Source of the DNA: Segatella cerevisiae
Lineage (GTDB): Bacteria > Bacteroidota > Bacteroidia > Bacteroidales > Bacteroidaceae
Direction of reading: 5' to 3'
Assembly (NCBI RefSeq): GCF_024054555.1
Contig: NZ_JAMXLY010000015.1
Coordinates: 1-64,000 of the forward strand
DNA: 64,000 nt
Below are positions 1 to 64,000 of the stretch, piece by piece. Every line of letters starts with the position of its first letter. Position 1 is the first letter of the stretch. A program made the translations under genes and the position numbers. The notes below the pieces were generated by a model. That model had not been told where the DNA came from and ran no database searches. It worked only from the letters and a program-made list of their open reading frames with translations.

Positions 1-91
1 CGGATTTGATGACGGAATCATGTACAAAATTATCTACAAGGCTGATAAGATGAACCGGTTTGTAAACTTCTACGAAAAAATCGCAGTATAG
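1..91 (+). CDS. 3' end of an unidentified gene (truncated by window start)
   Basis: An open frame enters from the left edge (codons in phase with position 2) and stops at TAG 89-91. It encodes about 29 residues, rich in Lys, Tyr and Ile and ending in Glu-Lys-Ile-Ala-Val. The fragment is too short to assign a family. It lies just upstream of the fimbrial locus on the same strand. Reality is inferred only from the open frame reaching the edge. Confidence 0.4.
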   Translation, partial: GFDDGIMYKIIYKADKMNRFVNFYEKIAV

Positions 92-267
92 CAGGTTGTT
101 GATAATTCTTACTTCCGAAACTTGAGTAGATTATAATGGGACGGCATGGAGTGGCGCGAAAATCAGGCATTTTCGGATAAGCAACAAAGAGTACAAAACA
201 GTATAAACTTTAAGATGAAAAGTGAATGACTTTTTCCGATAAGCTAAAAATAAACTTGTGAATTGAT

Positions 268-834
268 ATGAAAAGACTTATTCTGCTCGCTTTAGAGGGG
301 TGCCTTTTATCAACGGGTGTCAATGCTCAGGAACTGGGCGTGAAGACAAATCTCCTTTACGATGCTACTTCCACAATCAATGTAGGAGTAGAGACCGCTT
401 TGTCAAGGAAGTGGACACTGGATGTTTCCGGTAACCTCAATCCATGGACTTTTAGTGATAATAAGAAAATGAAGCACTGGATGGTGCAGCCTGAAGCCCG
501 CTATTGGTTTTGTGAAAAGTTCAATGGTCATTTTATCGGCATACATGCCCATGGAGGACAGTTCAATGTGTCTGACTGGGATTTCCCTATTGCCTTCAAG
601 GCGCTCAAAGACAAGCGGTATCAAGGTTGGTTCTATGGCGCAGGTGTGAGCTATGGCTATCAATGGGTAATGAGCAAGCGATGGAATCTGGAAATGAATA
701 TCGGTGCCGGTTATGCTCGTGTACACTATGATAAATACCCTTGTACAGTTTGTGGAACCAAGTTGTCCACAGGCAACTATAATTATTGGGGTGTAACCAA
801 GGCTGGCATTTCTCTGATTTATTTTCTAAAATAA
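268..834 (+). CDS. DUF3575 family outer-membrane protein
   Basis: This 188-residue protein starts with a cleavable signal peptide (hydrophobic stretch ending in Val-Asn-Ala-Gln near residue 21). The mature part alternates aromatic and polar residues as in a small beta-barrel: GVKTNLLYDAT near the N-terminus, a WMVQPEARYWF strand, GIHAHGG, and a closing strand ending in Phe-Leu-Lys. This is the pattern of DUF3575 proteins, which sit next to DUF3868/fimbrial genes in Bacteroidales. It is followed 10 bases later by the DUF3868 gene, so the two are probably cotranscribed. A role as an outer-membrane barrel partner for the DUF3868 protein is inference from context. Two Cys (CTVC) near residue 158 could form a disulfide. 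Confidence 0.8.
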   Translation: MKRLILLALEGCLLSTGVNAQELGVKTNLLYDATSTINVGVETALSRKWTLDVSGNLNPWTFSDNKKMKHWMVQPEARYWFCEKFNGHFIGIHAHGGQFNVSDWDFPIAFKALKDKRYQGWFYGAGVSYGYQWVMSKRWNLEMNIGAGYARVHYDKYPCTVCGTKLSTGNYNYWGVTKAGISLIYFLK

Positions 835-844
835 TCCTACGAAG

Positions 845-2317
845 ATGAAATCAAAATCTATATTCTCTTTATTTCTGGCGTACGCTCTTTTAGCGCTCGC
901 TCTTCCTGTCAATGCCCAGACTTCTTATCTGCAGGGTATTAAAGCGGAAAATCAGAAGGTCACCAGCCAAAACGGTAATTTGAAATTATCAATGGATATC
1001 GTCGTTGACGGCGTTGATGTCCCATCCAACGATATGCTCATTCTTACACCTGTTATTCGGTCCAACACTGATGAGACTAATGTGTCACTTGCACCTGTCG
1101 TTGTTGCAGGGCGGAGACGTACCCGCATATTAAAGCGGAAACAGTTGTTCCATCATCCTCTCGAACTTGGCACAGACAGTCTGCCTTATTCCATTGTCAA
1201 AAGAGACAATGACGCGAGACAGGTCATTCCCTATCAGGCTGAGATTCAGAAGGCCGGGTGGATGAAAAATGCTGCCTTGGTCTTGGCTGAAGAAGTCAAG
1301 GGTTGTGCGGATTGCAATGTGGGTGAGGGTCTGTCGGATTCCTTGAATCCCCGCATTTTCCCTGGAGATTATGTGCCGGCCTATCAACTCACGTATGTGA
1401 TGCCTCAGGCAGAAGTCAAGACACGCAGTGACAGACATTCGGCAACTTTCAATTATGTAGTGGACCGTTCAGAACTTCATCGGAACTATAAAGGTAATGC
1501 CGGGAAACTGGATGAGGTGGATCGGATAGTCAATGCAATCCGCAATAATTCCGATTTCATTATCCAGAAGATAGACATTGCAGGCTATGCATCTCCTGAA
1601 GCTTCCGTGGCTCATAACAAGGTCTTGGCAAAGAATCGTGCAGAATCCTTTGCGAATTATCTGACTTCCAATTTTAGAATCCCCCGAAACCAGTTGACCG
1701 TGAGGAGTTATGGTGAAGATTGGAATGGGCTGAAGGCTTCTGTAGATACTTCTGACTTGGCAGACAAGCAAGCGGTGCTGAATATTATCGCACGTGTGAG
1801 CAATCCGGACGCCAGGGATGCCCGGCTGAAGAAACTTTCAGGAGGCAGTACTTACCGTACTCTGTTGGACGATTTCTATCCTGCTCTACGCCGCACCGAA
1901 TACACTATTATATATAAGGTGCGTCCGTTCAGCGTAGAAGAAGCTAAGAAAATCATCAAGACCAATCCCAAACTCTTGAGTCTCAATGAAATGTATATGG
2001 TTGCCCGGAGTTATCCTGCAGGCAGTAAGGATTTTAAGGACGTTTTCGATATCTCTACCCGCTTATATCCTGACAATGAGATATCCATCCTGAATTCTGC
2101 ATCTGCCGATATTGAGGGCGGTAATGTGGAAGCAGCTTTGGAAAGATTGGCGAAACTCAAATCTGACTCTAAGACTTGGAATGATTTTGGCGTAGCTTAT
2201 GCCAAGAAAGGTGATTTCACTAAAGCAAAAGAGTATTTCAACCAAGCGCAATCAGCGGGAGATGAAAATGCCGTCCATAACCTGAAAGAATTAGACAAAG
2301 TAGAAAATCAAAACTAA
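845..2317 (+). CDS. DUF3868 protein with OmpA-like domain and C-terminal TPR
   Basis: A 490-residue exported protein with a signal peptide ending in Val-Asn-Ala-Gln. The N-terminal third is a beta-rich region of the DUF3868 type and contains a very basic run (GRRRTRILKRK, about residues 89-99). Residues about 205-320 resemble an OmpA-C peptidoglycan-binding domain, with the motif IAGYASPEAS followed by NKVLAKNRAESFANYL. The last 100 residues look like tetratricopeptide helices (WNDFGVAYAKKGDFTKAKEYF). It lies between the DUF3575 barrel and the Mfa1-like pilin. A reasonable inference is that barrel plus OmpA-like protein anchor or assemble the surface fibre, but no biochemical role is established from sequence alone. 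Confidence 0.8.
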   Translation: MKSKSIFSLFLAYALLALALPVNAQTSYLQGIKAENQKVTSQNGNLKLSMDIVVDGVDVPSNDMLILTPVIRSNTDETNVSLAPVVVAGRRRTRILKRKQLFHHPLELGTDSLPYSIVKRDNDARQVIPYQAEIQKAGWMKNAALVLAEEVKGCADCNVGEGLSDSLNPRIFPGDYVPAYQLTYVMPQAEVKTRSDRHSATFNYVVDRSELHRNYKGNAGKLDEVDRIVNAIRNNSDFIIQKIDIAGYASPEASVAHNKVLAKNRAESFANYLTSNFRIPRNQLTVRSYGEDWNGLKASVDTSDLADKQAVLNIIARVSNPDARDARLKKLSGGSTYRTLLDDFYPALRRTEYTIIYKVRPFSVEEAKKIIKTNPKLLSLNEMYMVARSYPAGSKDFKDVFDISTRLYPDNEISILNSASADIEGGNVEAALERLAKLKSDSKTWNDFGVAYAKKGDFTKAKEYFNQAQSAGDENAVHNLKELDKVENQN

Positions 2318-2360
2318 ATATATTATTCAAAAATTAAGTGTTCATTTTATTTTTTAAATT

Positions 2361-3938
2361 ATGAAAAGGTTTAAAAGTTTATTTATGCTCGGTGTCTTGG
2401 CAATAGGATTGGCCTTGACATCTTGCAGCAGTGATGACAGTCTGCCCAATTCACAGACGGCGGCAGAAAAGGGAACGACGTATGCTAGTTTATCTATTTC
2501 ATTCCCAACTTCATCAGGTACAAGAGCATCATCAGGGTTACCAAACGATTACAATCCCGTTGGGACATGGAGCGGACGTGATGAGATCAAAAGTATTACA
2601 GTATTCTTATACAATACAACCTTAGGGACTATTGATTACACGACTTTTGGTACATCACAATTTAACGGAATTAGTAATGATGGGGTCTTAACTCCTAATT
2701 TAGCAGTAAAAGCAACCCCAGGTCAAAATGTAAAAGCATATGTTGTTGTCAATGATGTACATGACAAAGTAACTACAACGTTGATAAATGCGGCCACAAA
2801 ACCTAACACTTTTGACGCAGCGTTTGCAAGTGAAGTTAGTACCATTGCCAACCAAGTTTCAGCTTATAATTCGACAGATACCAAGGACATCATTATGATG
2901 ACCAATGATGTTACACCAACGACCGTTGCAATCCAACCAGACATAACAGAACAACAAGCTAAGGACGGTACTACAAATCTGATATCAGTAAAAGTGCAGC
3001 GTGTAGTTTCACGCGCTATTGTTACTATGGCTAAGGATATCAACAAAAACATCCAACTTTATGATGCCAGCGGAAAAAAAGCTAGTACTATCACTATTAG
3101 TGATGTAAAATACGGCGTGGGCCAAAGTGGTCAGTCTTTTTTCAATCTCCAGAAGACAGATTATTTGACTCCATCTGCAATATATAGTGGAGATGCGACT
3201 CTTGGTGCTACCTTAATGGATAATACTGGATTAAACTCTTTCTCTGAGGTAACCTCTATCGCTGGCAATACAAATGAGTCAATTGCAGGAGCCTTGTCAT
3301 CAGAAACCTCTGAAAAATTTGTTTTACCGGTAACTCATTCCTCAACTGGATATTATAAGGGCAATACCACTTATTTTGAAATCCGGGCTACATTCACTCC
3401 TGACAGTGTTAAGGATGTAGAAAATGGAACTTATAAAGCTGGAGATGATGTCTATTTAGGACAGAATGACGGTTTATTTTACAGTACACGAGCACTTGCA
3501 GAAGCAAATGGACAAAAATCCACTTGCTATAAAGGAGATGGCTCAAAAGGTGCTATTACCAAATATGTCTTATGGCTGAATCCGGATGCTGTTCCTGGTA
3601 CAGTTGAACAAGATGGAGACAAAAAAGCAAGCATGTCACCTACTGTCCGCAATCAAGTATATAATGTGTATATCTCAGGTTTCAAGACAATCGGTGTTCC
3701 CAACAACCCGTTAAATCCAGGTTCTCCTGACGATCCAACAAAACCTGTCGGGCCGGATAACCCAATTAATCCTAAAAATCCGAATAATCCTGCAGATCCT
3801 AATATACCTGATAATCCAGATAATCCAATTAAACCAACAGACCCATTGGAAACAAACGATACTTATCTGTCTGTTACAATAACCGTACTACCTTATACAA
3901 TTCACAGCTACGGAATTGACATGGGCAATGATTATTGA
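2361..3938 (+). CDS. mfa1: Mfa1-like major fimbrial subunit (type V pilin lipoprotein)
   Basis: A 525-residue lipoprotein with lipobox LALTSC (Cys22). The early strand YASLSISF is followed by SSGTRASS. The Arg at residue 55 is where an arginine-specific protease would remove the first strand to allow donor-strand polymerisation, as known for P. gingivalis FimA/Mfa1. The body is the Thr/Asn/Ser-rich double beta-sandwich expected of the family. Residues about 445-496 form a Pro/Asn/Asp repeat, followed by a final strand (LSVTITVLPYTI) that may be the donor strand. The gene looks more A+T-rich than its neighbours. It is followed by the Mfa2-like anchor gene. Assignment to the Mfa1/P_gingi_FimA family is confident; which subunit is structurally major is inferred from order and size. 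Confidence 0.82.
   Translation: MKRFKSLFMLGVLAIGLALTSCSSDDSLPNSQTAAEKGTTYASLSISFPTSSGTRASSGLPNDYNPVGTWSGRDEIKSITVFLYNTTLGTIDYTTFGTSQFNGISNDGVLTPNLAVKATPGQNVKAYVVVNDVHDKVTTTLINAATKPNTFDAAFASEVSTIANQVSAYNSTDTKDIIMMTNDVTPTTVAIQPDITEQQAKDGTTNLISVKVQRVVSRAIVTMAKDINKNIQLYDASGKKASTITISDVKYGVGQSGQSFFNLQKTDYLTPSAIYSGDATLGATLMDNTGLNSFSEVTSIAGNTNESIAGALSSETSEKFVLPVTHSSTGYYKGNTTYFEIRATFTPDSVKDVENGTYKAGDDVYLGQNDGLFYSTRALAEANGQKSTCYKGDGSKGAITKYVLWLNPDAVPGTVEQDGDKKASMSPTVRNQVYNVYISGFKTIGVPNNPLNPGSPDDPTKPVGPDNPINPKNPNNPADPNIPDNPDNPIKPTDPLETNDTYLSVTITVLPYTIHSYGIDMGNDY
3703..3849 (+). repeat. Pro-Asn/Asp-Pro coding repeat in the Mfa1-like pilin
   Basis: This stretch encodes repeated two- to four-residue units of the type Asn-Pro, Asp-Pro and Asp-Asn-Pro. 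The DNA contains imperfect reiterations of AAT CCN / GAT AAT CCN. It lies between the C-terminal sandwich and the last beta-strand of the pilin and would form an extended linker. Such short repeats can change in copy number by slippage. Confidence 0.75.
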
Positions 3939-4036
3939 TTTGCTTATCAACCACATTATAATTCTATATAATTCGGAGGAAGAAATTCCTCTTCCTCCGG
4001 ATTTTAAATCAATCAAGAAATCTAAAGACGCAAAGC

Positions 4037-5011
4037 ATGAAAATTTTACATTACAAGATGTTGATAGCGCTATGCGCGTTGGGAACAATGCTATGGAGCT
4101 GCGACTCCTTTATATATGACGGTTTGAAGCATTGTCCCCAAGGTGTATACGTTAACTTTTATTCTAAGACACCTTGTGCATCAGATACTACATTCATCGG
4201 GAGCGTTCCCTCGCTCACTGTATTTGCGTTCGACGAAAATGATAAACTTGTGACGTCGGTCACAGAGAAAAACGTCAATTTGGACCGTGACTATTCGGTC
4301 TTAATGCCAGTTTCAAACGGTAACTTTACCTTCATCGCCTGGGCAGGCGTTGATGACAAGTTTACGACGAGTAACTTCATCGATGGAACCACGACTAAGA
4401 AAGATGTGATGCTGACACTGAAATCAGCCTCGAATACGGCTCCTGATCTGAGTGGTACAAGACTCTGGCAGGGGGAGAGTTCTGCGGTTTACTTGCCTGA
4501 TCCCGACAAAGAAGGAACAGTCTATAAGAAGACGGCTATTAACCTCAGTGAGATGACCAATCGCGTGACTGTGAAAGTGGAATTGGACGAGACAGTGCTC
4601 GAAGATCATGTCTCTCCGAAAGATTTCGCTATCGGTGTCACTTCTGCTGACGGGACAATGAATATAGACGGCAGTATGCCCTTGAACAGTAAGGTCTGGA
4701 ACTATCCTGCCCTAAGCACTCAATATACAGACAATTCCGTGACTTGGAACTTTGCCATGACTGATTTGAAGACTGGTTATAACAATCTCCTGACCTTGAG
4801 TGATCCTGCAGAAAACAAGACCTTGTTCAGCGGAGACCTGATCGGCAGTATCCTCTTGCTGTATGAGCAGCAGACGAACATCAATATGGCTTGCCAGCAT
4901 GATTTTGTCATCCGTTTCATCTTGAAGGATTGTTGTGCTTCCCATTTCTCTTGTGATATTCTGGTCAACAACTGGCTGGTTCACAGTTATGATACTGAAT
5001 TGGGACTTTAA
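4037..5011 (+). CDS. mfa2: FimB/Mfa2 family fimbrial anchor lipoprotein
   Basis: A 324-residue lipoprotein (lipobox MLWSC, Cys22). After the Cys it shows the Mfa2/FimB signature: CPQGVYVNFYSKTPC, then a SLTVFAFDENDKLV strand and NFTFIAWAGVDD. In P. gingivalis, Mfa2 caps the base of the fimbria and limits its length in the outer membrane. ATG 4037 is preferred because it directly precedes the signal sequence; the gap after the pilin gene is 98 bases. Unlike the pilins around it, no Thr-Arg-Ala maturation motif is seen after the first strand, which fits a permanently lipid-anchored role. Confidence 0.85.
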   Translation: MKILHYKMLIALCALGTMLWSCDSFIYDGLKHCPQGVYVNFYSKTPCASDTTFIGSVPSLTVFAFDENDKLVTSVTEKNVNLDRDYSVLMPVSNGNFTFIAWAGVDDKFTTSNFIDGTTTKKDVMLTLKSASNTAPDLSGTRLWQGESSAVYLPDPDKEGTVYKKTAINLSEMTNRVTVKVELDETVLEDHVSPKDFAIGVTSADGTMNIDGSMPLNSKVWNYPALSTQYTDNSVTWNFAMTDLKTGYNNLLTLSDPAENKTLFSGDLIGSILLLYEQQTNINMACQHDFVIRFILKDCCASHFSCDILVNNWLVHSYDTELGL

Positions 5012-5038
5012 TGGTTTTAATTCACCTTGTTAAAAAAG

Positions 5039-6370
5039 ATGATGAAGAAATTAATACATATATATCTGATATTAGCAGCCTTGCTGCCTTTGTTCTCGGG
5101 ATGTTCTGACACTTCAGAAGATGCCGCAGGCAAATCAACACCTCTTGTCTATCTCTCTGTTACACGTGCTACGGGGGGATTGGACGAGGATGGTACGATC
5201 AATACAGACGGTACCTATTATGAAGACCGTGTGCATGACCTTTCCATGCTGGTATTCGATTCGTCTACAGGAGAGAAGGTGGCAGAATATGACGAGGCTG
5301 ATATCGCCATGACCGGTAGCAATACCTTTGTGGTGAAATTGACTCCCGGACAACGCGACTTCTATTTTATAGCAAATGTGCCGGACATGAAGACGGCATT
5401 GCAGAGTATCACCAATGAGAAAGATCTGCAAACAACATATATGAATAAGGTGAGAGACTTAGACCCGGACTTATATCAGGGGGCTGCGTTGGACAAGGGC
5501 TTCCCGATGTCCCGGGTCTATCTCAATCAGACCGTATCAGAGGGAGGTAGCATCTATCAACCGGTACCGTTCAGACCCACTTACGTGGACAATGGCACTA
5601 CACATACGGATGACAAAGTAAAACTCATTCGAGTGACCGCAAAACTGGAGGTCAGTTTTTCATTGGGTGATTCAGAGGGCAATCTCGGTGTGAAGAAGGT
5701 GACTCTGCACAACGCCAATGCTCAGTACTGTCTGACGAATCCTTCTACTACTCCGGCAACCTCCTATAGCGATGACATCGTTTTGACCAAGGAGAGTTCC
5801 GAAAATACTTACTATTGTTATATGCCGGAATCAGTTATCTCGTCTGCTTCCTGGCAAACAGGGGGAAACAATCAACCGATCAACTATTTTACAATAGAGA
5901 CCACAGCAGGACAGACCTATGATATTCCGATCATCACTGACGATACAGATATCAATACGGACTATCTCAAGAAGGCGACCGGTCAATTTTCAGGTTATAC
6001 CCCTGACTACACCATCTACCGCAACCATAATTATAGGTATACCATCAACAACCTGCAGACAATAGAAATCCTCTATAGCGTGGACGACTGGAATACTGTC
6101 AATAAATCTTTATATATGGGTTACGGCTATAATGTGGAAGTGGATGGGACTTCTGTGACCATAAAAAATACGTTCCAGGCTTGTCCTCCTTTTGACGTCC
6201 AACTCAAGACCGTAGGTTCTACGACTTTCAGTGACGGTACAACGGAAAAGGATTTTACTGAGATGGCTGACGGAGCTACGGCTTCTTTTGACCTGAATGC
6301 TGAACCTGAGTCTGGTGCTTATCTGGAAGTATACTATAATAATAAAGTGGTAAAGACTTTTAGTAAATAA
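5039..6370 (+). CDS. Fimbrial accessory subunit, Mfa/FimB-like lipoprotein
   Basis: About 443 residues from ATG 5039; an in-frame TTG at 5027 is possible but less likely. The signal peptide ends in a lipobox PLFSGC (Cys22). The first mature strand VYLSVTRATGG carries the Thr-Arg-Ala motif (Arg43). It is followed by DLSMLVFDSSTGEKV and RDFYFIANVPD, characteristic of Bacteroidales fimbrillin-like proteins. It resembles the minor subunits (Mfa3/Mfa4 role) of P. gingivalis short fimbriae, which lie near the tip. It sits 27 bases after the anchor gene and only 3 bases before the next pilin-like gene, implying one transcript. The precise subunit position in the fibre is inference. Confidence 0.75.
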   Translation: MMKKLIHIYLILAALLPLFSGCSDTSEDAAGKSTPLVYLSVTRATGGLDEDGTINTDGTYYEDRVHDLSMLVFDSSTGEKVAEYDEADIAMTGSNTFVVKLTPGQRDFYFIANVPDMKTALQSITNEKDLQTTYMNKVRDLDPDLYQGAALDKGFPMSRVYLNQTVSEGGSIYQPVPFRPTYVDNGTTHTDDKVKLIRVTAKLEVSFSLGDSEGNLGVKKVTLHNANAQYCLTNPSTTPATSYSDDIVLTKESSENTYYCYMPESVISSASWQTGGNNQPINYFTIETTAGQTYDIPIITDDTDINTDYLKKATGQFSGYTPDYTIYRNHNYRYTINNLQTIEILYSVDDWNTVNKSLYMGYGYNVEVDGTSVTIKNTFQACPPFDVQLKTVGSTTFSDGTTEKDFTEMADGATASFDLNAEPESGAYLEVYYNNKVVKTFSK

Positions 6371-6373
6371 GGA

Positions 6374-7417
6374 ATGAAGATGAGAACTGATAGATTGATC
6401 ATCCTGCTGCTCGCAAGTCTGATACTTGGCGCTTGTTCGTCTGATGATTCCGTTGACGGAGGAGATGCCGGAAACAGCAAAAAGATAGAACTGTCTTTTT
6501 TTGTACCGGGGTATACGATGAACGTGACCGATGGCAGGAACACGTCTGAGACCTCTGCGACTCGGGCAACAACCGTGACTGGGAGTTCTGCAGAAAACGA
6601 AATAACTGACCTTTATGTGTTCTTGTTCCCGACCTCAACTGACCAGACGCTTAAGAAATATGCCGTGAGCTCTGCGAGTTTTACAGGCGGAACCTGGAGT
6701 ACGTCAGATAACAAGGTAGATTTGGACCTGACTCAGGCAGAAGCCGGAAAACGCGATGTCTATATCGTTGCCAATTGTGCGGATTTGAAAAGCCAATTGG
6801 ATGGGGTGACGACTGAAGAGGGGTTGCAGAGTGTGTTCAGAAATACGGCTATGCCCTGGTCTGACAATATTCAGGCACCGATACTCATGACCGGCAATGC
6901 TACCCATGATTTCATTCAGGATAGCCAGTTGGATCAGATTCCCCTTACACGCGCCATCGCTAAGATAGAACTCAATGTCACGTTGAGCTCGCCTTTCCAA
7001 ACTGTCCCGACAATCACAGACGGCAAGTTAGACCAATATAAATACCGCTTCGTCAATTTTGATCAGAACACCTATGTCATCAAACCGTCAGAAAAAACGG
7101 CAACCTTTGCCAGCAGTTCTGACAATGCTTGGCCCAATACAGATGACTGGTCACTGTGGGGGGCATCACTGAATGGTTCTTCTACTTCCGATACGGGAAC
7201 AGGTTATACTTTATCCGCAACAGGTGGGGTGGCGTCTCTGAAGATCATCACCTATATTAACGAGAGTGATGTCTCCGGCTCTGCCATCGAGATAGAACTC
7301 CCACGTACTGACGAAGGCCCCCTTCCTCCTCCTGAATTCGGGCCGGAATGGTATAAACTTCCGCTGCCCGACAAAATCGTGCGCAATACTTGGTATACAT
7401 ATAATATAGATCTATAA
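6374..7417 (+). CDS. Second fimbrial accessory subunit, pilin-like lipoprotein
   Basis: A 347-residue lipoprotein (lipobox LILGAC, Cys21). The strand KIELSFFVPGYTM is followed by ETSATRATT (Arg64), the same Thr-Arg-Ala arrangement as in the two other polymerising subunits here. Later segments (EITDLYVFLFPT, KRDVYIVANCADLKSQL) match the fimbrillin-like fold. It begins 3 bases after the preceding gene, and its stop codon overlaps the next start. It is shorter than the Mfa1-like protein and closest in outline to a tip-adaptor subunit. Family assignment is good; function as adaptor between pilus and adhesin is inferred from order. Confidence 0.72.
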   Translation: MKMRTDRLIILLLASLILGACSSDDSVDGGDAGNSKKIELSFFVPGYTMNVTDGRNTSETSATRATTVTGSSAENEITDLYVFLFPTSTDQTLKKYAVSSASFTGGTWSTSDNKVDLDLTQAEAGKRDVYIVANCADLKSQLDGVTTEEGLQSVFRNTAMPWSDNIQAPILMTGNATHDFIQDSQLDQIPLTRAIAKIELNVTLSSPFQTVPTITDGKLDQYKYRFVNFDQNTYVIKPSEKTATFASSSDNAWPNTDDWSLWGASLNGSSTSDTGTGYTLSATGGVASLKIITYINESDVSGSAIEIELPRTDEGPLPPPEFGPEWYKLPLPDKIVRNTWYTYNIDL

Positions 7418-8304
7418 TGGACAGGATAAGAAGAATGACTCTTATGAGACATCAATATATTTATCTGTGCTTCGGACTGCTGCTTTTCTTCACAGGCTGT
7501 TCCGAAGATAATGCCTATGAGGCTTCCTCTTCCACAACTGCTGCAGACAGTACCGGGGTGACGACTCTGATGACTTCCCGCAATGACGGGAAAATCAGCC
7601 TTGCCATAGATGCTGAGTCTGCTTCGCGTTCAGGAGTGTGGATAGACCTCAATGGCGATGGTATCCGGGCAAAGGATGCTTCGGAAGATGTGAAGACCTT
7701 TGAGGATTATGTTGACTATACCCTTCCTGAAGGACTAAAGAAAATTACTATTCACGGTAATATGACCTATTTGGGATGTACGGCTGATTCGCTTACGGCT
7801 ATTGACGTCAGTGCAGACCCATACTTGAAAATTCTGAATTGTCCGCAGAATAAACTGACGGGTATCGATGTATCGAAAAACAGTCTTTTGGAGAAACTTG
7901 ATTGCTCGGAAAACCGGATCAGTACACTTGATCTTTCCGCAAATACAGCTTTGCTGTCCCTTTGGTGCTACAATAATAAATTGAATGACCTGGACATCTC
8001 GAGACTGACCAATCTTGCTTCATTGGATTGCTCGGGCAATCAATTGACAGCATTGGATGTGACGAAAAACTTGCTTTTAGAGCGACTGTTATGCTATAAT
8101 AATAGGATTACAGCCCTCGATCTTTCGAAAAATCCACAATTAAACCGATTGTGGATTTTTGGAAATTCATTCACGGAAAACGAATGTGCGAAAATAGTAG
8201 TAGTACTTAAAAATGTTGTTAAAGGTAGTCTTTGGATGCCGGAAGGTAAAATGGATGAGACCTTGAAGTCGTCCCTTTCTACTAAGGGATGGATATTGCA
8301 ATAA
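7417..8304 (+). CDS. Leucine-rich-repeat lipoprotein in the fimbrial operon
   Basis: 295 residues. The start ATG overlaps the previous stop (TAATG), showing tight translational coupling; ATGs at 7438 and 7447 are alternatives closer to the signal sequence. The lipobox is LFFTGC. After a spacer containing WIDLNGDGIRAKDASED come about seven 21-residue leucine-rich repeats of the type LTALDVSKN..L..L.C..N (residues about 110-260), similar to internalin-like repeats common in Bacteroidetes surface proteins. Such domains usually bind proteins or glycans. Coupling to the pilin genes suggests a fibre-associated binding protein. The ligand cannot be read from the sequence. Confidence 0.8.
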   Translation: MDRIRRMTLMRHQYIYLCFGLLLFFTGCSEDNAYEASSSTTAADSTGVTTLMTSRNDGKISLAIDAESASRSGVWIDLNGDGIRAKDASEDVKTFEDYVDYTLPEGLKKITIHGNMTYLGCTADSLTAIDVSADPYLKILNCPQNKLTGIDVSKNSLLEKLDCSENRISTLDLSANTALLSLWCYNNKLNDLDISRLTNLASLDCSGNQLTALDVTKNLLLERLLCYNNRITALDLSKNPQLNRLWIFGNSFTENECAKIVVVLKNVVKGSLWMPEGKMDETLKSSLSTKGWILQ

Positions 8305-8329
8305 AATGAATGTTAACTAAAAATGTAAG

Positions 8330-11300
8330 ATGGGAATGATAAAATATGCTTGCCATACTTTTATAATTAAATTCTTTTTAATCCTAATTGGCTTTCTCCT
8401 ATTTACAGAACATGGTATGGCCCAGTTTACGATTACAGAAAACTTTAAGGGGAGTTCCGTAGGAGGTGATATTATCTTGGGGGGAAAAGGAACAGGCAAT
8501 GAAAATGCTTATTTGACATCTGGAAATAATTATAATTCCGGTGATCCGATTAACCAAGGTTGGTTACGACTTACAGAATCAGCAGGAAATCGAGCTGGTT
8601 ATGCTTATATTAACAAATCTTTCCCCTCTACATTGGGGGTAGCTATTGAGTTTGAATATAAGGCGTGGAGAAAGTCTTCGGATTCGTATAATGGTGCAGA
8701 TGGATTCTCAGTGTTCTTGTTTGATGCCACCGCTCCTTTCAGTATAGGAGGATACGGAGGTTCATTGGGCTATGCAAATTATAATGATGATAATAACGGA
8801 TTAGCTGGTGCCTATTTAGGGATAGGAATTGATGAATATGGAAATTTTGCCACTAATAATGATGGAAGGCATGGAGGGGTCTCATCGACGGTACAACCTA
8901 ATTCTATTACCCTTAGAGGTCCGGCATCATCAGGTTGGAAGTATCTCACTTCTAAACAATTGCAAAATTCTCCTATTACTAATGGTCCTACTTCAATGGA
9001 CTATAACACAGTTACGACCTCACGACCCACCGATGCTACTTTCTACCGAAAAGTGAAAATCTTAATTACACCTACTGGTACCGCAGCTTTTCCTCGATAT
9101 CAGATTACCGTTTATTGGACTACTACGCTTGGTGGAGCTTACACGCAACTGTTGACATATACTACAACTGATCCGATTCCGAATAAGTTGAAGTTAGGTT
9201 TTGCGGCCTCTACAGGAGGCGGTTTTAACTGTCATGAAATCCGAAATGTGCTCATTACTACTCCAGGCAATGTACGTGTGCAGAAAAGTGTCGATCAGAC
9301 TAGTCAGATGCAAGGGAATGATTTGACATATACTGTCAACGTTACAAATGATACCGGGTCCGACTTAAATGGAATTCTGCTGAACGATACGATAAAAGAC
9401 GGCACAGGGAATATTCTTTCCCCCGTCAACGACTTTCAAATTAAATCCATTACTTTTAACAACCAGGGAACTATCAATAACACTGCTGAAGGATTTACAA
9501 GTGGTATCGCTGTAACTTCAGGATTCACGAATCCGTTCGCAACAACCCTGAATGTGGCGAAAAACAGTACGGCTTCCTTTACAATTGTCGGTACAATAAA
9601 AAATATTCCTAGTGGAGGAGTCATTAATAATAATGTTAGCATAGACCCTTCACCTTCAGGAATCACCGATACTGATTTGAGCAATAATTATTCTACGGTA
9701 AGTACAACGGTGCTGAATCCGAAAGTAGACTTGAAAATAGAGAAGGGAGTGGACAATCACGGTATGGCTAAACTTGGTGGTAATGTGTTTACCATCCAAG
9801 TAACTAATATTAGCAGTATAGATAAGCCTGCCAACACTAATGCCCCTGTTACCGTTACTGATGTCATTCCTGCCGGATTGACTGTAACGGACTATAACGG
9901 AAAATCTGGTGGAAGCATTGCGGCAAATGGCTGGACGACTTCTGTATCCAATAATATTTATACCTTTACTAGAACGGATCTATTAAAGTCTCAGTTCGCT
10001 TACCCAGCGATTACAATTAATGTAACTCCTGACCAAACTCACAATTCATGGACAAATACTGCAAAACTTGCCTATATCCCTGATACTAATTCAGATAATA
10101 ATAGTAGCAGTACGATTTTAAAATGGCACAACTATTGGTATGGTACGAACGGTACGGACTGGAGTATCGCGAATAACTGGACGGCCGGTTTCGTGCCGGG
10201 AGCAGGATGGGATGTAGAATTTGCCACTAAGGATAATAATAGCGGTGATGATGGTAATGGGAAAGGTGCAGCTATAAATGACTTGTATCTGGACAGTACA
10301 GATCAAGGTAATGGAGGTCGTGTGATTGGAAATCTGATCAATAATTCTGACATGAATCTGGTGGTTACAATGGGCAATCAACTCACGATCAATGGAACAG
10401 TTCAGGATGATAATGCTGACAAAGGGACTATCGTTGTCAAAGCGGATCCTTATAACAGTCAGGCGAATGGTACATTGCTCTTCGCTGACCCGACTAAGAA
10501 TCAGAATGTTGAGGTGATAGCAGAATTCTATAACCAGGCACATTATTGTGACGAGTGTGGGTTGTACAAGAAGCAATGGCAATATTTCGGCATCCCTGTG
10601 CAAAGCGCGTTGTTCCCTGCTGATAACGTCAGCGGGAATGAAACGGTCAATCAGTGGGTGGAAGCGTATAACGGAAATAAATGGCAGCCGGCACCTTATG
10701 CTCCTGATACGCAACTCAAGGCGTTTAAGGGGTATGAGATGACAAATGACGCTCATGATCTCCCTACGGGCGTCTACAGTTTTACGGGTATACTCAATGT
10801 CGGGGATGTAACGGTGCCCCTGACAAAGACTGACGCTGTGAACTATAGCGGAGCCAATCTGATAGGTAACTCGTATACGGCTGCCATTCCCATTGCAAGT
10901 GCCCTGACCTTTGACAATCAGGATCAGGAAAAGGAAGTTTATCTGTTTAATACAGGTACCCGTGACCAATGGCGGAAGTTGGACGGGAGTTCCGTTAATC
11001 TCAGTGGAGTCGCAGGCGGACAATATCTGGCTGTTCCTTTTGAACTTGCAGGTCAGACACCTTCCGGCTCTACGACAACGCTGCCCGCCATGATTCCTTC
11101 AACTCAGACCTTTATGGTTCTTGCCAGTAAGGCAGGTAACCTCTCTATTGATTATTCCCAACTGGTGAAGAACGAAACGATCACGAATGCTTCAGGTGAT
11201 CAGATTGCTACCAGGAGTGCAACGACTGCAACTGACAATAAAGTTGATGCTCCGGCAACCGGGAATAGTTTAACCGTCAAACAAATACCTGCACTGGTGA

Positions 11301-11929
11301 TGGATGTCATTGGAGATCAGTCTGCAGACCGTGTCTGGGTCTTCAACAAGAAAGAGACCACCTATGGTTTTGATAATGGCTGGGACGGACGTAAGATAGC
11401 AGATGAAAACAGTGCACAGTTGTATGTTGCTGCTTCGGATAGTAGTAAATTGCAGGTGGCAACAGTTCCGAGTTTCAATAAGACGGTTATCGGATTCGTT
11501 CCCGATAAAGATGGAACTTATACTTTAGATTTTGCTCTGTCAAAAGATATGGCTTCAGGGCCAATATACCTCAAGGATTTGCTGACCGGTAAGATGTTGC
11601 AGATTGTTAACGGGCAATCCTATACGTTCACGGCAACGAGAGGAGAGACCGTAGACCGGTTTGTTCTTTCCAGTACAAGTTCCAGTTCTGTCTTTTCAAG
11701 TGATGAGTCACTTATCATTGTCTCAACCTCTAGCAATACGCTGACGGTGGCAAATGGAAGTGCCCGGTCCTGTTCTGTTTTCATATCCGATGATAAAGGC
11801 GGAATCATACGTCGGTCTGAGGTGAAAGCCAAAGGAGAATATTCTGTTGATGGACTGGCTGCAGGTACCTATATTGTGCGATTGCAGAATGCAGTGGTGG
11901 ATGATACGCGGAAAGTAACAGTTCAATAA
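8330..11929 (+). CDS. Large lectin/DUF11 adhesin with T9SS-type C-terminal domain
   Basis: A 1199-residue exported protein (signal peptide ending in HGMAQ, about residue 32). Residues about 33-310 form a bacterial L-type (legume-like) lectin domain; visible motifs are ADGFSVFLFD, GLAGAYLGIGIDEYGNF and LGFAASTGGGFN. Two DUF11 repeats follow (about 316-455 and 466-600; VQKSVDQTSQMQGNDLTYTV and the second copy starting LKIEKGVDNHG). A middle region begins with the WYGTNGTDWSIANNW motif often seen in T9SS cargo. The last 70 residues (GEYSVDGLAAGTYIVRLQN, ending KVTVQ) fit a type A T9SS sorting domain. As last large gene of the pilus cluster it probably supplies the adhesive tip or stalk, analogous in position to Mfa5 but with a lectin instead of a vWA domain. 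Confidence 0.82.
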   Translation: MGMIKYACHTFIIKFFLILIGFLLFTEHGMAQFTITENFKGSSVGGDIILGGKGTGNENAYLTSGNNYNSGDPINQGWLRLTESAGNRAGYAYINKSFPSTLGVAIEFEYKAWRKSSDSYNGADGFSVFLFDATAPFSIGGYGGSLGYANYNDDNNGLAGAYLGIGIDEYGNFATNNDGRHGGVSSTVQPNSITLRGPASSGWKYLTSKQLQNSPITNGPTSMDYNTVTTSRPTDATFYRKVKILITPTGTAAFPRYQITVYWTTTLGGAYTQLLTYTTTDPIPNKLKLGFAASTGGGFNCHEIRNVLITTPGNVRVQKSVDQTSQMQGNDLTYTVNVTNDTGSDLNGILLNDTIKDGTGNILSPVNDFQIKSITFNNQGTINNTAEGFTSGIAVTSGFTNPFATTLNVAKNSTASFTIVGTIKNIPSGGVINNNVSIDPSPSGITDTDLSNNYSTVSTTVLNPKVDLKIEKGVDNHGMAKLGGNVFTIQVTNISSIDKPANTNAPVTVTDVIPAGLTVTDYNGKSGGSIAANGWTTSVSNNIYTFTRTDLLKSQFAYPAITINVTPDQTHNSWTNTAKLAYIPDTNSDNNSSSTILKWHNYWYGTNGTDWSIANNWTAGFVPGAGWDVEFATKDNNSGDDGNGKGAAINDLYLDSTDQGNGGRVIGNLINNSDMNLVVTMGNQLTINGTVQDDNADKGTIVVKADPYNSQANGTLLFADPTKNQNVEVIAEFYNQAHYCDECGLYKKQWQYFGIPVQSALFPADNVSGNETVNQWVEAYNGNKWQPAPYAPDTQLKAFKGYEMTNDAHDLPTGVYSFTGILNVGDVTVPLTKTDAVNYSGANLIGNSYTAAIPIASALTFDNQDQEKEVYLFNTGTRDQWRKLDGSSVNLSGVAGGQYLAVPFELAGQTPSGSTTTLPAMIPSTQTFMVLASKAGNLSIDYSQLVKNETITNASGDQIATRSATTATDNKVDAPATGNSLTVKQIPALVMDVIGDQSADRVWVFNKKETTYGFDNGWDGRKIADENSAQLYVAASDSSKLQVATVPSFNKTVIGFVPDKDGTYTLDFALSKDMASGPIYLKDLLTGKMLQIVNGQSYTFTATRGETVDRFVLSSTSSSSVFSSDESLIIVSTSSNTLTVANGSARSCSVFISDDKGGIIRRSEVKAKGEYSVDGLAAGTYIVRLQNAVVDDTRKVTVQ

Positions 11930-11947
11930 AAAGAAGAATAAATTTGT

Positions 11948-12475
11948 ATGAGTATAAGAAAATGGCTGCCCGTCTGTATGCTGTTGTGGTTGTTGGCATC
12001 ATGCTCAGATTCCGAAAGCGTCAGGAGTGCAGGTGATCATTCCCTCGTGCAGGTGGGGGATACACTTCCTGTCTTCTCGGTCATGTCATCAGATGGCATT
12101 CAATATAGTAATCTTTCTTTGAAAGGTTCTGTTTCAGTTCTTGTGTTTTTCAATACGGATTGCAGTGACTGTCGTCAGGAACTGCCGCAGATCGAGAAAG
12201 CTTATAAGGTGTATCAGGATAATCCTGATGTGAAGTGGCTGGCAATCAGTCGGGAAGAAAGTTCTGAAGCGGTCAGCAGTTATTGGGCGACCGCCGGTCT
12301 GGACTTGCCTTATTCGGCACAACAGGATAGGAAAGTCTATAACCTGTTCGCCAGTCAGGATATACCGCGTATTTATATCGCCGATCGGCAGGGTAGAGTC
12401 CACTTCATTTATTCTGATGTCGAGATGCCTGATGAGAATACGTTTTCTGAGGCTGTCAGAGCTTGTCTGCCCTGA
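11948..12475 (+). CDS. TlpA/AhpC-like thioredoxin-fold lipoprotein
   Basis: A 175-residue lipoprotein (lipobox LLASC). The fold is a thioredoxin-like TlpA/AhpC-TSA domain: VLVFFNTDCSDCRQELPQIE carries the CxxC redox pair Cys-Ser-Asp-Cys, and the cis-Pro region is SQDIPRIYIADRQGRVHF. It starts 18 bases after the adhesin gene, so it belongs to the same transcript. Such proteins act in the periplasm as disulfide reductases or oxidoreductases. Here it could maintain the redox state of exported subunits, several of which contain Cys beyond the lipobox. That link is inference from context. Confidence 0.8.
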   Translation: MSIRKWLPVCMLLWLLASCSDSESVRSAGDHSLVQVGDTLPVFSVMSSDGIQYSNLSLKGSVSVLVFFNTDCSDCRQELPQIEKAYKVYQDNPDVKWLAISREESSEAVSSYWATAGLDLPYSAQQDRKVYNLFASQDIPRIYIADRQGRVHFIYSDVEMPDENTFSEAVRACLP

Positions 12476-12514
12476 CAACTTCAGATCACTTAGGTGTTGT
12501 ACTGAAGCAAATTT

Positions 12515-13174
12515 TCAGATCTTTTCTCCGTAACAAAGGTCTCCCGCATCTCCGAATCCGGGTACGATGTACTTGTGCTCGTTCATCCCGGGATCTATGG
12601 CTGCGCACCAGACTGTTGTCTTGTCTGAGGGGAAGACGGACCTGATCTGGTCGATCCCCTGCGGTGTGGCGATGATGCAGGCGATGTGGATGTAAGCTGG
12701 CGTTCCCTTGGTCAGGAAAGCCTTATAACTGAGTTCCATGCTCCCGCCTGTCGCGAGCATCGGATCGGCGATGACGAGGGTCTTGTCTTGTATACTTGGC
12801 GTGGCAAGATATTCCACATGGACACCGACGTTATGATGCGCCTTGTCCGTATATTCCCGATAGGCAGATACGAAACCGTTCTCGGCATGATCGAAAATGT
12901 TCAGAAATCCAGTATGGAAGGGCAGACCTGCCCGGAATATCGTTCCTAAAACGATTCTGTTGGCTGGTACGTTGATTATTGAGGTACCTAAAGGTGTGAC
13001 CACTTCCTTTTTCTTGTATTGAAGTGTCTTGGAAATTTCGTATGCTTCACATTCTCCGATACGCATAATATTGTTCCTGAACAGAAGCCTGTTTTTCTGA
13101 TACTCCGCATCACGTATTTCAACCATGTACTGGTTGATGATGGAGTTGTCCTGACTTAAATTTTTTATTTCCAT
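12515..13174 (-). CDS. upp: Uracil phosphoribosyltransferase
   Basis: A 219-residue cytosolic enzyme converting uracil plus PRPP to UMP (pyrimidine salvage). The PRPP-binding loop VIADPMLATGGS, the FRAGLPFHTGF segment and the uracil-recognition tail YIVPGFGDAGDLCYG are all present. Length fits the family. It is convergent with the thioredoxin gene, with 39 bases between them. The candidate promoter lies about 190 bases upstream at 13362-13369, giving a long leader. Confidence 0.95.
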   Translation of the reverse strand: MEIKNLSQDNSIINQYMVEIRDAEYQKNRLLFRNNIMRIGECEAYEISKTLQYKKKEVVTPLGTSIINVPANRIVLGTIFRAGLPFHTGFLNIFDHAENGFVSAYREYTDKAHHNVGVHVEYLATPSIQDKTLVIADPMLATGGSMELSYKAFLTKGTPAYIHIACIIATPQGIDQIRSVFPSDKTTVWCAAIDPGMNEHKYIVPGFGDAGDLCYGEKI

Positions 13175-13361
13175 TATATGATTTTTGTTTGGCGAATCAT
13201 TGGATTAGACCGTAACAAACAGGCGATTTGAATGGTGTAAACATAGTGGCGTGCACAATGATCCTATCTCTTTTTCGTTCGTCCTGTCAGAGGTCGTCGG
13301 AGAGCGGATGACTCTCCTTGAATTTGAGAAGTGAATAGGATGGAAAACCCTAAAATTCTTA

Positions 13362-13369
13362 CAAAGGTA
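13362..13369 (-). promoter_or_regulatory. Candidate -7 box for upp
   Basis: The minus strand reads TACCTTTG, matching the Bacteroidetes TAnnTTTG -7 element. No clear TTTG is seen at the expected upstream distance, so this is moderate evidence. Confidence 0.45.
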
Positions 13370-13470
13370 AGAAAAAAATATAGGATAATTATTCCCTGGA
13401 CTGAGAATCCTTTAAAAAAAACTAAAAGGAAGATAAAAATGACAGATTTCAATTTTTTTTAAGACCTCCG

Positions 13471-13503
13471 TTGAACGTTTTTTCCGTTTTCTCTATATCT
13501 TTG
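13471..13503 (+). promoter_or_regulatory. Promoter of the secreted protein gene at 13512
   Basis: TATCTTTG at 13496-13503 with TTG at 13471-13473 (22-base spacer). The start codon is only 8 bases beyond the -7 box, so the transcript would have a very short or absent 5' leader. Confidence 0.6.
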
Positions 13504-13511
13504 CTGCAGAA

Positions 13512-14270
13512 ATGAAGAAAGTCTTACTTATCATATTATGCGTGGTTTCGGCTGTTGGCGCATACGCCCAAAGAGCCGATTTGAATACCCAGAAAGAAAT
13601 CTGGAGAAAGATGGTCGCTGATACCGTGTCAGCACCTTCTGCGCGGAATTCTGATGACTCCTATAACCGTTCTGATCCTTCTTTGGCAAAAGCCATCGAG
13701 CCTCAGGTCATTGACAATTTTGCTTTCGGTCTTCATCAGGGACTGAATGTCAATTTAGGTGCTTCTGCCTATGCCACTTTCGGACATAACGTCCCTCATC
13801 GCGGGGGCTTCTCCCAGACGATGGATGTGCTGTATCTTACACCGCTGACGAAAGACAACCGTCTTTGGTTGGGCGCAGGCGGATACATTAATCACTACAA
13901 CTGGGGCAGTGACCAATATGCTAATGCAGGTCTTTACGGGATATTGGATTATCAGATCGACCCGCATTGGGAGGCTTACATCTACGGACAGTTGTCTCTG
14001 CAGGGAAATAATGGCATGTATCAGCAACCTTGGGGATATGGCTATAACCCCTATTATGGTGGCATGGGTTACCCTTATGGTTATGCCATGGGTCCCGGTT
14101 ATGGCGCAATGAGTTATGGTATGGGGGCTCCCGGCGCTAATGTTATTGGCGGTGGTGTCACTTATCATAACAAGAATTTCTCGTTGGGCGTTTCTGTTGA
14201 AGGAGACTGGTATTCCACACCTCACAATTTCAGATACTTTGACCAATACAACTATCCCACTCCGAAATGA
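13512..14270 (+). CDS. Secreted barrel-like protein of unknown function
   Basis: 252 residues with a clear signal peptide ending in GAYAQ (about residue 20). The mature protein has alternating aromatic/polar strands (NAGLYGILDYQIDPHWEAYIY), consistent with an outer-membrane beta-barrel. It also has a Gly/Tyr/Pro/Met-rich segment (about residues 175-210; GYNPYYGGMGYPYGY) that looks like an extracellular loop, and ends with another strand pair. Similar small proteins are common in Bacteroidales and usually annotated hypothetical. No family name is recognised. It is monocistronic, flanked by its own promoter and a long gene-free region. Confidence 0.8.
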   Translation: MKKVLLIILCVVSAVGAYAQRADLNTQKEIWRKMVADTVSAPSARNSDDSYNRSDPSLAKAIEPQVIDNFAFGLHQGLNVNLGASAYATFGHNVPHRGGFSQTMDVLYLTPLTKDNRLWLGAGGYINHYNWGSDQYANAGLYGILDYQIDPHWEAYIYGQLSLQGNNGMYQQPWGYGYNPYYGGMGYPYGYAMGPGYGAMSYGMGAPGANVIGGGVTYHNKNFSLGVSVEGDWYSTPHNFRYFDQYNYPTPK

Positions 14271-14591
14271 GATCATTTTGCGGTAGCCGGCAGACGGGAA
14301 TCGATTCGACCATAATACTGTTCCACTTTGAAGTAAGGGCGGAGAGTTTTCTGGGTGTTGAAGTGCTCTGATTGTTTTCCTGTTATGACGGATAATTATT
14401 CCCAAGGAAATTAGTTTTCTGATAACGGGTATGCTCTTTCTGCAAGGAGATGGTTGAAGATTCCTTTCCTGTTATTTTGGATGCAGTGAAAAACAAATGA
14501 GACATTCGGAAAATCTTATCCATCAATAAGAGTTATCTATTGTGATTCATCGGAAAAAGGGTGTGGTCGTAGTCTCGAGAAAGAGACCGTC

Positions 14592-14658
14592 GACTTTCGA
14601 GAAACATAGCGCTGACTTTCGAGAAACTACGAGGCCTTCTTTCTCGAAACTACGAAAT
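14592..14658. repeat. Three short TTTCGAGAAAC-type direct repeats
   Basis: GACTTTCGAGAAACATAG (14592-14609) and GACTTTCGAGAAACTACGA (14614-14632) are direct copies. TTTCTCGAAACTACGAAAT (14640-14658) repeats the right half. TCTCGAGAAAGA at 14572-14583 is a further relative. The core TTTCGAGAAA is nearly palindromic. No mobile-element gene is present. Confidence 0.6.
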
Positions 14659-15285
14659 CTTCTTTTTCAGAGGTTTTGAGATCGCTTTTTGGGGGTGGAA
14701 ACATCAGTGAGTCAGATGACTGAACGGAGACCTTTCCTAACTTGTTTCTATAAAAAATTAAAGATAAGCTAGGACTGTTTTTGTTGGAGGAAGACTGCTG
14801 GGTTGCCCAGGACTATCCCTTAAATAAAAAGTTGATTTTTCTTGTCTTTCAACTCCAAATCGGTGAAAAATCAGACCATATCGGTTCTGCCGGTAAGACA
14901 CAATAAAATCTGTCCGAAAGAGAGGATGAGAAAAATAAAGTGGCAATGAAATTCAGTTAGCCCCACTTTCGGAAGAACGTAAAGTGAAAGAGGAAAATAA
15001 GAATGACTTTTCGGAAATTCGGGAGATTGCGCGAGAAGTAGGACTTGAAATACGACATAGATAGCGAAGGGAGAGACACTTATAATAAGAGGTGTAAATC
15101 ACAGAAGGGGGTTGTCGGTAGAAAGCCCCCTATCATGTTGGGAGACCTTTTTGCCGATTTCTTACAGAACGAAAAGGCGTGTCTTTATTTGCTAAGTCTA
15201 AATGACAAATATTGAGGGGCAAAGTGCATTTTTAGCATTTTTAACCTAAAAAGCCTCTATAAATTGCCATTTTGCTTTTAGAAAG

Positions 15286-15316
15286 TTGGCGTTTCTCCAC
15301 TTTTTTCCTATCTTTG
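15286..15316 (+). promoter_or_regulatory. pckA promoter
   Basis: TATCTTTG at 15309-15316 with TTG at 15286-15288 (20-base spacer) fits the Bacteroidetes housekeeping promoter. It predicts a leader of roughly 80 bases before the pckA ATG. Confidence 0.7.
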
Positions 15317-15401
15317 TAATGGATTTGAAGGGATGATGCCCTGATAGGTTCGTATAAAGGTCAAGAAGATTATAATTCACTTTTTAAAAATAAATTTTAA
15401 A

Positions 15402-17015
15402 ATGGCACAATTTACTAAGTCAGTATTGGAAAAGTACGGGATCACAGGTACAACTGAGGTTCTCTACAATCCTTCTTATGAGGTGTTGTTCAACGAAGAG
15501 ACCAAACCTGAACTCACAGGTTATGACAGAGGTCAGGAAACAGAACTTGGTGCAATCAATGTAATGACAGGCATCTATACCGGTCGTTCTCCTAAGGATA
15601 AGTTCATCGTGGATGATGCCAAGGCTCATGACACTGTATGGTGGGATTCTGAGGAGTATCATAACGATAATCACCGTGCTTCCGAGTCTACTTGGAAGGC
15701 TGTTAAAGACATTGCAAAGAAAGAACTTTCTAACAAGAAACTTTATGTCGTTGATGGCTTCTGCGGTGCTAACAAGGATACTCGTATGAAGGTCCGCTTC
15801 ATTGTAGAGGTTGCTTGGCAGGCTCACTTCGTAACAAATATGTTCATCCGTCCTCAAACCGAGGCTGAATTCGAACAGGAACCTGACTTCATCGTTTACA
15901 ATGCTTCTAAGGCTAAGGTAACCAACTGGAAGGAACTGGGTCTCCACTCTGAGACAGCTGTTCTGTTCAACGTTACTTCTAAAGAGCAGGTTATCGTTAA
16001 TACATGGTATGGTGGAGAAATGAAGAAGGGTATGTTCTCTATGCAGAACTACTTCTTGCCTTTGAGAGGCATCGCTTCTATGCACTGCTCTGCTAATACA
16101 GATAAGAGCAATCAGAACACCGCTATCTTCTTCGGTCTGTCCGGTACAGGTAAGACCACTCTGTCTACAGATCCTAAACGTAAGTTGATCGGTGATGATG
16201 AGCACGGATGGGATGACAATGGTGTCTTCAACCTCGAGGGTGGCTGCTATGCAAAGGTCATCAACCTGGATAAGGATGCTGAGCCTGACATCTATGGCGC
16301 AATTACCCGTGACGCTCTGCTTGAGAACGTAACAGTAGACAAAAACGGCAAGATCGACTTTGCTGACAAGAGCGTAACGGAGAATACCCGTGTATCTTAC
16401 CCAATCTATCATATCAAGAATATCGTACGTCCTATCTCTCACGGACCAGCTGCTAAGCAGGTGATCTTCCTGAGTGCTGACGCTTTCGGCGTACTGCCTC
16501 CAGTTTCTATCTTGAGCCATGAACAGACTAAGTACTACTTCCTCTCTGGATTTACAGCTAAGTTGGCTGGTACAGAGCGTGGTATCACTGCTCCTACACC
16601 TACATTCTCTGCTTGCTTCGGCCAGGCATTCCTGGAGTTGCATCCTACAAAGTATGCTGAGGAGTTGGTTCGCCACATGAAGAAGAGTGGTGCTAAGTGC
16701 TACTTGGTCAACACAGGTTGGAATGGTACAGGCAAGCGTATTTCTATCCGCGATACCCGTGGCATCATCGACCGTATCCTTGACCATGAGATCGACAAGG
16801 CTCCTACGAAGACACTGCCTTACTTCGACTTTGTTGTTCCTACTCATCTTGAGGGTGTAAATGATGATATCCTCGATCCTCGTGATACTTACAAGGATCC
16901 GGCTGAATGGGATAAGAGGGCTAAAGACCTGGCTGCCCGCTTCATCAAGAACTTCAAGAAGTATGAAGGCAACGCAGCTGGCAAGGCTCTTGTAGCTGCC
17001 GGTCCAAAACTTTGA
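15402..17015 (+). CDS. pckA: Phosphoenolpyruvate carboxykinase (ATP)
   Basis: A 537-residue cytosolic enzyme interconverting oxaloacetate + ATP and PEP + CO2 + ADP. In Bacteroidales it mostly runs toward oxaloacetate in the succinate pathway. The kinase-1a P-loop [14 protein letters not shown] is near residue 244, and the kinase-2 segment [20 protein letters not shown] follows; the N-terminal [13 protein letters not shown] matches the family. Length is typical of the ATP-dependent class. It has its own promoter and a strong terminator, so it is monocistronic. Codons look biased as in a highly expressed gene (many CTG, GGT, AAG, GCT). Confidence 0.97.
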
Positions 17016-17055
17016 TAAGTTGAGATCAACTTAGAATTTTTCTAAATTAAATACT

Positions 17056-17093
17056 CATCCCGTTTCTTCGTGAGAGGAAACGGGATGTTTTTT
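17056..17093 (+). terminator. Rho-independent terminator of pckA
   Basis: CATCCCGTTTC (17056-17066) pairs perfectly with GAAACGGGATG (17077-17087) around a 10-base loop and is followed by six T (17088-17093). Confidence 0.9.
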
Positions 17094-17327
17094 GTTCTTC
17101 TGTTCCTAATCTGATTCATACATCCTGTGAGATTTTTCCAAGTGCCCTTCCCGGAGGAATGGAATTCTGACGTTGCTTCCCCTTCTCCGTTATAAAGGTG
17201 CAGTTTTCCCTAAACAAACTTAAAAAACAGGTTCATAAGCCATAATTTATATAATAATGTTCTCAAAAGGCGTTTAATCTAAATAAAACTGTGTAAATTT
17301 GCAAGCAAAAATATTTTGAAGAGTACA
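17094..17327. other. Intergenic region before the DUF6242 gene
   Basis: No gene seen. A TAAATTTG box at 17294-17301 on the plus strand is a candidate -7 element for the gene starting at 17328. No convincing -33 TTTG accompanies it. Confidence 0.5.
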
Positions 17328-18740
17328 ATGAAAAAACCGTTGTCAATATTCGCCGTCATGCTTTGGGCAGTTCTGACGCTTTCATCTTGCTTAAACAACG
17401 ACGATGATGTCACATATTACAAGGATACAGCCATCACATCATTCTCAGTAGGGACTTTGAATTCTCTTGTAGATACGATGTCCAATGGAGAAAAGGATAC
17501 GGTGAATTGTTCAGGTTATAAATTCAGTATAAATCAGGCTTCACACCTTATCTATAACACTGATTCCCTCCCTGCAGGCTTGGATATGAAGAAAGCAGTA
17601 GTGACAATTGGCAGTAAGAACGGTGGTGTCATCGGCATACTGCAATTGGACAGTGCGGGACATGAGAAGGAATCTACAGACTTGAATAATGTCGTCTATT
17701 ATCAAAGTACCGATTCCTTGGATCTTTCCGTACCAAGACATCTTTATGTCTTCAATTCCTCTATGTCCGCTTATGTGATCTATACGCTTAAGGTCAGTTT
17801 CCATAAAGAATTTGCGGATTCTTTCCCTCTAAGCCATCTGGGCGCAAACGCCGGGATCGCTGCACTCTCTGAAATGAAAGCTGTAGCTAACAACAATAGC
17901 ATGTTTGTCTTCGGACAGCAGAACGGTAATCTGAAGATCTTCTCTACATCGATCTCTGATGGGAGAAACTGGACCGAAATCCCTTCTCCTTCCGTCTTGC
18001 AGGGGAGTGACTATCATAATATCGTGGCGAAGGGCGGTTATCTCTATGCTTTGAGCAATGGTAACATCTATCGTTCCGGTGATGCCCGCACATGGAGCAA
18101 GGTGGGTTCTGCTCCTTCCTTGACAACACTGCTGGGTGCAGGCACAGCAGATCTTTTCGGCACGACAGCAACAGGTTTTATGTACTCGAAGGATGATGGC
18201 GCCAGTTGGTCTAAACAGAATGTGGACGGACCGGTTGACAGTTTGGCAACAGCGAATGTAAGTTGTATATGCCTGCCCTCTCTGACCAATGACAGTACGG
18301 ATATGATGACCGTTGTCGGCAATTATTTCAGTGACAATCATGTGGTCGTATGGAATGTGGCTGCAGAATATAGCTGGGGGACAGAATTGCAGAATTGGTA
18401 TTTTGCTTCACCTACTGCATGGTACCAGAAATCATATAGCACGCAGTTTGTTCAGGGCAAGATGCCTGACAAACTCTTGGCTGCAGCATACGGAAGTGAC
18501 ATAGAAGGACTTGGCAGTGACTTGAAACTCTACAGTAGTATCGATCACGGCCTGACCTGGCATGTGGATTCAACAGTGACGAAAAAACTCACTCGCGCAA
18601 TCGGAACATTGCACCGGGGATATGCCTTCACTTCTGACAAGAACAATAACCTTTGGATCATCGACCAGTCTACGGGTAATATCTGGCGGGGACGACATAA
18701 CAGTAAAGGCTGGATCGACCAGTCTGACGTTACATACTGA
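17328..18740 (+). CDS. DUF6242-type beta-propeller lipoprotein
   Basis: About 470 residues from ATG 17328. The TTG at 17316 is rejected because the signal peptide starts MKKPLSIFAV and the lipobox is TLSSC. The N-terminal domain (about 20-150) is a short beta domain; the rest carries Asp-box-like repeats (MYSKDDGASWSK, YSSIDHGLTW, IYRSGDARTWSK) typical of sialidase-type or BNR beta-propellers. This outline matches Bacteroidales DUF6242 proteins, often found upstream of uppS. It is probably an outer-membrane or periplasmic lipoprotein of unknown ligand. No catalytic residues for a sialidase were identified. Confidence 0.75.
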   Translation: MKKPLSIFAVMLWAVLTLSSCLNNDDDVTYYKDTAITSFSVGTLNSLVDTMSNGEKDTVNCSGYKFSINQASHLIYNTDSLPAGLDMKKAVVTIGSKNGGVIGILQLDSAGHEKESTDLNNVVYYQSTDSLDLSVPRHLYVFNSSMSAYVIYTLKVSFHKEFADSFPLSHLGANAGIAALSEMKAVANNNSMFVFGQQNGNLKIFSTSISDGRNWTEIPSPSVLQGSDYHNIVAKGGYLYALSNGNIYRSGDARTWSKVGSAPSLTTLLGAGTADLFGTTATGFMYSKDDGASWSKQNVDGPVDSLATANVSCICLPSLTNDSTDMMTVVGNYFSDNHVVVWNVAAEYSWGTELQNWYFASPTAWYQKSYSTQFVQGKMPDKLLAAAYGSDIEGLGSDLKLYSSIDHGLTWHVDSTVTKKLTRAIGTLHRGYAFTSDKNNNLWIIDQSTGNIWRGRHNSKGWIDQSDVTY

Positions 18741-18835
18741 ACCGGATCTTAAAGGAATTTCTTCTCAACAACTGCTGACGGGAAGACTGTGGCGGGGCGA
18801 CAACAAAGGCCTGAACAGTGATAAAGAAGAATCGG

Positions 18836-19711
18836 ATGAAACAGAATGATTTGAAAAATCAACTGGACATGAAGCGGATTCCACAGCATATTGCCATCAT
18901 CATGGATGGCAATGGGCGGTGGGCAGAAGCACGTGGGGAAAAGCGGACTTACGGCCATCAGGCCGGTGTAGACACTGTCCGCCATATCACTGCTGAGTGT
19001 GCCCGACTCGGTGTGAAATACCTCACGCTCTATACCTTTTCCATGGAAAACTGGAATAGGCCGACTTCTGAAATCCAAGCTCTCATGGGATTGGTCCTGT
19101 CTTCTCTCAAAGATGATATCTTCATGAACTATAATGTCCGCTTCCAGGTCATCGGTGACGTGAAGCGCCTCCCAGCAGAGGTTCAGGACAAACTGAATGA
19201 GACTATTGAGACGACTGCTGCAAACAGTGGCATGACGATGGTGGTGGCTTTGAGCTACGGCTCTCGCTGGGAGATGACAAAGGCTGTCAAGGATATTGTG
19301 CGGGATCTGCAGAAAAAAGGTCTGGATAAATACTCGGATCAGGACCTGGACCAACTCATCACGGAAGATACAGTCTGCTCACATCTGGAAACCCGTTTTA
19401 TGCCTGACCCGGATCTGCTGATTCGTACAGGCGGAGAACTCCGCGTTTCCAATTTCCTCCTGTGGCAGATCGCCTATACAGAATTGTATTTCTGTGATAC
19501 TTATTGGCCGGATTTCAGAGAGCAGAACCTCTATAAGGCTATTCTCAGCTATCAGAAACGGCAGCGTAGATTCGGCAAGACTGAATCTCAGATCGAAGAT
19601 GATGAAGAAGATGTCCGTCTCGCTGATAACCTTGGGGACATCCAAAATAAGGCAAAGAACAAGTTGGGCAAAAGTCCTGTTGACGAAGATGAATTTGAAG
19701 AAGTTAAATGA
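18836..19711 (+). CDS. uppS: Isoprenyl transferase (undecaprenyl diphosphate synthase)
   Basis: About 291 residues from ATG 18836; a GTG at 18818 is an alternative. It condenses IPP units onto FPP to give undecaprenyl diphosphate, the lipid carrier for peptidoglycan and surface polysaccharides. The signature [17 protein letters not shown] contains the Asp that binds Mg/diphosphate. [13 protein letters not shown] and the C-terminal [20 protein letters not shown] are also conserved. The acidic tail after about residue 245 ([10 protein letters not shown]...) is longer than in E. coli. It lies upstream of bamA, as in other Bacteroidetes. Confidence 0.94.
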
Positions 19712-19819
19712 GGATACACCGGATATTCAGGTGAGAACCTACTGATCATAAGTGGAGAGTGTGGGGAATGGGATCTCAAAAGTGATGGAATGAATTTGAA
19801 TAAGATATATATATTTGGT

Positions 19820-22438
19820 ATGGACCATATAAAGAAGGTGTTGTTTCTACTCGTCATGATTTTTGGATTGACGGTGAGTGCAGATGCTCAAGATAAAATT
19901 GTCAATCCTGATATCTCCTATGCGGGTACACCTCGTACAGTGACTATCGGCGGAATCAATGTCTCGGGTGTAGAAGGGTATGAAGATTATGTGCTTGCCG
20001 GTATATCCGGGCTTTCTGTCGGGCAACAGATCACTGTGCCGGGAACGGAGATCACGGATGCCGTCAAGCGGTATTGGAAGCATGGTCTTTTCTCCAAAGT
20101 CCAGATTGCTGCTGACTCGCTGGTGGGTGACAAAATCTATCTGCATATCTTCCTGGCTGTACGCCCCCGTGTCTCGACAATCAATTATATCGGATTGAAG
20201 AAGAGTGAGCGGACGGATATGGAAAAGAAACTCGGACTGCTCAAGGGGAGTCAGATTACGCCGAATATGATTGACCGTGCAAAGATCCTCGCCAAGAAAT
20301 ATTTCGATGATAAAGGCTATAAGAACGCTGACATTACGATCAATCAGCGGGATGATCCTGCCAACAAGAACCAGGTTATTCTGGATGTCCTTGTAGATAA
20401 GAAAGAGAAGATCAAAGTCCACCAGATTATCATAGAAGGCAACAAGTATTTGTCGGATGGTGGAATCAAGGGTGGTTTTATGCGTAAAGGTGCCTTTAAG
20501 AAGACACATGAAGCGAACAAAATTGGTACGTTCCTGAAGAGCAAGAAATTCACTCAGGAGAACTGGGAGAAAGACAAGCAGAACCTGCTTGACAGATATA
20601 ATGAACTGGGATTCCGCGACGCTGTGATCCTTAAAGACAGTGTCTGGAATTTTGACCCCAAGCATGTCAATGTCTATGTGAAAGTTGACGAAGGCAAGAA
20701 ATATTATATCCGGAATATTACATGGGTCGGCAACACGGTATACACTACTGATTACCTGAGTGCCGTACTCGGAATGAAGAAGGGCGATGTCTACAATCAG
20801 AAACTCTTGAACAAGAGATTGACGGAAGATGATGATGCCGTAGGTAACCTGTACTGGAACAACGGTTATCTGTTCTATACCCTTCAGCCTACAGAAATTA
20901 ATATCGTAGGTGACAGCATCGATTTGGAGATGCGTATCTATGAAGGCCAACAGGCTCACTTGGATCATGTCCGGATCAATGGCAATGACCGTCTGTATGA
21001 AAATGTCATCCGTCGTGAATTGCGTACGAAACCTGGTGACCTGTTCTCTAAGGAAGCGCTCACCCGTTCAGCTCGTGAAATTGCTTCCATGGGATTCTTT
21101 GATCAGGAGAAAGTAAACCCGGATGTCAAACCGAATTACGAAGATGGTACAGTTGACATCAACTGGAATTTGGTGCAGAAGAGTAATGACCAGATCGAGT
21201 TCTCACTGGGTTGGGGACAAACTGGTGTCATCGGACGTGTTGCTTTGAAACTGAATAATTTCTCTGTCAGAAACCTGTTTAACAAGAACAAGGAACACCG
21301 TGGCATTATGCCTATCGGAGATGGTGAGACACTGAGTATCGGCGCACAGACGAACGGTTCTTACTACCAGAACTATGATGTCAGTTATTCGACAAACTGG
21401 TTTGGAGGCAAACGGCCTATACAATTCAGTGTGGGCGCATACTTCTCCAAACAGACAGACGTCTCAAGCAACTATTACAATAGTTCTTATATGAATAATT
21501 ACTATAATTACATGTATGGCTATGGCAGTAGTTACACGAACAGTTATGAAGATTATTATGACCCTGACAAATATGTCAAAATGTTCGGCGTGAACATAGG
21601 CTGGGGAAAACGCCTGCGCTGGCCGGATGATTATTTCACCCTTTCATTGCAGTTGGCTTATACCCGGTATATGCTGAAGAACTGGAGCTATTTCCTGATG
21701 ACAAACGGACAAGCCAACAACTTGAACTTGACGATTGCCCTAAGTCGTACTTCAACGGATAATCAACTCTATCCTCGTAGCGGTTCTGATTTCCAGGCTA
21801 GCGTAACGCTCACACCGCCTTGGAGTGTTTGGGATAATAAAGACTACAAGAATCTTGCCACCAACTACAATGATCCTGACTACGACAAGCAGATGCAGGA
21901 TAAGTACCGCTGGATAGAATACAACAAATGGAAATTCAAGGCTCGGACCTATACCGCTTTGAGCAGCAGTCCGAAGACCTTCGTCTTGATGACTCGTGTG
22001 GAACTCGGTCTTCTGGGTTCATACAATAAATACAAGAAGAGTCCGTTTGAAACATACTACATGGGTGGTGACGGTATGAGCGGCTACTCCACAGGATACG
22101 CTGAGGAAACGATAGGACTGCGTGGATATGAGAATGGCTCTCTTACACCTTATGGATCCGAAGGATATGCTTATGACCGATACACGCTCGAACTCCGTTA
22201 TCCGTTCCTTCTCGGAAACACAACCATCTATGGTTTGACCTTCATGGAGGCAGGTAATGCCTGGACGAGTACGACGAAATTCAACCCATTCGACATGAAG
22301 CGTTCTGCCGGAGTCGGTGTCAGAATCTATCTGCCTATGGTCGGATTGATGGGTATTGACTGGGGCTATGGCTTTGACAAAGTCTTTGGAGAAAAGGGCG
22401 GAAGTCAGTTCCACTTCATCCTTGGACAGGAATTTTAA
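19820..22438 (+). CDS. bamA: Outer-membrane protein assembly factor BamA
   Basis: About 872 residues. ATG 19820 starts a normal signal peptide ending in VSADAQ; an in-frame ATG at 19790 would add ten residues. BamA folds and inserts beta-barrels into the outer membrane. POTRA-like repeats occupy roughly residues 40-420 (RTVTIGGINVSGVEGY, VHQIIIEGNKYLSDGG, YYIRNITWVGNTVYTT, LDHVRINGNDRLYENVIRREL). The Omp85 barrel follows and ends in a strand with final Phe (FHFILGQEF). The barrel contains RGYENGSLTPYGSEGYAYDR, around the conserved Arg-Gly motif of strand 12/loop 6. A Tyr/Asn/Ser-rich loop (about 560-590) looks lineage-specific. It precedes the skp genes, whose products chaperone its substrates. 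Confidence 0.94.
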   Translation: MDHIKKVLFLLVMIFGLTVSADAQDKIVNPDISYAGTPRTVTIGGINVSGVEGYEDYVLAGISGLSVGQQITVPGTEITDAVKRYWKHGLFSKVQIAADSLVGDKIYLHIFLAVRPRVSTINYIGLKKSERTDMEKKLGLLKGSQITPNMIDRAKILAKKYFDDKGYKNADITINQRDDPANKNQVILDVLVDKKEKIKVHQIIIEGNKYLSDGGIKGGFMRKGAFKKTHEANKIGTFLKSKKFTQENWEKDKQNLLDRYNELGFRDAVILKDSVWNFDPKHVNVYVKVDEGKKYYIRNITWVGNTVYTTDYLSAVLGMKKGDVYNQKLLNKRLTEDDDAVGNLYWNNGYLFYTLQPTEINIVGDSIDLEMRIYEGQQAHLDHVRINGNDRLYENVIRRELRTKPGDLFSKEALTRSAREIASMGFFDQEKVNPDVKPNYEDGTVDINWNLVQKSNDQIEFSLGWGQTGVIGRVALKLNNFSVRNLFNKNKEHRGIMPIGDGETLSIGAQTNGSYYQNYDVSYSTNWFGGKRPIQFSVGAYFSKQTDVSSNYYNSSYMNNYYNYMYGYGSSYTNSYEDYYDPDKYVKMFGVNIGWGKRLRWPDDYFTLSLQLAYTRYMLKNWSYFLMTNGQANNLNLTIALSRTSTDNQLYPRSGSDFQASVTLTPPWSVWDNKDYKNLATNYNDPDYDKQMQDKYRWIEYNKWKFKARTYTALSSSPKTFVLMTRVELGLLGSYNKYKKSPFETYYMGGDGMSGYSTGYAEETIGLRGYENGSLTPYGSEGYAYDRYTLELRYPFLLGNTTIYGLTFMEAGNAWTSTTKFNPFDMKRSAGVGVRIYLPMVGLMGIDWGYGFDKVFGEKGGSQFHFILGQEF

Positions 22439-22506
22439 TGAAGATGAGGTCGTTTACAATGAGAATATAATGACGGTATAAAGTGTAATACAGAAAGGAT
22501 TAGAAA

Positions 22507-23022
22507 ATGAAAAAGGTAATTACATTGTGCCTCTTTGTCCTGATGGCAATGACGGCAAGCGCTCAGAAATTTGCACTTGTGGATATGGACTATATTCTGA
22601 AAAACATCCCTACATACGTACGTGCAAACGAGCAACTTGATCAACTTGGCGACAGATGGAAAGCTGAGATAGATTCTCTTAATTCTGTGGCCAGTACAAT
22701 GTATAAAAACTACCAGAATGAGATGACCTATCTCTCCCAAAAGCAGAAGCAGACTCGCCAGCAGGCTATCGTCAACAAGGAGAAACAGGCAAATGACTTG
22801 AAAAAGTCCTATTTTGGCCCTGATGGGGAGTTGGCCAAGAGGCGCGAGGCGCTCATGACTCCCATTCAGCAGAAAATCTATAATGCAGTAAAGACCATCT
22901 GCGAGCTCCATGACTATTCTCTGGTCGTAGACCGCAGCAGTAATTCCAGTATCATATTCGGTTCACCGCAAATTGACATCTCTGATGAAGTCCTGAAGAA
23001 ATTAGGATATTCAAATAATTAG
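22507..23022 (+). CDS. skp: OmpH/Skp family periplasmic chaperone (first copy)
   Basis: 171 residues with a signal peptide ending in ASAQKFALVDMDYIL, the classic OmpH/Skp start. The long coiled-coil segment (about 40-120, rich in Lys, Gln and Glu) would form the tentacles that hold unfolded outer-membrane proteins. It lies 68 bases after bamA. The C-terminus (SLVVDRSSNSSIIFGSPQIDISDEVLKKLG) is the conserved small beta domain. It is one of three paralogues in tandem. Confidence 0.9.
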   Translation: MKKVITLCLFVLMAMTASAQKFALVDMDYILKNIPTYVRANEQLDQLGDRWKAEIDSLNSVASTMYKNYQNEMTYLSQKQKQTRQQAIVNKEKQANDLKKSYFGPDGELAKRREALMTPIQQKIYNAVKTICELHDYSLVVDRSSNSSIIFGSPQIDISDEVLKKLGYSNN

Positions 23023-23066
23023 TATTAACTTTGCAATTTACCGGATTAATATTAACTTTGCAATTA
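23023..23066 (+). promoter_or_regulatory. Tandem repeat forming a promoter between skp copies
   Basis: TATTAACTTTGCAATT occurs at 23023 and again at 23050, a 27-base period. Each copy contains TAACTTTG. The TTTG of copy one (23030-23033) lies 19 bases before the TAACTTTG of copy two (23053-23060), so the two copies together make a complete -33/-7 promoter for the second skp gene. Confidence 0.65.
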
Positions 23067-23086
23067 AATTATAAAAATAAAGAAAA

Positions 23087-23584
23087 ATGAAAAAGTTACT
23101 TTTTATGTTGATGTTGATGATGCCAATGTCAATTTTTGCACAGAAGTTTGGTGTCGTTGATTTGGATGCTATCGCTCAGTCTCTTCCTGAATATACTGCA
23201 GCGCAGACAGAATTGAAAAACCTGAATGATCAAGATCAGAAAGATCTGCAGAGCATGCAGGCTGAGGTTCAGAGAAAGTATGATGAATACCAGAAGAGTG
23301 CTTCTACAATGAACGCTACAGCTAAACAGGCAAAGGAAAAAGAATTGCAGGACCTGGGAGATAAATATCAGCAGGCTGCTCAACAGAAATCTCAGGATTT
23401 CCAGAAAGCACAGCAGGAAAAACTTGCACCTGTTCAGGCCAAGGTGTCTCAGGTGATTGAGAAAGTCGGTAAAGAAGGTGGCTATACCTCTATCTTTATG
23501 AAGGGTTCTATGCCTTATATCAGTGCAACACTTGTAAAGGACGTGACGGCTGAATGTAAAGCTGAGATCCTGAAAATGAAATAA
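23087..23584 (+). CDS. skp: OmpH/Skp family periplasmic chaperone (second copy)
   Basis: 165 residues; the signal peptide ends in SIFAQKFGVVDLDAIAQSLP. The middle is strongly coiled-coil with many Gln, Lys and Glu. The C-terminus SMPYISATLVKDVTAECKAEIL is the conserved Skp end. It has its own apparent promoter made of the repeat at 23023-23066 and a terminator immediately downstream, so it can be expressed separately from bamA and the first copy. Codon choice (AAG, CTG, GCT) suggests high expression. Confidence 0.9.
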   Translation: MKKLLFMLMLMMPMSIFAQKFGVVDLDAIAQSLPEYTAAQTELKNLNDQDQKDLQSMQAEVQRKYDEYQKSASTMNATAKQAKEKELQDLGDKYQQAAQQKSQDFQKAQQEKLAPVQAKVSQVIEKVGKEGGYTSIFMKGSMPYISATLVKDVTAECKAEILKMK

Positions 23585-23609
23585 GGTATTCTGTTATATT
23601 AAATTATCT

Positions 23610-23640
23610 AAGGGCAGTTCTCATCGGGGTCTGCCCTTTT
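23610..23640 (+). terminator. Terminator after the second skp
   Basis: AAGGGCAG (23610-23617) pairs with CTGCCCTT (23631-23638) and runs into T residues. Confidence 0.75.
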
Positions 23641-23701
23641 GACTCTTTTAGTACGTCTGCCTATCTGTTGATCAGGTGAGCGAAGGGGAGGATTTTAGGA
23701 T

Positions 23702-24238
23702 ATGAAAAAACTGTTGTTTTATCTGCTGTTGGTCTTGTTGCCGAGTGCAGTCTGTGCGCAGAGTCAGCCTTCTGTGATGAATGCTCCTGTCCAGGCACAG
23801 CGCTTTGGCTATTTCTCTTATAAGACAGTTCTTCAGGCGATGCCGGCGTATGCCAGGACCCGCCAAAGTCTCAGTGATTTGAGAAACAAGTACAACGCTG
23901 AAATGAAACGTGCCGAGGATGAGTTTAACAGCAAGTATGAAGAGTTCTTGGAAGGACAGAAAGACTTCGCTCCTTCTATCCTGGTGAAGCGGCAGGCTGA
24001 GCTCCGGGATCTGATGGAGAAGAATATGGCGTTCAAGGAACAGTCCAAGCGCTTGTTGGCTCAGGCTGAACAGAACGCGATGGCGCCTCTCAAGGCAAGC
24101 ATCATGTCGGCGGTAGATACCATCGGGAAACGGGAAGGCTTGTCTTTCGTCCTGAATACGGATAATGACGCAGTGCCTTATGTCGATCCTTCTCTGGGAG
24201 TAGATGTTACGGAGGCTCTGGAGTCTGCCTTGCATTGA
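23702..24238 (+). CDS. OmpH/Skp family periplasmic chaperone (third copy)
   Basis: 178 residues with a signal peptide ending in SAVCAQ. After a short insert come the OmpH-like start RFGYFSYKTVLQAMPAYART and a long amphipathic helix (KYNAEMKRAEDEFNSKYEEF). The C-terminus (GLSFVLNTDNDAVPYVDPS) matches the beta domain. It is more divergent than the two preceding copies and lies downstream of their terminator, just before murI. A function parallel to Skp with different clients is plausible but inferred. Confidence 0.82.
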   Translation: MKKLLFYLLLVLLPSAVCAQSQPSVMNAPVQAQRFGYFSYKTVLQAMPAYARTRQSLSDLRNKYNAEMKRAEDEFNSKYEEFLEGQKDFAPSILVKRQAELRDLMEKNMAFKEQSKRLLAQAEQNAMAPLKASIMSAVDTIGKREGLSFVLNTDNDAVPYVDPSLGVDVTEALESALH

Positions 24239-24313
24239 GTCCCGATGGACTCCGGGACAGGGTGTTGAACAGTTGTTCGACCGCGTTCCGGAGATAGAAT
24301 AGAGGCTGAGGTT

Positions 24314-25210
24314 ATGGATAGTTATAAAACAAGTATGACAATAAATTTACCTTCTGCACCGGGTCCTATAGGTGTTTTCGATTCCGGCTATGGCGGGTTG
24401 ACGGTCTTGCATGGCATCCGTCAGGCCCTGCCGGAATATGACTACATCTATCTGGGAGACAATGCGAGGGCGCCTTATGGCAATAGGTCCTTTGACGTTA
24501 TTTATGAGTTTACTAGGCAGGCTGTCATCAAACTCTTTGAGATGGGCTGCCATTTGATTATCCTTGGATGCAATACGGCATCCGCCAGGGCTCTCAGGAC
24601 TATCCAGCAGCAGGATCTCCCCCAACTGGACCCCAATCGGAGGGTCTTAGGGGTCATCCGACCGACCGCTGAGGTCATTGGAAAACTCACGACCAATAAT
24701 CATGTGGGACTTCTAGCTACTGAAGGGACGGTGCTGAGCCGTAGCTACGATATGGAAATCAAGAAACTTTGGCCTGAGATCAAGGTCACCGGCGTCGCTT
24801 GCCCTTTCTGGGTACCTCTGATCGAATACGGGGAGGCAGGCAGTCCGGGGGCTGACTATTTCGTGAAGGACCGCATCGATCAACTGATGCAGAAAGATCC
24901 GCAGATAGATACGATTATCCTGGGATGCACACATTATCCCCTGCTGATGCCGAAGATTTCCAAATATGTCAAACCGGATGTACAACTCGTACCGCAGGGG
25001 AAGTTTGTGGCTACAAGCCTCGTCAGTTATATGAAGCGTCATCAGGAAATAGACAGGGCGTGCACAAAGCATGGGACCTGCCACTATTTTACAACTGAGA
25101 ACCCGGAAAAATTCAAAGGCAGTGCTAAGATCTTCCTGAAAGAAGAGATTCCTGTCAGCCATATAGACTTGGATCAGGACTCTCTGACCGTTCAGGGTGG
25201 TTGTAAATGA
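24314..25210 (+). CDS. murI: Glutamate racemase
   Basis: 298 residues; makes D-glutamate for peptidoglycan. The two catalytic Cys are in LGCNTASARALR and LGCTHYPLL; the start GVFDSGYGGLTVL is the Asp-Ser signature of the family, followed by YLGDNARAPYG. ATG 24335 is a possible alternative start. It closes the envelope-biogenesis block begun by uppS and bamA. The C-terminal 40 residues extend beyond the racemase core. Confidence 0.94.
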   Translation: MDSYKTSMTINLPSAPGPIGVFDSGYGGLTVLHGIRQALPEYDYIYLGDNARAPYGNRSFDVIYEFTRQAVIKLFEMGCHLIILGCNTASARALRTIQQQDLPQLDPNRRVLGVIRPTAEVIGKLTTNNHVGLLATEGTVLSRSYDMEIKKLWPEIKVTGVACPFWVPLIEYGEAGSPGADYFVKDRIDQLMQKDPQIDTIILGCTHYPLLMPKISKYVKPDVQLVPQGKFVATSLVSYMKRHQEIDRACTKHGTCHYFTTENPEKFKGSAKIFLKEEIPVSHIDLDQDSLTVQGGCK

Positions 25211-25321
25211 CATTCATTCCACTTTGTAACCCCTGCAGAGGTTGCCAAGTGTGAGATAAAGTGCCGGGTGTCTTTCCTTTAAGAAGAGCCCCGGAAAACG
25301 AATATTAGGAAGGATTATATT

Positions 25322-25660
25322 ATGCGAGAAACAAGACAAAACCGTATAGCCCGACTCTTACAGAAAGAGTTGGCAACACTGTTCCAGGAACAGACACGCA
25401 GTACACATGGTATCCTGATTAGTGTGACGAATCTGAAGATTAGTCCGGATATGAGTATTTGTACAGCTTACCTTTCCATCTTCCCTCCTGAAAAGGCAGA
25501 TGAAATCGTGAAGAATATCCGTGCGAATGAAAAGACGATCCGCTATAACCTCGGGACACGGGTAGGAAAACAATTGCGGATTATTCCGGAATTGAGGTTC
25601 TTCCTTGATGATACACTGGATTATCAGGAGCACATTGATGAGATCCTGAAAAAGGAATAA
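25322..25660 (+). CDS. rbfA: Ribosome-binding factor A
   Basis: 112 residues, a single KH-like domain. It aids 30S subunit maturation, in particular processing of the 16S rRNA 5' end. The N-terminus RQNRIARLLQKELATLFQEQ, the middle LKISPDMSICTAYLSIFP and the end LRFFLDDTLDYQEHIDEIL are all characteristic. The order rbfA followed by an FtsX/LolE-type permease is common in Bacteroidetes. Confidence 0.93.
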   Translation: MRETRQNRIARLLQKELATLFQEQTRSTHGILISVTNLKISPDMSICTAYLSIFPPEKADEIVKNIRANEKTIRYNLGTRVGKQLRIIPELRFFLDDTLDYQEHIDEILKKE

Positions 25661-25772
25661 TGGATGGTTTGTCTGACAGGAGTGTGCCCGGTGACAGTTG
25701 AGGCGAACGTTTTGAAATTCCTTTTCGCTTGAGACGGTATAAACCACTCTCTGTCTTACTTGATTGATAAAT

Positions 25773-27002
25773 ATGAATTTCCCTTTTTTCATAGCCCGGA
25801 GATACCTCTTTTCCAAGAAGAGTACCCATGCTATCAATATCATCAGTGCCATTAGCGTGATCGGCGTAGCTGTTGCCACGATGGCAATGGTTATCGTACT
25901 GAGCGTGTTCAATGGTTTCCATGATCTGATAGCTTCCCTGTTTACTAATTTTGACCCACAACTGGAAGTCGTCCCTACGATGGGGAAGACGGCTCCTTCA
26001 GATGACCCTGTGCTCACCAAGATACGTCAAATGCCTCAGGTGGAAGTTGCTACAGAGTGTGTGGAGGACCAGGCTTTGGCGATCTACCATGATAAACAGG
26101 CGATGATCACGATAAAAGGCGTGGAGGATAATTTTCCTCAGTTGTCTCATATTACGGATATCCTCTATGGAAACGGCAGTTTTGAACTCCATGCTGCCAA
26201 TCTGCAATATGGCGTGCTGGGAATACAACTGGCACAGCAATTGAATGCCGGGGCTGACTGGGACGGCTACATGAAGATATACGCCCCAGTGAAAGAGGGA
26301 CAGTTGGATATGACGAATCCCGCAGGGGGCTTTGTCGTAGATTCACTCATCTCACCGGGGGTGATCTTTTCTGTCAAACAGGCTAAATATGACCGGAACT
26401 ATATTCTGACTTCTATATCCTTTGCACGGAATCTGTTTGGGGAGCAAGGTATGCTCTCTTCTTTGGAATTGAGATTGAAGCAAAGCTCTGATCTGGAATC
26501 CGTGAAAAGGAAAATGCAGAAAATTGCAGGAAAGAAATACAGGGTTCTCGACCGCTTTGAGCAGCAGGATGATACGTTCAAGATTATGACAGTGGAAAAG
26601 TTGATGGCCTATCTTTTCCTGACCTTTATTCTGGTCGTAGCCTGCTTTAATATCATCAGTTCTTTGTCCATGTTGATCATTGATAAGAAAGCTGATGTGG
26701 TGACATTGAGGAATCTCGGGGCCAGTGACCGGCAGATTATAAGGGTATTCCTTTTTGAGGGCAGGATGATCTCTGTCATCGGTGCCATTGTAGGCATTGG
26801 TCTCGGGCTGCTCTTGTGCTGGCTGCAGCAGACCTATGGTTTTGTCTCTCTGGGTCGGACCGCAGGCTCTTTCATCGTCGACTCTTATCCGGTGAGCGTG
26901 CATTATACTGATGTCCTGCTCATTTTCCTGACGGTAATTATTGTAGGATGGCTTGCCGTCTATTATCCGGTAAGGTATCTGAGTAAAAGGCTTTTGAAAT
27001 AG
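25773..27002 (+). CDS. FtsX-like ABC transporter permease (LolC/LolE type)
   Basis: About 409 residues from the ATG of MNFPFFIARRYLFSKK (a few codons after a possible TTG). One membrane segment lies near the N-terminus (INIISAISVIGVAVATMAMV), a MacB-like periplasmic domain spans about 50-260, and three membrane segments at the end form the FtsX domain (LFLTFILVVACFNIISSLSM onwards). The start SKKSTHAINIISAISVIG is the lipoprotein-releasing LolC/E pattern. It would move lipoproteins from the inner membrane toward the outer membrane with an ATPase encoded elsewhere. Exact substrate is inferred. Confidence 0.85.
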   Translation: MNFPFFIARRYLFSKKSTHAINIISAISVIGVAVATMAMVIVLSVFNGFHDLIASLFTNFDPQLEVVPTMGKTAPSDDPVLTKIRQMPQVEVATECVEDQALAIYHDKQAMITIKGVEDNFPQLSHITDILYGNGSFELHAANLQYGVLGIQLAQQLNAGADWDGYMKIYAPVKEGQLDMTNPAGGFVVDSLISPGVIFSVKQAKYDRNYILTSISFARNLFGEQGMLSSLELRLKQSSDLESVKRKMQKIAGKKYRVLDRFEQQDDTFKIMTVEKLMAYLFLTFILVVACFNIISSLSMLIIDKKADVVTLRNLGASDRQIIRVFLFEGRMISVIGAIVGIGLGLLLCWLQQTYGFVSLGRTAGSFIVDSYPVSVHYTDVLLIFLTVIIVGWLAVYYPVRYLSKRLLK

Positions 27003-27247
27003 CCTGTCTTACGACACGTGAGTCAGACGGTTTCTTTTCAAAACGGGTCAACTGGGGATCAATGTTTTCTATCCTCAGGGGACTTGTTCACTTGAGAATT
27101 CGTTTTTAATGAAGATGGTGAGAGAAGACGGTTCCTGCCAGTTACATTTTGGGAAAGTGGTTCGTCTGTGTTTTTCATGGAAATAAAGTTGCTGCTTACG
27201 ACTCGTAAAAAGGGATTGTCATTCCCTGCCTTCCGCTAAAACGATTC

Positions 27248-27943
27248 TCAGGGTTCTACTTTCTTTTGGATAATGGTCAGTCCGTCTCTGACAGGAAGGA
27301 TGACTTGTTCGGCATGAGGATCATTGGCAACATAGTCATTGAATGTGCGGATTCCGGCAGTTTGGGCATCATGCTCATATTGGGGGTCGATGACATGACC
27401 GTCCCAAAGTGTATTGTCAACCAGAATAAATCCACCAGGTCTGAGGATCCGCATAACAGTTTGATAGGTCTCAATATAGGTCCGTTTGTCTCCGTCTATG
27501 AAAGCCATATCGAAGATGATGCCTGATGCAGGCGCTTCCTTGTTTGCGTCACCGATGCGAAAAATGATCTTATCGGCCACAGGAGAGCATTCTATCCAAT
27601 GGCGGGTAAAGTCTTCCATTTCGTCGTTGATCTCATAGGTATAGACCTTTCCGCCTTCAGAGAGCCCTTCTGCCATGCAGATGGCACTATATCCGCTGAA
27701 AGTCCCGACTTCGAGGATGTTCTTCGGTTGAATCATGCGGACAAACATTTTCAGCATCCTTCCCTGGAGGTATCCGCTGGCCATTCTCCCGTGAAGGGTA
27801 TGGATATTCGTGGCCCGCCAGAGATGGTATAGGTAATCGCCCTCGGGTTCACTGTGCTCGCGGATATATTGGTCCAGACGGTTGTCTTCGGGCCTTTCGT
27901 CATTGGGATTGATAAGAGAAGGTCTTTCCTGACTTGGTTTCAT
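27248..27943 (-). CDS. SAM-dependent O-methyltransferase (family 3)
   Basis: 231 residues. The SAM-binding motif I is ILEVGTFSGYSAICMAEGL; the metal-binding acidic residues are in FIDGDKRTYIETY and LVDNTLWDGHV, as in the catechol-O-methyltransferase-like family (COG4122). The N-terminus YLYHLWRATNIHTLHGRM is typical for the Bacteroidetes version. It lies 30 bases after aroQ on the minus strand and is probably cotranscribed. The substrate is unknown. Confidence 0.88.
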   Translation of the reverse strand: MKPSQERPSLINPNDERPEDNRLDQYIREHSEPEGDYLYHLWRATNIHTLHGRMASGYLQGRMLKMFVRMIQPKNILEVGTFSGYSAICMAEGLSEGGKVYTYEINDEMEDFTRHWIECSPVADKIIFRIGDANKEAPASGIIFDMAFIDGDKRTYIETYQTVMRILRPGGFILVDNTLWDGHVIDPQYEHDAQTAGIRTFNDYVANDPHAEQVILPVRDGLTIIQKKVEP

Positions 27944-27973
27944 CGGCTTGAGTGGTCTTTCAGAGAGAAGCGG

Positions 27974-28402
27974 TCATTTCTCTTTTGTTGAGAGGATTCC
28001 GGCAATGGCCAGATCATATCCTGCGAGCCCGAATCCGCAGATCGTACCCAGACAGGCACAACTGATCATCGATTGATGGCGAAATGCTTCTCTCTGGAAG
28101 ATGTTGGAAATATGCACTTCAATGACCGGACATTTCAGACTCCTGATGCAGTCTTGCAAGGCAATGCTGGTGTGCGTATAGGCACCGGCGTTCAGGACAA
28201 TGCCGTCATAGGTGAATCCGATCTCCTGCATCTTGTCGATCAATTTCCCTTCAATGTTGCTCTGATAATAGTCTATTTGTATCTCAGGGTATTTTGCCTT
28301 GAGTTTCGGAAGATAACTCTCGAAGGAGTTCTTGCCGTAGATGCCGGGTTCTCTTATACCTAGGAGATTCAAGTTCGGACCGTTGATGATTTGTATTTTC
28401 AT
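27974..28402 (-). CDS. aroQ: 3-dehydroquinate dehydratase, type II
   Basis: About 142 residues from ATG 28402 (an upstream TTG is rejected). It converts 3-dehydroquinate to 3-dehydroshikimate in aromatic amino acid synthesis. The type II signature IINGPNLNLLGIREPGIYG contains the catalytic Tyr. LNAGAYTHTSIALQDCI and VIEVHISNIFQREAFRHQS (catalytic His) follow. It is the first gene of a minus-strand pair with the O-methyltransferase and divergent from xerD. Confidence 0.95.
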   Translation of the reverse strand: MKIQIINGPNLNLLGIREPGIYGKNSFESYLPKLKAKYPEIQIDYYQSNIEGKLIDKMQEIGFTYDGIVLNAGAYTHTSIALQDCIRSLKCPVIEVHISNIFQREAFRHQSMISCACLGTICGFGLAGYDLAIAGILSTKEK

Positions 28403-28418
28403 ATTCAAAAATAAATTG

Positions 28419-28426
28419 TACCTTTG
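28419..28426 (+). promoter_or_regulatory. Candidate -7 box for xerD
   Basis: TACCTTTG on the plus strand, about 85 bases before the xerD start. A TTTG at 28390-28393 is a little too far upstream (25-base spacer). Confidence 0.45.
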
Positions 28427-28448
28427 TTCATGATTCGTTTCTCCCTTG

Positions 28449-28456
28449 CAAATATA
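28449..28456 (-). promoter_or_regulatory. Candidate -7 box for aroQ
   Basis: The minus strand reads TATATTTG, about 47 bases before the aroQ start. No clear -33 element was found. Confidence 0.45.
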
Positions 28457-28509
28457 GCGAAAAATCCTGAAAAGTGGGTGGAAGAGATGAAAACTGTTGA
28501 GGTTTGATA

Positions 28510-29445
28510 ATGGAAAAGAATTCTTCGAAAGAAATGCTGAAAGGTTATCTGAGATACCTGAAACTCGAAAGGAGTTATTCTCCCAATACAGTTGAGGCTT
28601 ATCATCGGGATGTCCTGCTCCTCCTGAGTTTTCTAGAGAAGAAGGGGATGCGTCCGGTTGAGGTACAACTTGAAGATTTGGAGCAATTTTCGGCCGGTTT
28701 GCATGATCTTGGGGAGAGTCCCCGGTCTCAGGCGCGGATCTTGTGCGGTGTGCGCTCTTTCTACCGGTATCTGCAACTGGACGGTTACTTGAAAGATGAC
28801 CCCTCTGAACTCCTGGAGTCTCCCAGAGTGGGTGAACACCTGCCGGAATACCTGACTACTCAGGAAGTGGATCAGTTGGAAGCCTCTATCGATCTCAGCA
28901 AATGGGAGGGACAGCGCAACAAGGCCATCATCGAAGTCCTGTTCTCTTGCGGACTTCGTGTGTCTGAACTGGTCAACCTGCAGTTTTCCAATCTCTATCT
29001 GGATGAAAAATTCGTCAGGGTGATCGGGAAAGGAAATAAGGAGCGTTTGGTGCCGATCTCCGATATGGCAATCAAGGAACTGAACCTGTGGTTCGTTGAC
29101 CGTCGCCAGATGAATATACAGCCTGGTGAAGAGGGATATGTCTTCCTGAATCGCCGGGGACATCACCTCACACGCGTGATGGTCCTCATCATGATAAAAA
29201 GGCAAGCTCGGGAGGCCGGCATACAGAAGACGATCTCTCCGCATACCCTTCGGCATTCCTTTGCTACGGCTTTGTTGAAGGGCGGTGCAGACCTGCGGGC
29301 CATACAGGCCATGTTGGGACATGAAGATATCGGGACGACAGAGATTTACACGCATCTTGAGACTTCAGACCTGAGGCGGGAAATCCTTCAGCATCATCCG
29401 AGAAACCAAAAGCCTTTTCCGCCTTATCGGAAAGATGGAAATTGA
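28510..29445 (+). CDS. xerD: Tyrosine recombinase XerD
   Basis: About 311 residues from ATG 28510 (the TTG at 28504 is less likely). It resolves chromosome dimers at dif with XerC. The N-terminal SAM-like core-binding domain is YLRYLKLERSYSPNTVEAYHRDV. The catalytic set Arg (FSCGLRVSELV), His-x-x-Arg (SPHTLRHSFATALL), His (LGHEDIG) and Tyr (TTEIYTH) is complete. Length and position next to housekeeping genes favour the chromosomal Xer enzyme rather than a phage or transposon integrase. Confidence 0.92.
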   Translation: MEKNSSKEMLKGYLRYLKLERSYSPNTVEAYHRDVLLLLSFLEKKGMRPVEVQLEDLEQFSAGLHDLGESPRSQARILCGVRSFYRYLQLDGYLKDDPSELLESPRVGEHLPEYLTTQEVDQLEASIDLSKWEGQRNKAIIEVLFSCGLRVSELVNLQFSNLYLDEKFVRVIGKGNKERLVPISDMAIKELNLWFVDRRQMNIQPGEEGYVFLNRRGHHLTRVMVLIMIKRQAREAGIQKTISPHTLRHSFATALLKGGADLRAIQAMLGHEDIGTTEIYTHLETSDLRREILQHHPRNQKPFPPYRKDGN

Positions 29446-29450
29446 TCTGT

Positions 29451-29490
29451 AAAGTCCGTTCTCTGTTTTTTTAGTCGCCTTGGACTTTTT
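29451..29490 (+). terminator. Possible terminator after xerD
   Basis: AAAGTCC (29451-29457) pairs with GGACTTT (29482-29488) across a 24-base loop and is followed by T. The stem is short, so support is weak. Confidence 0.4.
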
Positions 29491-29534
29491 ATATGTGGAT
29501 TATTCCGGATTTGGTTTTAAAAAGGGGTAAACGG

Positions 29535-29565
29535 TTTGTGATTACCCGGAAAATTCGTAACTTTG
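29535..29565 (+). promoter_or_regulatory. metK operon promoter
   Basis: TAACTTTG (29558-29565) with TTTG (29535-29538) and a 19-base spacer, about 36 bases before the metK ATG. The short leader leaves no room for a known SAM riboswitch. Confidence 0.75.
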
Positions 29566-29601
29566 CACGATTAAAAGGTACAATATAAAATTAGAGAAAA
29601 T

Positions 29602-30858
29602 ATGTCATATTTATTTTCATCAGAATCTGTTTCGGAAGGCCATCCTGATAAGGTGTGCGATCAGATTTCTGATGCTTTACTCGACCAGTTCCTTGTCTAT
29701 GATAAGAATGCGCGTTGCGCTATTGAGACTTTCGCCACTACCGGCCAGGTCATTGTCATGGGGGAAGTGAGTTCGAAGACCTATATAGATTTGCAGACGG
29801 TTACCCGTAATACTATAAAGCGTATTGGTTATACAAAATCGGAATATCAGTTTGACGGTGACTCTTGTGGCTTCCTTTCTGCCATTCACGAGCAAAGCCC
29901 TGATATTATGCGGGGTGTCCTTCGGGATAAGGAAGAAGACCAGGGCGCAGGCGATCAGGGTATGATGTTCGGTTATGCGACGAACGAGACAGAGAATGAG
30001 ATGCCTGTGACACTCGATCTGGCTCATTTGATCATGAAGACGCTCGCTGATATCCGAAAGGAAGGGACATTGATGCCTTATCTCCGTCCTGATTCCAAAT
30101 GTCAGGTGACAGTAGAATATAGCGATGACAATATTCCGCAGCGGATCGATACGATAGTCGTTTCCACTCAGCATGATGAGTTTGATCAGAATGATTCCAG
30201 AATGTTGTCCAAGATCAAGGATGACGTGCTCCATATCCTGATCCCTGAAGTCAAGAAGCGTTGCGGGGCGAAGACCTTGGCACTCTTTAACGACAAGATC
30301 AAGTATTTCGTTAACCCTACGGGCAAGTTTGTCATCGGAGGGCCTCATGGAGATACGGGTCTGACAGGGCGTAAGATCATCGTAGACACCTATGGCGGTA
30401 AAGGCGCTCATGGAGGAGGCTCGTTTTCAGGAAAGGATCCTTCTAAAGTGGACCGTTCTGCCACTTATGCCGCTCGCTACATTGCTAAAAATATGGTCGC
30501 TGCAGGTGTTGCAGATGAGATGCTGGTCCAATTGGCTTATGCCATCGGCATCGCAGAACCGGTGAGCGTCTATGTGAATACGTATGGCAGGAGCCACGTG
30601 AAGATGTCAGACGGGGAGATTGCCCGGAAGATCCTTCAGATGTATGACTTGCGGCCGAAGGTCATTGAGCGCGTCTTGAAATTGCGCCAACCGATGTATT
30701 TCGAGACGGCTTCCTACGGACATATGGGACGTAAGAATGAGATCGTGAAAAAGGTGTTTACTTCCCGTTATCATGAAACGAAGACAATGGAAGTGGAACT
30801 CTTCACGTGGGAAAAACTCGATCAGGTAGAAAGAATTAAAAAGGAATTTGGTTTATAA
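29602..30858 (+). CDS. metK: S-adenosylmethionine synthase
   Basis: 418 residues; makes SAM from methionine and ATP. Visible motifs are the N-terminal SESVSEGHPDKVCDQISDA, the GAGDQGMMFGYATNET loop (Mg/ATP), and GGKGAHGGGSFSGKDPSKVD (phosphate-binding). The length is slightly above the E. coli enzyme, as usual in Bacteroidetes. It is first gene of the run metK-DUF4271-hemD-rnpA-yidD, with gaps of only a few bases. Confidence 0.97.
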   Translation: MSYLFSSESVSEGHPDKVCDQISDALLDQFLVYDKNARCAIETFATTGQVIVMGEVSSKTYIDLQTVTRNTIKRIGYTKSEYQFDGDSCGFLSAIHEQSPDIMRGVLRDKEEDQGAGDQGMMFGYATNETENEMPVTLDLAHLIMKTLADIRKEGTLMPYLRPDSKCQVTVEYSDDNIPQRIDTIVVSTQHDEFDQNDSRMLSKIKDDVLHILIPEVKKRCGAKTLALFNDKIKYFVNPTGKFVIGGPHGDTGLTGRKIIVDTYGGKGAHGGGSFSGKDPSKVDRSATYAARYIAKNMVAAGVADEMLVQLAYAIGIAEPVSVYVNTYGRSHVKMSDGEIARKILQMYDLRPKVIERVLKLRQPMYFETASYGHMGRKNEIVKKVFTSRYHETKTMEVELFTWEKLDQVERIKKEFGL

Positions 30859-30861
30859 TCT

Positions 30862-31878
30862 ATGGCATTAGCGGGTTCCATGACGCTCTTTTCGACTCCG
30901 AAGCATGGCTTCCATGGCGTGCAGCGGGCGCAGCATCAACTGACTCCTGCACAGGTGTTGAAGTGGTTGCCTAAGACTGCCACTCCTGAGCAACAGGATT
31001 CGGCCATTCAGCGGTATATTCATCCGGGAATGGTGCATTGGAGCAATATGCCGGATACGCTTCATCTTCCGGGACAAGAGGTGGGGAAGAGTTTGAAGAA
31101 TGTCATCCTTCCAACCTACTATAAGGAATCCTTTTTCTCTAAAGATTCCATGTTTCATCCTGAACTCCCGGGAGGCAGATTAGGTGTGGCAGGTGATCCT
31201 GTTCCCTATACGATTGCAGGGGATGATCTGCTGACAGCTTTACTGTTGGGTTGCTTCATCCTGGCAGGCGTCGCTTTCGCTAAATGCCGCACATTCTTTT
31301 ACAGTCAGGCAAAGAATTTCTTCTTCCCGCCACGGATGGAGCAGACTGCGATGCCGGAAACATCGAATGAATTCAGATTCCAGTTCTTCTTCATCCTCCA
31401 GACGTGTCTGCTTTTTGCTCTCACGTTCTTCCTGTATACTCGTTCCGTTTTCGGTGATACTTTTACGATTTCTAGATATAAGATCATCGGAATATATACA
31501 GGGGTACTGGCTGTCTATTTCCTGTTGAAAGGTTTGGTCTATTGGTTTATCAACTGGATCTTTTTCGAGAAACGGAGGAATGTGCAATGGCTTCATGCTT
31601 ATTTCTTCCTGACCTCTATGGAGGGAGTCGCACTCTTCCCGATGATCATGCTGATGGCCTATTTCGGACTGCCACTGGAGTGGGGGGTGATATATGCCGG
31701 TATTATAGTCGCATTATTCAAATTGTTTACATTCTACAAGACGTATATCATCTTTTTCAGGAGAATCAGTGCCATTCTGCAAAATATTTTGTACTTTTGT
31801 ATGCTTGAAGTCATCCCCATGATAGTCTTATGGGGCATTTGGAAGATGATTGGTAATGAAATGAAAATAACTTTTTAG
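30862..31878 (+). CDS. DUF4271 integral membrane protein
   Basis: 338 residues. The N-terminal 120 residues are soluble and polar, with no signal peptide. At least five hydrophobic helices follow (for instance LLTALLLGCFILAGVAFA, FFILQTCLLFALTFFLYTRS, IIGIYTGVLAVYFLLKGLVY, LEVIPMIVLWGIWKMIG). This matches DUF4271, a Bacteroidetes membrane family regularly found upstream of hemD. It starts 3 bases after metK. No function is known. Confidence 0.82.
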   Translation: MALAGSMTLFSTPKHGFHGVQRAQHQLTPAQVLKWLPKTATPEQQDSAIQRYIHPGMVHWSNMPDTLHLPGQEVGKSLKNVILPTYYKESFFSKDSMFHPELPGGRLGVAGDPVPYTIAGDDLLTALLLGCFILAGVAFAKCRTFFYSQAKNFFFPPRMEQTAMPETSNEFRFQFFFILQTCLLFALTFFLYTRSVFGDTFTISRYKIIGIYTGVLAVYFLLKGLVYWFINWIFFEKRRNVQWLHAYFFLTSMEGVALFPMIMLMAYFGLPLEWGVIYAGIIVALFKLFTFYKTYIIFFRRISAILQNILYFCMLEVIPMIVLWGIWKMIGNEMKITF

Positions 31879-31883
31879 GACAG

Positions 31884-32639
31884 ATGATAAAGAAAATTTT
31901 GGTTTCTCAGCCCCAGCCAACAAGCGAAAAGTCTCCTTACTACGACTTGGAAAAAACGTTTAAAGTGCATTGCGTCTTTCGCCCTTTCTTCAAAGTTGAA
32001 GGACTCTCTGCAAGAGAATTCCGCCAGCAGAAAGTAAACTTGTTGAATTATACAGCCGTTGTTTTTACATCTCGACATGCCATTGACAATTATTTCAAAC
32101 TGGCTAAGGAAATGCGGATTACAATTCCAGAAGATATGAAGTATTTCTGTGTAATAGAGACCATTGCACTTTATATCCAGAAATATGTTCCTTATCATAA
32201 GCGAAAAGTCTTTTTCGGTAATACCGGTAAAATAGACGATCTTATCCCCTTGATGCTCAAGCACAAGGCTGAAAAGTTCCTTGTTCCTCTGAGTAGTGTC
32301 AACAGCGGCAAGATCGCACGGCTGTTGGATGAAAAGAAACTGAATCATACCGAGTGTGTGATGTATCGTACGGTGAGCAATGATTTTACAGAGGAGGAGA
32401 AAAAGAGCTTCGATTTTGATATGATCGTATTCTTCAGTCCTACAGGTGTAAAGGCATTGAAGCAGAATTTCCCTGACATGGTGCAGGGTGATCTTCATAT
32501 CGCAGCTTTTGGACCGGCAACGGCAAAGACGGTCAAAGAAGAGGGCTATCGCCTGGATCTTCAGGCTCCTTCAGCAGAGCATCCGTCTATGACCAGTGCC
32601 CTGGATGCTTATCTGAAAAAAGAAAATAAGAAAAAATAA
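31884..32639 (+). CDS. hemD: Uroporphyrinogen-III synthase family protein
   Basis: 251 residues with the two-lobed HemD pattern. Lobe one begins KILVSQPQPTSEKSPYYDL with VVFTSRHAIDNYF. Lobe two has FFSPTGVKALKQNFPDM and IAAFGPATAKTVKEEGY. HemD enzymes close the tetrapyrrole ring in heme/cobamide synthesis and are poorly conserved, so assignment rests on these spaced motifs. It starts 5 bases after the DUF4271 gene. Other heme genes are not nearby, and some Bacteroidales lack the full heme pathway, so its physiological role is not certain. Confidence 0.8.
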   Translation: MIKKILVSQPQPTSEKSPYYDLEKTFKVHCVFRPFFKVEGLSAREFRQQKVNLLNYTAVVFTSRHAIDNYFKLAKEMRITIPEDMKYFCVIETIALYIQKYVPYHKRKVFFGNTGKIDDLIPLMLKHKAEKFLVPLSSVNSGKIARLLDEKKLNHTECVMYRTVSNDFTEEEKKSFDFDMIVFFSPTGVKALKQNFPDMVQGDLHIAAFGPATAKTVKEEGYRLDLQAPSAEHPSMTSALDAYLKKENKKK

Positions 32640-32646
32640 ATCTGTC

Positions 32647-33045
32647 ATGTCCGAAGGATCGCTTACATTCCGTAAGAATGAGCGGCTCTATGGCAAACTG
32701 CTGATAGACCAACTCTTTTCGAAGGGCAACAGATGTTCTCTTGCTGCTTTCCCTCTAAGGGTGGTGTATCGCGTCAGAGATCGCATTGACGGGGAATTGC
32801 CTGAACGGGTGTTGATCAGTGTCCCCAAGCGTTGTTTCAAAAGGGCGGTCAAGCGCAATCGCGTGAAGAGACAGATTCGGGAAGCTTTTCGGAAAAACAA
32901 ACAGATCTTGCTCCAAAATTTGCCGGAGCAATCTGGAAGTCAGATATTGATGGCATTCCTTTGGCAGGATACGCGTCTGCATGATACGGCAGAAATAGAG
33001 AAAAAAGTGATATCCTTGCTCCAGCAGATGAGTGAACGGATATGA
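32647..33045 (+). CDS. rnpA: Ribonuclease P protein component
   Basis: 132 residues, basic. The RNR signature [18 protein letters not shown] is intact, and the start [22 protein letters not shown] is typical. It partners the RNase P RNA in tRNA 5'-end processing. It overlaps yidD by 4 bases (ATGA). rpmH, the usual upstream neighbour in other phyla, is absent here, with hemD instead. Confidence 0.95.
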
Positions 33046-33317
33046 TAAAGGGCTTTAGAGGGATAGTAACCGTAATAAAGGTGATCTTTCACCTGATATC
33101 CAGACTGATAACCTGGGTGTTGGTATTACCTGTTCTCTTTTATCAGAAAGTGATCTCTCCGTTTACTCCTCCTACTTGCCGGTTTACCCCGACTTGTTCG
33201 GAATATACGCGACAGGCTTTGTTGAAATACGGACCGCTTAAAGGACTGTATCTGGCGATAAGAAGAATACTGCGTTGTAATCCCTGGGGAGGCTCCGGAT
33301 ATGATCCGGTACCGTAA
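33042..33317 (+). CDS. yidD: Membrane protein insertion efficiency factor YidD
   Basis: 91 residues. The amphipathic N-terminus is followed by the conserved core [20 protein letters not shown], then [19 protein letters not shown] and the closing [13 protein letters not shown]. The start codon overlaps the rnpA stop. It assists YidC-dependent membrane insertion; yidC itself is not in the window. Confidence 0.95.
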
Positions 33318-33452
33318 GTGCGGTTTTTTCGGGGATAGTATTTCGCCTTCGGGGCATACAACTGTTGAGAGGGCTGGGGACTGTTCTGTTTCTGATGCGC
33401 TCTCCTTAATTAGAAAAAAGATAATAAACGATATAAAAATAAGAATCATACG

Positions 33453-34754
33453 ATGGCAAAAGATTTTGTTGAGGAATTGAAGTGGCGTGGAATGTTGGCA
33501 CAGATCATGCCGGGGACGGAAGAACTCTTACAGAAAGAGAGGGTGTCTGCTTATCTGGGTACGGATCCTACTGCTGATTCCCTGCATATCGGACACCTTT
33601 GCGGTATCATGATGCTCCGCCACTTGCAAGCCTGCGGACATCAACCTTTCCTGCTTCTTGGAGGTGCTACGGGTATGATTGGCGATCCTTCCGGCAAAAG
33701 CCAGGAGCGTAATCTCCTTAATGCTGATACCTTATACCATAATCAGGAATGTATTAAAAAACAGGTCTCTAAATTCCTGGATTTTGACAGCAATGAACCT
33801 AATAGGGCAGAACTGGTCAATAATTATGACTGGATGAAGGATTATTCCTTCCTGGATTTTGTCCGCGATGTGGGCAAACATATCACAGTCAACTATATGA
33901 TGGCTAAGGAGAGCGTTCAGAAACGCTTGAATGGCGAAGCTCGCGACGGTCTCTCTTTCACGGAGTTTACTTACCAACTCCTGCAGGGCTATGACTTCCT
34001 TTGGCTTTATCAGCATAAGGGCGTCAAACTCCAGATGGGGGGAAATGACCAATGGGGAAATATGACGACTGGTACTGAACTGATCCGTCGTACCTTGGGC
34101 ATTGAAGCACAGGCTTACTGTCTGACTTGCCCGCTGATCACGAAGGCTGACGGTAAGAAATTCGGAAAGACGGAGAGCGGAAATGTATGGCTGGACAGAA
34201 ACCGGACGACCCCTTATGCTTTCTATCAGTTTTGGCTCAATGTCAGTGATGTAGATGCCGAAAAATATATCAAGATATTTACGTCATTGGAGCGGCCGGA
34301 AATAGATGCATTGATTGCCACGCATCGCCAGGATCCCGGACAACGCATTCTGCAGAAGAAACTTGCAGAGGAAGTGACGACGATGGTTCATTCCAAGGAG
34401 GATCTGCAGATGGCAATTGCTGCGAGTCGTATCTTGTTTGGGAAATCCACAAAAGATGATCTGGCCCAACTCGATGAAAATACTTTGCTGGATGTGTTCA
34501 AAGGGGTTCCTCATTATGAACTCTCGAAAGATAACCTTGGAGGTACGGCTGTCGAATTGCTGAATAAGGAAGGAATGGCTATATTCCAGAGTAAGGGTGA
34601 TATGCGCAAACTCGTGAAGGGTGGCGGCGTATCCTTGAACAAAGAGAAACTGCAGGCTTTTGACCGTCCCATTACATCTGAAGATTTAATCGACGGTAAA
34701 TATCTGTTGGTGCAAAGGGGTAAGAAGAATTATTTCCTGATTACCGTGAAGTGA
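33453..34754 (+). CDS. tyrS: Tyrosine-tRNA ligase
   Basis: 433 residues. Class I synthetase motifs are HIGH ([10 protein letters not shown]) and the KFGKT version of KMSKS ([15 protein letters not shown]); [21 protein letters not shown] lies between them. The C-terminal S4-like RNA-binding domain is [19 protein letters not shown] onward. It lies about 135 bases after yidD, so it may be read through from the metK operon or have its own promoter, which was not recognised. A tRNA gene follows but is for Gln, not Tyr. Confidence 0.96.
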
Positions 34755-34840
34755 CTTATCAGTTGACCGGCATGTCTTCCTTTTGAGTTGGAGCTTGACT
34801 GATGGACATGACTGGAGGACTGCAAAAAAGATTATAAAAA

Positions 34841-34872
34841 TTTGGTAGTAGCGCAAAAAAGTGCTAACTTTG
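34841..34872 (+). promoter_or_regulatory. tRNA-Gln promoter
   Basis: TAACTTTG (34865-34872) and TTTG (34841-34844) are separated by 20 bases, ending 18 bases before the tRNA. It is one of the clearest promoters in the window. Confidence 0.8.
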
Positions 34873-34890
34873 CCGCGTAAATCATAAGAT

Positions 34891-34961
34891 TGTCCCATGG
34901 TGTAATGGTAGCACTACAGTTTTTGGTTCTGTCAGCGGTGGTTCGAATCCGCCTAGGACAA
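34891..34961 (+). tRNA. tRNA-Gln (TTG anticodon)
   Basis: The 71-base cloverleaf has an acceptor arm TGTCCCA with TAGGACA (one C-A mismatch), anticodon loop TTTTGGT giving TTG, and T-arm GGTGG-TTCGAAT-CCGCC. CCA is not encoded. It is flanked by a good promoter and a terminator. Confidence 0.93.
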
Positions 34962-35527
34962 CAATAAGATGGCTGAACTGTCAAGAAAAGCAGTTTAGCC
35001 TTTTTTGTTTCTGTATACCAGTGTATATCTCTCGGATTTTCCTTTCGTTTTCATCTTTTTTCTTTATTGTTTGTCAATAAAAATTTGGATAATCAACTTG
35101 AATTCATTATATTTACATTTGAACAATTAAGTTTGATGTGCAGCGCTTTAGCAAGTAAATGTTCAGCTTTCTCTGCTGATGAGTAAGGGCAACCTGAATG
35201 TTTGCAATTTATAAATAAAGAGGTGAAGTGCTTTATGCGTCAGACAGAACCTTAATGATTAGGTCCTCTGAATTAATCCTGACTGAATGAAATCCTTTTC
35301 TCTTGAGTGATGAATCCTGATAGAAATCTTCTTTCGCTATTTCTGCAGAAGATAAGGTGAAACGGATAGTAACGGAGCATTGGTGCTGTCCGATCCTTTC
35401 ACTTCGTTGAATATCTGGGAATGTGAGGACGGGAGACAACAAGAGGAGCGAGTTGATATCTCATCATGCGTACGGAGTTTACAGTCGGTTATTGCTAATA
35501 GAATTACTTAATTCAAAAATACATTTC
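34962..35527. other. Intergenic region between tRNA-Gln and GH3 gene
   Basis: Contains the tRNA terminator at its left end. A TACATTTG box at 35114-35121 could be a -7 element, but no -33 is correctly spaced. No gene is credited; the 69-codon minus-strand frame at 35233-35442 has no recognisable features. Confidence 0.5.
34971..35006 (+). terminator. Terminator after tRNA-Gln
   Basis: GGCTGAACTG (34971-34980) pairs with CAGTTTAGCC (34991-35000; one G-T pair), followed by six T. Confidence 0.88.
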
Positions 35528-37753
35528 ATGAAAAAGACAATCTTATTAACTTTATTTTTTGGACTTGCCCTTGCCGGAGAGGCAGGGGTGACGGACAAGA
35601 GTCATGCGCCTCAATTGGGCAAGAACTCCGTAGATGAGGTCCTCAAAGCGATGACGCTGGAAGAGAAGGCGGAATTGCTAGTAGGCGGAAACTATGCCGT
35701 AGTAGACGGTAAGAAAGGGCAGCAATTGCCCGAAGCAGCTATCGGAGCCGCCGGTATGACCAAGGCCATCCCTCGTTTGGGTATACCCTGCACTGTCCTG
35801 ACAGACGGTCCTGCAGGTGTCCGTATTCCAGCTCAACGAGAGGGCGACCAACGTACTTATTATGCTACAGGGAACCCTGTAGGAACTCTCGTCGCTTCAT
35901 CTTGGAATACCGAAAGTGCAGAGGCTATCGGTAAGAATATGGGGAATGAAGTCCTGGAATATGGCTGTGATGTGCTGTTGGCTCCAGGCATGTGCATTCA
36001 CCGCAATCCGCTCTGCGGGAGAAACTTCGAGTACTTTTCAGAGGACCCGGTGCTGAGTGGCATTATGGCCGGAAATGAGATCTTAGGTGTTCAGTCTAAT
36101 GGCGTAGGAACATCTGCAAAGCATTTTGTCTGTAATAATCAGGAGACGTTCCGTACTCAGAACAATTCCATTGTCGGACAGAGGGCGCTTCGTGAACTCT
36201 ATCTGAAGAATTTCGAACTGGCGATTAAGATCGGGAATCCTTGGACGGTGATGTCTTCGTACAATCTTTTGAACGGGTCTTATACCCAGGCCGACAAAGC
36301 ATTGCTTCACGACTGGCTGAGAGGAGAAACGGGTTATAAGGGGATGGTGATGACTGACTGGACAGACCGCCGCAATACAGTAGATCAGGTGAATGCCGAG
36401 AATGACTTGATGGAATCTGGTCGGGATACTCAGGTGCAGGATATCGTCAATGCCGTCAAAGCGGGACAACTGCCTATGGCTATTGTAGACCGGAATGTCA
36501 GGAATATGTTGAATTATATTGTCAAGACACCTCATTTCCGCCACTATAAAGCTTCCAATGCTCCTGATCTGAAAGCTCATGCTTTGGTCGCCAGAAAGGC
36601 AGCTACAGATGGGATCATACTTCTGAAGAATGACGGGAATACACTTCCACTTGCAACAGGACAGAAAATCGCTCTTTTCGGAGTAGGTTCATATAAAGGC
36701 TTTCTGGCTAATGGCTGGGGCTCCGGTGAGGTGAACAAACCTTATGTCGTCAATATCTATCAGGGTCTGAAGGCTGCCGGTTATCAGCCGGATGAGGAAA
36801 TGGCTGAGATTTACGAGGATGCAGACGATGATATCAATTTCGGGAAGACTTATGCTGAGCATCGGGCTTCTGTCGATGATATTGCCATCATGACAATCAG
36901 GCGGAACGCTGGTGAGGGTAGTGACCGTCATAATCGTCCCGGGGATTGGAGTTTGAGTAAAGGTGAGTTGAATACAATGAAGAATATAGCTGATGCCTTT
37001 CATGCTAAGGGAAAGAAATTCATCGTCGTCCTGAATATCGGTGGTGTCATTGAGACGGCTTCATGGAAGGATATACCTGATGCGATCCTCCTTCCTTGGC
37101 AACCCGGAGAGGAAGGCGGCAATGCGATAGCTGACATGATAACCGGAAAAGTATGTCCTTCAGGGCGTCTGCCGATGACATTCCCAATAGCTTATGAAGA
37201 TATTCCTTCATCAAAGAATTTCCCTAAAGATGACAATGGCGGTGTGTTCGATAAAAGCAAGTCGACAATTGGTTATACCAAATATGAAGAGGGTATCTGG
37301 GTAGGTTATCGCTATTTTGATACCTTCCACAAACCGGTCTCTTATCCCTTTGGGTATGGTCTGTCTTATACTTCTTTCTCTTTCAAAGGTCTGAAAGTCA
37401 ATTATGGTAAACAACTTTGCAAGGCTGTCGTGACGGTTACCAATACCGGTAAGGTCGCCGGCAAGGAGGTCGCCCAACTTTATGTGGCTGCTCCTAAAGG
37501 AAATCTGGAGAAACCCGGAAAAGAGTTGAAGGCTTTTGCCAAAACTCGTGTCTTGCAACCTGGAGAGTCACAGACACTCACGATGACTTTCCGTCCGATG
37601 GATCTGGCTTCCTTTGACGAAGGGACGAATACATGGGTATTGGATCCCGGGAGTTATCAAGTGATGATCGGGGAGTCTGTTGAGAATATCAAGTTGTCCT
37701 CTCCGATGAAGATAGCCAAAGGTGTTCAGAAGAAAGTTCCGACAGTCATTTGA
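35528..37753 (+). CDS. Glycoside hydrolase family 3 beta-glucosidase
   Basis: About 741 residues from ATG 35528; the frame stays open upstream but only this ATG gives a signal peptide (MKKTILLTLFFGLALAGEAG). The GH3 (beta/alpha)8 domain includes LTDGPAGVRIP, NFEYFSEDPVLSG and the nucleophile Asp277 in KGMVMTDWTD. The second domain has NDGNTLPLATGQKIALFG and IRRNAGEGSDRHNRPGDW. A fibronectin type III-like domain ends the protein (FSFKGLKVNYGKQLCKAVV onward, then VAQLYVAAPKGNLEKPGKEL). It probably hydrolyses beta-linked gluco-oligosaccharides in the periplasm. Exact linkage is not readable from sequence. It stands alone rather than inside a SusCD locus. Confidence 0.9.
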   Translation: MKKTILLTLFFGLALAGEAGVTDKSHAPQLGKNSVDEVLKAMTLEEKAELLVGGNYAVVDGKKGQQLPEAAIGAAGMTKAIPRLGIPCTVLTDGPAGVRIPAQREGDQRTYYATGNPVGTLVASSWNTESAEAIGKNMGNEVLEYGCDVLLAPGMCIHRNPLCGRNFEYFSEDPVLSGIMAGNEILGVQSNGVGTSAKHFVCNNQETFRTQNNSIVGQRALRELYLKNFELAIKIGNPWTVMSSYNLLNGSYTQADKALLHDWLRGETGYKGMVMTDWTDRRNTVDQVNAENDLMESGRDTQVQDIVNAVKAGQLPMAIVDRNVRNMLNYIVKTPHFRHYKASNAPDLKAHALVARKAATDGIILLKNDGNTLPLATGQKIALFGVGSYKGFLANGWGSGEVNKPYVVNIYQGLKAAGYQPDEEMAEIYEDADDDINFGKTYAEHRASVDDIAIMTIRRNAGEGSDRHNRPGDWSLSKGELNTMKNIADAFHAKGKKFIVVLNIGGVIETASWKDIPDAILLPWQPGEEGGNAIADMITGKVCPSGRLPMTFPIAYEDIPSSKNFPKDDNGGVFDKSKSTIGYTKYEEGIWVGYRYFDTFHKPVSYPFGYGLSYTSFSFKGLKVNYGKQLCKAVVTVTNTGKVAGKEVAQLYVAAPKGNLEKPGKELKAFAKTRVLQPGESQTLTMTFRPMDLASFDEGTNTWVLDPGSYQVMIGESVENIKLSSPMKIAKGVQKKVPTVI

Positions 37754-37763
37754 TTTCTTTTGG

Positions 37764-37800
37764 AGATGAGATGATCCGATAAGGGTGATCTCATCTTTCA
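37764..37800 (+). terminator. Terminator after the GH3 gene
   Basis: AGATGAGAT (37764-37772) pairs with ATCTCATCT (37788-37796) around a 15-base loop, followed by a T-rich stretch. Confidence 0.6.
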
Positions 37801-37825
37801 TTTAGATAAATGTTTGATGATTTCT

Positions 37826-37857
37826 TTTGCATTTTCTCATTTATTTGTCTATCTTTG
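37826..37857 (+). promoter_or_regulatory. kduI promoter
   Basis: TATCTTTG (37850-37857) with TTTG (37826-37829), 20-base spacer. It predicts a leader of about 75 bases. Confidence 0.75.
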
Positions 37858-37938
37858 CATGGAATTGCAGGGATCCGTCTACAATTGATTGTAAATGATT
37901 GATGCCTGTCTTGCTATGAATAAACAAACTTGAAGCCA

Positions 37939-38784
37939 ATGAAAACTAATTATGAATTGCGTTATGCCTCCCATCCTCTGGATGCAAAGAATTATGATAC
38001 CACTCGTCTGAGAAAAGAATTTCTGATAGAGACATTGTTTGTCCCGAATGAGGTGAATATGGTCTATTCGATGTATGACCGGATGATTGTCGGGGGGGCC
38101 ATGCCTGTTAAGGAAACTCTTTTGCTGGAAGCCATAGAACCTTTGAAGGCTCCGTTCTTCACTACCCGTCGGGAGATAGGCGTCTATAATGTGGGACAAG
38201 GTGAAGGTGTCGTAAAAGTGGGTGATGAGACTTTCACGCTCGGTTATAAGGAATCCTTATATATCGGCCGTGGTGACCGCCAGATCACTTTCTCCAGCAA
38301 AGATGCCACTAAACCTGCCTTGTTCTATTTCAACAGTACGACCGCACACAAAGAATATCCTTGTCGGAAAATTACGAAGACTGACGGATTGCAGGTCCAT
38401 CTGGGTTTCTTGGACATGAGCAATGAGCGGACGATCAATAAGATGATTGTCAATCAGGTCTTGCCTACTTGCCAGTTGCAGATGGGGATGACAGAACTGA
38501 ATCGGGGAAGTGTCTGGAACACGATGCCGGCCCATATTCACAGTAGGCGAATGGAAGCTTATTTCTATTTCGAAATTCCTGAAGACCAGGGTATCTGTCA
38601 TCTGATGGGACAACCCCATGAGACACGTCATATCTGGATGAAAAACCATCAGGCCGTTCTGTCTCCGGAATGGAGCATCCACTCAGCTGCTGCCACGCAC
38701 AACTATACTTTTATCTGGGGCATGGGAGGTGAAAACCTCGATTATGGTGATCAGGATTTCTTTGCGATTACAGACTTGAAATAA
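37939..38784 (+). CDS. kduI: 5-dehydro-4-deoxy-D-glucuronate isomerase
   Basis: About 281 residues from ATG 37939 (the TTG at 37930 is rejected). It isomerises the unsaturated uronate released from pectin or glycosaminoglycans. Conserved family segments are NYELRYASHPLDAKNYDT, FLIETLFVPNEVNMVYSMYD and the cupin metal site MPAHIHSRRMEAYFYFE (His, His, Glu). It is immediately followed by kduD in the usual order. No lyase or GH88/GH105 is in the window, so the substrate must be produced by enzymes encoded elsewhere. Confidence 0.94.
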   Translation: MKTNYELRYASHPLDAKNYDTTRLRKEFLIETLFVPNEVNMVYSMYDRMIVGGAMPVKETLLLEAIEPLKAPFFTTRREIGVYNVGQGEGVVKVGDETFTLGYKESLYIGRGDRQITFSSKDATKPALFYFNSTTAHKEYPCRKITKTDGLQVHLGFLDMSNERTINKMIVNQVLPTCQLQMGMTELNRGSVWNTMPAHIHSRRMEAYFYFEIPEDQGICHLMGQPHETRHIWMKNHQAVLSPEWSIHSAAATHNYTFIWGMGGENLDYGDQDFFAITDLK

Positions 38785-38818
38785 TATCTCGTTAAACATA
38801 TCATTAAAACTTAGAAGG

Positions 38819-39622
38819 ATGGATACATTTTCTAAAAACTTTTCATTGGAGGGTAAAGTCGCCCTTGTTACCGGTGCCGCCTATGGCATAGGTTTCGCTA
38901 TTGCTGAGGCTTTCTCCAAGGCAGGCGCAAAGATCGCCTTCAACTGCCGCTCACAGAAGCATCTGGATAAGGCGCTGGCTGATTACAAGGCTAAGGGCAT
39001 CGATGCCAAAGGGTATATTGCTGACTGTACCGATGAAGGACAGGTGAAAGATCTGATCGCCAAGATCGAAAAAGAACTGGGAACGATTGATATCCTGGTC
39101 AACAATGCCGGAATCATCAAGCGTATTCCTATGCTGGAGATGTCTGTTGCCGATTTTCGTCAGGTCGTGGATATTGACTTGAATGCTCCTTTTATTGTCA
39201 GTAAGGCCGTTATCCCCGGAATGATCAAGAAAGGCCATGGTAAGATCATCAATATCTGCTCGATGATGAGCGAACTCGGTAGAGAGACTGTTTCTGCCTA
39301 TGCTGCAGCAAAGGGGGGCCTGAAGATGCTTACCCGTAATATCTGCTCTGAGTTCGGTGCTGCCAATATCCAGTGCAATGGGATAGGCCCGGGTTATATT
39401 GCTACGCCTCAAACGGCTCCTTTGAGACAGCGTCAGGCTGACGGAAGCCGTCATCCTTTTGATAGCTTTATTATCAGCAAGACTCCTGCCGGCCGGTGGG
39501 GTACGCCTGAGGACCTGATGGGACCAGCTGTGTTCCTGGCTTCAGATGCTTCTGATTTCGTCAATGGACATATCCTTTATGTCGATGGCGGCATCTTGGC
39601 TTATATCGGGAAACAACCTTGA
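38819..39622 (+). CDS. kduD: Short-chain dehydrogenase, KduD / gluconate 5-dehydrogenase type
   Basis: A 267-residue SDR. The NAD-binding motif is VTGAAYGIGFAIAEAFSKAG, then ILVNNAGIIKR, and the catalytic Tyr-x-x-x-Lys is in SAYAAAKGGLKML. Paired with kduI it should reduce 2,5-diketo-3-deoxygluconate to KDG; Bacteroidales relatives are often labelled gluconate 5-dehydrogenase. A terminator-like hairpin follows. Confidence 0.9.
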   Translation: MDTFSKNFSLEGKVALVTGAAYGIGFAIAEAFSKAGAKIAFNCRSQKHLDKALADYKAKGIDAKGYIADCTDEGQVKDLIAKIEKELGTIDILVNNAGIIKRIPMLEMSVADFRQVVDIDLNAPFIVSKAVIPGMIKKGHGKIINICSMMSELGRETVSAYAAAKGGLKMLTRNICSEFGAANIQCNGIGPGYIATPQTAPLRQRQADGSRHPFDSFIISKTPAGRWGTPEDLMGPAVFLASDASDFVNGHILYVDGGILAYIGKQP

Positions 39623-39653
39623 TGGGTGCGATACTCTGTGCATAAATAAAATG

Positions 39654-39685
39654 ATCCCCTATAATGGTTGCCCATTGTAGGGGAT
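39654..39685 (+). terminator. Hairpin after kduD
   Basis: ATCCCCTATAATGG (39654-39667) pairs over 14 positions with CCATTGTAGGGGAT (39672-39685; one G-T pair), with a 4-base loop. No strong T-run follows, so it may act as an attenuator/terminator or an mRNA end stabiliser. Confidence 0.7.
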
Positions 39686-39797
39686 TATTAATGCCCAGAT
39701 ACCATTGTGGTTTAATACTAAAAGTTATCTGTGTGTTTTTTAAATGGATAACTGGTAAGTCTTGAACGATCTTCCAGTCCTATCATTCTTGAACTGC

Positions 39798-39832
39798 AAA
39801 AAAGACACGATTCAATTGAAACGTTCTTTTTT
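39798..39832 (-). terminator. Terminator of the HU gene
   Basis: On the minus strand AAAAAAGA with ACG pairs with CGT and TCTTTTTT around an inner loop, 8 bases after the HU stop. The A/T arms would make it usable in both directions. Confidence 0.7.
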
Positions 39833-39839
39833 GGAAAAA

Positions 39840-40115
39840 TTATTTGTTGACAACGCTTGATAATTCAGCACCAGCCTTGAATTTCACTACTTTCTTGGCA
39901 GCGATCTCAATCTTCTGCTTTGTAGCAGGGTTGATACCTTGACGTGCAGGACGCTCATTCACACTGAATGTGCCGAAGCCTACAAGCTGGACCTTGTCAT
40001 TTGCGGCAAGAGCTTCTTTCAATACTTCAATACTTGAGTCAAGTGCTTTTTTAGAGTCAGATTTACTTAACCCTGACTTAGCGGCGATCTTGTCGATTAA
40101 TTCTGTTTTATTCAT
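39840..40115 (-). CDS. hup: HU family DNA-binding protein
   Basis: 91 residues. The start MNKTELIDKIAAKSGLSKSD, the core KVQLVGFGTFSVNERPARQG with the Pro-tipped DNA-binding arm (ARQGINPATKQKIEIAAK), and the end are all typical HU. It is a nucleoid architectural protein. It is preceded by its own strong promoter and followed by a terminator, so it is monocistronic. Confidence 0.96.
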   Translation of the reverse strand: MNKTELIDKIAAKSGLSKSDSKKALDSSIEVLKEALAANDKVQLVGFGTFSVNERPARQGINPATKQKIEIAAKKVVKFKAGAELSSVVNK

Positions 40116-40170
40116 GACCTAAAATATATTTAATTAATTAATAAATAATGATTTATCCTAAAATCTCCGA

Positions 40171-40201
40171 CAAATATAGGAAAGAGATTTGATATCTCAA
40201 A
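40171..40201 (-). promoter_or_regulatory. hup promoter
   Basis: The minus strand reads TATATTTG (40171-40178) with TTTG (40198-40201) and a 19-base spacer. Confidence 0.75.
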
Positions 40202-40283
40202 CAAAAAGATAAAAAAAATGACCAATTTAAGAAAAAAAGCCCTAAAACCGTCTCTTTAAAGGTGTTTTAATGGATATTTTTCG

Positions 40284-40291
40284 TAATTTTG
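40284..40291 (+). promoter_or_regulatory. Candidate -7 box for the rhomboid gene
   Basis: TAATTTTG lies inside the apparent 5' extension of the rhomboid frame. If used, transcription starts after ATG 40270 and the real start codon is ATG 40321. Confidence 0.55.
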
Positions 40292-40320
40292 CGGTTGTAA
40301 TATCAATAAGACGACGATTT

Positions 40321-41334
40321 ATGTTTCATACACCGAGAGTTACGAGGAATCTGCTGATTCTGAATATACTTGCCTTCCTGGCTTGTGTGCTATACGGTCA
40401 CGATCCCAGTGGTAACTTGATTCTGAATAATATATTAGGACTTCATTTCTTCAAGGCCTCTGACTTCCATATTTATCAGTTGGTTACCTATATGTTTATG
40501 CATGCCAATATCGAGCATATCTTTTTCAATATGTTCGCACTTTGGATGTTCGGCTGCGTAGTGGAAAATATCTGGGGGGCCAAGAAGTTCCTCTTTTATT
40601 ATCTGGCTTGCGGTGTAGGTGCGGGACTTTGCCAGGAGTTGGCACAATATATTTCCCTTACGGTCCAACTTCAATCGATGGGCTATACCTTGAGCATGGT
40701 GAGTCCGAGTGACTTGAATGCCATGACAACTGTTGGCGCTTCAGGTGCCATCTATGCCGTCTTACTGGCTTTCGGGATGTTGCTGCCTAATGAGAAGATA
40801 TTTATCTTTCCTTTTCCTGTTCCGATTAAAGCGAAATGGTTTGTCATCGCTTATGTGGCCATCGAACTCTTTTCTGCCTTGGCCACTCCGGGTGATCAGG
40901 TCGCGCACTTCGCACATCTGGGAGGTATGCTTTTCGGATTCCTGATGATCCGCTATTGGAACAAGCATCCCGGACGACAAGGTGGCATGTCGAATGGTGA
41001 GGAAGCGTTTGATAGAGTGAGGAACATCTTTGGAGGTAGGAATCGTTCAGGCAATAGAAATGGTGGAGGTTTCTCAACTCAGGGCAACGGTTTTGGCAGT
41101 GGTTTCGGAAAAAAGAAAACCGAGAAAAGCAAATTCGGCTTCCATTGGAAGCATAAGCAAAAACCGGAATCATCACAGCCTGCAGAAGAAAACCGGGACT
41201 GGAACTATAATGCTCGCAAGAAAGCTCATCAGGAAGAAATCGACCGTATCCTGGATAAAATCAGAAAGAGCGGTTATGACAGTTTGACGACAAAAGAAAA
41301 GCAGGAACTGTTCGATGAGAGTAATCATAAATAG
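40321..41334 (+). CDS. Rhomboid family intramembrane serine protease
   Basis: About 337 residues from ATG 40321. The longer start at 40270 lies upstream of the promoter-like TAATTTTG and adds an untypical leader. Six or more membrane helices are visible. The catalytic Ser is in TTVGASGAIYAVLLAFG and the His in VAHFAHLGGMLFGF; LVTYMFMHANIEHIFFNMF gives the oxyanion-side His/Asn region. A Gly/Asn/Arg-rich linker (about 225-265) leads to a C-terminal Lys/Glu-rich cytosolic domain (ARKKAHQEEIDRILDKIRKS) of the DUF6576 type. The substrate is unknown. Confidence 0.9.
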   Translation: MFHTPRVTRNLLILNILAFLACVLYGHDPSGNLILNNILGLHFFKASDFHIYQLVTYMFMHANIEHIFFNMFALWMFGCVVENIWGAKKFLFYYLACGVGAGLCQELAQYISLTVQLQSMGYTLSMVSPSDLNAMTTVGASGAIYAVLLAFGMLLPNEKIFIFPFPVPIKAKWFVIAYVAIELFSALATPGDQVAHFAHLGGMLFGFLMIRYWNKHPGRQGGMSNGEEAFDRVRNIFGGRNRSGNRNGGGFSTQGNGFGSGFGKKKTEKSKFGFHWKHKQKPESSQPAEENRDWNYNARKKAHQEEIDRILDKIRKSGYDSLTTKEKQELFDESNHK

Positions 41335-41382
41335 GAGATGATTGTCGTGTCTCAAGGGTTGTTTTCGGATTATTAAAAAGAG

Positions 41383-42525
41383 ATGGCTGGTAAAAAGATG
41401 AAGAAATTTACGCTTCAGGTCATTGCAGGTGCTAATGTGGCAACGATACTGATGATGTTGATGACCGGTTATTCTGACCGGATAGATCCTGTGTCGCATC
41501 CGGTGCTGGCTTGTGGGGGGATGGCTTTTTGCATTTTCCTGTTCTTTAATTTGCTCTTTCTGTTCTTCTGGCTGATCTTCCGTGTCCGTGAAGCGATCAT
41601 CCCGGTCATCGGTTTTCTGCTGTGTTTCGGTCCTGTACGGCGTTATACGCCTTTTAACTGGCCTTTGGATATTCCCAAGGATAATATTAAAGTGTTGTCG
41701 TATAATGTGGAGCAATATGGGCTTTTCCCGCCTAGACCTGATACGGCTTCCACCAATCCTGTCATCCGTTATATCGCCTCGTCAAAGGCAGACTTGGTCT
41801 GCCTGCAGGAAGCAAACGGCTTGGACGCTGATTCTGCAAATGCCATTTTTAGCAAGATCTACCCCTATTCCTATTATGAAACCAAGAGCGGGAGTGGTGA
41901 CCGGATAGCGATATACAGCAAGTTTCCCATGAGCCACAAGCGAATCATCCCTTATCCCTCTAAAGGGAATATGAGTATCTCCTGCGTCCTGAATATCAAG
42001 GGCAGGGAGGTCCTTGTCGTCAATAACCATTTCGAATCTAATAAACTCGACCCTGAGGATAAGGCGGACTTTAAGAACCTTGTCAAAGGGGGCATTGTTG
42101 CCAAAGGCGGTCCGGAGAAATCAGACCGGTTGATCGACAAATTGTCCTCAGCAGCTGCTATCCGTGCACTTCAGGTGGACTCGGTGTGCCGGTTTATCTC
42201 AGAGCAAAGGAAAGGGCGATCCGTTATCGTCTGTGGAGACTTCAATGACAATCCTATTTCTTATTCCCTTTATCAGATTTCGAAAGACTTGGTCAACTGC
42301 TATGTCGCGACCGGAAATGGACCGGGATTGAGTTATCATAGGAGTGGCATGCTCTTCCGGATAGATCATATTCTGTGTTCTTCAGACTGGCGTCCATATC
42401 AGGCGAAAGTCGATCGTCGGATCAAAGAGTCAGACCATTATCCCATTTACTGTTGGCTGAGTCCGAAAGGGGCCTTTCAAGGTCAGTCAGATGAAAATAA
42501 GGGGCTAAAGGCAACGAAACACTAA
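41383..42525 (+). CDS. Endonuclease/exonuclease/phosphatase (EEP) family membrane protein
   Basis: 380 residues. Two to three N-terminal membrane helices (VIAGANVATILMMLMTGY, MAFCIFLFFNLLFLFFWLIF) precede an EEP fold. Motifs are KVLSYNVEQYG, ADLVCLQEANG (metal-binding Glu), VVNNHFES, VIVCGDFNDNPIS and the final RIKESDHYPIYCWL (Asp-His). It is the usual Bacteroidetes membrane-anchored EEP protein found near the rhomboid gene. It may be a phosphodiesterase, nuclease or phospholipid hydrolase; the target cannot be inferred. It starts about 48 bases after the rhomboid gene. Confidence 0.85.
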   Translation: MAGKKMKKFTLQVIAGANVATILMMLMTGYSDRIDPVSHPVLACGGMAFCIFLFFNLLFLFFWLIFRVREAIIPVIGFLLCFGPVRRYTPFNWPLDIPKDNIKVLSYNVEQYGLFPPRPDTASTNPVIRYIASSKADLVCLQEANGLDADSANAIFSKIYPYSYYETKSGSGDRIAIYSKFPMSHKRIIPYPSKGNMSISCVLNIKGREVLVVNNHFESNKLDPEDKADFKNLVKGGIVAKGGPEKSDRLIDKLSSAAAIRALQVDSVCRFISEQRKGRSVIVCGDFNDNPISYSLYQISKDLVNCYVATGNGPGLSYHRSGMLFRIDHILCSSDWRPYQAKVDRRIKESDHYPIYCWLSPKGAFQGQSDENKGLKATKH

Positions 42526-42574
42526 AAAATGAATAATAAAGGGCTTTAAATTTTTATAAATGCCAAAAAATACG

Positions 42575-42582
42575 TAATTTTG
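42575..42582 (+). promoter_or_regulatory. Candidate -7 box for secDF
   Basis: TAATTTTG about 90 bases before the secDF ATG, in an A+T-rich context. The upstream element is imperfect. Confidence 0.5.
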
Positions 42583-42671
42583 CACGTCTGACTGGTATTG
42601 TGTCCATGCCGGAAAGGGATGATATTCATCAGTCCATAGGAAAAACAATAATTAATAATATAAATTAAAAA

Positions 42672-45600
42672 ATGCATAACAAAGGATTAGTAATTTGTAT
42701 AGCCGTCTTGCTGACGCTTGCAAGTATCTTCTACCTGTCGTTCTCTGTAGCCACGAGCTATTATGACTATCAGGCGGCGAAGATTAAAGACCCTATTGCC
42801 GCGCAGGATTATAAAGACTCTGTAAAGTATCTGGGCATTTATTCCTATAAGAACTGTCTGGAGACTCAGATTGGCCTTGGCTTGGACTTGAAAGGGGGTA
42901 TGAACGTCGTTCTCGAAGTTTCTGTCCCTGATGTCGTAGAAATGCTGGCTGATCATAAAACTGATCCGGCCTTTACCAAGTCTTTGGCTGAAGCAAGGGC
43001 AGAGGAAGAAAAGAGTCAGAGTGATTTTATCTCTCTTTTCATCAAAGCTTACCATAAGAATGCTCCCGGACATAAATTGGCTGAGATCTTCTCTACGCAG
43101 GAACTGCAAGGGAAGGTGTCACCACAGAGCTCGGACAGTCAGGTGGAGAAAGTCCTTCGCTCAAGCGTCCAGTCCGCTATTGATAACTCTTTCAATGTCG
43201 TTCGTACACGTATAGATAAGTTCGGTGTTGTCCAACCTAATATTCAGAGACTGCAAGGTCAGGAAGGACGTATCATGGTAGAAATGCCTGGTATCCGTGA
43301 ACCTGAACGTATCCGTAAACTCCTTCAGGGAAGTGCTAATCTGGAATTCTGGGATACTTATAATGCTGAAGAGATTGCTCCTTACCTGCAGCAATTGGAT
43401 CAGCGGATGGTCGCAGAAAAAGATTCTACATCGCAGAAAGAAAAGAAAGTGGCCAAGAAGAAAGTGGCCAAGGTGGCTAAACCGATGTTCAAACTGAAAT
43501 CGGCTGGAAACCAGAATCAGGCTTCACAGACAGCGGCAACGGCTGCAGCTATCAGACAGCATCCTTTGCTGGCTCGCTTACAGTTGACTGGTGCCCAGTC
43601 TCTCGCTTTGGTAGGATATGCCAATGTACGTGATACCGCTGCCGTCGATCGCATTATCTATTCTTCTTTGGCAAAGCAAGTCCTGCCCAGTGATTTGAAA
43701 TTGCTCTGGGGTGCTAAACCTGCTGAGGGTGTCAATGCCAAGAATGTATTTGAATTATATGCTTTGAAGGTGACCACAGCCAACGGACAAGCTCCGTTAC
43801 AAGGTGATGTCATCACTGATGCCAAAGATGAGTTTGACCAGTTCAGCAAACCTGTCGTGAGCATGACGATGAATTCGGAAGGTGCGCGTGATTGGGCTCA
43901 GATGACCAAAGCAAATATAGGAAAGGCAATTGCCATTGTTTTGGATGGCTCTGTCTATTCTGCTCCTCGTGTCAATCAGGAGATTGACGGTGGAAGTTCT
44001 CAGATCAGTGGTAACTTTACCATTGAGGAGACAAAAGATTTGGCAAACACTTTGAAGTCTGGCCGTATGCCTGCTCCTGCCCATATTGTCCAGGAGGAAA
44101 TCGTCGGTCCTTCTCTCGGTGCACAGTCCATTCATCAGGGATTTGTATCGTTCATCATTGCATTTGTACTGCTGATGATCTTTATGTGCTTGATGTATGA
44201 TGTCATCCCTGGTATGATCGCCAATGGCGCTCTGATTGTCAATCTGTTCTTTACTTTGGGTATTCTCGCATCATTCCAGTCGGCTCTGACAATGCCGGGT
44301 ATAGCGGGTATCGTGCTGACGTTGGGTACCGCCGTCGATGCCAATGTGCTGATTTATGAACGAGTCAGGGAGGAGATGCGAAGAGGAAAAGGTATCAAGC
44401 AGGCTATAGAACTGGGTTACAAAGCCGCGTTCTCAGCTATCTTCGACAGTAATGTGACTTCCTTGATTACGGGTGTCATCTTGCTGGCAGTTGGAACCGG
44501 TCCTATTCGTGGTTTTGCTACAACTTGGATCATCGGTCTGATTTGCTCATTCTTTACTGCTGTATTCTTGACACGTTTGGTTTATGAGCACCAGATGAAG
44601 CATGACCGTTGGCAGCATCAAAAATTCTATACGGCTGTTTCCAAGAACCTGATGCAGAATACGCATTATCACTTTATGGCTGCCTTTAAGAAGAGTCGTA
44701 TTATCTGGGGTATTGCACTCGTTGTCTGCATCGTCAGTTTTGCAGTCCGTGGTATGAGTCGCAGTATTGACTTTACGGGTGGTCGGAACTATGTTGTCAC
44801 CTTTGAGAAAGCTGTGGAGCCTGAACAGGTCCGTGATGTCCTGGAGAATGCCTTTGTCAATAAGGATGGTTCCAAGGCTACGACAACGGCTATTGCTTTG
44901 GGTACAGACCATAAGACGATTCGAGTATCTACCAACTGGGAAATTGAGAGTAGTGATCCGGATATAGACAATCAGGCTGAGGCTGTTTTGTATAAAGGTT
45001 TGAAGAAAGCCAACCTGATTACTCAGGCAAGTCTGGCTAAATTCAAGAATCCTGATATCCGCCAAGGCGGAAGTATTATCAGCAGTCAGAAGGTCGGACC
45101 TTCTTCTGCTAAAGATATTACATACGGTGCAGTCATCAGTGTCTTGCTGGCATTATTTGCTATTTTCCTCTATATCTTGATTCGCTTCCGCAATGTCGCC
45201 TTCTCTTTGGGATCTATTGTCGCTTTGGCTTGTGATGCCTTGTTGGTGATTGGAGTATTCTCGTTGTTCTGGGGCATTCTGCCATTCTCTTTGGAAGTGG
45301 ACCAGACGTTTATCGGAGCTATCCTTACAGTAATAGGTTATTCTATGAATGATAAGGTGGTAGTATTCGACCGTATACGAGAGAATCTTAGGTTGCATCC
45401 TCAACAGGCTGAGAGTGATTTGCAGGGACTGTTCAATGATTCCATCAATGAGACCCTTGCCCGTACAGTAAATACATCGGCAGCTACCTTGATCGTACTG
45501 CTTTGTATCTTCTTCCTCGGTGGAGAGAGCATCCGCTCATTCTCGTTTGCAATGATACTCGGTGTCATATTCGGAACATTGTCTTCTATCTTCATTGCAT

Positions 45601-45704
45601 CTCCTGTTGCTTATCTCGTTTTGGGAAAGCACATTCGTGATAAGGAGGCTCATGAGCAGGCAGAGGCTGCTACAGCTGCAGCTCTTGCTGAGGACAAAGC
45701 ATAA
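42672..45704 (+). CDS. secDF: Fused protein translocase subunit SecDF
   Basis: A 1010-residue protein combining SecD and SecF. It uses the proton motive force to complete Sec export. The SecD part begins with a membrane helix and the GLDLKGGMNVVLEV motif; a periplasmic domain with a Lys/Gln-rich insert (about 255-300) follows. The membrane block contains GTAVDANVLIYERVREE. The SecF part starts near residue 675 and has RSIDFTGGRNYVV and GYSMNDKVVVFDRIREN. Fusion is standard in Bacteroidetes. The Ala-rich acidic tail (EQAEAATAAALAEDKA) is unremarkable. Confidence 0.96.
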   Translation: MHNKGLVICIAVLLTLASIFYLSFSVATSYYDYQAAKIKDPIAAQDYKDSVKYLGIYSYKNCLETQIGLGLDLKGGMNVVLEVSVPDVVEMLADHKTDPAFTKSLAEARAEEEKSQSDFISLFIKAYHKNAPGHKLAEIFSTQELQGKVSPQSSDSQVEKVLRSSVQSAIDNSFNVVRTRIDKFGVVQPNIQRLQGQEGRIMVEMPGIREPERIRKLLQGSANLEFWDTYNAEEIAPYLQQLDQRMVAEKDSTSQKEKKVAKKKVAKVAKPMFKLKSAGNQNQASQTAATAAAIRQHPLLARLQLTGAQSLALVGYANVRDTAAVDRIIYSSLAKQVLPSDLKLLWGAKPAEGVNAKNVFELYALKVTTANGQAPLQGDVITDAKDEFDQFSKPVVSMTMNSEGARDWAQMTKANIGKAIAIVLDGSVYSAPRVNQEIDGGSSQISGNFTIEETKDLANTLKSGRMPAPAHIVQEEIVGPSLGAQSIHQGFVSFIIAFVLLMIFMCLMYDVIPGMIANGALIVNLFFTLGILASFQSALTMPGIAGIVLTLGTAVDANVLIYERVREEMRRGKGIKQAIELGYKAAFSAIFDSNVTSLITGVILLAVGTGPIRGFATTWIIGLICSFFTAVFLTRLVYEHQMKHDRWQHQKFYTAVSKNLMQNTHYHFMAAFKKSRIIWGIALVVCIVSFAVRGMSRSIDFTGGRNYVVTFEKAVEPEQVRDVLENAFVNKDGSKATTTAIALGTDHKTIRVSTNWEIESSDPDIDNQAEAVLYKGLKKANLITQASLAKFKNPDIRQGGSIISSQKVGPSSAKDITYGAVISVLLALFAIFLYILIRFRNVAFSLGSIVALACDALLVIGVFSLFWGILPFSLEVDQTFIGAILTVIGYSMNDKVVVFDRIRENLRLHPQQAESDLQGLFNDSINETLARTVNTSAATLIVLLCIFFLGGESIRSFSFAMILGVIFGTLSSIFIASPVAYLVLGKHIRDKEAHEQAEAATAAALAEDKA

Positions 45705-45717
45705 ACCTTTAGTATTT

Positions 45718-45766
45718 AAATGAAATCAGCCCTCATTCCGGAAAGGAATGAGGGCTGATTTCATTT
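45718..45766. terminator. 22-bp perfect hairpin, bidirectional terminator
   Basis: The left arm 45718-45739 and right arm 45745-45766 are perfectly complementary (core CAGCCCTCATTCC) with a 5-base GGAAA loop. The outer A and T tails make it usable as a terminator for secDF and, from the other side, for the convergent ADP-ribosylglycohydrolase gene. Confidence 0.88.
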
Positions 45767-45847
45767 GATACCTAGGAGTCTTGTTTCCTTCCACGAGTTG
45801 TGGAGGTGCGTATCAAATATTTTGGACTGATATCATGTCACCATCGT

Positions 45848-46651
45848 TCAGATGACAAAACTTTGGATTGTCGTATAGAATTTCTCGATGACATCCAGCA
45901 TATCTTTGGGTAAGTATGCGAATGCTTTTCCCGCTAAATTTTTCGGGACTTGATAATAAGCTTCGGCGATTGCTCCTGTAATGTCTGCTTTCGTATCTGT
46001 ATCACCGTCAGCCATTATGGCTATTCGTATGGCGTCTTCGAAATCCTCGCTCTCCAGGAAGCATCGTATAGCCCACGGTACTGTTTCCTTGCAGGTCGTA
46101 TCAAAATGTCCTGTACGTCCAATCCTGTTGATGTCTTTCAAGGGGGGAATCTCATAACCGAAATTTCTTTTTACCGCATTCTCTATCTGGTCTCTTCGGA
46201 TTCGACAGGTGCGAAGCCAATAAATTAAGGTAGCGACACACTGTGCCCCCGTAATGCCTTCTTCTGAATTATGGCTGCATTCAGCACTTTTCTTGGCTTC
46301 ATCCAGGACCTGATGGTAGTCATTGAAGAGCCAACCAACAGAACTCACTCTCATTGCCGAGCCATTGCCATACGAACCATAAGGCAGAGGGTGATCCGAC
46401 TCCAGCCAATCCTGGAATTTCCCGCCATAGTCTCCCACAGGATGAGGGTATTTTCGGCACCAATAGCGCAGACTGTCCTGATACGATTTATGTTTCAGGA
46501 TAGCATCAGCAATGGCAACGGTCGTAATCGTGTCATCTGTGTAGCCACAACGTTTGTCGTCGGCGAATAACTGGAAACCGGCTTTTGGAGCAGGTGCATC
46601 AGGACCTTCGAATCGAGAGCCTGCTATATCTCCTATAATAGCTCCGAGCAT
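45848..46651 (-). CDS. ADP-ribosylglycohydrolase family protein
   Basis: 267 residues. Metal-binding motifs of the DraG/ARH family are present: IIGDIAGSRFEG at the start, CGYTDDTITTVAIADAIL, and ADGDTDTKADITGAIAEAYY near the C-terminus. The enzyme removes ADP-ribose from proteins or nucleic acids, or hydrolyses related nucleotides. No ADP-ribosyltransferase partner is seen nearby. The gene is convergent with secDF and shares its hairpin. Confidence 0.9.
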   Translation of the reverse strand: MLGAIIGDIAGSRFEGPDAPAPKAGFQLFADDKRCGYTDDTITTVAIADAILKHKSYQDSLRYWCRKYPHPVGDYGGKFQDWLESDHPLPYGSYGNGSAMRVSSVGWLFNDYHQVLDEAKKSAECSHNSEEGITGAQCVATLIYWLRTCRIRRDQIENAVKRNFGYEIPPLKDINRIGRTGHFDTTCKETVPWAIRCFLESEDFEDAIRIAIMADGDTDTKADITGAIAEAYYQVPKNLAGKAFAYLPKDMLDVIEKFYTTIQSFVI

Positions 46652-46709
46652 AAATAAAAAAAATTAGAGGTTAGATTTTGTGGTCTTTCATAAGAGCAAC
46701 AGCTCAATG

Positions 46710-46781
46710 TAGTTCCACCGGGAATCGAACCCGGATCAAAGGTTTAGGAAACCTCCGTTCTATCCATTGAACTATGGAACC
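46710..46781 (-). tRNA. tRNA-Arg (CCT anticodon)
   Basis: Reading the minus strand: acceptor GGTTCCA with TGGAACT, D-arm with AGTTCAATGGATAGAAC, anticodon loop TTCCTAA flanked by GAGGT/ACCTT giving CCT, and T-arm CCGGG-TTCGATT-CCCGG. CCA is not encoded. Confidence 0.92.
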
Positions 46782-46792
46782 CTCATCATCTG

Positions 46793-46824
46793 CAAAGGTA
46801 AACTATTTTTATGAGTTGTGCAAA
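46793..46824 (-). promoter_or_regulatory. tRNA-Arg promoter
   Basis: The minus strand reads TACCTTTG (46793-46800) with TTTG (46821-46824), 20-base spacer. Confidence 0.75.
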
Positions 46825-47084
46825 AATTGGGTTTATTTTTCTCTCCAAGGATTGGATTTGGATAATGGAAATAGAATCATTAACTGGAAGGATAAAGAAG
46901 AATTCTGGTTGAGTCATTTTATAAGTACAGATATCGAATAACACATAATTGAGTTATATTTTATCCACTCATTTGTCTTTGTTAAAATCATATAATCACT
47001 TGATTACATGCAACTTGCATTTTATTCGATACTCCTTATTTCCACTTTTTTTATCTTTATAAATAAAAATTACAGATTGTTTCC

Positions 47085-47092
47085 TATCTTTG
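47085..47092 (+). promoter_or_regulatory. Candidate -7 box of the SusC-SusD-GH16 locus
   Basis: TATCTTTG, about 85 bases before the SusC ATG. A correctly spaced TTTG is not present, as often at activator-dependent polysaccharide-utilisation promoters. Confidence 0.5.
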
Positions 47093-47177
47093 TGACCTAA
47101 TTGAGAGGGTACCATGAAAATTTTATAAAGTGAGAAAACCCTTAAATCGTTATAATAACTATTAAAACCATCACGGT

Positions 47178-50100
47178 ATGAAACGGATAAGATTTATATT
47201 TTTCTTGTTAACTTTACTCACAAATACAATTGGCTTTGCACAGCAACGTACTTTTTCAGGTAGTGTTGTAGATAATCAGGGGAATCCAATTATTGGCGCT
47301 TCAGTTGTTCAAAAAGGAACATCGAAAGGCAGTGTTACGGATTTGGAAGGTCATTTTACTGTTTCGGTTGATATAGGTTCAACATTGGTCGTTTCTTATA
47401 TCGGTTACCAATCTAAGGAAGTGAAAGCTGCTCCGGGATTAAAAATAGTATTAAATGATAATTCTACTGCATTAAATGAAGTTGTAGTTATTGGTTATGG
47501 AGTACAGAAAAAGAGTGTTGTAACGGCTTCAATTGCCAAAGTTTCAGCAGAGGATCTGTTAGGGACAGATCCCGTGCGTGTGGATAATGCCCTGAAAGGC
47601 CTTGCTGCAGGAGTCACAGTTACTTCTTCATCTGGTCAACCAGGGGCAGCAGCAAAAATCAGTATTAGAGGTATTGGAACTATAAATGATAGCGATCCTC
47701 TCTACATTGTAGATGGTATGCCTATAGAAGGAGGTATTGATTATTTAAACCCTAGTGATATTCAAAGTATAGAGGTTCTGAAGGATGCTGCTTCGGGAGC
47801 TATTTATGGTACTCGAGCAGCCAATGGAGTTGTTCTCGTGACTACAAAAGGTGGACAGAGTGGAAAGCCTCGTGTCAATTATAATTTTTCTGCTGGCTGG
47901 CAGAGACCATGGAGGCATCGCGATGTCCTTAATGCAACAGAATATGCTGTAATGATGAATGAAGGACTGGTTAATGCAGGGCAGAGTCCTATTTATGCGG
48001 ATCCTTATTCATATGGAAAAGGAACGGATTGGCAGAAAGAAGTATTTAATAATGATGCACCAGTCATTAATCATGAAATAAATGTCAGTGGTGCTTCTGA
48101 TAGGGTCAATTATTACCTTTCGATGGGATATTATCATCAGGACGGTATTGTAGGAGGCAATTTTGATAGAAGCAATTACAGGAGACTGACACTTCGTAGT
48201 AATACGAAATACAATGTTTTTGATGTTATTAATGAACGCAACTGGCTGAATAAATTGGACATTACGGTTAATCTGTCATACGCTAGGGTACAAAGTAAGT
48301 CTATTGATGCAAATTCTCAATATGGTAGTGTCTTAGGAAGTGCACTTTATCTTTCTCCAATCTTGACTCCGACAGTCAGTGGAACTGACGCAGAAAATCA
48401 ATTGGAACAATATGGTGGCAAAGAATATGGTATTTACGACAAACATGGTAATCTATACACTGTCCCTGGTGCGTCTTACAATGAAATGAATAATCCGCTG
48501 GCTATGTTATCTCTTCCTGGTGATGGTAATTGGAGTCATAAGTTTGTGGCTAATTTTGCAGCAAATCTAAATCTCGGATATGGCTTTTCCTATCGTGTAT
48601 CTTATGGCGCTGATCTTTCTTTCTGGGGAGCAGATGGTTATACTCGGAAGTATTATCTTTCTGGCAATAATAAAGCTGATATTACCAATGCTCATTCTTA
48701 TAGTGATCGAGGAACAGTATGGCAGATCGAAAACGTTTTGACTTGGGATAGAAAATATGGTCGCCATAGTTTTAATGCTGTAGTTGGTCAAAGTGCTTTT
48801 AAAAATAGTGGATATAATCTCTCCGGGCAATTACAGAATTTAAAAGACTTGAATAAACCTTATATGAACAATACCAGTGCTCTACAAAGTGAAGGGCAAA
48901 TGTCAGCCAGTGGAGGACCTGCTTATGAGCATCGGTTATCTTCTTGCTTCTTTCGTGTCAGTTACAATTATGATGAGCGTTACATGACACAGGTCACAAT
49001 TCGACGTGATGGTAGTTCCAGATTTGGAGCGAATAACCGTTACGCTACTTTTCCGTCCTTTTCTTTGGGTTGGAATATTATCAATGAGCCTTATTTAGCG
49101 CCACCAGATTGGTTGAGTAATTTGAAACTTCGTTTTTCCTGGGGTAAGAATGGTAATGATAATATTGGTGATTTTACATATGCTGCTTGGACGGCATCAG
49201 GGTATAATGGCGTTTTCGGACGAAATGAAAATGAAATCAATGGCGTTCAGGCAGGCTCTTTGCCGAATCCTAATCTAAAATGGGAAGCGAGTAAGCAAAC
49301 CGATATTGGTCTGGATATGGGATTCCTCAGTAATGCCCTGACTTTTACAGTTGATTGGTATGTTAAAAAAACAAGTGGTATGATTATCTCAATGCCTATT
49401 CCTTCTTACGTGGGATCGGCTGCACCGCTAGGGAATGTTGGGGATATGGAAAATACAGGAGTTGAATTTGAAATGGGGTATAAGTTCCGTGTGTCTGATT
49501 TCAATTTTATGATGAAAGCAAATGCTAGTTATCTTCATAATAAACTTGTAAATTTAGGTAATTCTGCAGGTTCCTTGGAATTAGATGCCATGCAGAATAC
49601 TGGAACTATTACACGTGCTCAGAATGGGCTGCCTTTCCCGTATTTTTATGGATATAAGACCAATGGGATATTCCAAAATATGGAGGAGGTAAGAAATTAT
49701 AAAAATGCTAAGAATGAGATGATTCAGCCGAATGCAGTTCCAGGTGACGTTCGCTTTGTAGATGTTGATGGTGATGGTGCTATTACAGCTTCTGATCGGA
49801 CTAAGATCGGGAAGGGTATGCCTGATTGGACGTATGGGACAACTTTTAATGCATCTTGCCATAGTTTTGATTTCATGATGATGTGGCAGGGGACAATAGG
49901 CAATGATATTTATGATGCGACAAGACGCACGGATATCCGTCCTGCTAATTTGCCTTCTTATATGTTGAATCGTTGGACAGGTGAGGGTACAAGTAACAAA
50001 TATCCTCGATTTGTGGTGGGTGATGGAACTAACTGGCAAAGTTCAGACTTATATATCACGGATGGTTCTTATCTGAGATTAAAAAATATCGAGTTAGGTT

Positions 50101-50300
50101 ATACCCTTCCAAAAAACTTTACTCATAAGTTTATGTGTGATAGGCTTCGTGTTTTTATAGCAGCAGAAAACCTGATTACTTTTACAAAATATGCTGGTTA
50201 TGATCCTGAAATATCTTCTGGCGGTACCTCCTTGGGGGTCGATTATGGTGTTTATCCCCAAAGCCGTACTTTTTCTATTGGTCTAAATATCAGTTTTTAA
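47178..50300 (+). CDS. susC: SusC/RagA family TonB-linked outer-membrane transporter
   Basis: 1040 residues with a signal peptide ending in GFAQQ. The first mature domain is carboxypeptidase-regulatory-like (SGSVVDNQGNPIIGASVVQ). The TonB-box region ALNEVVVIGYGVQKKSVV follows, then a plug with PLYIVDGMPIEGG and SIEVLKDAASGAIYGTRAAN. A 22-strand barrel ends in SIGLNISF. There is no N-terminal STN signalling domain, so regulation is presumably by the DUF6377-type protein downstream. It imports oligosaccharides captured by the SusD partner. It is visibly more A+T-rich than the second SusC gene at 59612. Confidence 0.95.
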   Translation: MKRIRFIFFLLTLLTNTIGFAQQRTFSGSVVDNQGNPIIGASVVQKGTSKGSVTDLEGHFTVSVDIGSTLVVSYIGYQSKEVKAAPGLKIVLNDNSTALNEVVVIGYGVQKKSVVTASIAKVSAEDLLGTDPVRVDNALKGLAAGVTVTSSSGQPGAAAKISIRGIGTINDSDPLYIVDGMPIEGGIDYLNPSDIQSIEVLKDAASGAIYGTRAANGVVLVTTKGGQSGKPRVNYNFSAGWQRPWRHRDVLNATEYAVMMNEGLVNAGQSPIYADPYSYGKGTDWQKEVFNNDAPVINHEINVSGASDRVNYYLSMGYYHQDGIVGGNFDRSNYRRLTLRSNTKYNVFDVINERNWLNKLDITVNLSYARVQSKSIDANSQYGSVLGSALYLSPILTPTVSGTDAENQLEQYGGKEYGIYDKHGNLYTVPGASYNEMNNPLAMLSLPGDGNWSHKFVANFAANLNLGYGFSYRVSYGADLSFWGADGYTRKYYLSGNNKADITNAHSYSDRGTVWQIENVLTWDRKYGRHSFNAVVGQSAFKNSGYNLSGQLQNLKDLNKPYMNNTSALQSEGQMSASGGPAYEHRLSSCFFRVSYNYDERYMTQVTIRRDGSSRFGANNRYATFPSFSLGWNIINEPYLAPPDWLSNLKLRFSWGKNGNDNIGDFTYAAWTASGYNGVFGRNENEINGVQAGSLPNPNLKWEASKQTDIGLDMGFLSNALTFTVDWYVKKTSGMIISMPIPSYVGSAAPLGNVGDMENTGVEFEMGYKFRVSDFNFMMKANASYLHNKLVNLGNSAGSLELDAMQNTGTITRAQNGLPFPYFYGYKTNGIFQNMEEVRNYKNAKNEMIQPNAVPGDVRFVDVDGDGAITASDRTKIGKGMPDWTYGTTFNASCHSFDFMMMWQGTIGNDIYDATRRTDIRPANLPSYMLNRWTGEGTSNKYPRFVVGDGTNWQSSDLYITDGSYLRLKNIELGYTLPKNFTHKFMCDRLRVFIAAENLITFTKYAGYDPEISSGGTSLGVDYGVYPQSRTFSIGLNISF

Positions 50301-50326
50301 TCATTTATCCAAATTATTAATATATT

Positions 50327-51850
50327 ATGAAACGAAATAAGATCATAGCAATGAGCTGCTTGTCAGTAACCTTTCTTGGACTGACTGGGTGTTCGGATAG
50401 TTTTTTAGATGTAACCCCGCCTGACAAAGCGACACTTCAGGAATATTATAGTACCTACGACCATTTGTCAGAAGCTTTAGTGGCAACATATAATCCCATG
50501 CGTGAATACGATTGGAATGGTAAGCAATATGCTCCTCTTAATCTATGTAGTGATGTAATGGGAGATGATATTTGGGTAGGCGGAGCTGGTATTTCCGATA
50601 ACCAATTTTTGCACAAAATGGCCAATTATTCATCTACAGCTAATTCCAGTGATGCTTTGACAGGGATATGGGATCAGAGTTATAAGGGAGTCAGTAATGC
50701 AAACAATATGATAACCTATATTAGCTGGAATCAATCTAATCTGTCTGCTGACTCTTTATCCGAATATACTGCGGAGGCCAAAGTGTTAAGAGCTTTTTAT
50801 TATTGCCAACTGTGGAAATTTTACGGTAATATTCCTTTTTATATGACTAACCCCAATGCTCCATATCTTGTCGAACAAAAGTCTGCAAATGATGTTTATG
50901 CGGCTGTAATCAAAGACTTGGAGGAAGCAATTGATTCTAAAAAACTGCCGATGAAATGGGATGAAACACATCTCGGCAGGGTATCTCAGGCTATGGCATA
51001 TATGCTTTATGCAGAAATGGTTATGTATCAAAATGATGACAGCCGTTATGCCAAGGCCCTTGAATATATGCAGGAAATTATAAATAGTGGATTATATGCC
51101 TTGAATCCGAATTATTCAAATATTTTTGAAGAGAGTGGAGAATGGTCTTCAGAAAGTATTTTTGAGATTAACTATAAAGACGATAAGGCAGTTCGATCAT
51201 ATTCTAATGTAAATGCTGCTGGTGGTACGGTATTGCCTCGCCTAATTAGTCCTACGGATTGGAAAACTGGTCCAGAAGGTGTTGAAAACGGGTGGGGATT
51301 TGGCCCTGTTCCTGAGGAGACCTATAACAGATTTGCAAATGATGATAAGCGTCGTGATGTTACTTGCTTTGATGCTCGTCAAGGGTCCTATACCAAGCGT
51401 TATCAGGATACCGGATTCTTCCTGGGTAAATATATTGCCAAGACTGCTAACAATGCCAAACAGATTGCCGATGCAGACCTGAATTTCAATAATAATTTGC
51501 GTATCTATCGCTATGCAGAGACTTTGCTTAATGCAGCAGAATTATTGATTCGTACGAACGGTTCTACTGCTCAGGCTCAGGAATACTTGAACCAAGTGCA
51601 TCATAGGGCGGGACTAGTAGATAATAAGGCTGCTACTATTGACAATATTGTAGAAGAGCGTCATCTTGAATTTGTAGGTGAAGGTAAACGTTATTGGGAT
51701 TTGATTCGTACAGGAAAGGCTGCTTCTGTTCTTGTACCGGATACTTATGGCTATCGGACAAATTCTTGGAGTGAGAGTAAAAAATATCTGCCGATACCAC
51801 AGAGTGAGATTGATGCAGCTCAGAATACGTTAACTCAAAATAAATATTAA
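50327..51850 (+). CDS. susD: SusD/RagB family glycan-binding lipoprotein
   Basis: A 507-residue lipoprotein (lipobox LGLTGC). The start SDSFLDVTPPDKATLQEYY is the typical SusD N-terminus. TPR-like helices include AEAKVLRAFYYCQLWKFYGNIPF; the C-terminal signature is NIVEERHLEFVGEGKRYWDLIRTGKA. It forms the hinged lid on the SusC barrel and selects the glycan. It starts 26 bases after SusC. Confidence 0.95.
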   Translation: MKRNKIIAMSCLSVTFLGLTGCSDSFLDVTPPDKATLQEYYSTYDHLSEALVATYNPMREYDWNGKQYAPLNLCSDVMGDDIWVGGAGISDNQFLHKMANYSSTANSSDALTGIWDQSYKGVSNANNMITYISWNQSNLSADSLSEYTAEAKVLRAFYYCQLWKFYGNIPFYMTNPNAPYLVEQKSANDVYAAVIKDLEEAIDSKKLPMKWDETHLGRVSQAMAYMLYAEMVMYQNDDSRYAKALEYMQEIINSGLYALNPNYSNIFEESGEWSSESIFEINYKDDKAVRSYSNVNAAGGTVLPRLISPTDWKTGPEGVENGWGFGPVPEETYNRFANDDKRRDVTCFDARQGSYTKRYQDTGFFLGKYIAKTANNAKQIADADLNFNNNLRIYRYAETLLNAAELLIRTNGSTAQAQEYLNQVHHRAGLVDNKAATIDNIVEERHLEFVGEGKRYWDLIRTGKAASVLVPDTYGYRTNSWSESKKYLPIPQSEIDAAQNTLTQNKY

Positions 51851-51863
51851 AGCGTATATTTTT

Positions 51864-53741
51864 ATGAAGAAATTCTATTTATATATTAGTGCAAGTTTAA
51901 TATTCGCTGGAGCATTGGTATCTTGCTCTCCTGAATCTTATGATGGTTTGGACGAAAATGGACTACCTTTAGCTGAGGATGCCCAGGTGAAAATAAGTGT
52001 AGCAGACTCAACGAATAATGTAACTTTTCAAATGGAAGGTAATGGGATCTATCCAATATGGTATATTCCTGTAGATGGAAAAGAAGTCACAAAAAATCCT
52101 GTTTATTCGACTTTGAATCCTTTGAATAAGATTTGGTCTAATGCTGGTGATTATCTGATTTATTATCGTGTGGGTAATCATAACGGTATGTCACAAGGGA
52201 TGGGAAAAGCATCCTTTCATATTCAGAATACTCTGACAGATTATGACAATTTGAAGAGTATGTTGGCAGCAGGTACTTGGCGGGTAGCTTCTACTGAGGC
52301 AGGGCATTTGGCTTATGGTCCTTCTGGGACTGACGGCACATCTTTATACAGTGCTTCTCCTGGTGAAAAAAGCGATAAGGGGATATATGATGACCGGATT
52401 ACGTTTTCAAAGGATGGGATTTATAATTATGACCCTGGAGTAGGAGGAACAGTTTATGTAAATAAGAGTTGTTCACTTTTTCCAGAGTATCATCAAAGTG
52501 AGGACTATATGGTACCGGTGGAAAAACAGAAGACTACCTATACTTTAAGTACCGAAGGGAATGACGTCTTTATGACCATGCCAGCAGGTACACTTTTCCC
52601 TTATATTCCAGCCGATGATGCTTATAAGGGAGATCTGAAATTACGTATAGAGAGTTTGCTTGGAACCAAAATGGTTTTAATATGGGATGATGGAAATATA
52701 GCTTGGCATTATATTTTAACTTGTTCTGATGAAGGCTTCCAAGGCTATAATGCTCTAAGCGATTGTAATCTGTTTAAGAATAGTAAATTCACAAATACTT
52801 ATTATTATGCTCCTGGATGGTCCCAGATACAAGATCCGAAAATGGAATCGAACGGGAATGCTTATACTGTTACTTTGTCAGAAGCGACAACGGATCAATG
52901 GCAGGCTCAGATGTTCTTTCATACGGATATGACTACTAATGTTGCTAACCATTATGATTTCTCTGCAAAATTATTATCAACAAAAGATCATGACAATGTA
53001 ACGGTTAAACTCTTTAAGTCTGGAGATAACGACACCTATTATTTTTTGGATAATATTAAACTTAAGGCTTTTGTGCCATATATATTCTATAAAAGTGATA
53101 TGCCTGGTCTAGATATGTCTCATGTGGATCTTGTACTTGATTTTGGAGGGAATCAGGCCGGTACCAAAGTGACAATATCAGACATAGATCTTCAGGAGCA
53201 TGCTTGTGACGGAATTGTGGCTCCTCAGGAAGATCAGGATAAAACAGTCTATACTTATGATTCTCCTATGAATATTTGGAAAATGAATGTGGATGATAAA
53301 GGCACTAGTGGATTTTCAACGTATTTCTATTATGCTCCAGGATGGACTCAAATTGCTGATCCCGAGTTGATGGTTGACAAGGGAACATATACAATCAACC
53401 TGTCTGAGGCAACCTCAGAACAATGGCAGGCACAGGTTCATCTTATTACGACTATTCCAGGCGATGCGGATACGAATTACGATTTCTCATGTAAGTTGTT
53501 ACCGACAAAGGACATTAAAGGTGTAACAGTAAAATTGACGGATACTGCTAGTGATGATAATTTCTATTTCCAGAAAAGAGTCGATTTGTTAGCTGGTCAG
53601 GAATATACTTTGAAAGTCCCTGCCGTAGTTTTGCCTAATGGCGCTGCTAAAGCCTTGAAATTGGTATTTGATTTTGGTGGCAACCCTGCTGGTGAACAGG
53701 TGAAAGTCTATAATATAGTTTTTCAGAAATCGGCAAAGTGA
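51864..53741 (+). CDS. Surface glycan-binding lipoprotein with two CBM-like repeats
   Basis: 625 residues, lipobox ALVSC. The N-terminal region (about 25-120) is an Ig/PKD-like domain and about 120-300 is a second module (TWRVASTEAGHLAYGP). Two related carbohydrate-binding-like repeats follow: residues about 310-447 (YYYAPGWSQIQDPKMESN) and 483-625 (YYAPGWTQIADPELM). Both share the segments LSEAT.(D/E)QWQAQ, YDFS(A/C)KLL and LVLDFGGN / LVFDFGGN. The copies look like CBM4/9-fold modules in beta-glucan loci. Position after SusD fits a SusE/F or SGBP role. Confidence 0.82.
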   Translation: MKKFYLYISASLIFAGALVSCSPESYDGLDENGLPLAEDAQVKISVADSTNNVTFQMEGNGIYPIWYIPVDGKEVTKNPVYSTLNPLNKIWSNAGDYLIYYRVGNHNGMSQGMGKASFHIQNTLTDYDNLKSMLAAGTWRVASTEAGHLAYGPSGTDGTSLYSASPGEKSDKGIYDDRITFSKDGIYNYDPGVGGTVYVNKSCSLFPEYHQSEDYMVPVEKQKTTYTLSTEGNDVFMTMPAGTLFPYIPADDAYKGDLKLRIESLLGTKMVLIWDDGNIAWHYILTCSDEGFQGYNALSDCNLFKNSKFTNTYYYAPGWSQIQDPKMESNGNAYTVTLSEATTDQWQAQMFFHTDMTTNVANHYDFSAKLLSTKDHDNVTVKLFKSGDNDTYYFLDNIKLKAFVPYIFYKSDMPGLDMSHVDLVLDFGGNQAGTKVTISDIDLQEHACDGIVAPQEDQDKTVYTYDSPMNIWKMNVDDKGTSGFSTYFYYAPGWTQIADPELMVDKGTYTINLSEATSEQWQAQVHLITTIPGDADTNYDFSCKLLPTKDIKGVTVKLTDTASDDNFYFQKRVDLLAGQEYTLKVPAVVLPNGAAKALKLVFDFGGNPAGEQVKVYNIVFQKSAK

Positions 53742-53829
53742 CTAAGACTAGAAGTCATGTCAAGTTCCAAGGTTGCTCTTGAATGACCTAAAAATAAAGA
53801 TGATAAACCTAATTTTATCGGAAACAATA

Positions 53830-54918
53830 ATGAAAAAGATAATGATTTTTAGCATGCTCTTAATCTCAGCACTCGGATTCACGAGTTGCAGTAATAGTGA
53901 CGAGGATACCAAATATGCGTCTCCGACCGAGGATGTTTCTTTGACGCAAACCTCCTTCTCAGTTGATACGGCAGCACAGACTATTCGAGTCGGAATAAAG
54001 ACCAGTCATGACTTCGTAGCTTATACTAATGATTCTTGGTTGACGGTCACTCCTGGTAATAGCATTTCACGGGATACAACCCTTCTTATTCAAGTGTTAG
54101 CTAATAAGTCTCCATTAGAGCGAAGAGGAACTGTGATAGTTTGGTGTGGAGGCACGCGTGATAGTATTAAAATTCTTCAGTCTGCTGCTTTGGCTTCTGA
54201 CATCCAATCTCCATTGCCGGGTTACTCTCTAGCTTGGAATGATGAGTTTGATGGTTCTAAGTTAGGGAATGACTGGTCTTATGAAGTACAGGGTGCAGGT
54301 TGGGTAAATAATGAACTTCAAAACTATGTACAGGAAGATCAGGTGGCACAGGTTTCAGACGGAAAATTGAAGATAAATCTGGTAAATGATAACGGTACCA
54401 TAAAAAGTGCTCGTCTTTATGCCCGTAGGAATACAGGTTGGAAATATGGCTACATAGAAGCTCGTATCAAGTTGCCTAAAGGCAAGGGCACTTGGCCTGC
54501 GTTTTGGATGATGCCGGTTAATAATAAGACCTGGCCTGATGATGGAGAGATAGATATAATGGAAGAAGTTGGATATGATCCAAATGTGGTTGTCTCAACA
54601 ATCCATTGCAAGAAATATAATAATGGAGGAACAGCTGTTGAAAGCGCCCGTCAAACAGTTTCTACAGCGCAGAGTGATTTCCATATTTATGGTCTTGAAT
54701 GGACTTCTGACCATTTGACGTTCTATGTGGACCATACAGAATTATTGACGTATAAAAATGATGGAAGTGGTAAGGATGCTTGGCCTTTTGACAATCCTTT
54801 TTATCTGATTTTAAATCTGGCTTGGGGAGGTAGTTGGGGAGGTCAGCAGGGAGTGGATCCAACTATTTTACCTACTACTATGGAAGTGGATTACATCAGA
54901 GTATTTCAAAAGAAATAA
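53830..54918 (+). CDS. BACON-GH16 endo-beta-glucanase lipoprotein
   Basis: About 362 residues from ATG 53830; an upstream frame start at 53773 lacks a signal peptide. The lipobox is ALGFTSC. A BACON domain (about 35-125; FVAYTNDSWLTVTPG, KILQSA) precedes a GH16 domain starting YSLAWNDEFDGSKLGNDW. The catalytic motif is GEIDIMEEVGYDP with Glu240 (nucleophile), Asp242 and Glu245 (acid/base). The insertion Met in EIDIME is typical for laminarinase-type GH16. Trp-rich WGGSWGGQQG near the end lines the cleft. Predicted to cut beta-1,3- or mixed beta-1,3/1,4-glucan at the cell surface. Substrate is inferred, not proven. Confidence 0.92.
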   Translation: MKKIMIFSMLLISALGFTSCSNSDEDTKYASPTEDVSLTQTSFSVDTAAQTIRVGIKTSHDFVAYTNDSWLTVTPGNSISRDTTLLIQVLANKSPLERRGTVIVWCGGTRDSIKILQSAALASDIQSPLPGYSLAWNDEFDGSKLGNDWSYEVQGAGWVNNELQNYVQEDQVAQVSDGKLKINLVNDNGTIKSARLYARRNTGWKYGYIEARIKLPKGKGTWPAFWMMPVNNKTWPDDGEIDIMEEVGYDPNVVVSTIHCKKYNNGGTAVESARQTVSTAQSDFHIYGLEWTSDHLTFYVDHTELLTYKNDGSGKDAWPFDNPFYLILNLAWGGSWGGQQGVDPTILPTTMEVDYIRVFQKK

Positions 54919-54955
54919 TATGAAATAGAAATAATTGTATGACCGTTTGACAGTC

Positions 54956-54999
54956 AAGGGGACAAATTTTCTTAAAGAAGATTTTGTCCCCTTATCTTT
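54956..54999 (+). terminator. Terminator after the GH16 gene
   Basis: AAGGGGACAAA (54956-54966) pairs with TTTGTCCCCTT (54983-54993), followed by a T-rich stretch. The TTTG of the right arm (54983-54986) is also the -33 box of the next promoter. Confidence 0.82.
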
Positions 55000-55013
55000 T
55001 TATTGTACTTTTG
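54983..55013 (+). promoter_or_regulatory. Promoter of the DUF6377-type regulator, overlapping a terminator
   Basis: TACTTTTG (55006-55013) lies 19 bases after TTTG (54983-54986), which is part of the GH16 terminator stem. It supports ATG 55097 as the regulator start. Confidence 0.7.
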
Positions 55014-55096
55014 CATTAGATAATACCATTGATTTGTCAGTTTATGTTGTTTTGCTAGAGAGGCTTGGTATAAATGGCTTCAAAAGGTACTCGGAT

Positions 55097-56767
55097 ATGA
55101 AGCATCTTCATGTTAAGATAATGCTATTTCTGATTTTTCTGCTCTTCCCGCTATTGAGTTGTGCCAAGAAAATAAATTTGGACCCTATGTACAAAGGTCT
55201 GGATAATGCTATTGCACATATAAACTATTATGTTTCTATCCGACAGAAACGTATAAAAAAGCTCAATGGTCGACTGCAGAAAGCGCAAAGTTTATCAGAA
55301 CGTCTTCTTATACATAGGGATTTGGCATATGAATATATTCCTTTTATCAATGATTCTGCGATTTTCCATCTTAATCAGTGTGTAAATTTGGCGTTAGCTA
55401 TGGGGCATAGAAATCAGGCCGAAGAATATAGATCTTTGATTTCTTTGCAGTGTTCCAAGACTGGAATGTATCAAGAGGCATTTAATGTCCTTGACAGTGT
55501 GCGAACAGAATATTTGACTCGTAAAGGACGCGGCATCTATTATTGGGCATACTATAATGTATATAATGAATTAAGCTATTATGCCCAGTTAGCAACTTTT
55601 CGGGCATTGTATGCCCAAAAAGCGAAATATTTTCAGAATCTGATGTTTCAGTATATATTGCCGTATTCAGACCCTTATTATCAGATAAAGGAATTGAATT
55701 TGATGAATGCGCATCAACTAAAACGTTCTATGGCATTAAATACAGCTTGGTTAGGACAAGTAAAAAAGGGTTCACATCGTTACGCTTTAGTGGCGCTCTA
55801 TCGCTATCTTGAATATAAAGCTCAAAAGGATACGCTACAGATGATGTATTGGTTGACCCAATCAGCTTTATCAGATGTCCGTAATGGAGTCATGGATCAA
55901 GGTTCCATGTGGGAGATTGCTAATCAGATGATGGTTCAAGGCGAGGTTGACCGGTCTTATCGTTATATTAGTTTCGCAAGTAGTTGTGCCGCTAAATTCG
56001 GTTCAAGACAACGTAATTGGCAGATTTCACCTTTGCTGACTTCTGTCGCTAATAATTATAAACTATTAATAGAACGCAGAACTTACCAATTATTTTGGTT
56101 GATAGTTATGATTAGTATTTTAGCTGTTTTATTATTACTTTCTCTTTTCTTTGTTAACCGCCAGCGTAAGAGGCTCTCTCTCGCCCAAAGTAATCTTCGT
56201 GATATAAATGGACAACTATCTACCTTAAATCTTGAATTAACGAAAACGAATACCAAGTTGTCCGTGCTTAATCAGAAATTAACTGATAGTAGTAAAGTGA
56301 AGGAAGAATATATAGGCCGTTTCCAGAGTATGTGTTCGGAATATATTGAAAAAATGGATAAGTTCAGGAAGCATGTCAATCGTGGTCTTAGAAATCGTCA
56401 GATACCTGAACTCTTAGAAGAGACTCGTTCTATAGAATGGAAAGAGGAAGAACTAAAAGAACTATACTCGAATTTTGATACTTCCTTTTTTCGCTTGTTC
56501 CCAAATTTCATAGAGGAATTCAATGCATTGCTTCGTCCTGAAAGTCGTATTATATTAGCAGATCCTTCAAGATTAAATACCCCACTTCGTATATTTGCTC
56601 TTATTCGTCTCGGCATTGAGGACAGTAGTAAAATCGCTGAATTTCTGAACTATTCTGTGAATACGATCTATAATTATCGTGCTCGTGTTAAAAATGGAGC
56701 TATAAGTGATCGTGAGAATTTTGAGAGGCATGTTAAGGAAATAGGTCTTCCGAAGCAAATCGGATGA
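55097..56767 (+). CDS. SusR/DUF6377-type membrane transcriptional regulator
   Basis: About 556 residues from ATG 55097, chosen because the promoter lies at 54983-55013 and the signal sequence starts MKHLHVKIMLFLIFLLFPLLSC. The periplasmic N-terminal part (to about 320) is alpha-helical and TPR-like. A membrane helix follows (LFWLIVMISILAVLLLLSLF), then a coiled coil (INGQLSTLNLELTKTNTKL) and a cytoplasmic C-terminus with a helix-turn-helix, FALIRLGIEDSSKIAEFLNY then SVNTIYNYRARVKN. This is the architecture of SusR-like DUF6377 proteins, which sense glycan fragments in the periplasm and activate a neighbouring susCD operon. No kinase or receiver domain is present. Confidence 0.85.
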   Translation: MKHLHVKIMLFLIFLLFPLLSCAKKINLDPMYKGLDNAIAHINYYVSIRQKRIKKLNGRLQKAQSLSERLLIHRDLAYEYIPFINDSAIFHLNQCVNLALAMGHRNQAEEYRSLISLQCSKTGMYQEAFNVLDSVRTEYLTRKGRGIYYWAYYNVYNELSYYAQLATFRALYAQKAKYFQNLMFQYILPYSDPYYQIKELNLMNAHQLKRSMALNTAWLGQVKKGSHRYALVALYRYLEYKAQKDTLQMMYWLTQSALSDVRNGVMDQGSMWEIANQMMVQGEVDRSYRYISFASSCAAKFGSRQRNWQISPLLTSVANNYKLLIERRTYQLFWLIVMISILAVLLLLSLFFVNRQRKRLSLAQSNLRDINGQLSTLNLELTKTNTKLSVLNQKLTDSSKVKEEYIGRFQSMCSEYIEKMDKFRKHVNRGLRNRQIPELLEETRSIEWKEEELKELYSNFDTSFFRLFPNFIEEFNALLRPESRIILADPSRLNTPLRIFALIRLGIEDSSKIAEFLNYSVNTIYNYRARVKNGAISDRENFERHVKEIGLPKQIG

Positions 56768-56789
56768 TCGACTAAAAGGTGAGCAAATA

Positions 56790-58943
56790 ATGAAAAAACT
56801 AATAGGATTTATTGTAATGTGTCTTTTTCCAGTTGTGGCCTTCGCTAATCCGATCACCGGACTTTTGGAGCGGATAGATAAAGGTGCATCAAAAAAGTTT
56901 GTCATCGAAATCAAGAAGGATGGACTTGAAGATTACTTTGAACTCAGTCAGTCCGGACAGAAGATAAAAGTCTGCGGCAATAATTATATCTGTGTGGCTA
57001 CAGGCATCAACTGGTACCTGAAATACTATGCCGGCATACACCTCTCATGGAACGGGATGAAAGCTAAATTGCCTCGGATTCTTCCTCCTGTCAAACAACC
57101 TGAACGACACGAGACAACTCTGAAAGAACGCTATTATTTGAATTATTGTACTTTCTCTTATACGATGGCTTTCTGGGACTGGAACAGGTGGCAACAGGAG
57201 ATTGACTGGATGGCTTTGCATGGCATCAATATGCCTTTGGATATTGTGGGCGAGGAGTGTGTCTGGTATAATCTCCTCCATCGATTGGGGTATACTAAGG
57301 CAGAAATCAATAGTTTTATTGCCGGTCCTGCTTTTGTGGCATGGTGGGCAATGGGGAATCTGGAAGGTTGGGGAGGTCCCAATCCTGATTCATGGTATGT
57401 TTTCCGACTGTCTTTGGGGAAGAAGATTTTGGATCGGATGAAGGCGTATGGCATGCGCCCTGTATTCCCAGGTTATGCAGGTATGGTCCCCCATAATGCA
57501 GGGAAGAAATTGCATCTCGATATTGCTGAACTTCCTCTTTGGTGCGGCTATCACCGTCCTTCTGTCTTGCAACCGACAGACCGGAGCTTTCAGAAGATAG
57601 CATCCATGTATTATCAAGAGCAAGAAAAACTGTTCGGGAAGGCGGATTTCTATTCTATGGATCCTTTTCACGAATCCGGGCAGACCGGTTCTATGGATCT
57701 CGCTTCAGCAGGTAAGGCGATCATGGCTGCAATGAAGAAGGTTAACCCGAAAGCTGTTTGGGTAGCTCAAGGCTGGCAGGAAAACCCTCGTGAGGCAATG
57801 ATGAAAGATCTGAAGCCCGGAGATTTTCTCGTCCTTGACCTGGAAAGTGAGAAGTTGTCAGGATGGTATCCTGGAAAGTACCGCAAGAGCGGTTTCGGAC
57901 AGCATGACTGGCTATTTTGCATGTTGCTCAATTTTGGCGGACGTGTAGGCTTGTATGGCAGGATGGATGAATTGCTGGATCATTTCTATTTGGCGAAGAC
58001 CCATCCGAGTGCTGCTCATCTGAAGGGTATAGGACTTACCCCTGAAGGAATAGAGAATAATCCGGTCATGTATGAACTTATGACCGAACTGCCTTGGCGG
58101 AGTGAGAAATTTGATAAGATATCGTGGGTTAATGATTATGTTTTTGCCCGTTATGGCGTTAGGGATAGAACGATTCAGAAAGCTTGGAAACTGTTGGCTG
58201 ATGGGATTTACAATTGTCCAGCTTCAAGTGACCAGGAAGGGCCTCACGAGTCCATATTCTGCAGTCTGCCTTCACTGAACAGTTTTCAGGTTTCCAGTTG
58301 GAGTAGGATGCAGAACTATTATGATCCTGCAAGTACAGAGGAAGCAGCCCGATTGATGTTGAGTGTGGCAGATAAGTATAAGGGAAATAACAACTTCGAA
58401 TATGACTTGGTGGATATTGTCCGGCAAGCCCTGGCAGATCATGCAAGAATTGTATATAACCGAACAGTGGCCGATTTCAAGAGTTTCGACAGGAAGAGTT
58501 TTAATCAGGATTCCCGTCAATTCTTGAATCTGTTGTTGCTGCAAGACAGTTTGTTGGGGACCCGCAGAGAATTCAGGGTAGGGACGTGGATTCAGTCTGC
58601 CCGGAAGTTGGGCGCTACTCCAGAGGAGAAGGATCTCTACGAATGGAATGCCAGGGTCCAGATCATAATATGGGGGAATAGGACTGCAGCGATTGATGGC
58701 GGTCTGAGAGAATATGCGCATAAGGAATGGAATGGTGTCCTTCGCGATTTCTATTATCCCCGGTGGAAGGCTTATTTGAGAATGTTGGGAAATGTAATGG
58801 ATGGAAAACCAATGGGAAATCCGGATTATTATGCGATGGCTGAACCTTGGGTAAAAGCTCACAACACATATGCGTCAACAGTTGTAGGAAGTCCCGTGGA
58901 TGTTGCAAAAGGTGTATTTGTAAAAGCCTTTGGGTCTTATTGA
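56790..58943 (+). CDS. Alpha-N-acetylglucosaminidase (GH89)
   Basis: 717 residues with a signal peptide ending in VAFANP. The N-terminal small domain is followed by the catalytic (beta/alpha)8 domain: RYYLNYCTFSYTMAFWDWNR, HGINMPLDIVGEECVWYNLL, AWWAMGNLEGWGGPNPDSWY. By comparison with NAGLU, Glu295 in SMDPFHESGQTG is the likely acid/base and Glu419 in LTPEGIENNPVMYELM the nucleophile. The all-helical C-terminal domain is intact. The enzyme removes terminal alpha-linked GlcNAc, as found on mucin O-glycans and heparan sulfate. It lies 22 bases after the regulator gene on the same strand, though its substrate does not match that of GH16. Confidence 0.93.
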   Translation: MKKLIGFIVMCLFPVVAFANPITGLLERIDKGASKKFVIEIKKDGLEDYFELSQSGQKIKVCGNNYICVATGINWYLKYYAGIHLSWNGMKAKLPRILPPVKQPERHETTLKERYYLNYCTFSYTMAFWDWNRWQQEIDWMALHGINMPLDIVGEECVWYNLLHRLGYTKAEINSFIAGPAFVAWWAMGNLEGWGGPNPDSWYVFRLSLGKKILDRMKAYGMRPVFPGYAGMVPHNAGKKLHLDIAELPLWCGYHRPSVLQPTDRSFQKIASMYYQEQEKLFGKADFYSMDPFHESGQTGSMDLASAGKAIMAAMKKVNPKAVWVAQGWQENPREAMMKDLKPGDFLVLDLESEKLSGWYPGKYRKSGFGQHDWLFCMLLNFGGRVGLYGRMDELLDHFYLAKTHPSAAHLKGIGLTPEGIENNPVMYELMTELPWRSEKFDKISWVNDYVFARYGVRDRTIQKAWKLLADGIYNCPASSDQEGPHESIFCSLPSLNSFQVSSWSRMQNYYDPASTEEAARLMLSVADKYKGNNNFEYDLVDIVRQALADHARIVYNRTVADFKSFDRKSFNQDSRQFLNLLLLQDSLLGTRREFRVGTWIQSARKLGATPEEKDLYEWNARVQIIIWGNRTAAIDGGLREYAHKEWNGVLRDFYYPRWKAYLRMLGNVMDGKPMGNPDYYAMAEPWVKAHNTYASTVVGSPVDVAKGVFVKAFGSY

Positions 58944-59611
58944 ACTATAAAGGATACGGACAAAATAATAATTGGATAAACAAATATATAAAGAGGTGTT
59001 GTCAAGGCCGAATAGGTCTCGACAGTTTTAGTGTTCGTGCACCCATATCCTTCTTTTAGATCTCATATATGCTGTAATTGCCCTGCAAGATAAAAATATC
59101 GATTATCTTGCCTAAAATATGCTTAATCCGCTCTTTTTTCGTTAACACAAGTTGACTGTAATTTAACATCATCCAATTAATCGGATGACTTCTTATCAAA
59201 CTCACATTGACTTGGCGTATCCCTCTTTGAACATTTGTCCAAGGTGGCATCAGTTTTGATATTGTCTTCCCAATCATCCGCAGACCTTACATTTTTACCA
59301 TTTTGCAAACTCATTTTGTCTTATAGATTATTTTCGGAGTCCCGACTTGCCATTTTGTAAGTTTGTGGTCGACAGAGGATTATTATACTACAGAGTCTGA
59401 AATTGGCCTTTTGAACACGATTCTTCGTGTGTTTTTCCTTTTCAAATGGAAACAATAAAAAAGGCAAATCTATATTTATTAAGTATAAAATTATGTAATC
59501 GAAATATATTTTGCCTTATTTTTTCTTTAATTTTGTAACGAGATTTTAAGGAGAATTACAACTCAGCATGTCAATAGGTAAACAGGTTAATTTAAGATAA
59601 AAAGAAGAGAG
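58944..59611. other. Gene-free A+T-rich region before the second SusC
   Basis: No gene is credited. GCAAGATAA (59085-59093) and TTATCTTGC (59103-59111) form a 9-bp perfect hairpin without a T-run. A minus-strand 73-codon frame (59056-59277) with Lys/Ile-rich composition has no recognisable domain. A TAATTTTG box at 59528-59535 is a candidate -7 element for the SusC gene at 59612. Confidence 0.55.
59528..59535 (+). promoter_or_regulatory. Candidate -7 box of the second SusC gene
   Basis: TAATTTTG about 76 bases before ATG 59612. The nearest TTTG (59510-59513) is closer than the usual 19-20 bases, so support is moderate. Confidence 0.45.
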
Positions 59612-60574
59612 ATGATGTACTTTTTTAGAGAATGTAAACGAAATTTACTCGTAATTTTATGTTTATGTTTCGTTTCTGCTTATTCTTTTGCGCAGACCAG
59701 TGATAAGCGTATTTCACTGCAATGCAAGAATGAAAGTTTATCCACCGTATTGGAGAAAATAGAAGGGTTATCGGATTTCTATAAGATTCAGTTTGCCCAA
59801 ACTGATGTTGCTCCATATACCATTAGTGCAGAGATTCATGATAAGACTGTTCCTGAGGCTCTGTCTCAGATTTTGGACGACTTGCCTTTGGAGTTTTCTA
59901 TCGATAAACAGACCATACAGATTAGCAAAACATCATCTGAAACTCTTGATCATACGATATGTGGAAAGGTCGTTGATGAAAATGGAGACCCGCTGCCCGG
60001 CGTCCTGATCAGGATAGGAGGGAACATCATGAGCACCCAGACAGATGACATGGGCAACTTTTTATTGAAGACTTCAGACAGTAAGAAGACCTATAAGGCT
60101 GTCCTTTCTTTTATCGGGAAAAGGAAAATGACGCGGATCCTCAAGGTAGGCAAAAAGCAGGTTATTACAATGGAGGATGACGTGAACACCATCCCTGAAG
60201 TTGTGCTGACCGGTTATCAGACGATAGACAAGCGGCTGATGTCAAGTGCCACGACTACCGTCAAGATGGATGACATCAAAATCCCTAATGTCAATTCCTT
60301 GGACAAGATGCTTCAGGGTGCCATTCCTGGCGTGATGGTTCAGAATGTTTCCGGTTCACCTAATGCAACTCCTAAGATCAGAGTCAGAGGAACATCTACG
60401 ATATTCGGCAATGCTTCCCCATTATGGGTCGTTGATGGTGTGATTCATGATGACCCGGTGAATTTCTCGAACAATGTGCTGAATGATATTATTGCGGGTT
60501 CAGGATCTGATATGTCAGACCAAGTGAATCTGAATGCGTCCAGGAGTCTTTTGGGAATGCTATCTCTGGCGTGA
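59612..60574 (+). pseudogene. 5' part of frameshifted SusC gene (signal peptide, STN, plug start)
   Basis: 320 codons. The signal peptide ends in AYSFAQ. An STN domain (about 34-105; ISLQCKNESLSTVLEKIEGL) precedes a carboxypeptidase-regulatory-like domain (GKVVDENGDPLPGVLIRIGG) and the plug start (PEVVLTGYQTIDKRLM, PLWVVDGVIHDDP). The frame then ends abruptly after [14 protein letters not shown]. In this family that spot reads roughly [16 protein letters not shown]. Adding one A in GGGAATG at 60553-60559 restores exactly that and joins the next frame. The STN domain would allow signalling through an anti-sigma factor, but none is in the window. Confidence 0.88.
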
Positions 60575-63195
60575 ATCCTAATGATATTGAAACGATCACT
60601 TTCTTGAAAGATGCCTCTGCCACTGCCATCTACGGTACGCAGGCTGCCAATGGCGTAATCGTGATTACGACGAAGAAAGGAAAGATGGGAAAACCTTCAG
60701 TCAACTTCTCTTCTTCCATCGGTTTTACTTCACGTCCTGATTACTCACAGTTCAATTTGATGAATTCCAAACAGAGGATTCAAGTTTCCAAGGAAGTTGT
60801 ACAGAATGGTTATCTGTACAGCAGTGTACCTTATGACACCGGATATGAGGGCGCACTCTTTGATCTATATGATAAGAAGATCACATTGGATCAGTTTAAT
60901 GATGAGGTCGCCAAATATGAGACGATGAATACAGACTGGCTGAAACTGTTATGCCAGAATGCCCTGAATCAGGATTACAGTGCCAGTATTTCCGGTGGCA
61001 GCCAGAATATCAGATATTATAATTCATTGGGCTATACCAACAGTAAGGGAACGACCAAAGGGGATAACTCCACGAGGTATACACTGACCAGTAATTTGGA
61101 TGCCTCACTCAGCAATTCTTTGAAGATTTCGACAAAACTGAATTTCTCCAATCAGGACAATGATGGTTTCTATACCACCAACCCTTATACTTATGCATTG
61201 CAGACTTCACGTACTGTTTCTCCTGACGAGTACTATACGACACAGGTCAATCAGATCGCAGGTCTCTCCGGCAATTACCCGTTGAAGTATAATATCTTCA
61301 ATGAACTCCAGCATACGGGCAACAAAGCTAAGGTACGGGAATTCAATGGAAGTATAGGTCTTAACTATAATATCATGACCGGCTTGAAATTGGAGACCCT
61401 TGCGGCACTTGCCTATTCCAATTCCCTGAATTATCAGTGGGCTGATGAGCGTTCCTACTATATTGCCCAGATCAGAGGTTATGATTACGGCAGTGTTCCT
61501 GCAGGTGGTGAAGAAGAGAAATCAAGCAGACTGCCACATGGCGGTACCTTGAATTATAATGAGACCAACAATACCACCTACGATGGCAGAATACAATTGA
61601 GTTATTCTAAGATCTTCGGTAAAAAAGGTGAGCATGTGGTCAATGCAATGGGCGGTTACGAAATCCGTTCTGCCCAATATAGTGGATTCAACGATGTAGA
61701 GTGGGGCTATTTCCCTGATCGTGGGTTGAATATCAGCTATGAGTACGATACGGGGACTTCAGGCAGTGTCAATCCTTCTTCCAACTCGTCTTTGCAAAAG
61801 CATACCGCTGCAAGAACAGAGACACGGAATAATACAATATCCGGCTATGCCACATTAGTGTATGCTTATAAGAACCGCTACATTCTGAATGGCAATATCA
61901 GAGCTGATGCCTCCAACCGTTTCGGACAGTATACCAATCATAAGGTCTTGCCGGTATGGAGTGTGTCGGGAAGATGGAAAGTCAACGATGAGAAATGGCT
62001 GCGGAACTGGACATTCCTGAATGATCTGAGTTTGCGTGCATCCTATGGCTTGCAAGGGAATATTCCGACGAATGTAGGTCCGAATCTAATCGTCAAATAC
62101 ATTTCTCCGACAATCAACCGTTTCTCCGGCAATTACCAGTTGGGTATCAGTCGTTTGCCCTATCCTAATCTGAGATGGGAAAAAACGGCCAGCACTAACC
62201 TCGGTATGGATTTCTCCTTGTTGAACGGACGCATTGGAGGTACGATAGACTACTATCTGAGAAAAGGTAAGGATATCATCTTCAATCTGCCTGTGGCCAG
62301 TGAATATGGCACGACGACGACTTACCGCAATGGTGCGAATCTGAAGAATACTGGATTGGAGATCAGTATGGACTTTGTCGCCATTCGTTCAAAGGACCTG
62401 ACCTGGACCATTTCCCCGAATTATTCCAAGAACACGAATAATATCTCCAATACTTCTCAGCAGTCCTACACCTATTTGGACTACCTTGCCGGAAATGCCT
62501 ATAACAACGGCAGACCGGTAAATGCCGTTTACGCTTGGAAATTTACGGGACTGGACCACAATACAGGTTATGCGATGTTCGATAAATGTTCTACGACTCA
62601 AACTGATGTGACATTGAGTAAAGATCCTACGACGTATCTGAAATACTGTGGCAGCAGTGATCCGAAATTCAATGGAGGAATTTCTTCATCCTTACGCTTT
62701 AAAGCGTTTACGTTGATGGCCCAGTTTGCTTATTCCTTCGGCAGTGTCCGGAGATTGAACAATGTTTTTGACGGGACGATGACGATGCCGGAACCACAGA
62801 CCAACCTGATTACGGAGATGCTCGACAGGTGGAAGAAACCGGGTGATGAGGCGACGACCAATATCCCTGGCATCGTATTCAACGGAACCAACGGTTATAT
62901 GATCTACACGCCTGCAGGGTTGCTTAATTCTTATGATATGTATAACTATTCAGATCAGAGAGTTGTATCCGGCGATTTCTTCAGATGCAGGAATCTGACG
63001 CTCGCCTATACTTTCCCGCTTGAGGTCATCCGGAAATTGGGATTGACGGGATTGACTTGCTCGATCAATGTTTCCAACCCATTCACCATCTGCAGTTCCA
63101 AATTGCAAGGTCAGGATCCTGAAGTTGCTTCTACGGGTACGGTCGCATTGCCAATCGTCAAGACCTATTCTTTTTCAATAAATCTTAATCTTTAG
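60571..63195 (+). pseudogene. 3' part of frameshifted SusC gene (plug end and barrel)
   Basis: 874 codons in a different frame, beginning [21 protein letters not shown], which is the middle of a SusC plug. It goes on as a complete TonB-dependent barrel ending in YSFSINLNL. It has no signal peptide, so it cannot be a functional gene alone. The first available start is GTG 60571, overlapping the stop of the upstream part. Together the two parts give a normal-length SusC protein of about 1190 residues. The barrel shows no other damage, pointing to a recent mutation, phase variation or a base-call error. Confidence 0.88.
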
Positions 63196-63208
63196 ATACA
63201 GGTATAAT

Positions 63209-64000
63209 ATGAAACGATATAAATTTTCTTTTGGGATTGCTTGTATGGCGGTGAGTTTGTTGTGCTCTTCCTGCAGTAATTTCCTGCAAGAATCTTCACA
63301 GGATGAGTTTGAGCCTAAAACAGCTGAATCCTACCAGGAGTTGCTGAATGGAGAAGGTTATCTTTCAGCTACCGCATTTGACAACATCACGAACATCATG
63401 TCTGATGATGTCAATGGACTCAAAGCCCCGTCTTATGTCTATACGACTACGAACACTGCTTATGAGAGCATCTATACCTGGCAACCTGATATGGACGCCA
63501 CGCTGGTAGGCAACGATATCACGAATATGTATAATGGGTACCAGTCCTTATACAAAGCCATAATGGTCTGTAACTTGACGATCGATGCAATCAACGGCAC
63601 GGAGGGCACCGATGATGAGAAGAAACAGACTCTGGGAGAGGCTTTGGCACTGAGAGCTTTCTACTATTTCTATTTGGTCAATATGTATGCCAGTCCTTAT
63701 AATACCAAAGGTACTACTCCTGACAAACTGCAGGGTGTGCCATTGATTACCAAATCCGAGATCAAGGATGAAGGTCCCACACGTAATACGGTGGCAGAAG
63801 TCTATGCACAGATCACAAGTGATATTGAACAGGTCTGTACGTTGCTGGATCAGGAAAAATCAAATAATGTCGGACTTTATAGGATCAACTATGTTGCGGC
63901 CCACTTGATCGCATCGCGCATCTATTTGTTCATGGAAAACTGGGACAAGGTGATCGAGCATGCCACGGCAAGTCTGGCAGGCGCTCCGGGTCTGTGTGAT
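63209..64000 (+). CDS. susD: SusD/RagB family lipoprotein (truncated by window end)
   Basis: 264 codons are visible; the gene continues past the window. The signal peptide has lipobox LLCSSC. SNFLQESSQDEFEPKTAESY and the SusD helix EALALRAFYYFYLVNMYASPY are clear family features, followed by the TRNTVAEVYAQITSDIEQV repeat region. It starts 13 bases after the SusC frame and is its partner. Its intact frame suggests the pair was functional recently. Confidence 0.93.
   Translation, partial: MKRYKFSFGIACMAVSLLCSSCSNFLQESSQDEFEPKTAESYQELLNGEGYLSATAFDNITNIMSDDVNGLKAPSYVYTTTNTAYESIYTWQPDMDATLVGNDITNMYNGYQSLYKAIMVCNLTIDAINGTEGTDDEKKQTLGEALALRAFYYFYLVNMYASPYNTKGTTPDKLQGVPLITKSEIKDEGPTRNTVAEVYAQITSDIEQVCTLLDQEKSNNVGLYRINYVAAHLIASRIYLFMENWDKVIEHATASLAGAPGLCD

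Follow-up and report, generated by a model that had tools for sequence, protein, structure and literature searches.

The hairpin that follows the last gene of a SusC/SusD operon in Segatella cerevisiae carries, on its 3′ arm, the -33 box of the putative promoter of the next gene, a SusR-like regulator. The site lies in a stretch of 64,000 nucleotides that was analyzed as a whole (the window; contig NZ_JAMXLY010000015.1, positions 1 to 64,000), and its features are collected in Table 1. The preferred reading, with a probability of roughly 0.7, is that the regulator has a promoter of its own, which the terminator insulates, and that the overlap reflects compaction, an ordinary compact arrangement. 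The observations on which we drew are the anatomy of the site, the statistics of promoter spacing and the fact that terminator and promoter recur together in relatives.

Table 1. Features of the region between the GH16 and GH89 genes (positions in the window).
Feature	Position	Strand	Basis
GH16 lipoprotein, last gene of SusC/SusD operon	53773..54918	+	PF00722 E 2.1e-27, BACON domain, GEIDIMEE motif (sequence reading)
Imperfect palindrome TGACCGTTTGACAGTCA, between GH16 stop and hairpin	54940..54956		Single copy of pattern in window
Predicted terminator hairpin	54956..54993	+	-20.3 kcal/mol; surrounding region z -4.46
-33 box TTTG in 3′ arm of hairpin	54983..54986	+	Sequence, promoter pattern match
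T-rich tract of terminator, within promoter spacer 54987-55005	54994..55004	+	Sequence
-7 box TACTTTTG	55006..55013	+	Only perfect TAnnTTTG in GH16-regulator gap
SusR-like regulator with DUF6377	55097..56767	+	PF19904 E 6.7e-82; NF058541; weak HTH near C-terminus
GH89 (NAGLU) alpha-N-acetylglucosaminidase gene, 22 nt after regulator	56790..58943	+	PF05089/PF12972/PF12971

The computed fold of the hairpin, 37 nt beyond the GH16 stop codon, has 17 pairs, a 3-nt loop and one bulge. None of 200 shuffles of the surrounding 91-nt region folded equally well. Directly 3′ of the stem, the tail ATCTTTTTA is T at six of nine bases, so that a stable hairpin behind a gene is followed at once by a T-tract, as in an intrinsic terminator. 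The hairpin was found with a detector requiring at least five T in the nine bases after the stem; a stock terminator scan did not report it, probably because of the bulge. It shares with intrinsic (Rho-independent) terminators a GC-rich base, a short loop, a T-rich tract and a position just past a stop codon, and differs from the typical one by its bulge, an A/T-rich upper stem, ATC before the T run and the -33 box on the 3′ arm. Since the 5′ flank reads as lacking A-richness, the terminator is probably one-directional, working on the + strand only. At Rfam gathering scores, a tRNA was the sole match within 40000-64000.

The original prediction had placed TTTG in the terminator stem, exactly 19 bases before TACTTTTG, and both statements were confirmed: the TTTG belongs to the 3′ arm, and the spacer to the box at 55006-55013 is 19 nt. 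Both boxes are thus perfect at the same spacing as in the Bacteroidota sigma-A (sigma-ABfr) promoter TTTG-N19-TAnnTTTG, a consensus already described for Bacteroides (PMC7366714), its -7 box also for Flavobacterium (PMC9723704). Unlike in an ordinary sigma-ABfr promoter, the terminator arm and T-tract here double as -33 box and as part of the spacer. For this promoter class, transcription is expected to start about 5-7 nt downstream of the -7 box. No further perfect TAnnTTTG was found in the stretch from the GH16 stop to the ATG of the regulator; four sites carry one mismatch, none with TTTG 17-22 nt before it.

The pattern TTTG-N18-21-TAnnTTTG was matched seven times in the window (1.24 expected) and 332 times genome-wide, against 58 for the reversed pattern. 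At the 778 TAnnTTTG sites of the own genome (864 kb), TTTG was found 24 times at spacer 19 and 45 times at spacer 20, other spacers having 1-11 each; neighbouring spacers suggested about 12 for these two together, instead of 69. Two genus relatives were scanned over 400 kb each. One (G117) had 6 TTTG at spacer 19 and 20 at spacer 20, with a smaller second peak of 16 at spacer 12; the other (G024) had 36 and 21, respectively. Given that the genome most often places TTTG 19 or 20 nt ahead of TAnnTTTG, the regulator's TTTG-N19-TACTTTTG, which has this preferred spacing, looks like a genuine sigma-A-type promoter.

Upstream, the operon comprises genes for SusC (47178-50300), SusD (50327-51850), a protein without family (51864-53741) and the GH16 lipoprotein, whose listed ORF starts at TTG, with an ATG further in. 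Judged from GH16 alone, the operon substrate is probably beta-glucan. The regulator matched NCBIfam model NF058541 (SusR_regulator) over residues 31-549 of 556 with 479.7 bits (E 1.5e-143), 0.3 short of the curated cut-off of 480, and is therefore called SusR-like, an identity taken from the family score alone. Domain searches gave weak HTH matches near its C-terminus. Its listed ORF (54935-56767) extends back across the hairpin; the start is likely ATG 55097, translation from which yields a lipoprotein-like signal peptide with LLSC. The GH89 gene is probably cotranscribed with the regulator from the regulator promoter, although GH89 is an unlikely beta-glucan enzyme.

With the Sus system of B. 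thetaiotaomicron the locus has in common a nearly full-length match to the SusR model and an adjoining SusC/SusD operon. It differs in that the regulator follows the operon's last gene and scores just below the family cut-off, and in that the probable substrate is beta-glucan, not starch. For beta-glucan loci of Segatella copri, hybrid two-component regulators are predicted, unlike the set-up here (PMC11784079). No paper with DUF6377 was found in a literature search, which does not prove absence from print.

Two further observations were made around these genes. At 59612-63195 a SusC-type receptor seemingly occupies two ORFs that overlap in different frames; the first holds STN, CarbopepD and the start of Plug, and the second opens with a weak match to the Plug end. 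This appears to be a frameshift or assembly error. Upstream of the susC -7 box TATCTTTG at 47085 lies a ten-base inverted repeat, TATCGAATAA / TTATTCGATA (46932-47031), with arms 80 nt apart, a possible site for the regulator. The upstream regions of susC and the regulator have only two 9-mers in common and showed no shared operator.

In a search of 398 genus genomes with the regulator at E <= 1e-190, none of the 397 others matched. The intergenic region matched 16 of 200 genus genomes at the DNA level, own included, the others over 25-54 bases only. As no close relatives were found, conservation of the overlap was judged as anatomy only, not base by base. At E <= 1e-100 the regulator matched 70 places in 61 of the 200 genomes, own included, and 52 of these loci, the window among them, were examined in two sets of 30 and 22. 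Ten (five per set) lacked a codirectional ORF that was 150 codons or longer and ended within 450 nt. The remaining 42 had a carbohydrate enzyme upstream in 27 cases and another gene in 15. To identify the enzymes (GH3, GH16, one GH30, one SASA esterase), representatives were searched against Pfam and the others compared with these by BLAST; L246 and L252 were placed with this group by family search. Counted among the 15 are five upstream ORFs without assigned family, which may not be genes (L049, L054, L243, L250, L251), as well as L056 (sugar transporter upstream; weak hairpin, -10.9) and L254 (DUF5016/5121/5125).

Among the enzyme-upstream loci, 26 of 27 keep a gap of 67-305 nt, with TAnnTTTG within it in 25; the exception is L246, where the regulator and a carbohydrate esterase gene overlap in operon fashion. 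With -14 kcal/mol as the upper limit, a hairpin with a T-tail was present in 20 (13/15 in the first set, 7/12 in the second). At this threshold it was absent from L040, L062, L234, L235, L237, L252 and the gapless L246. In 19 loci a -7 box comes after the hairpin, 16 of them with TTTG 18-21 nt before the box; in L047 the order is reversed, the hairpin lying behind the box. In the first set, to which the control was confined, 20 of the 30 loci had a gap of 25 nt or more; such a hairpin followed by T's was present in 13 of these 20, compared with 14 of 800 resampled gaps. The upstream gene abutted the regulator in 1/27 enzyme-upstream and 5/15 other-gene loci (Fisher 0.016; 1/27 versus 5/10, 0.003, when the five family-less ORFs are left out), a contrast that comes from the first set alone (0/15 versus 5/10) and was not repeated in the second (1/12 versus 0/5).

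Contact between the -33 zone and the hairpin occurs in five of the 19 loci with hairpin then box (L001, which is the window, L050, L053, L066 and L240), but TTTG lies within the 3′ arm, as in the window, in L066 only. In L240 TTTG covers the loop and one further base, the first of the arm, and in L053 it begins one base inside the stem end; the zone of L050, which has no TTTG, makes contact with the stem end over two bases. In the other 14 the -7 box is 37-184 nt past the hairpin. Among loci with GH16 upstream, L240 overlaps like the window, and L051 and L237 have no overlap. By eye, the hairpin sequences of the overlapping loci look unrelated, which suggests more than one origin of the arrangement.

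Only a minority of promoters have their -33 box in a hairpin arm, but the window site is not the sole case. In 464 kb of the own genome, the 23 intergenic promoters included a single such box, that of the window site itself, and in 400 kb of G117 there was 1 among 17. Over 1.66 Mb of three genomes, 165 terminators were called, 9 of them with a -7 box no more than 30 nt away (own genome 3/76, window site included; G117 0/38; G024 6/51); the detector, set at -8 kcal/mol, also fired in 108 of 400 resampled gaps, so that the 165 include false calls. Because this threshold fires too often, relatives were judged at -14 kcal/mol. Of the -7 boxes after terminator calls, ten fell within 30 nt and 20 over the following 130 nt, a weak excess (binomial 0.04). 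A literature search on terminator/promoter overlap or insulation found nothing on point, although absence from print is not proven by this. Elsewhere, in three genus genomes (L079, L080 and L081, around 1501), a similar hairpin, T-tract and TGTACTTTTGCA stand ahead of seemingly one same gene, whose start reads by eye like a response regulator; by eye, this is another terminator-like hairpin set against a promoter.

The regulator promoters of two relatives, L066 and L068, contain the sequence TTTGCATTTCGCTC-N6-TCGTAnCTTTG, which we judged more interesting than the overlap itself. Exact copies numbered 27 (L206-L232) in 17 of 100 genus genomes, and the reversed control gave 0. Five gap lengths were allowed in the search and all hits had the same one, fixing the spacer at 19 nt. 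The copies precede many different genes, and once form a tandem pair 83 nt apart. Often a copy has a purine-rich 5′ partner that pairs with the TTTG-holding arm, giving a hairpin over the -33 box; of 25 distinct copies, 16 form 11 or more of the 15 pairs. Covariation was not detected in this pairing (286 paired cells versus 285.3 with arms dealt anew), the own genome of the window holds no exact copy, and four repeat loci had no match in Rfam at gathering scores. The repeat could be a mobile or amplified promoter. A literature search on it surfaced PMC4596501, the subject of which is a Porphyromonas gingivalis MITE.

Intrinsic terminators leak, and this general leakiness is one point in favor of a coupling in which a share of operon transcripts would read into the regulator and GH89 genes, giving positive feedback. 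The overlapping genes of L246 also fit such a route. In B. thetaiotaomicron, reporter output rose about three-fold when a SusR-like gene was expressed constitutively or put under positive feedback (PMC6874557). We nevertheless regard read-through as an unlikely route, as hairpin and T-tract are strong and the gap is kept in all enzyme-upstream loci but one. Coupling of the opposite sign, which we also hold to be improbable, would come about if RNA polymerases pausing or terminating at 54994-55004 blocked the regulator promoter, so that strong operon transcription lowered the regulator in a negative feedback. The predicted 3′ ends do fall inside the promoter spacer, between the two boxes, and the five loci with contact, window included, agree with it. 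Against it stand the 14 loci with a distant -7 box, the contact of just 1-2 nt in L050 and L053, and the flat SusR levels published in PMC11633381 and PMC6874557. That selection placed the terminator on the promoter, with occlusion as built-in negative feedback evolved in more than one genus lineage, appears very unlikely.

The -33 TTTG might instead be incidental, the promoter working from its -7 box or the regulator starting elsewhere, and the match in the arm due to chance. T-rich arms may easily contain TTTG, but the enrichment of TTTG 19-20 nt before TAnnTTTG in the genome makes this doubtful. As regards the original prediction that a terminator arm doubles as the -33 box, both signals are likely real and overlapping, and the regulatory consequence drawn from them is unsupported. 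The proposed link between operon and regulator levels found no support in the relatives, with their gaps and their order of hairpin then -7 box, nor in the published accounts of SusR as constitutive.

Those two lines, the relatives and the published constitutive SusR, favor uncoupling, that is, a terminator insulating an independent promoter. A constitutive regulator design needs a terminator between operon and regulator gene. SusR-like regulators are described as constitutively expressed at low levels, without induction alongside their operons (PMC6874557); susR mRNA was comparable between conditions (PMC11633381), with changes of about 1.3- and 0.75-fold. Under the insulation reading, the hairpin would end the SusC-SusD-GH16 transcript by intrinsic termination, and a separate housekeeping (sigma-A type) promoter would start the SusR-like regulator, and probably GH89 too, from the predicted start site near 55018-55020. 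Insulated from the inducible operon, the regulator would stay low and steady by constitutive expression, with no positive feedback loop. The shared TTTG would result from packing both signals into the 178-nt gap, where a T-rich arm and tract could readily supply a -33 box and spacer.

If occlusion were true, glycan operons would contain a simple, sequence-encoded feedback. If insulation is true, it would explain how a constitutive regulator can sit at the 3′ end of an operon presumably under its control, and the site would mark where regulator levels could be re-wired.
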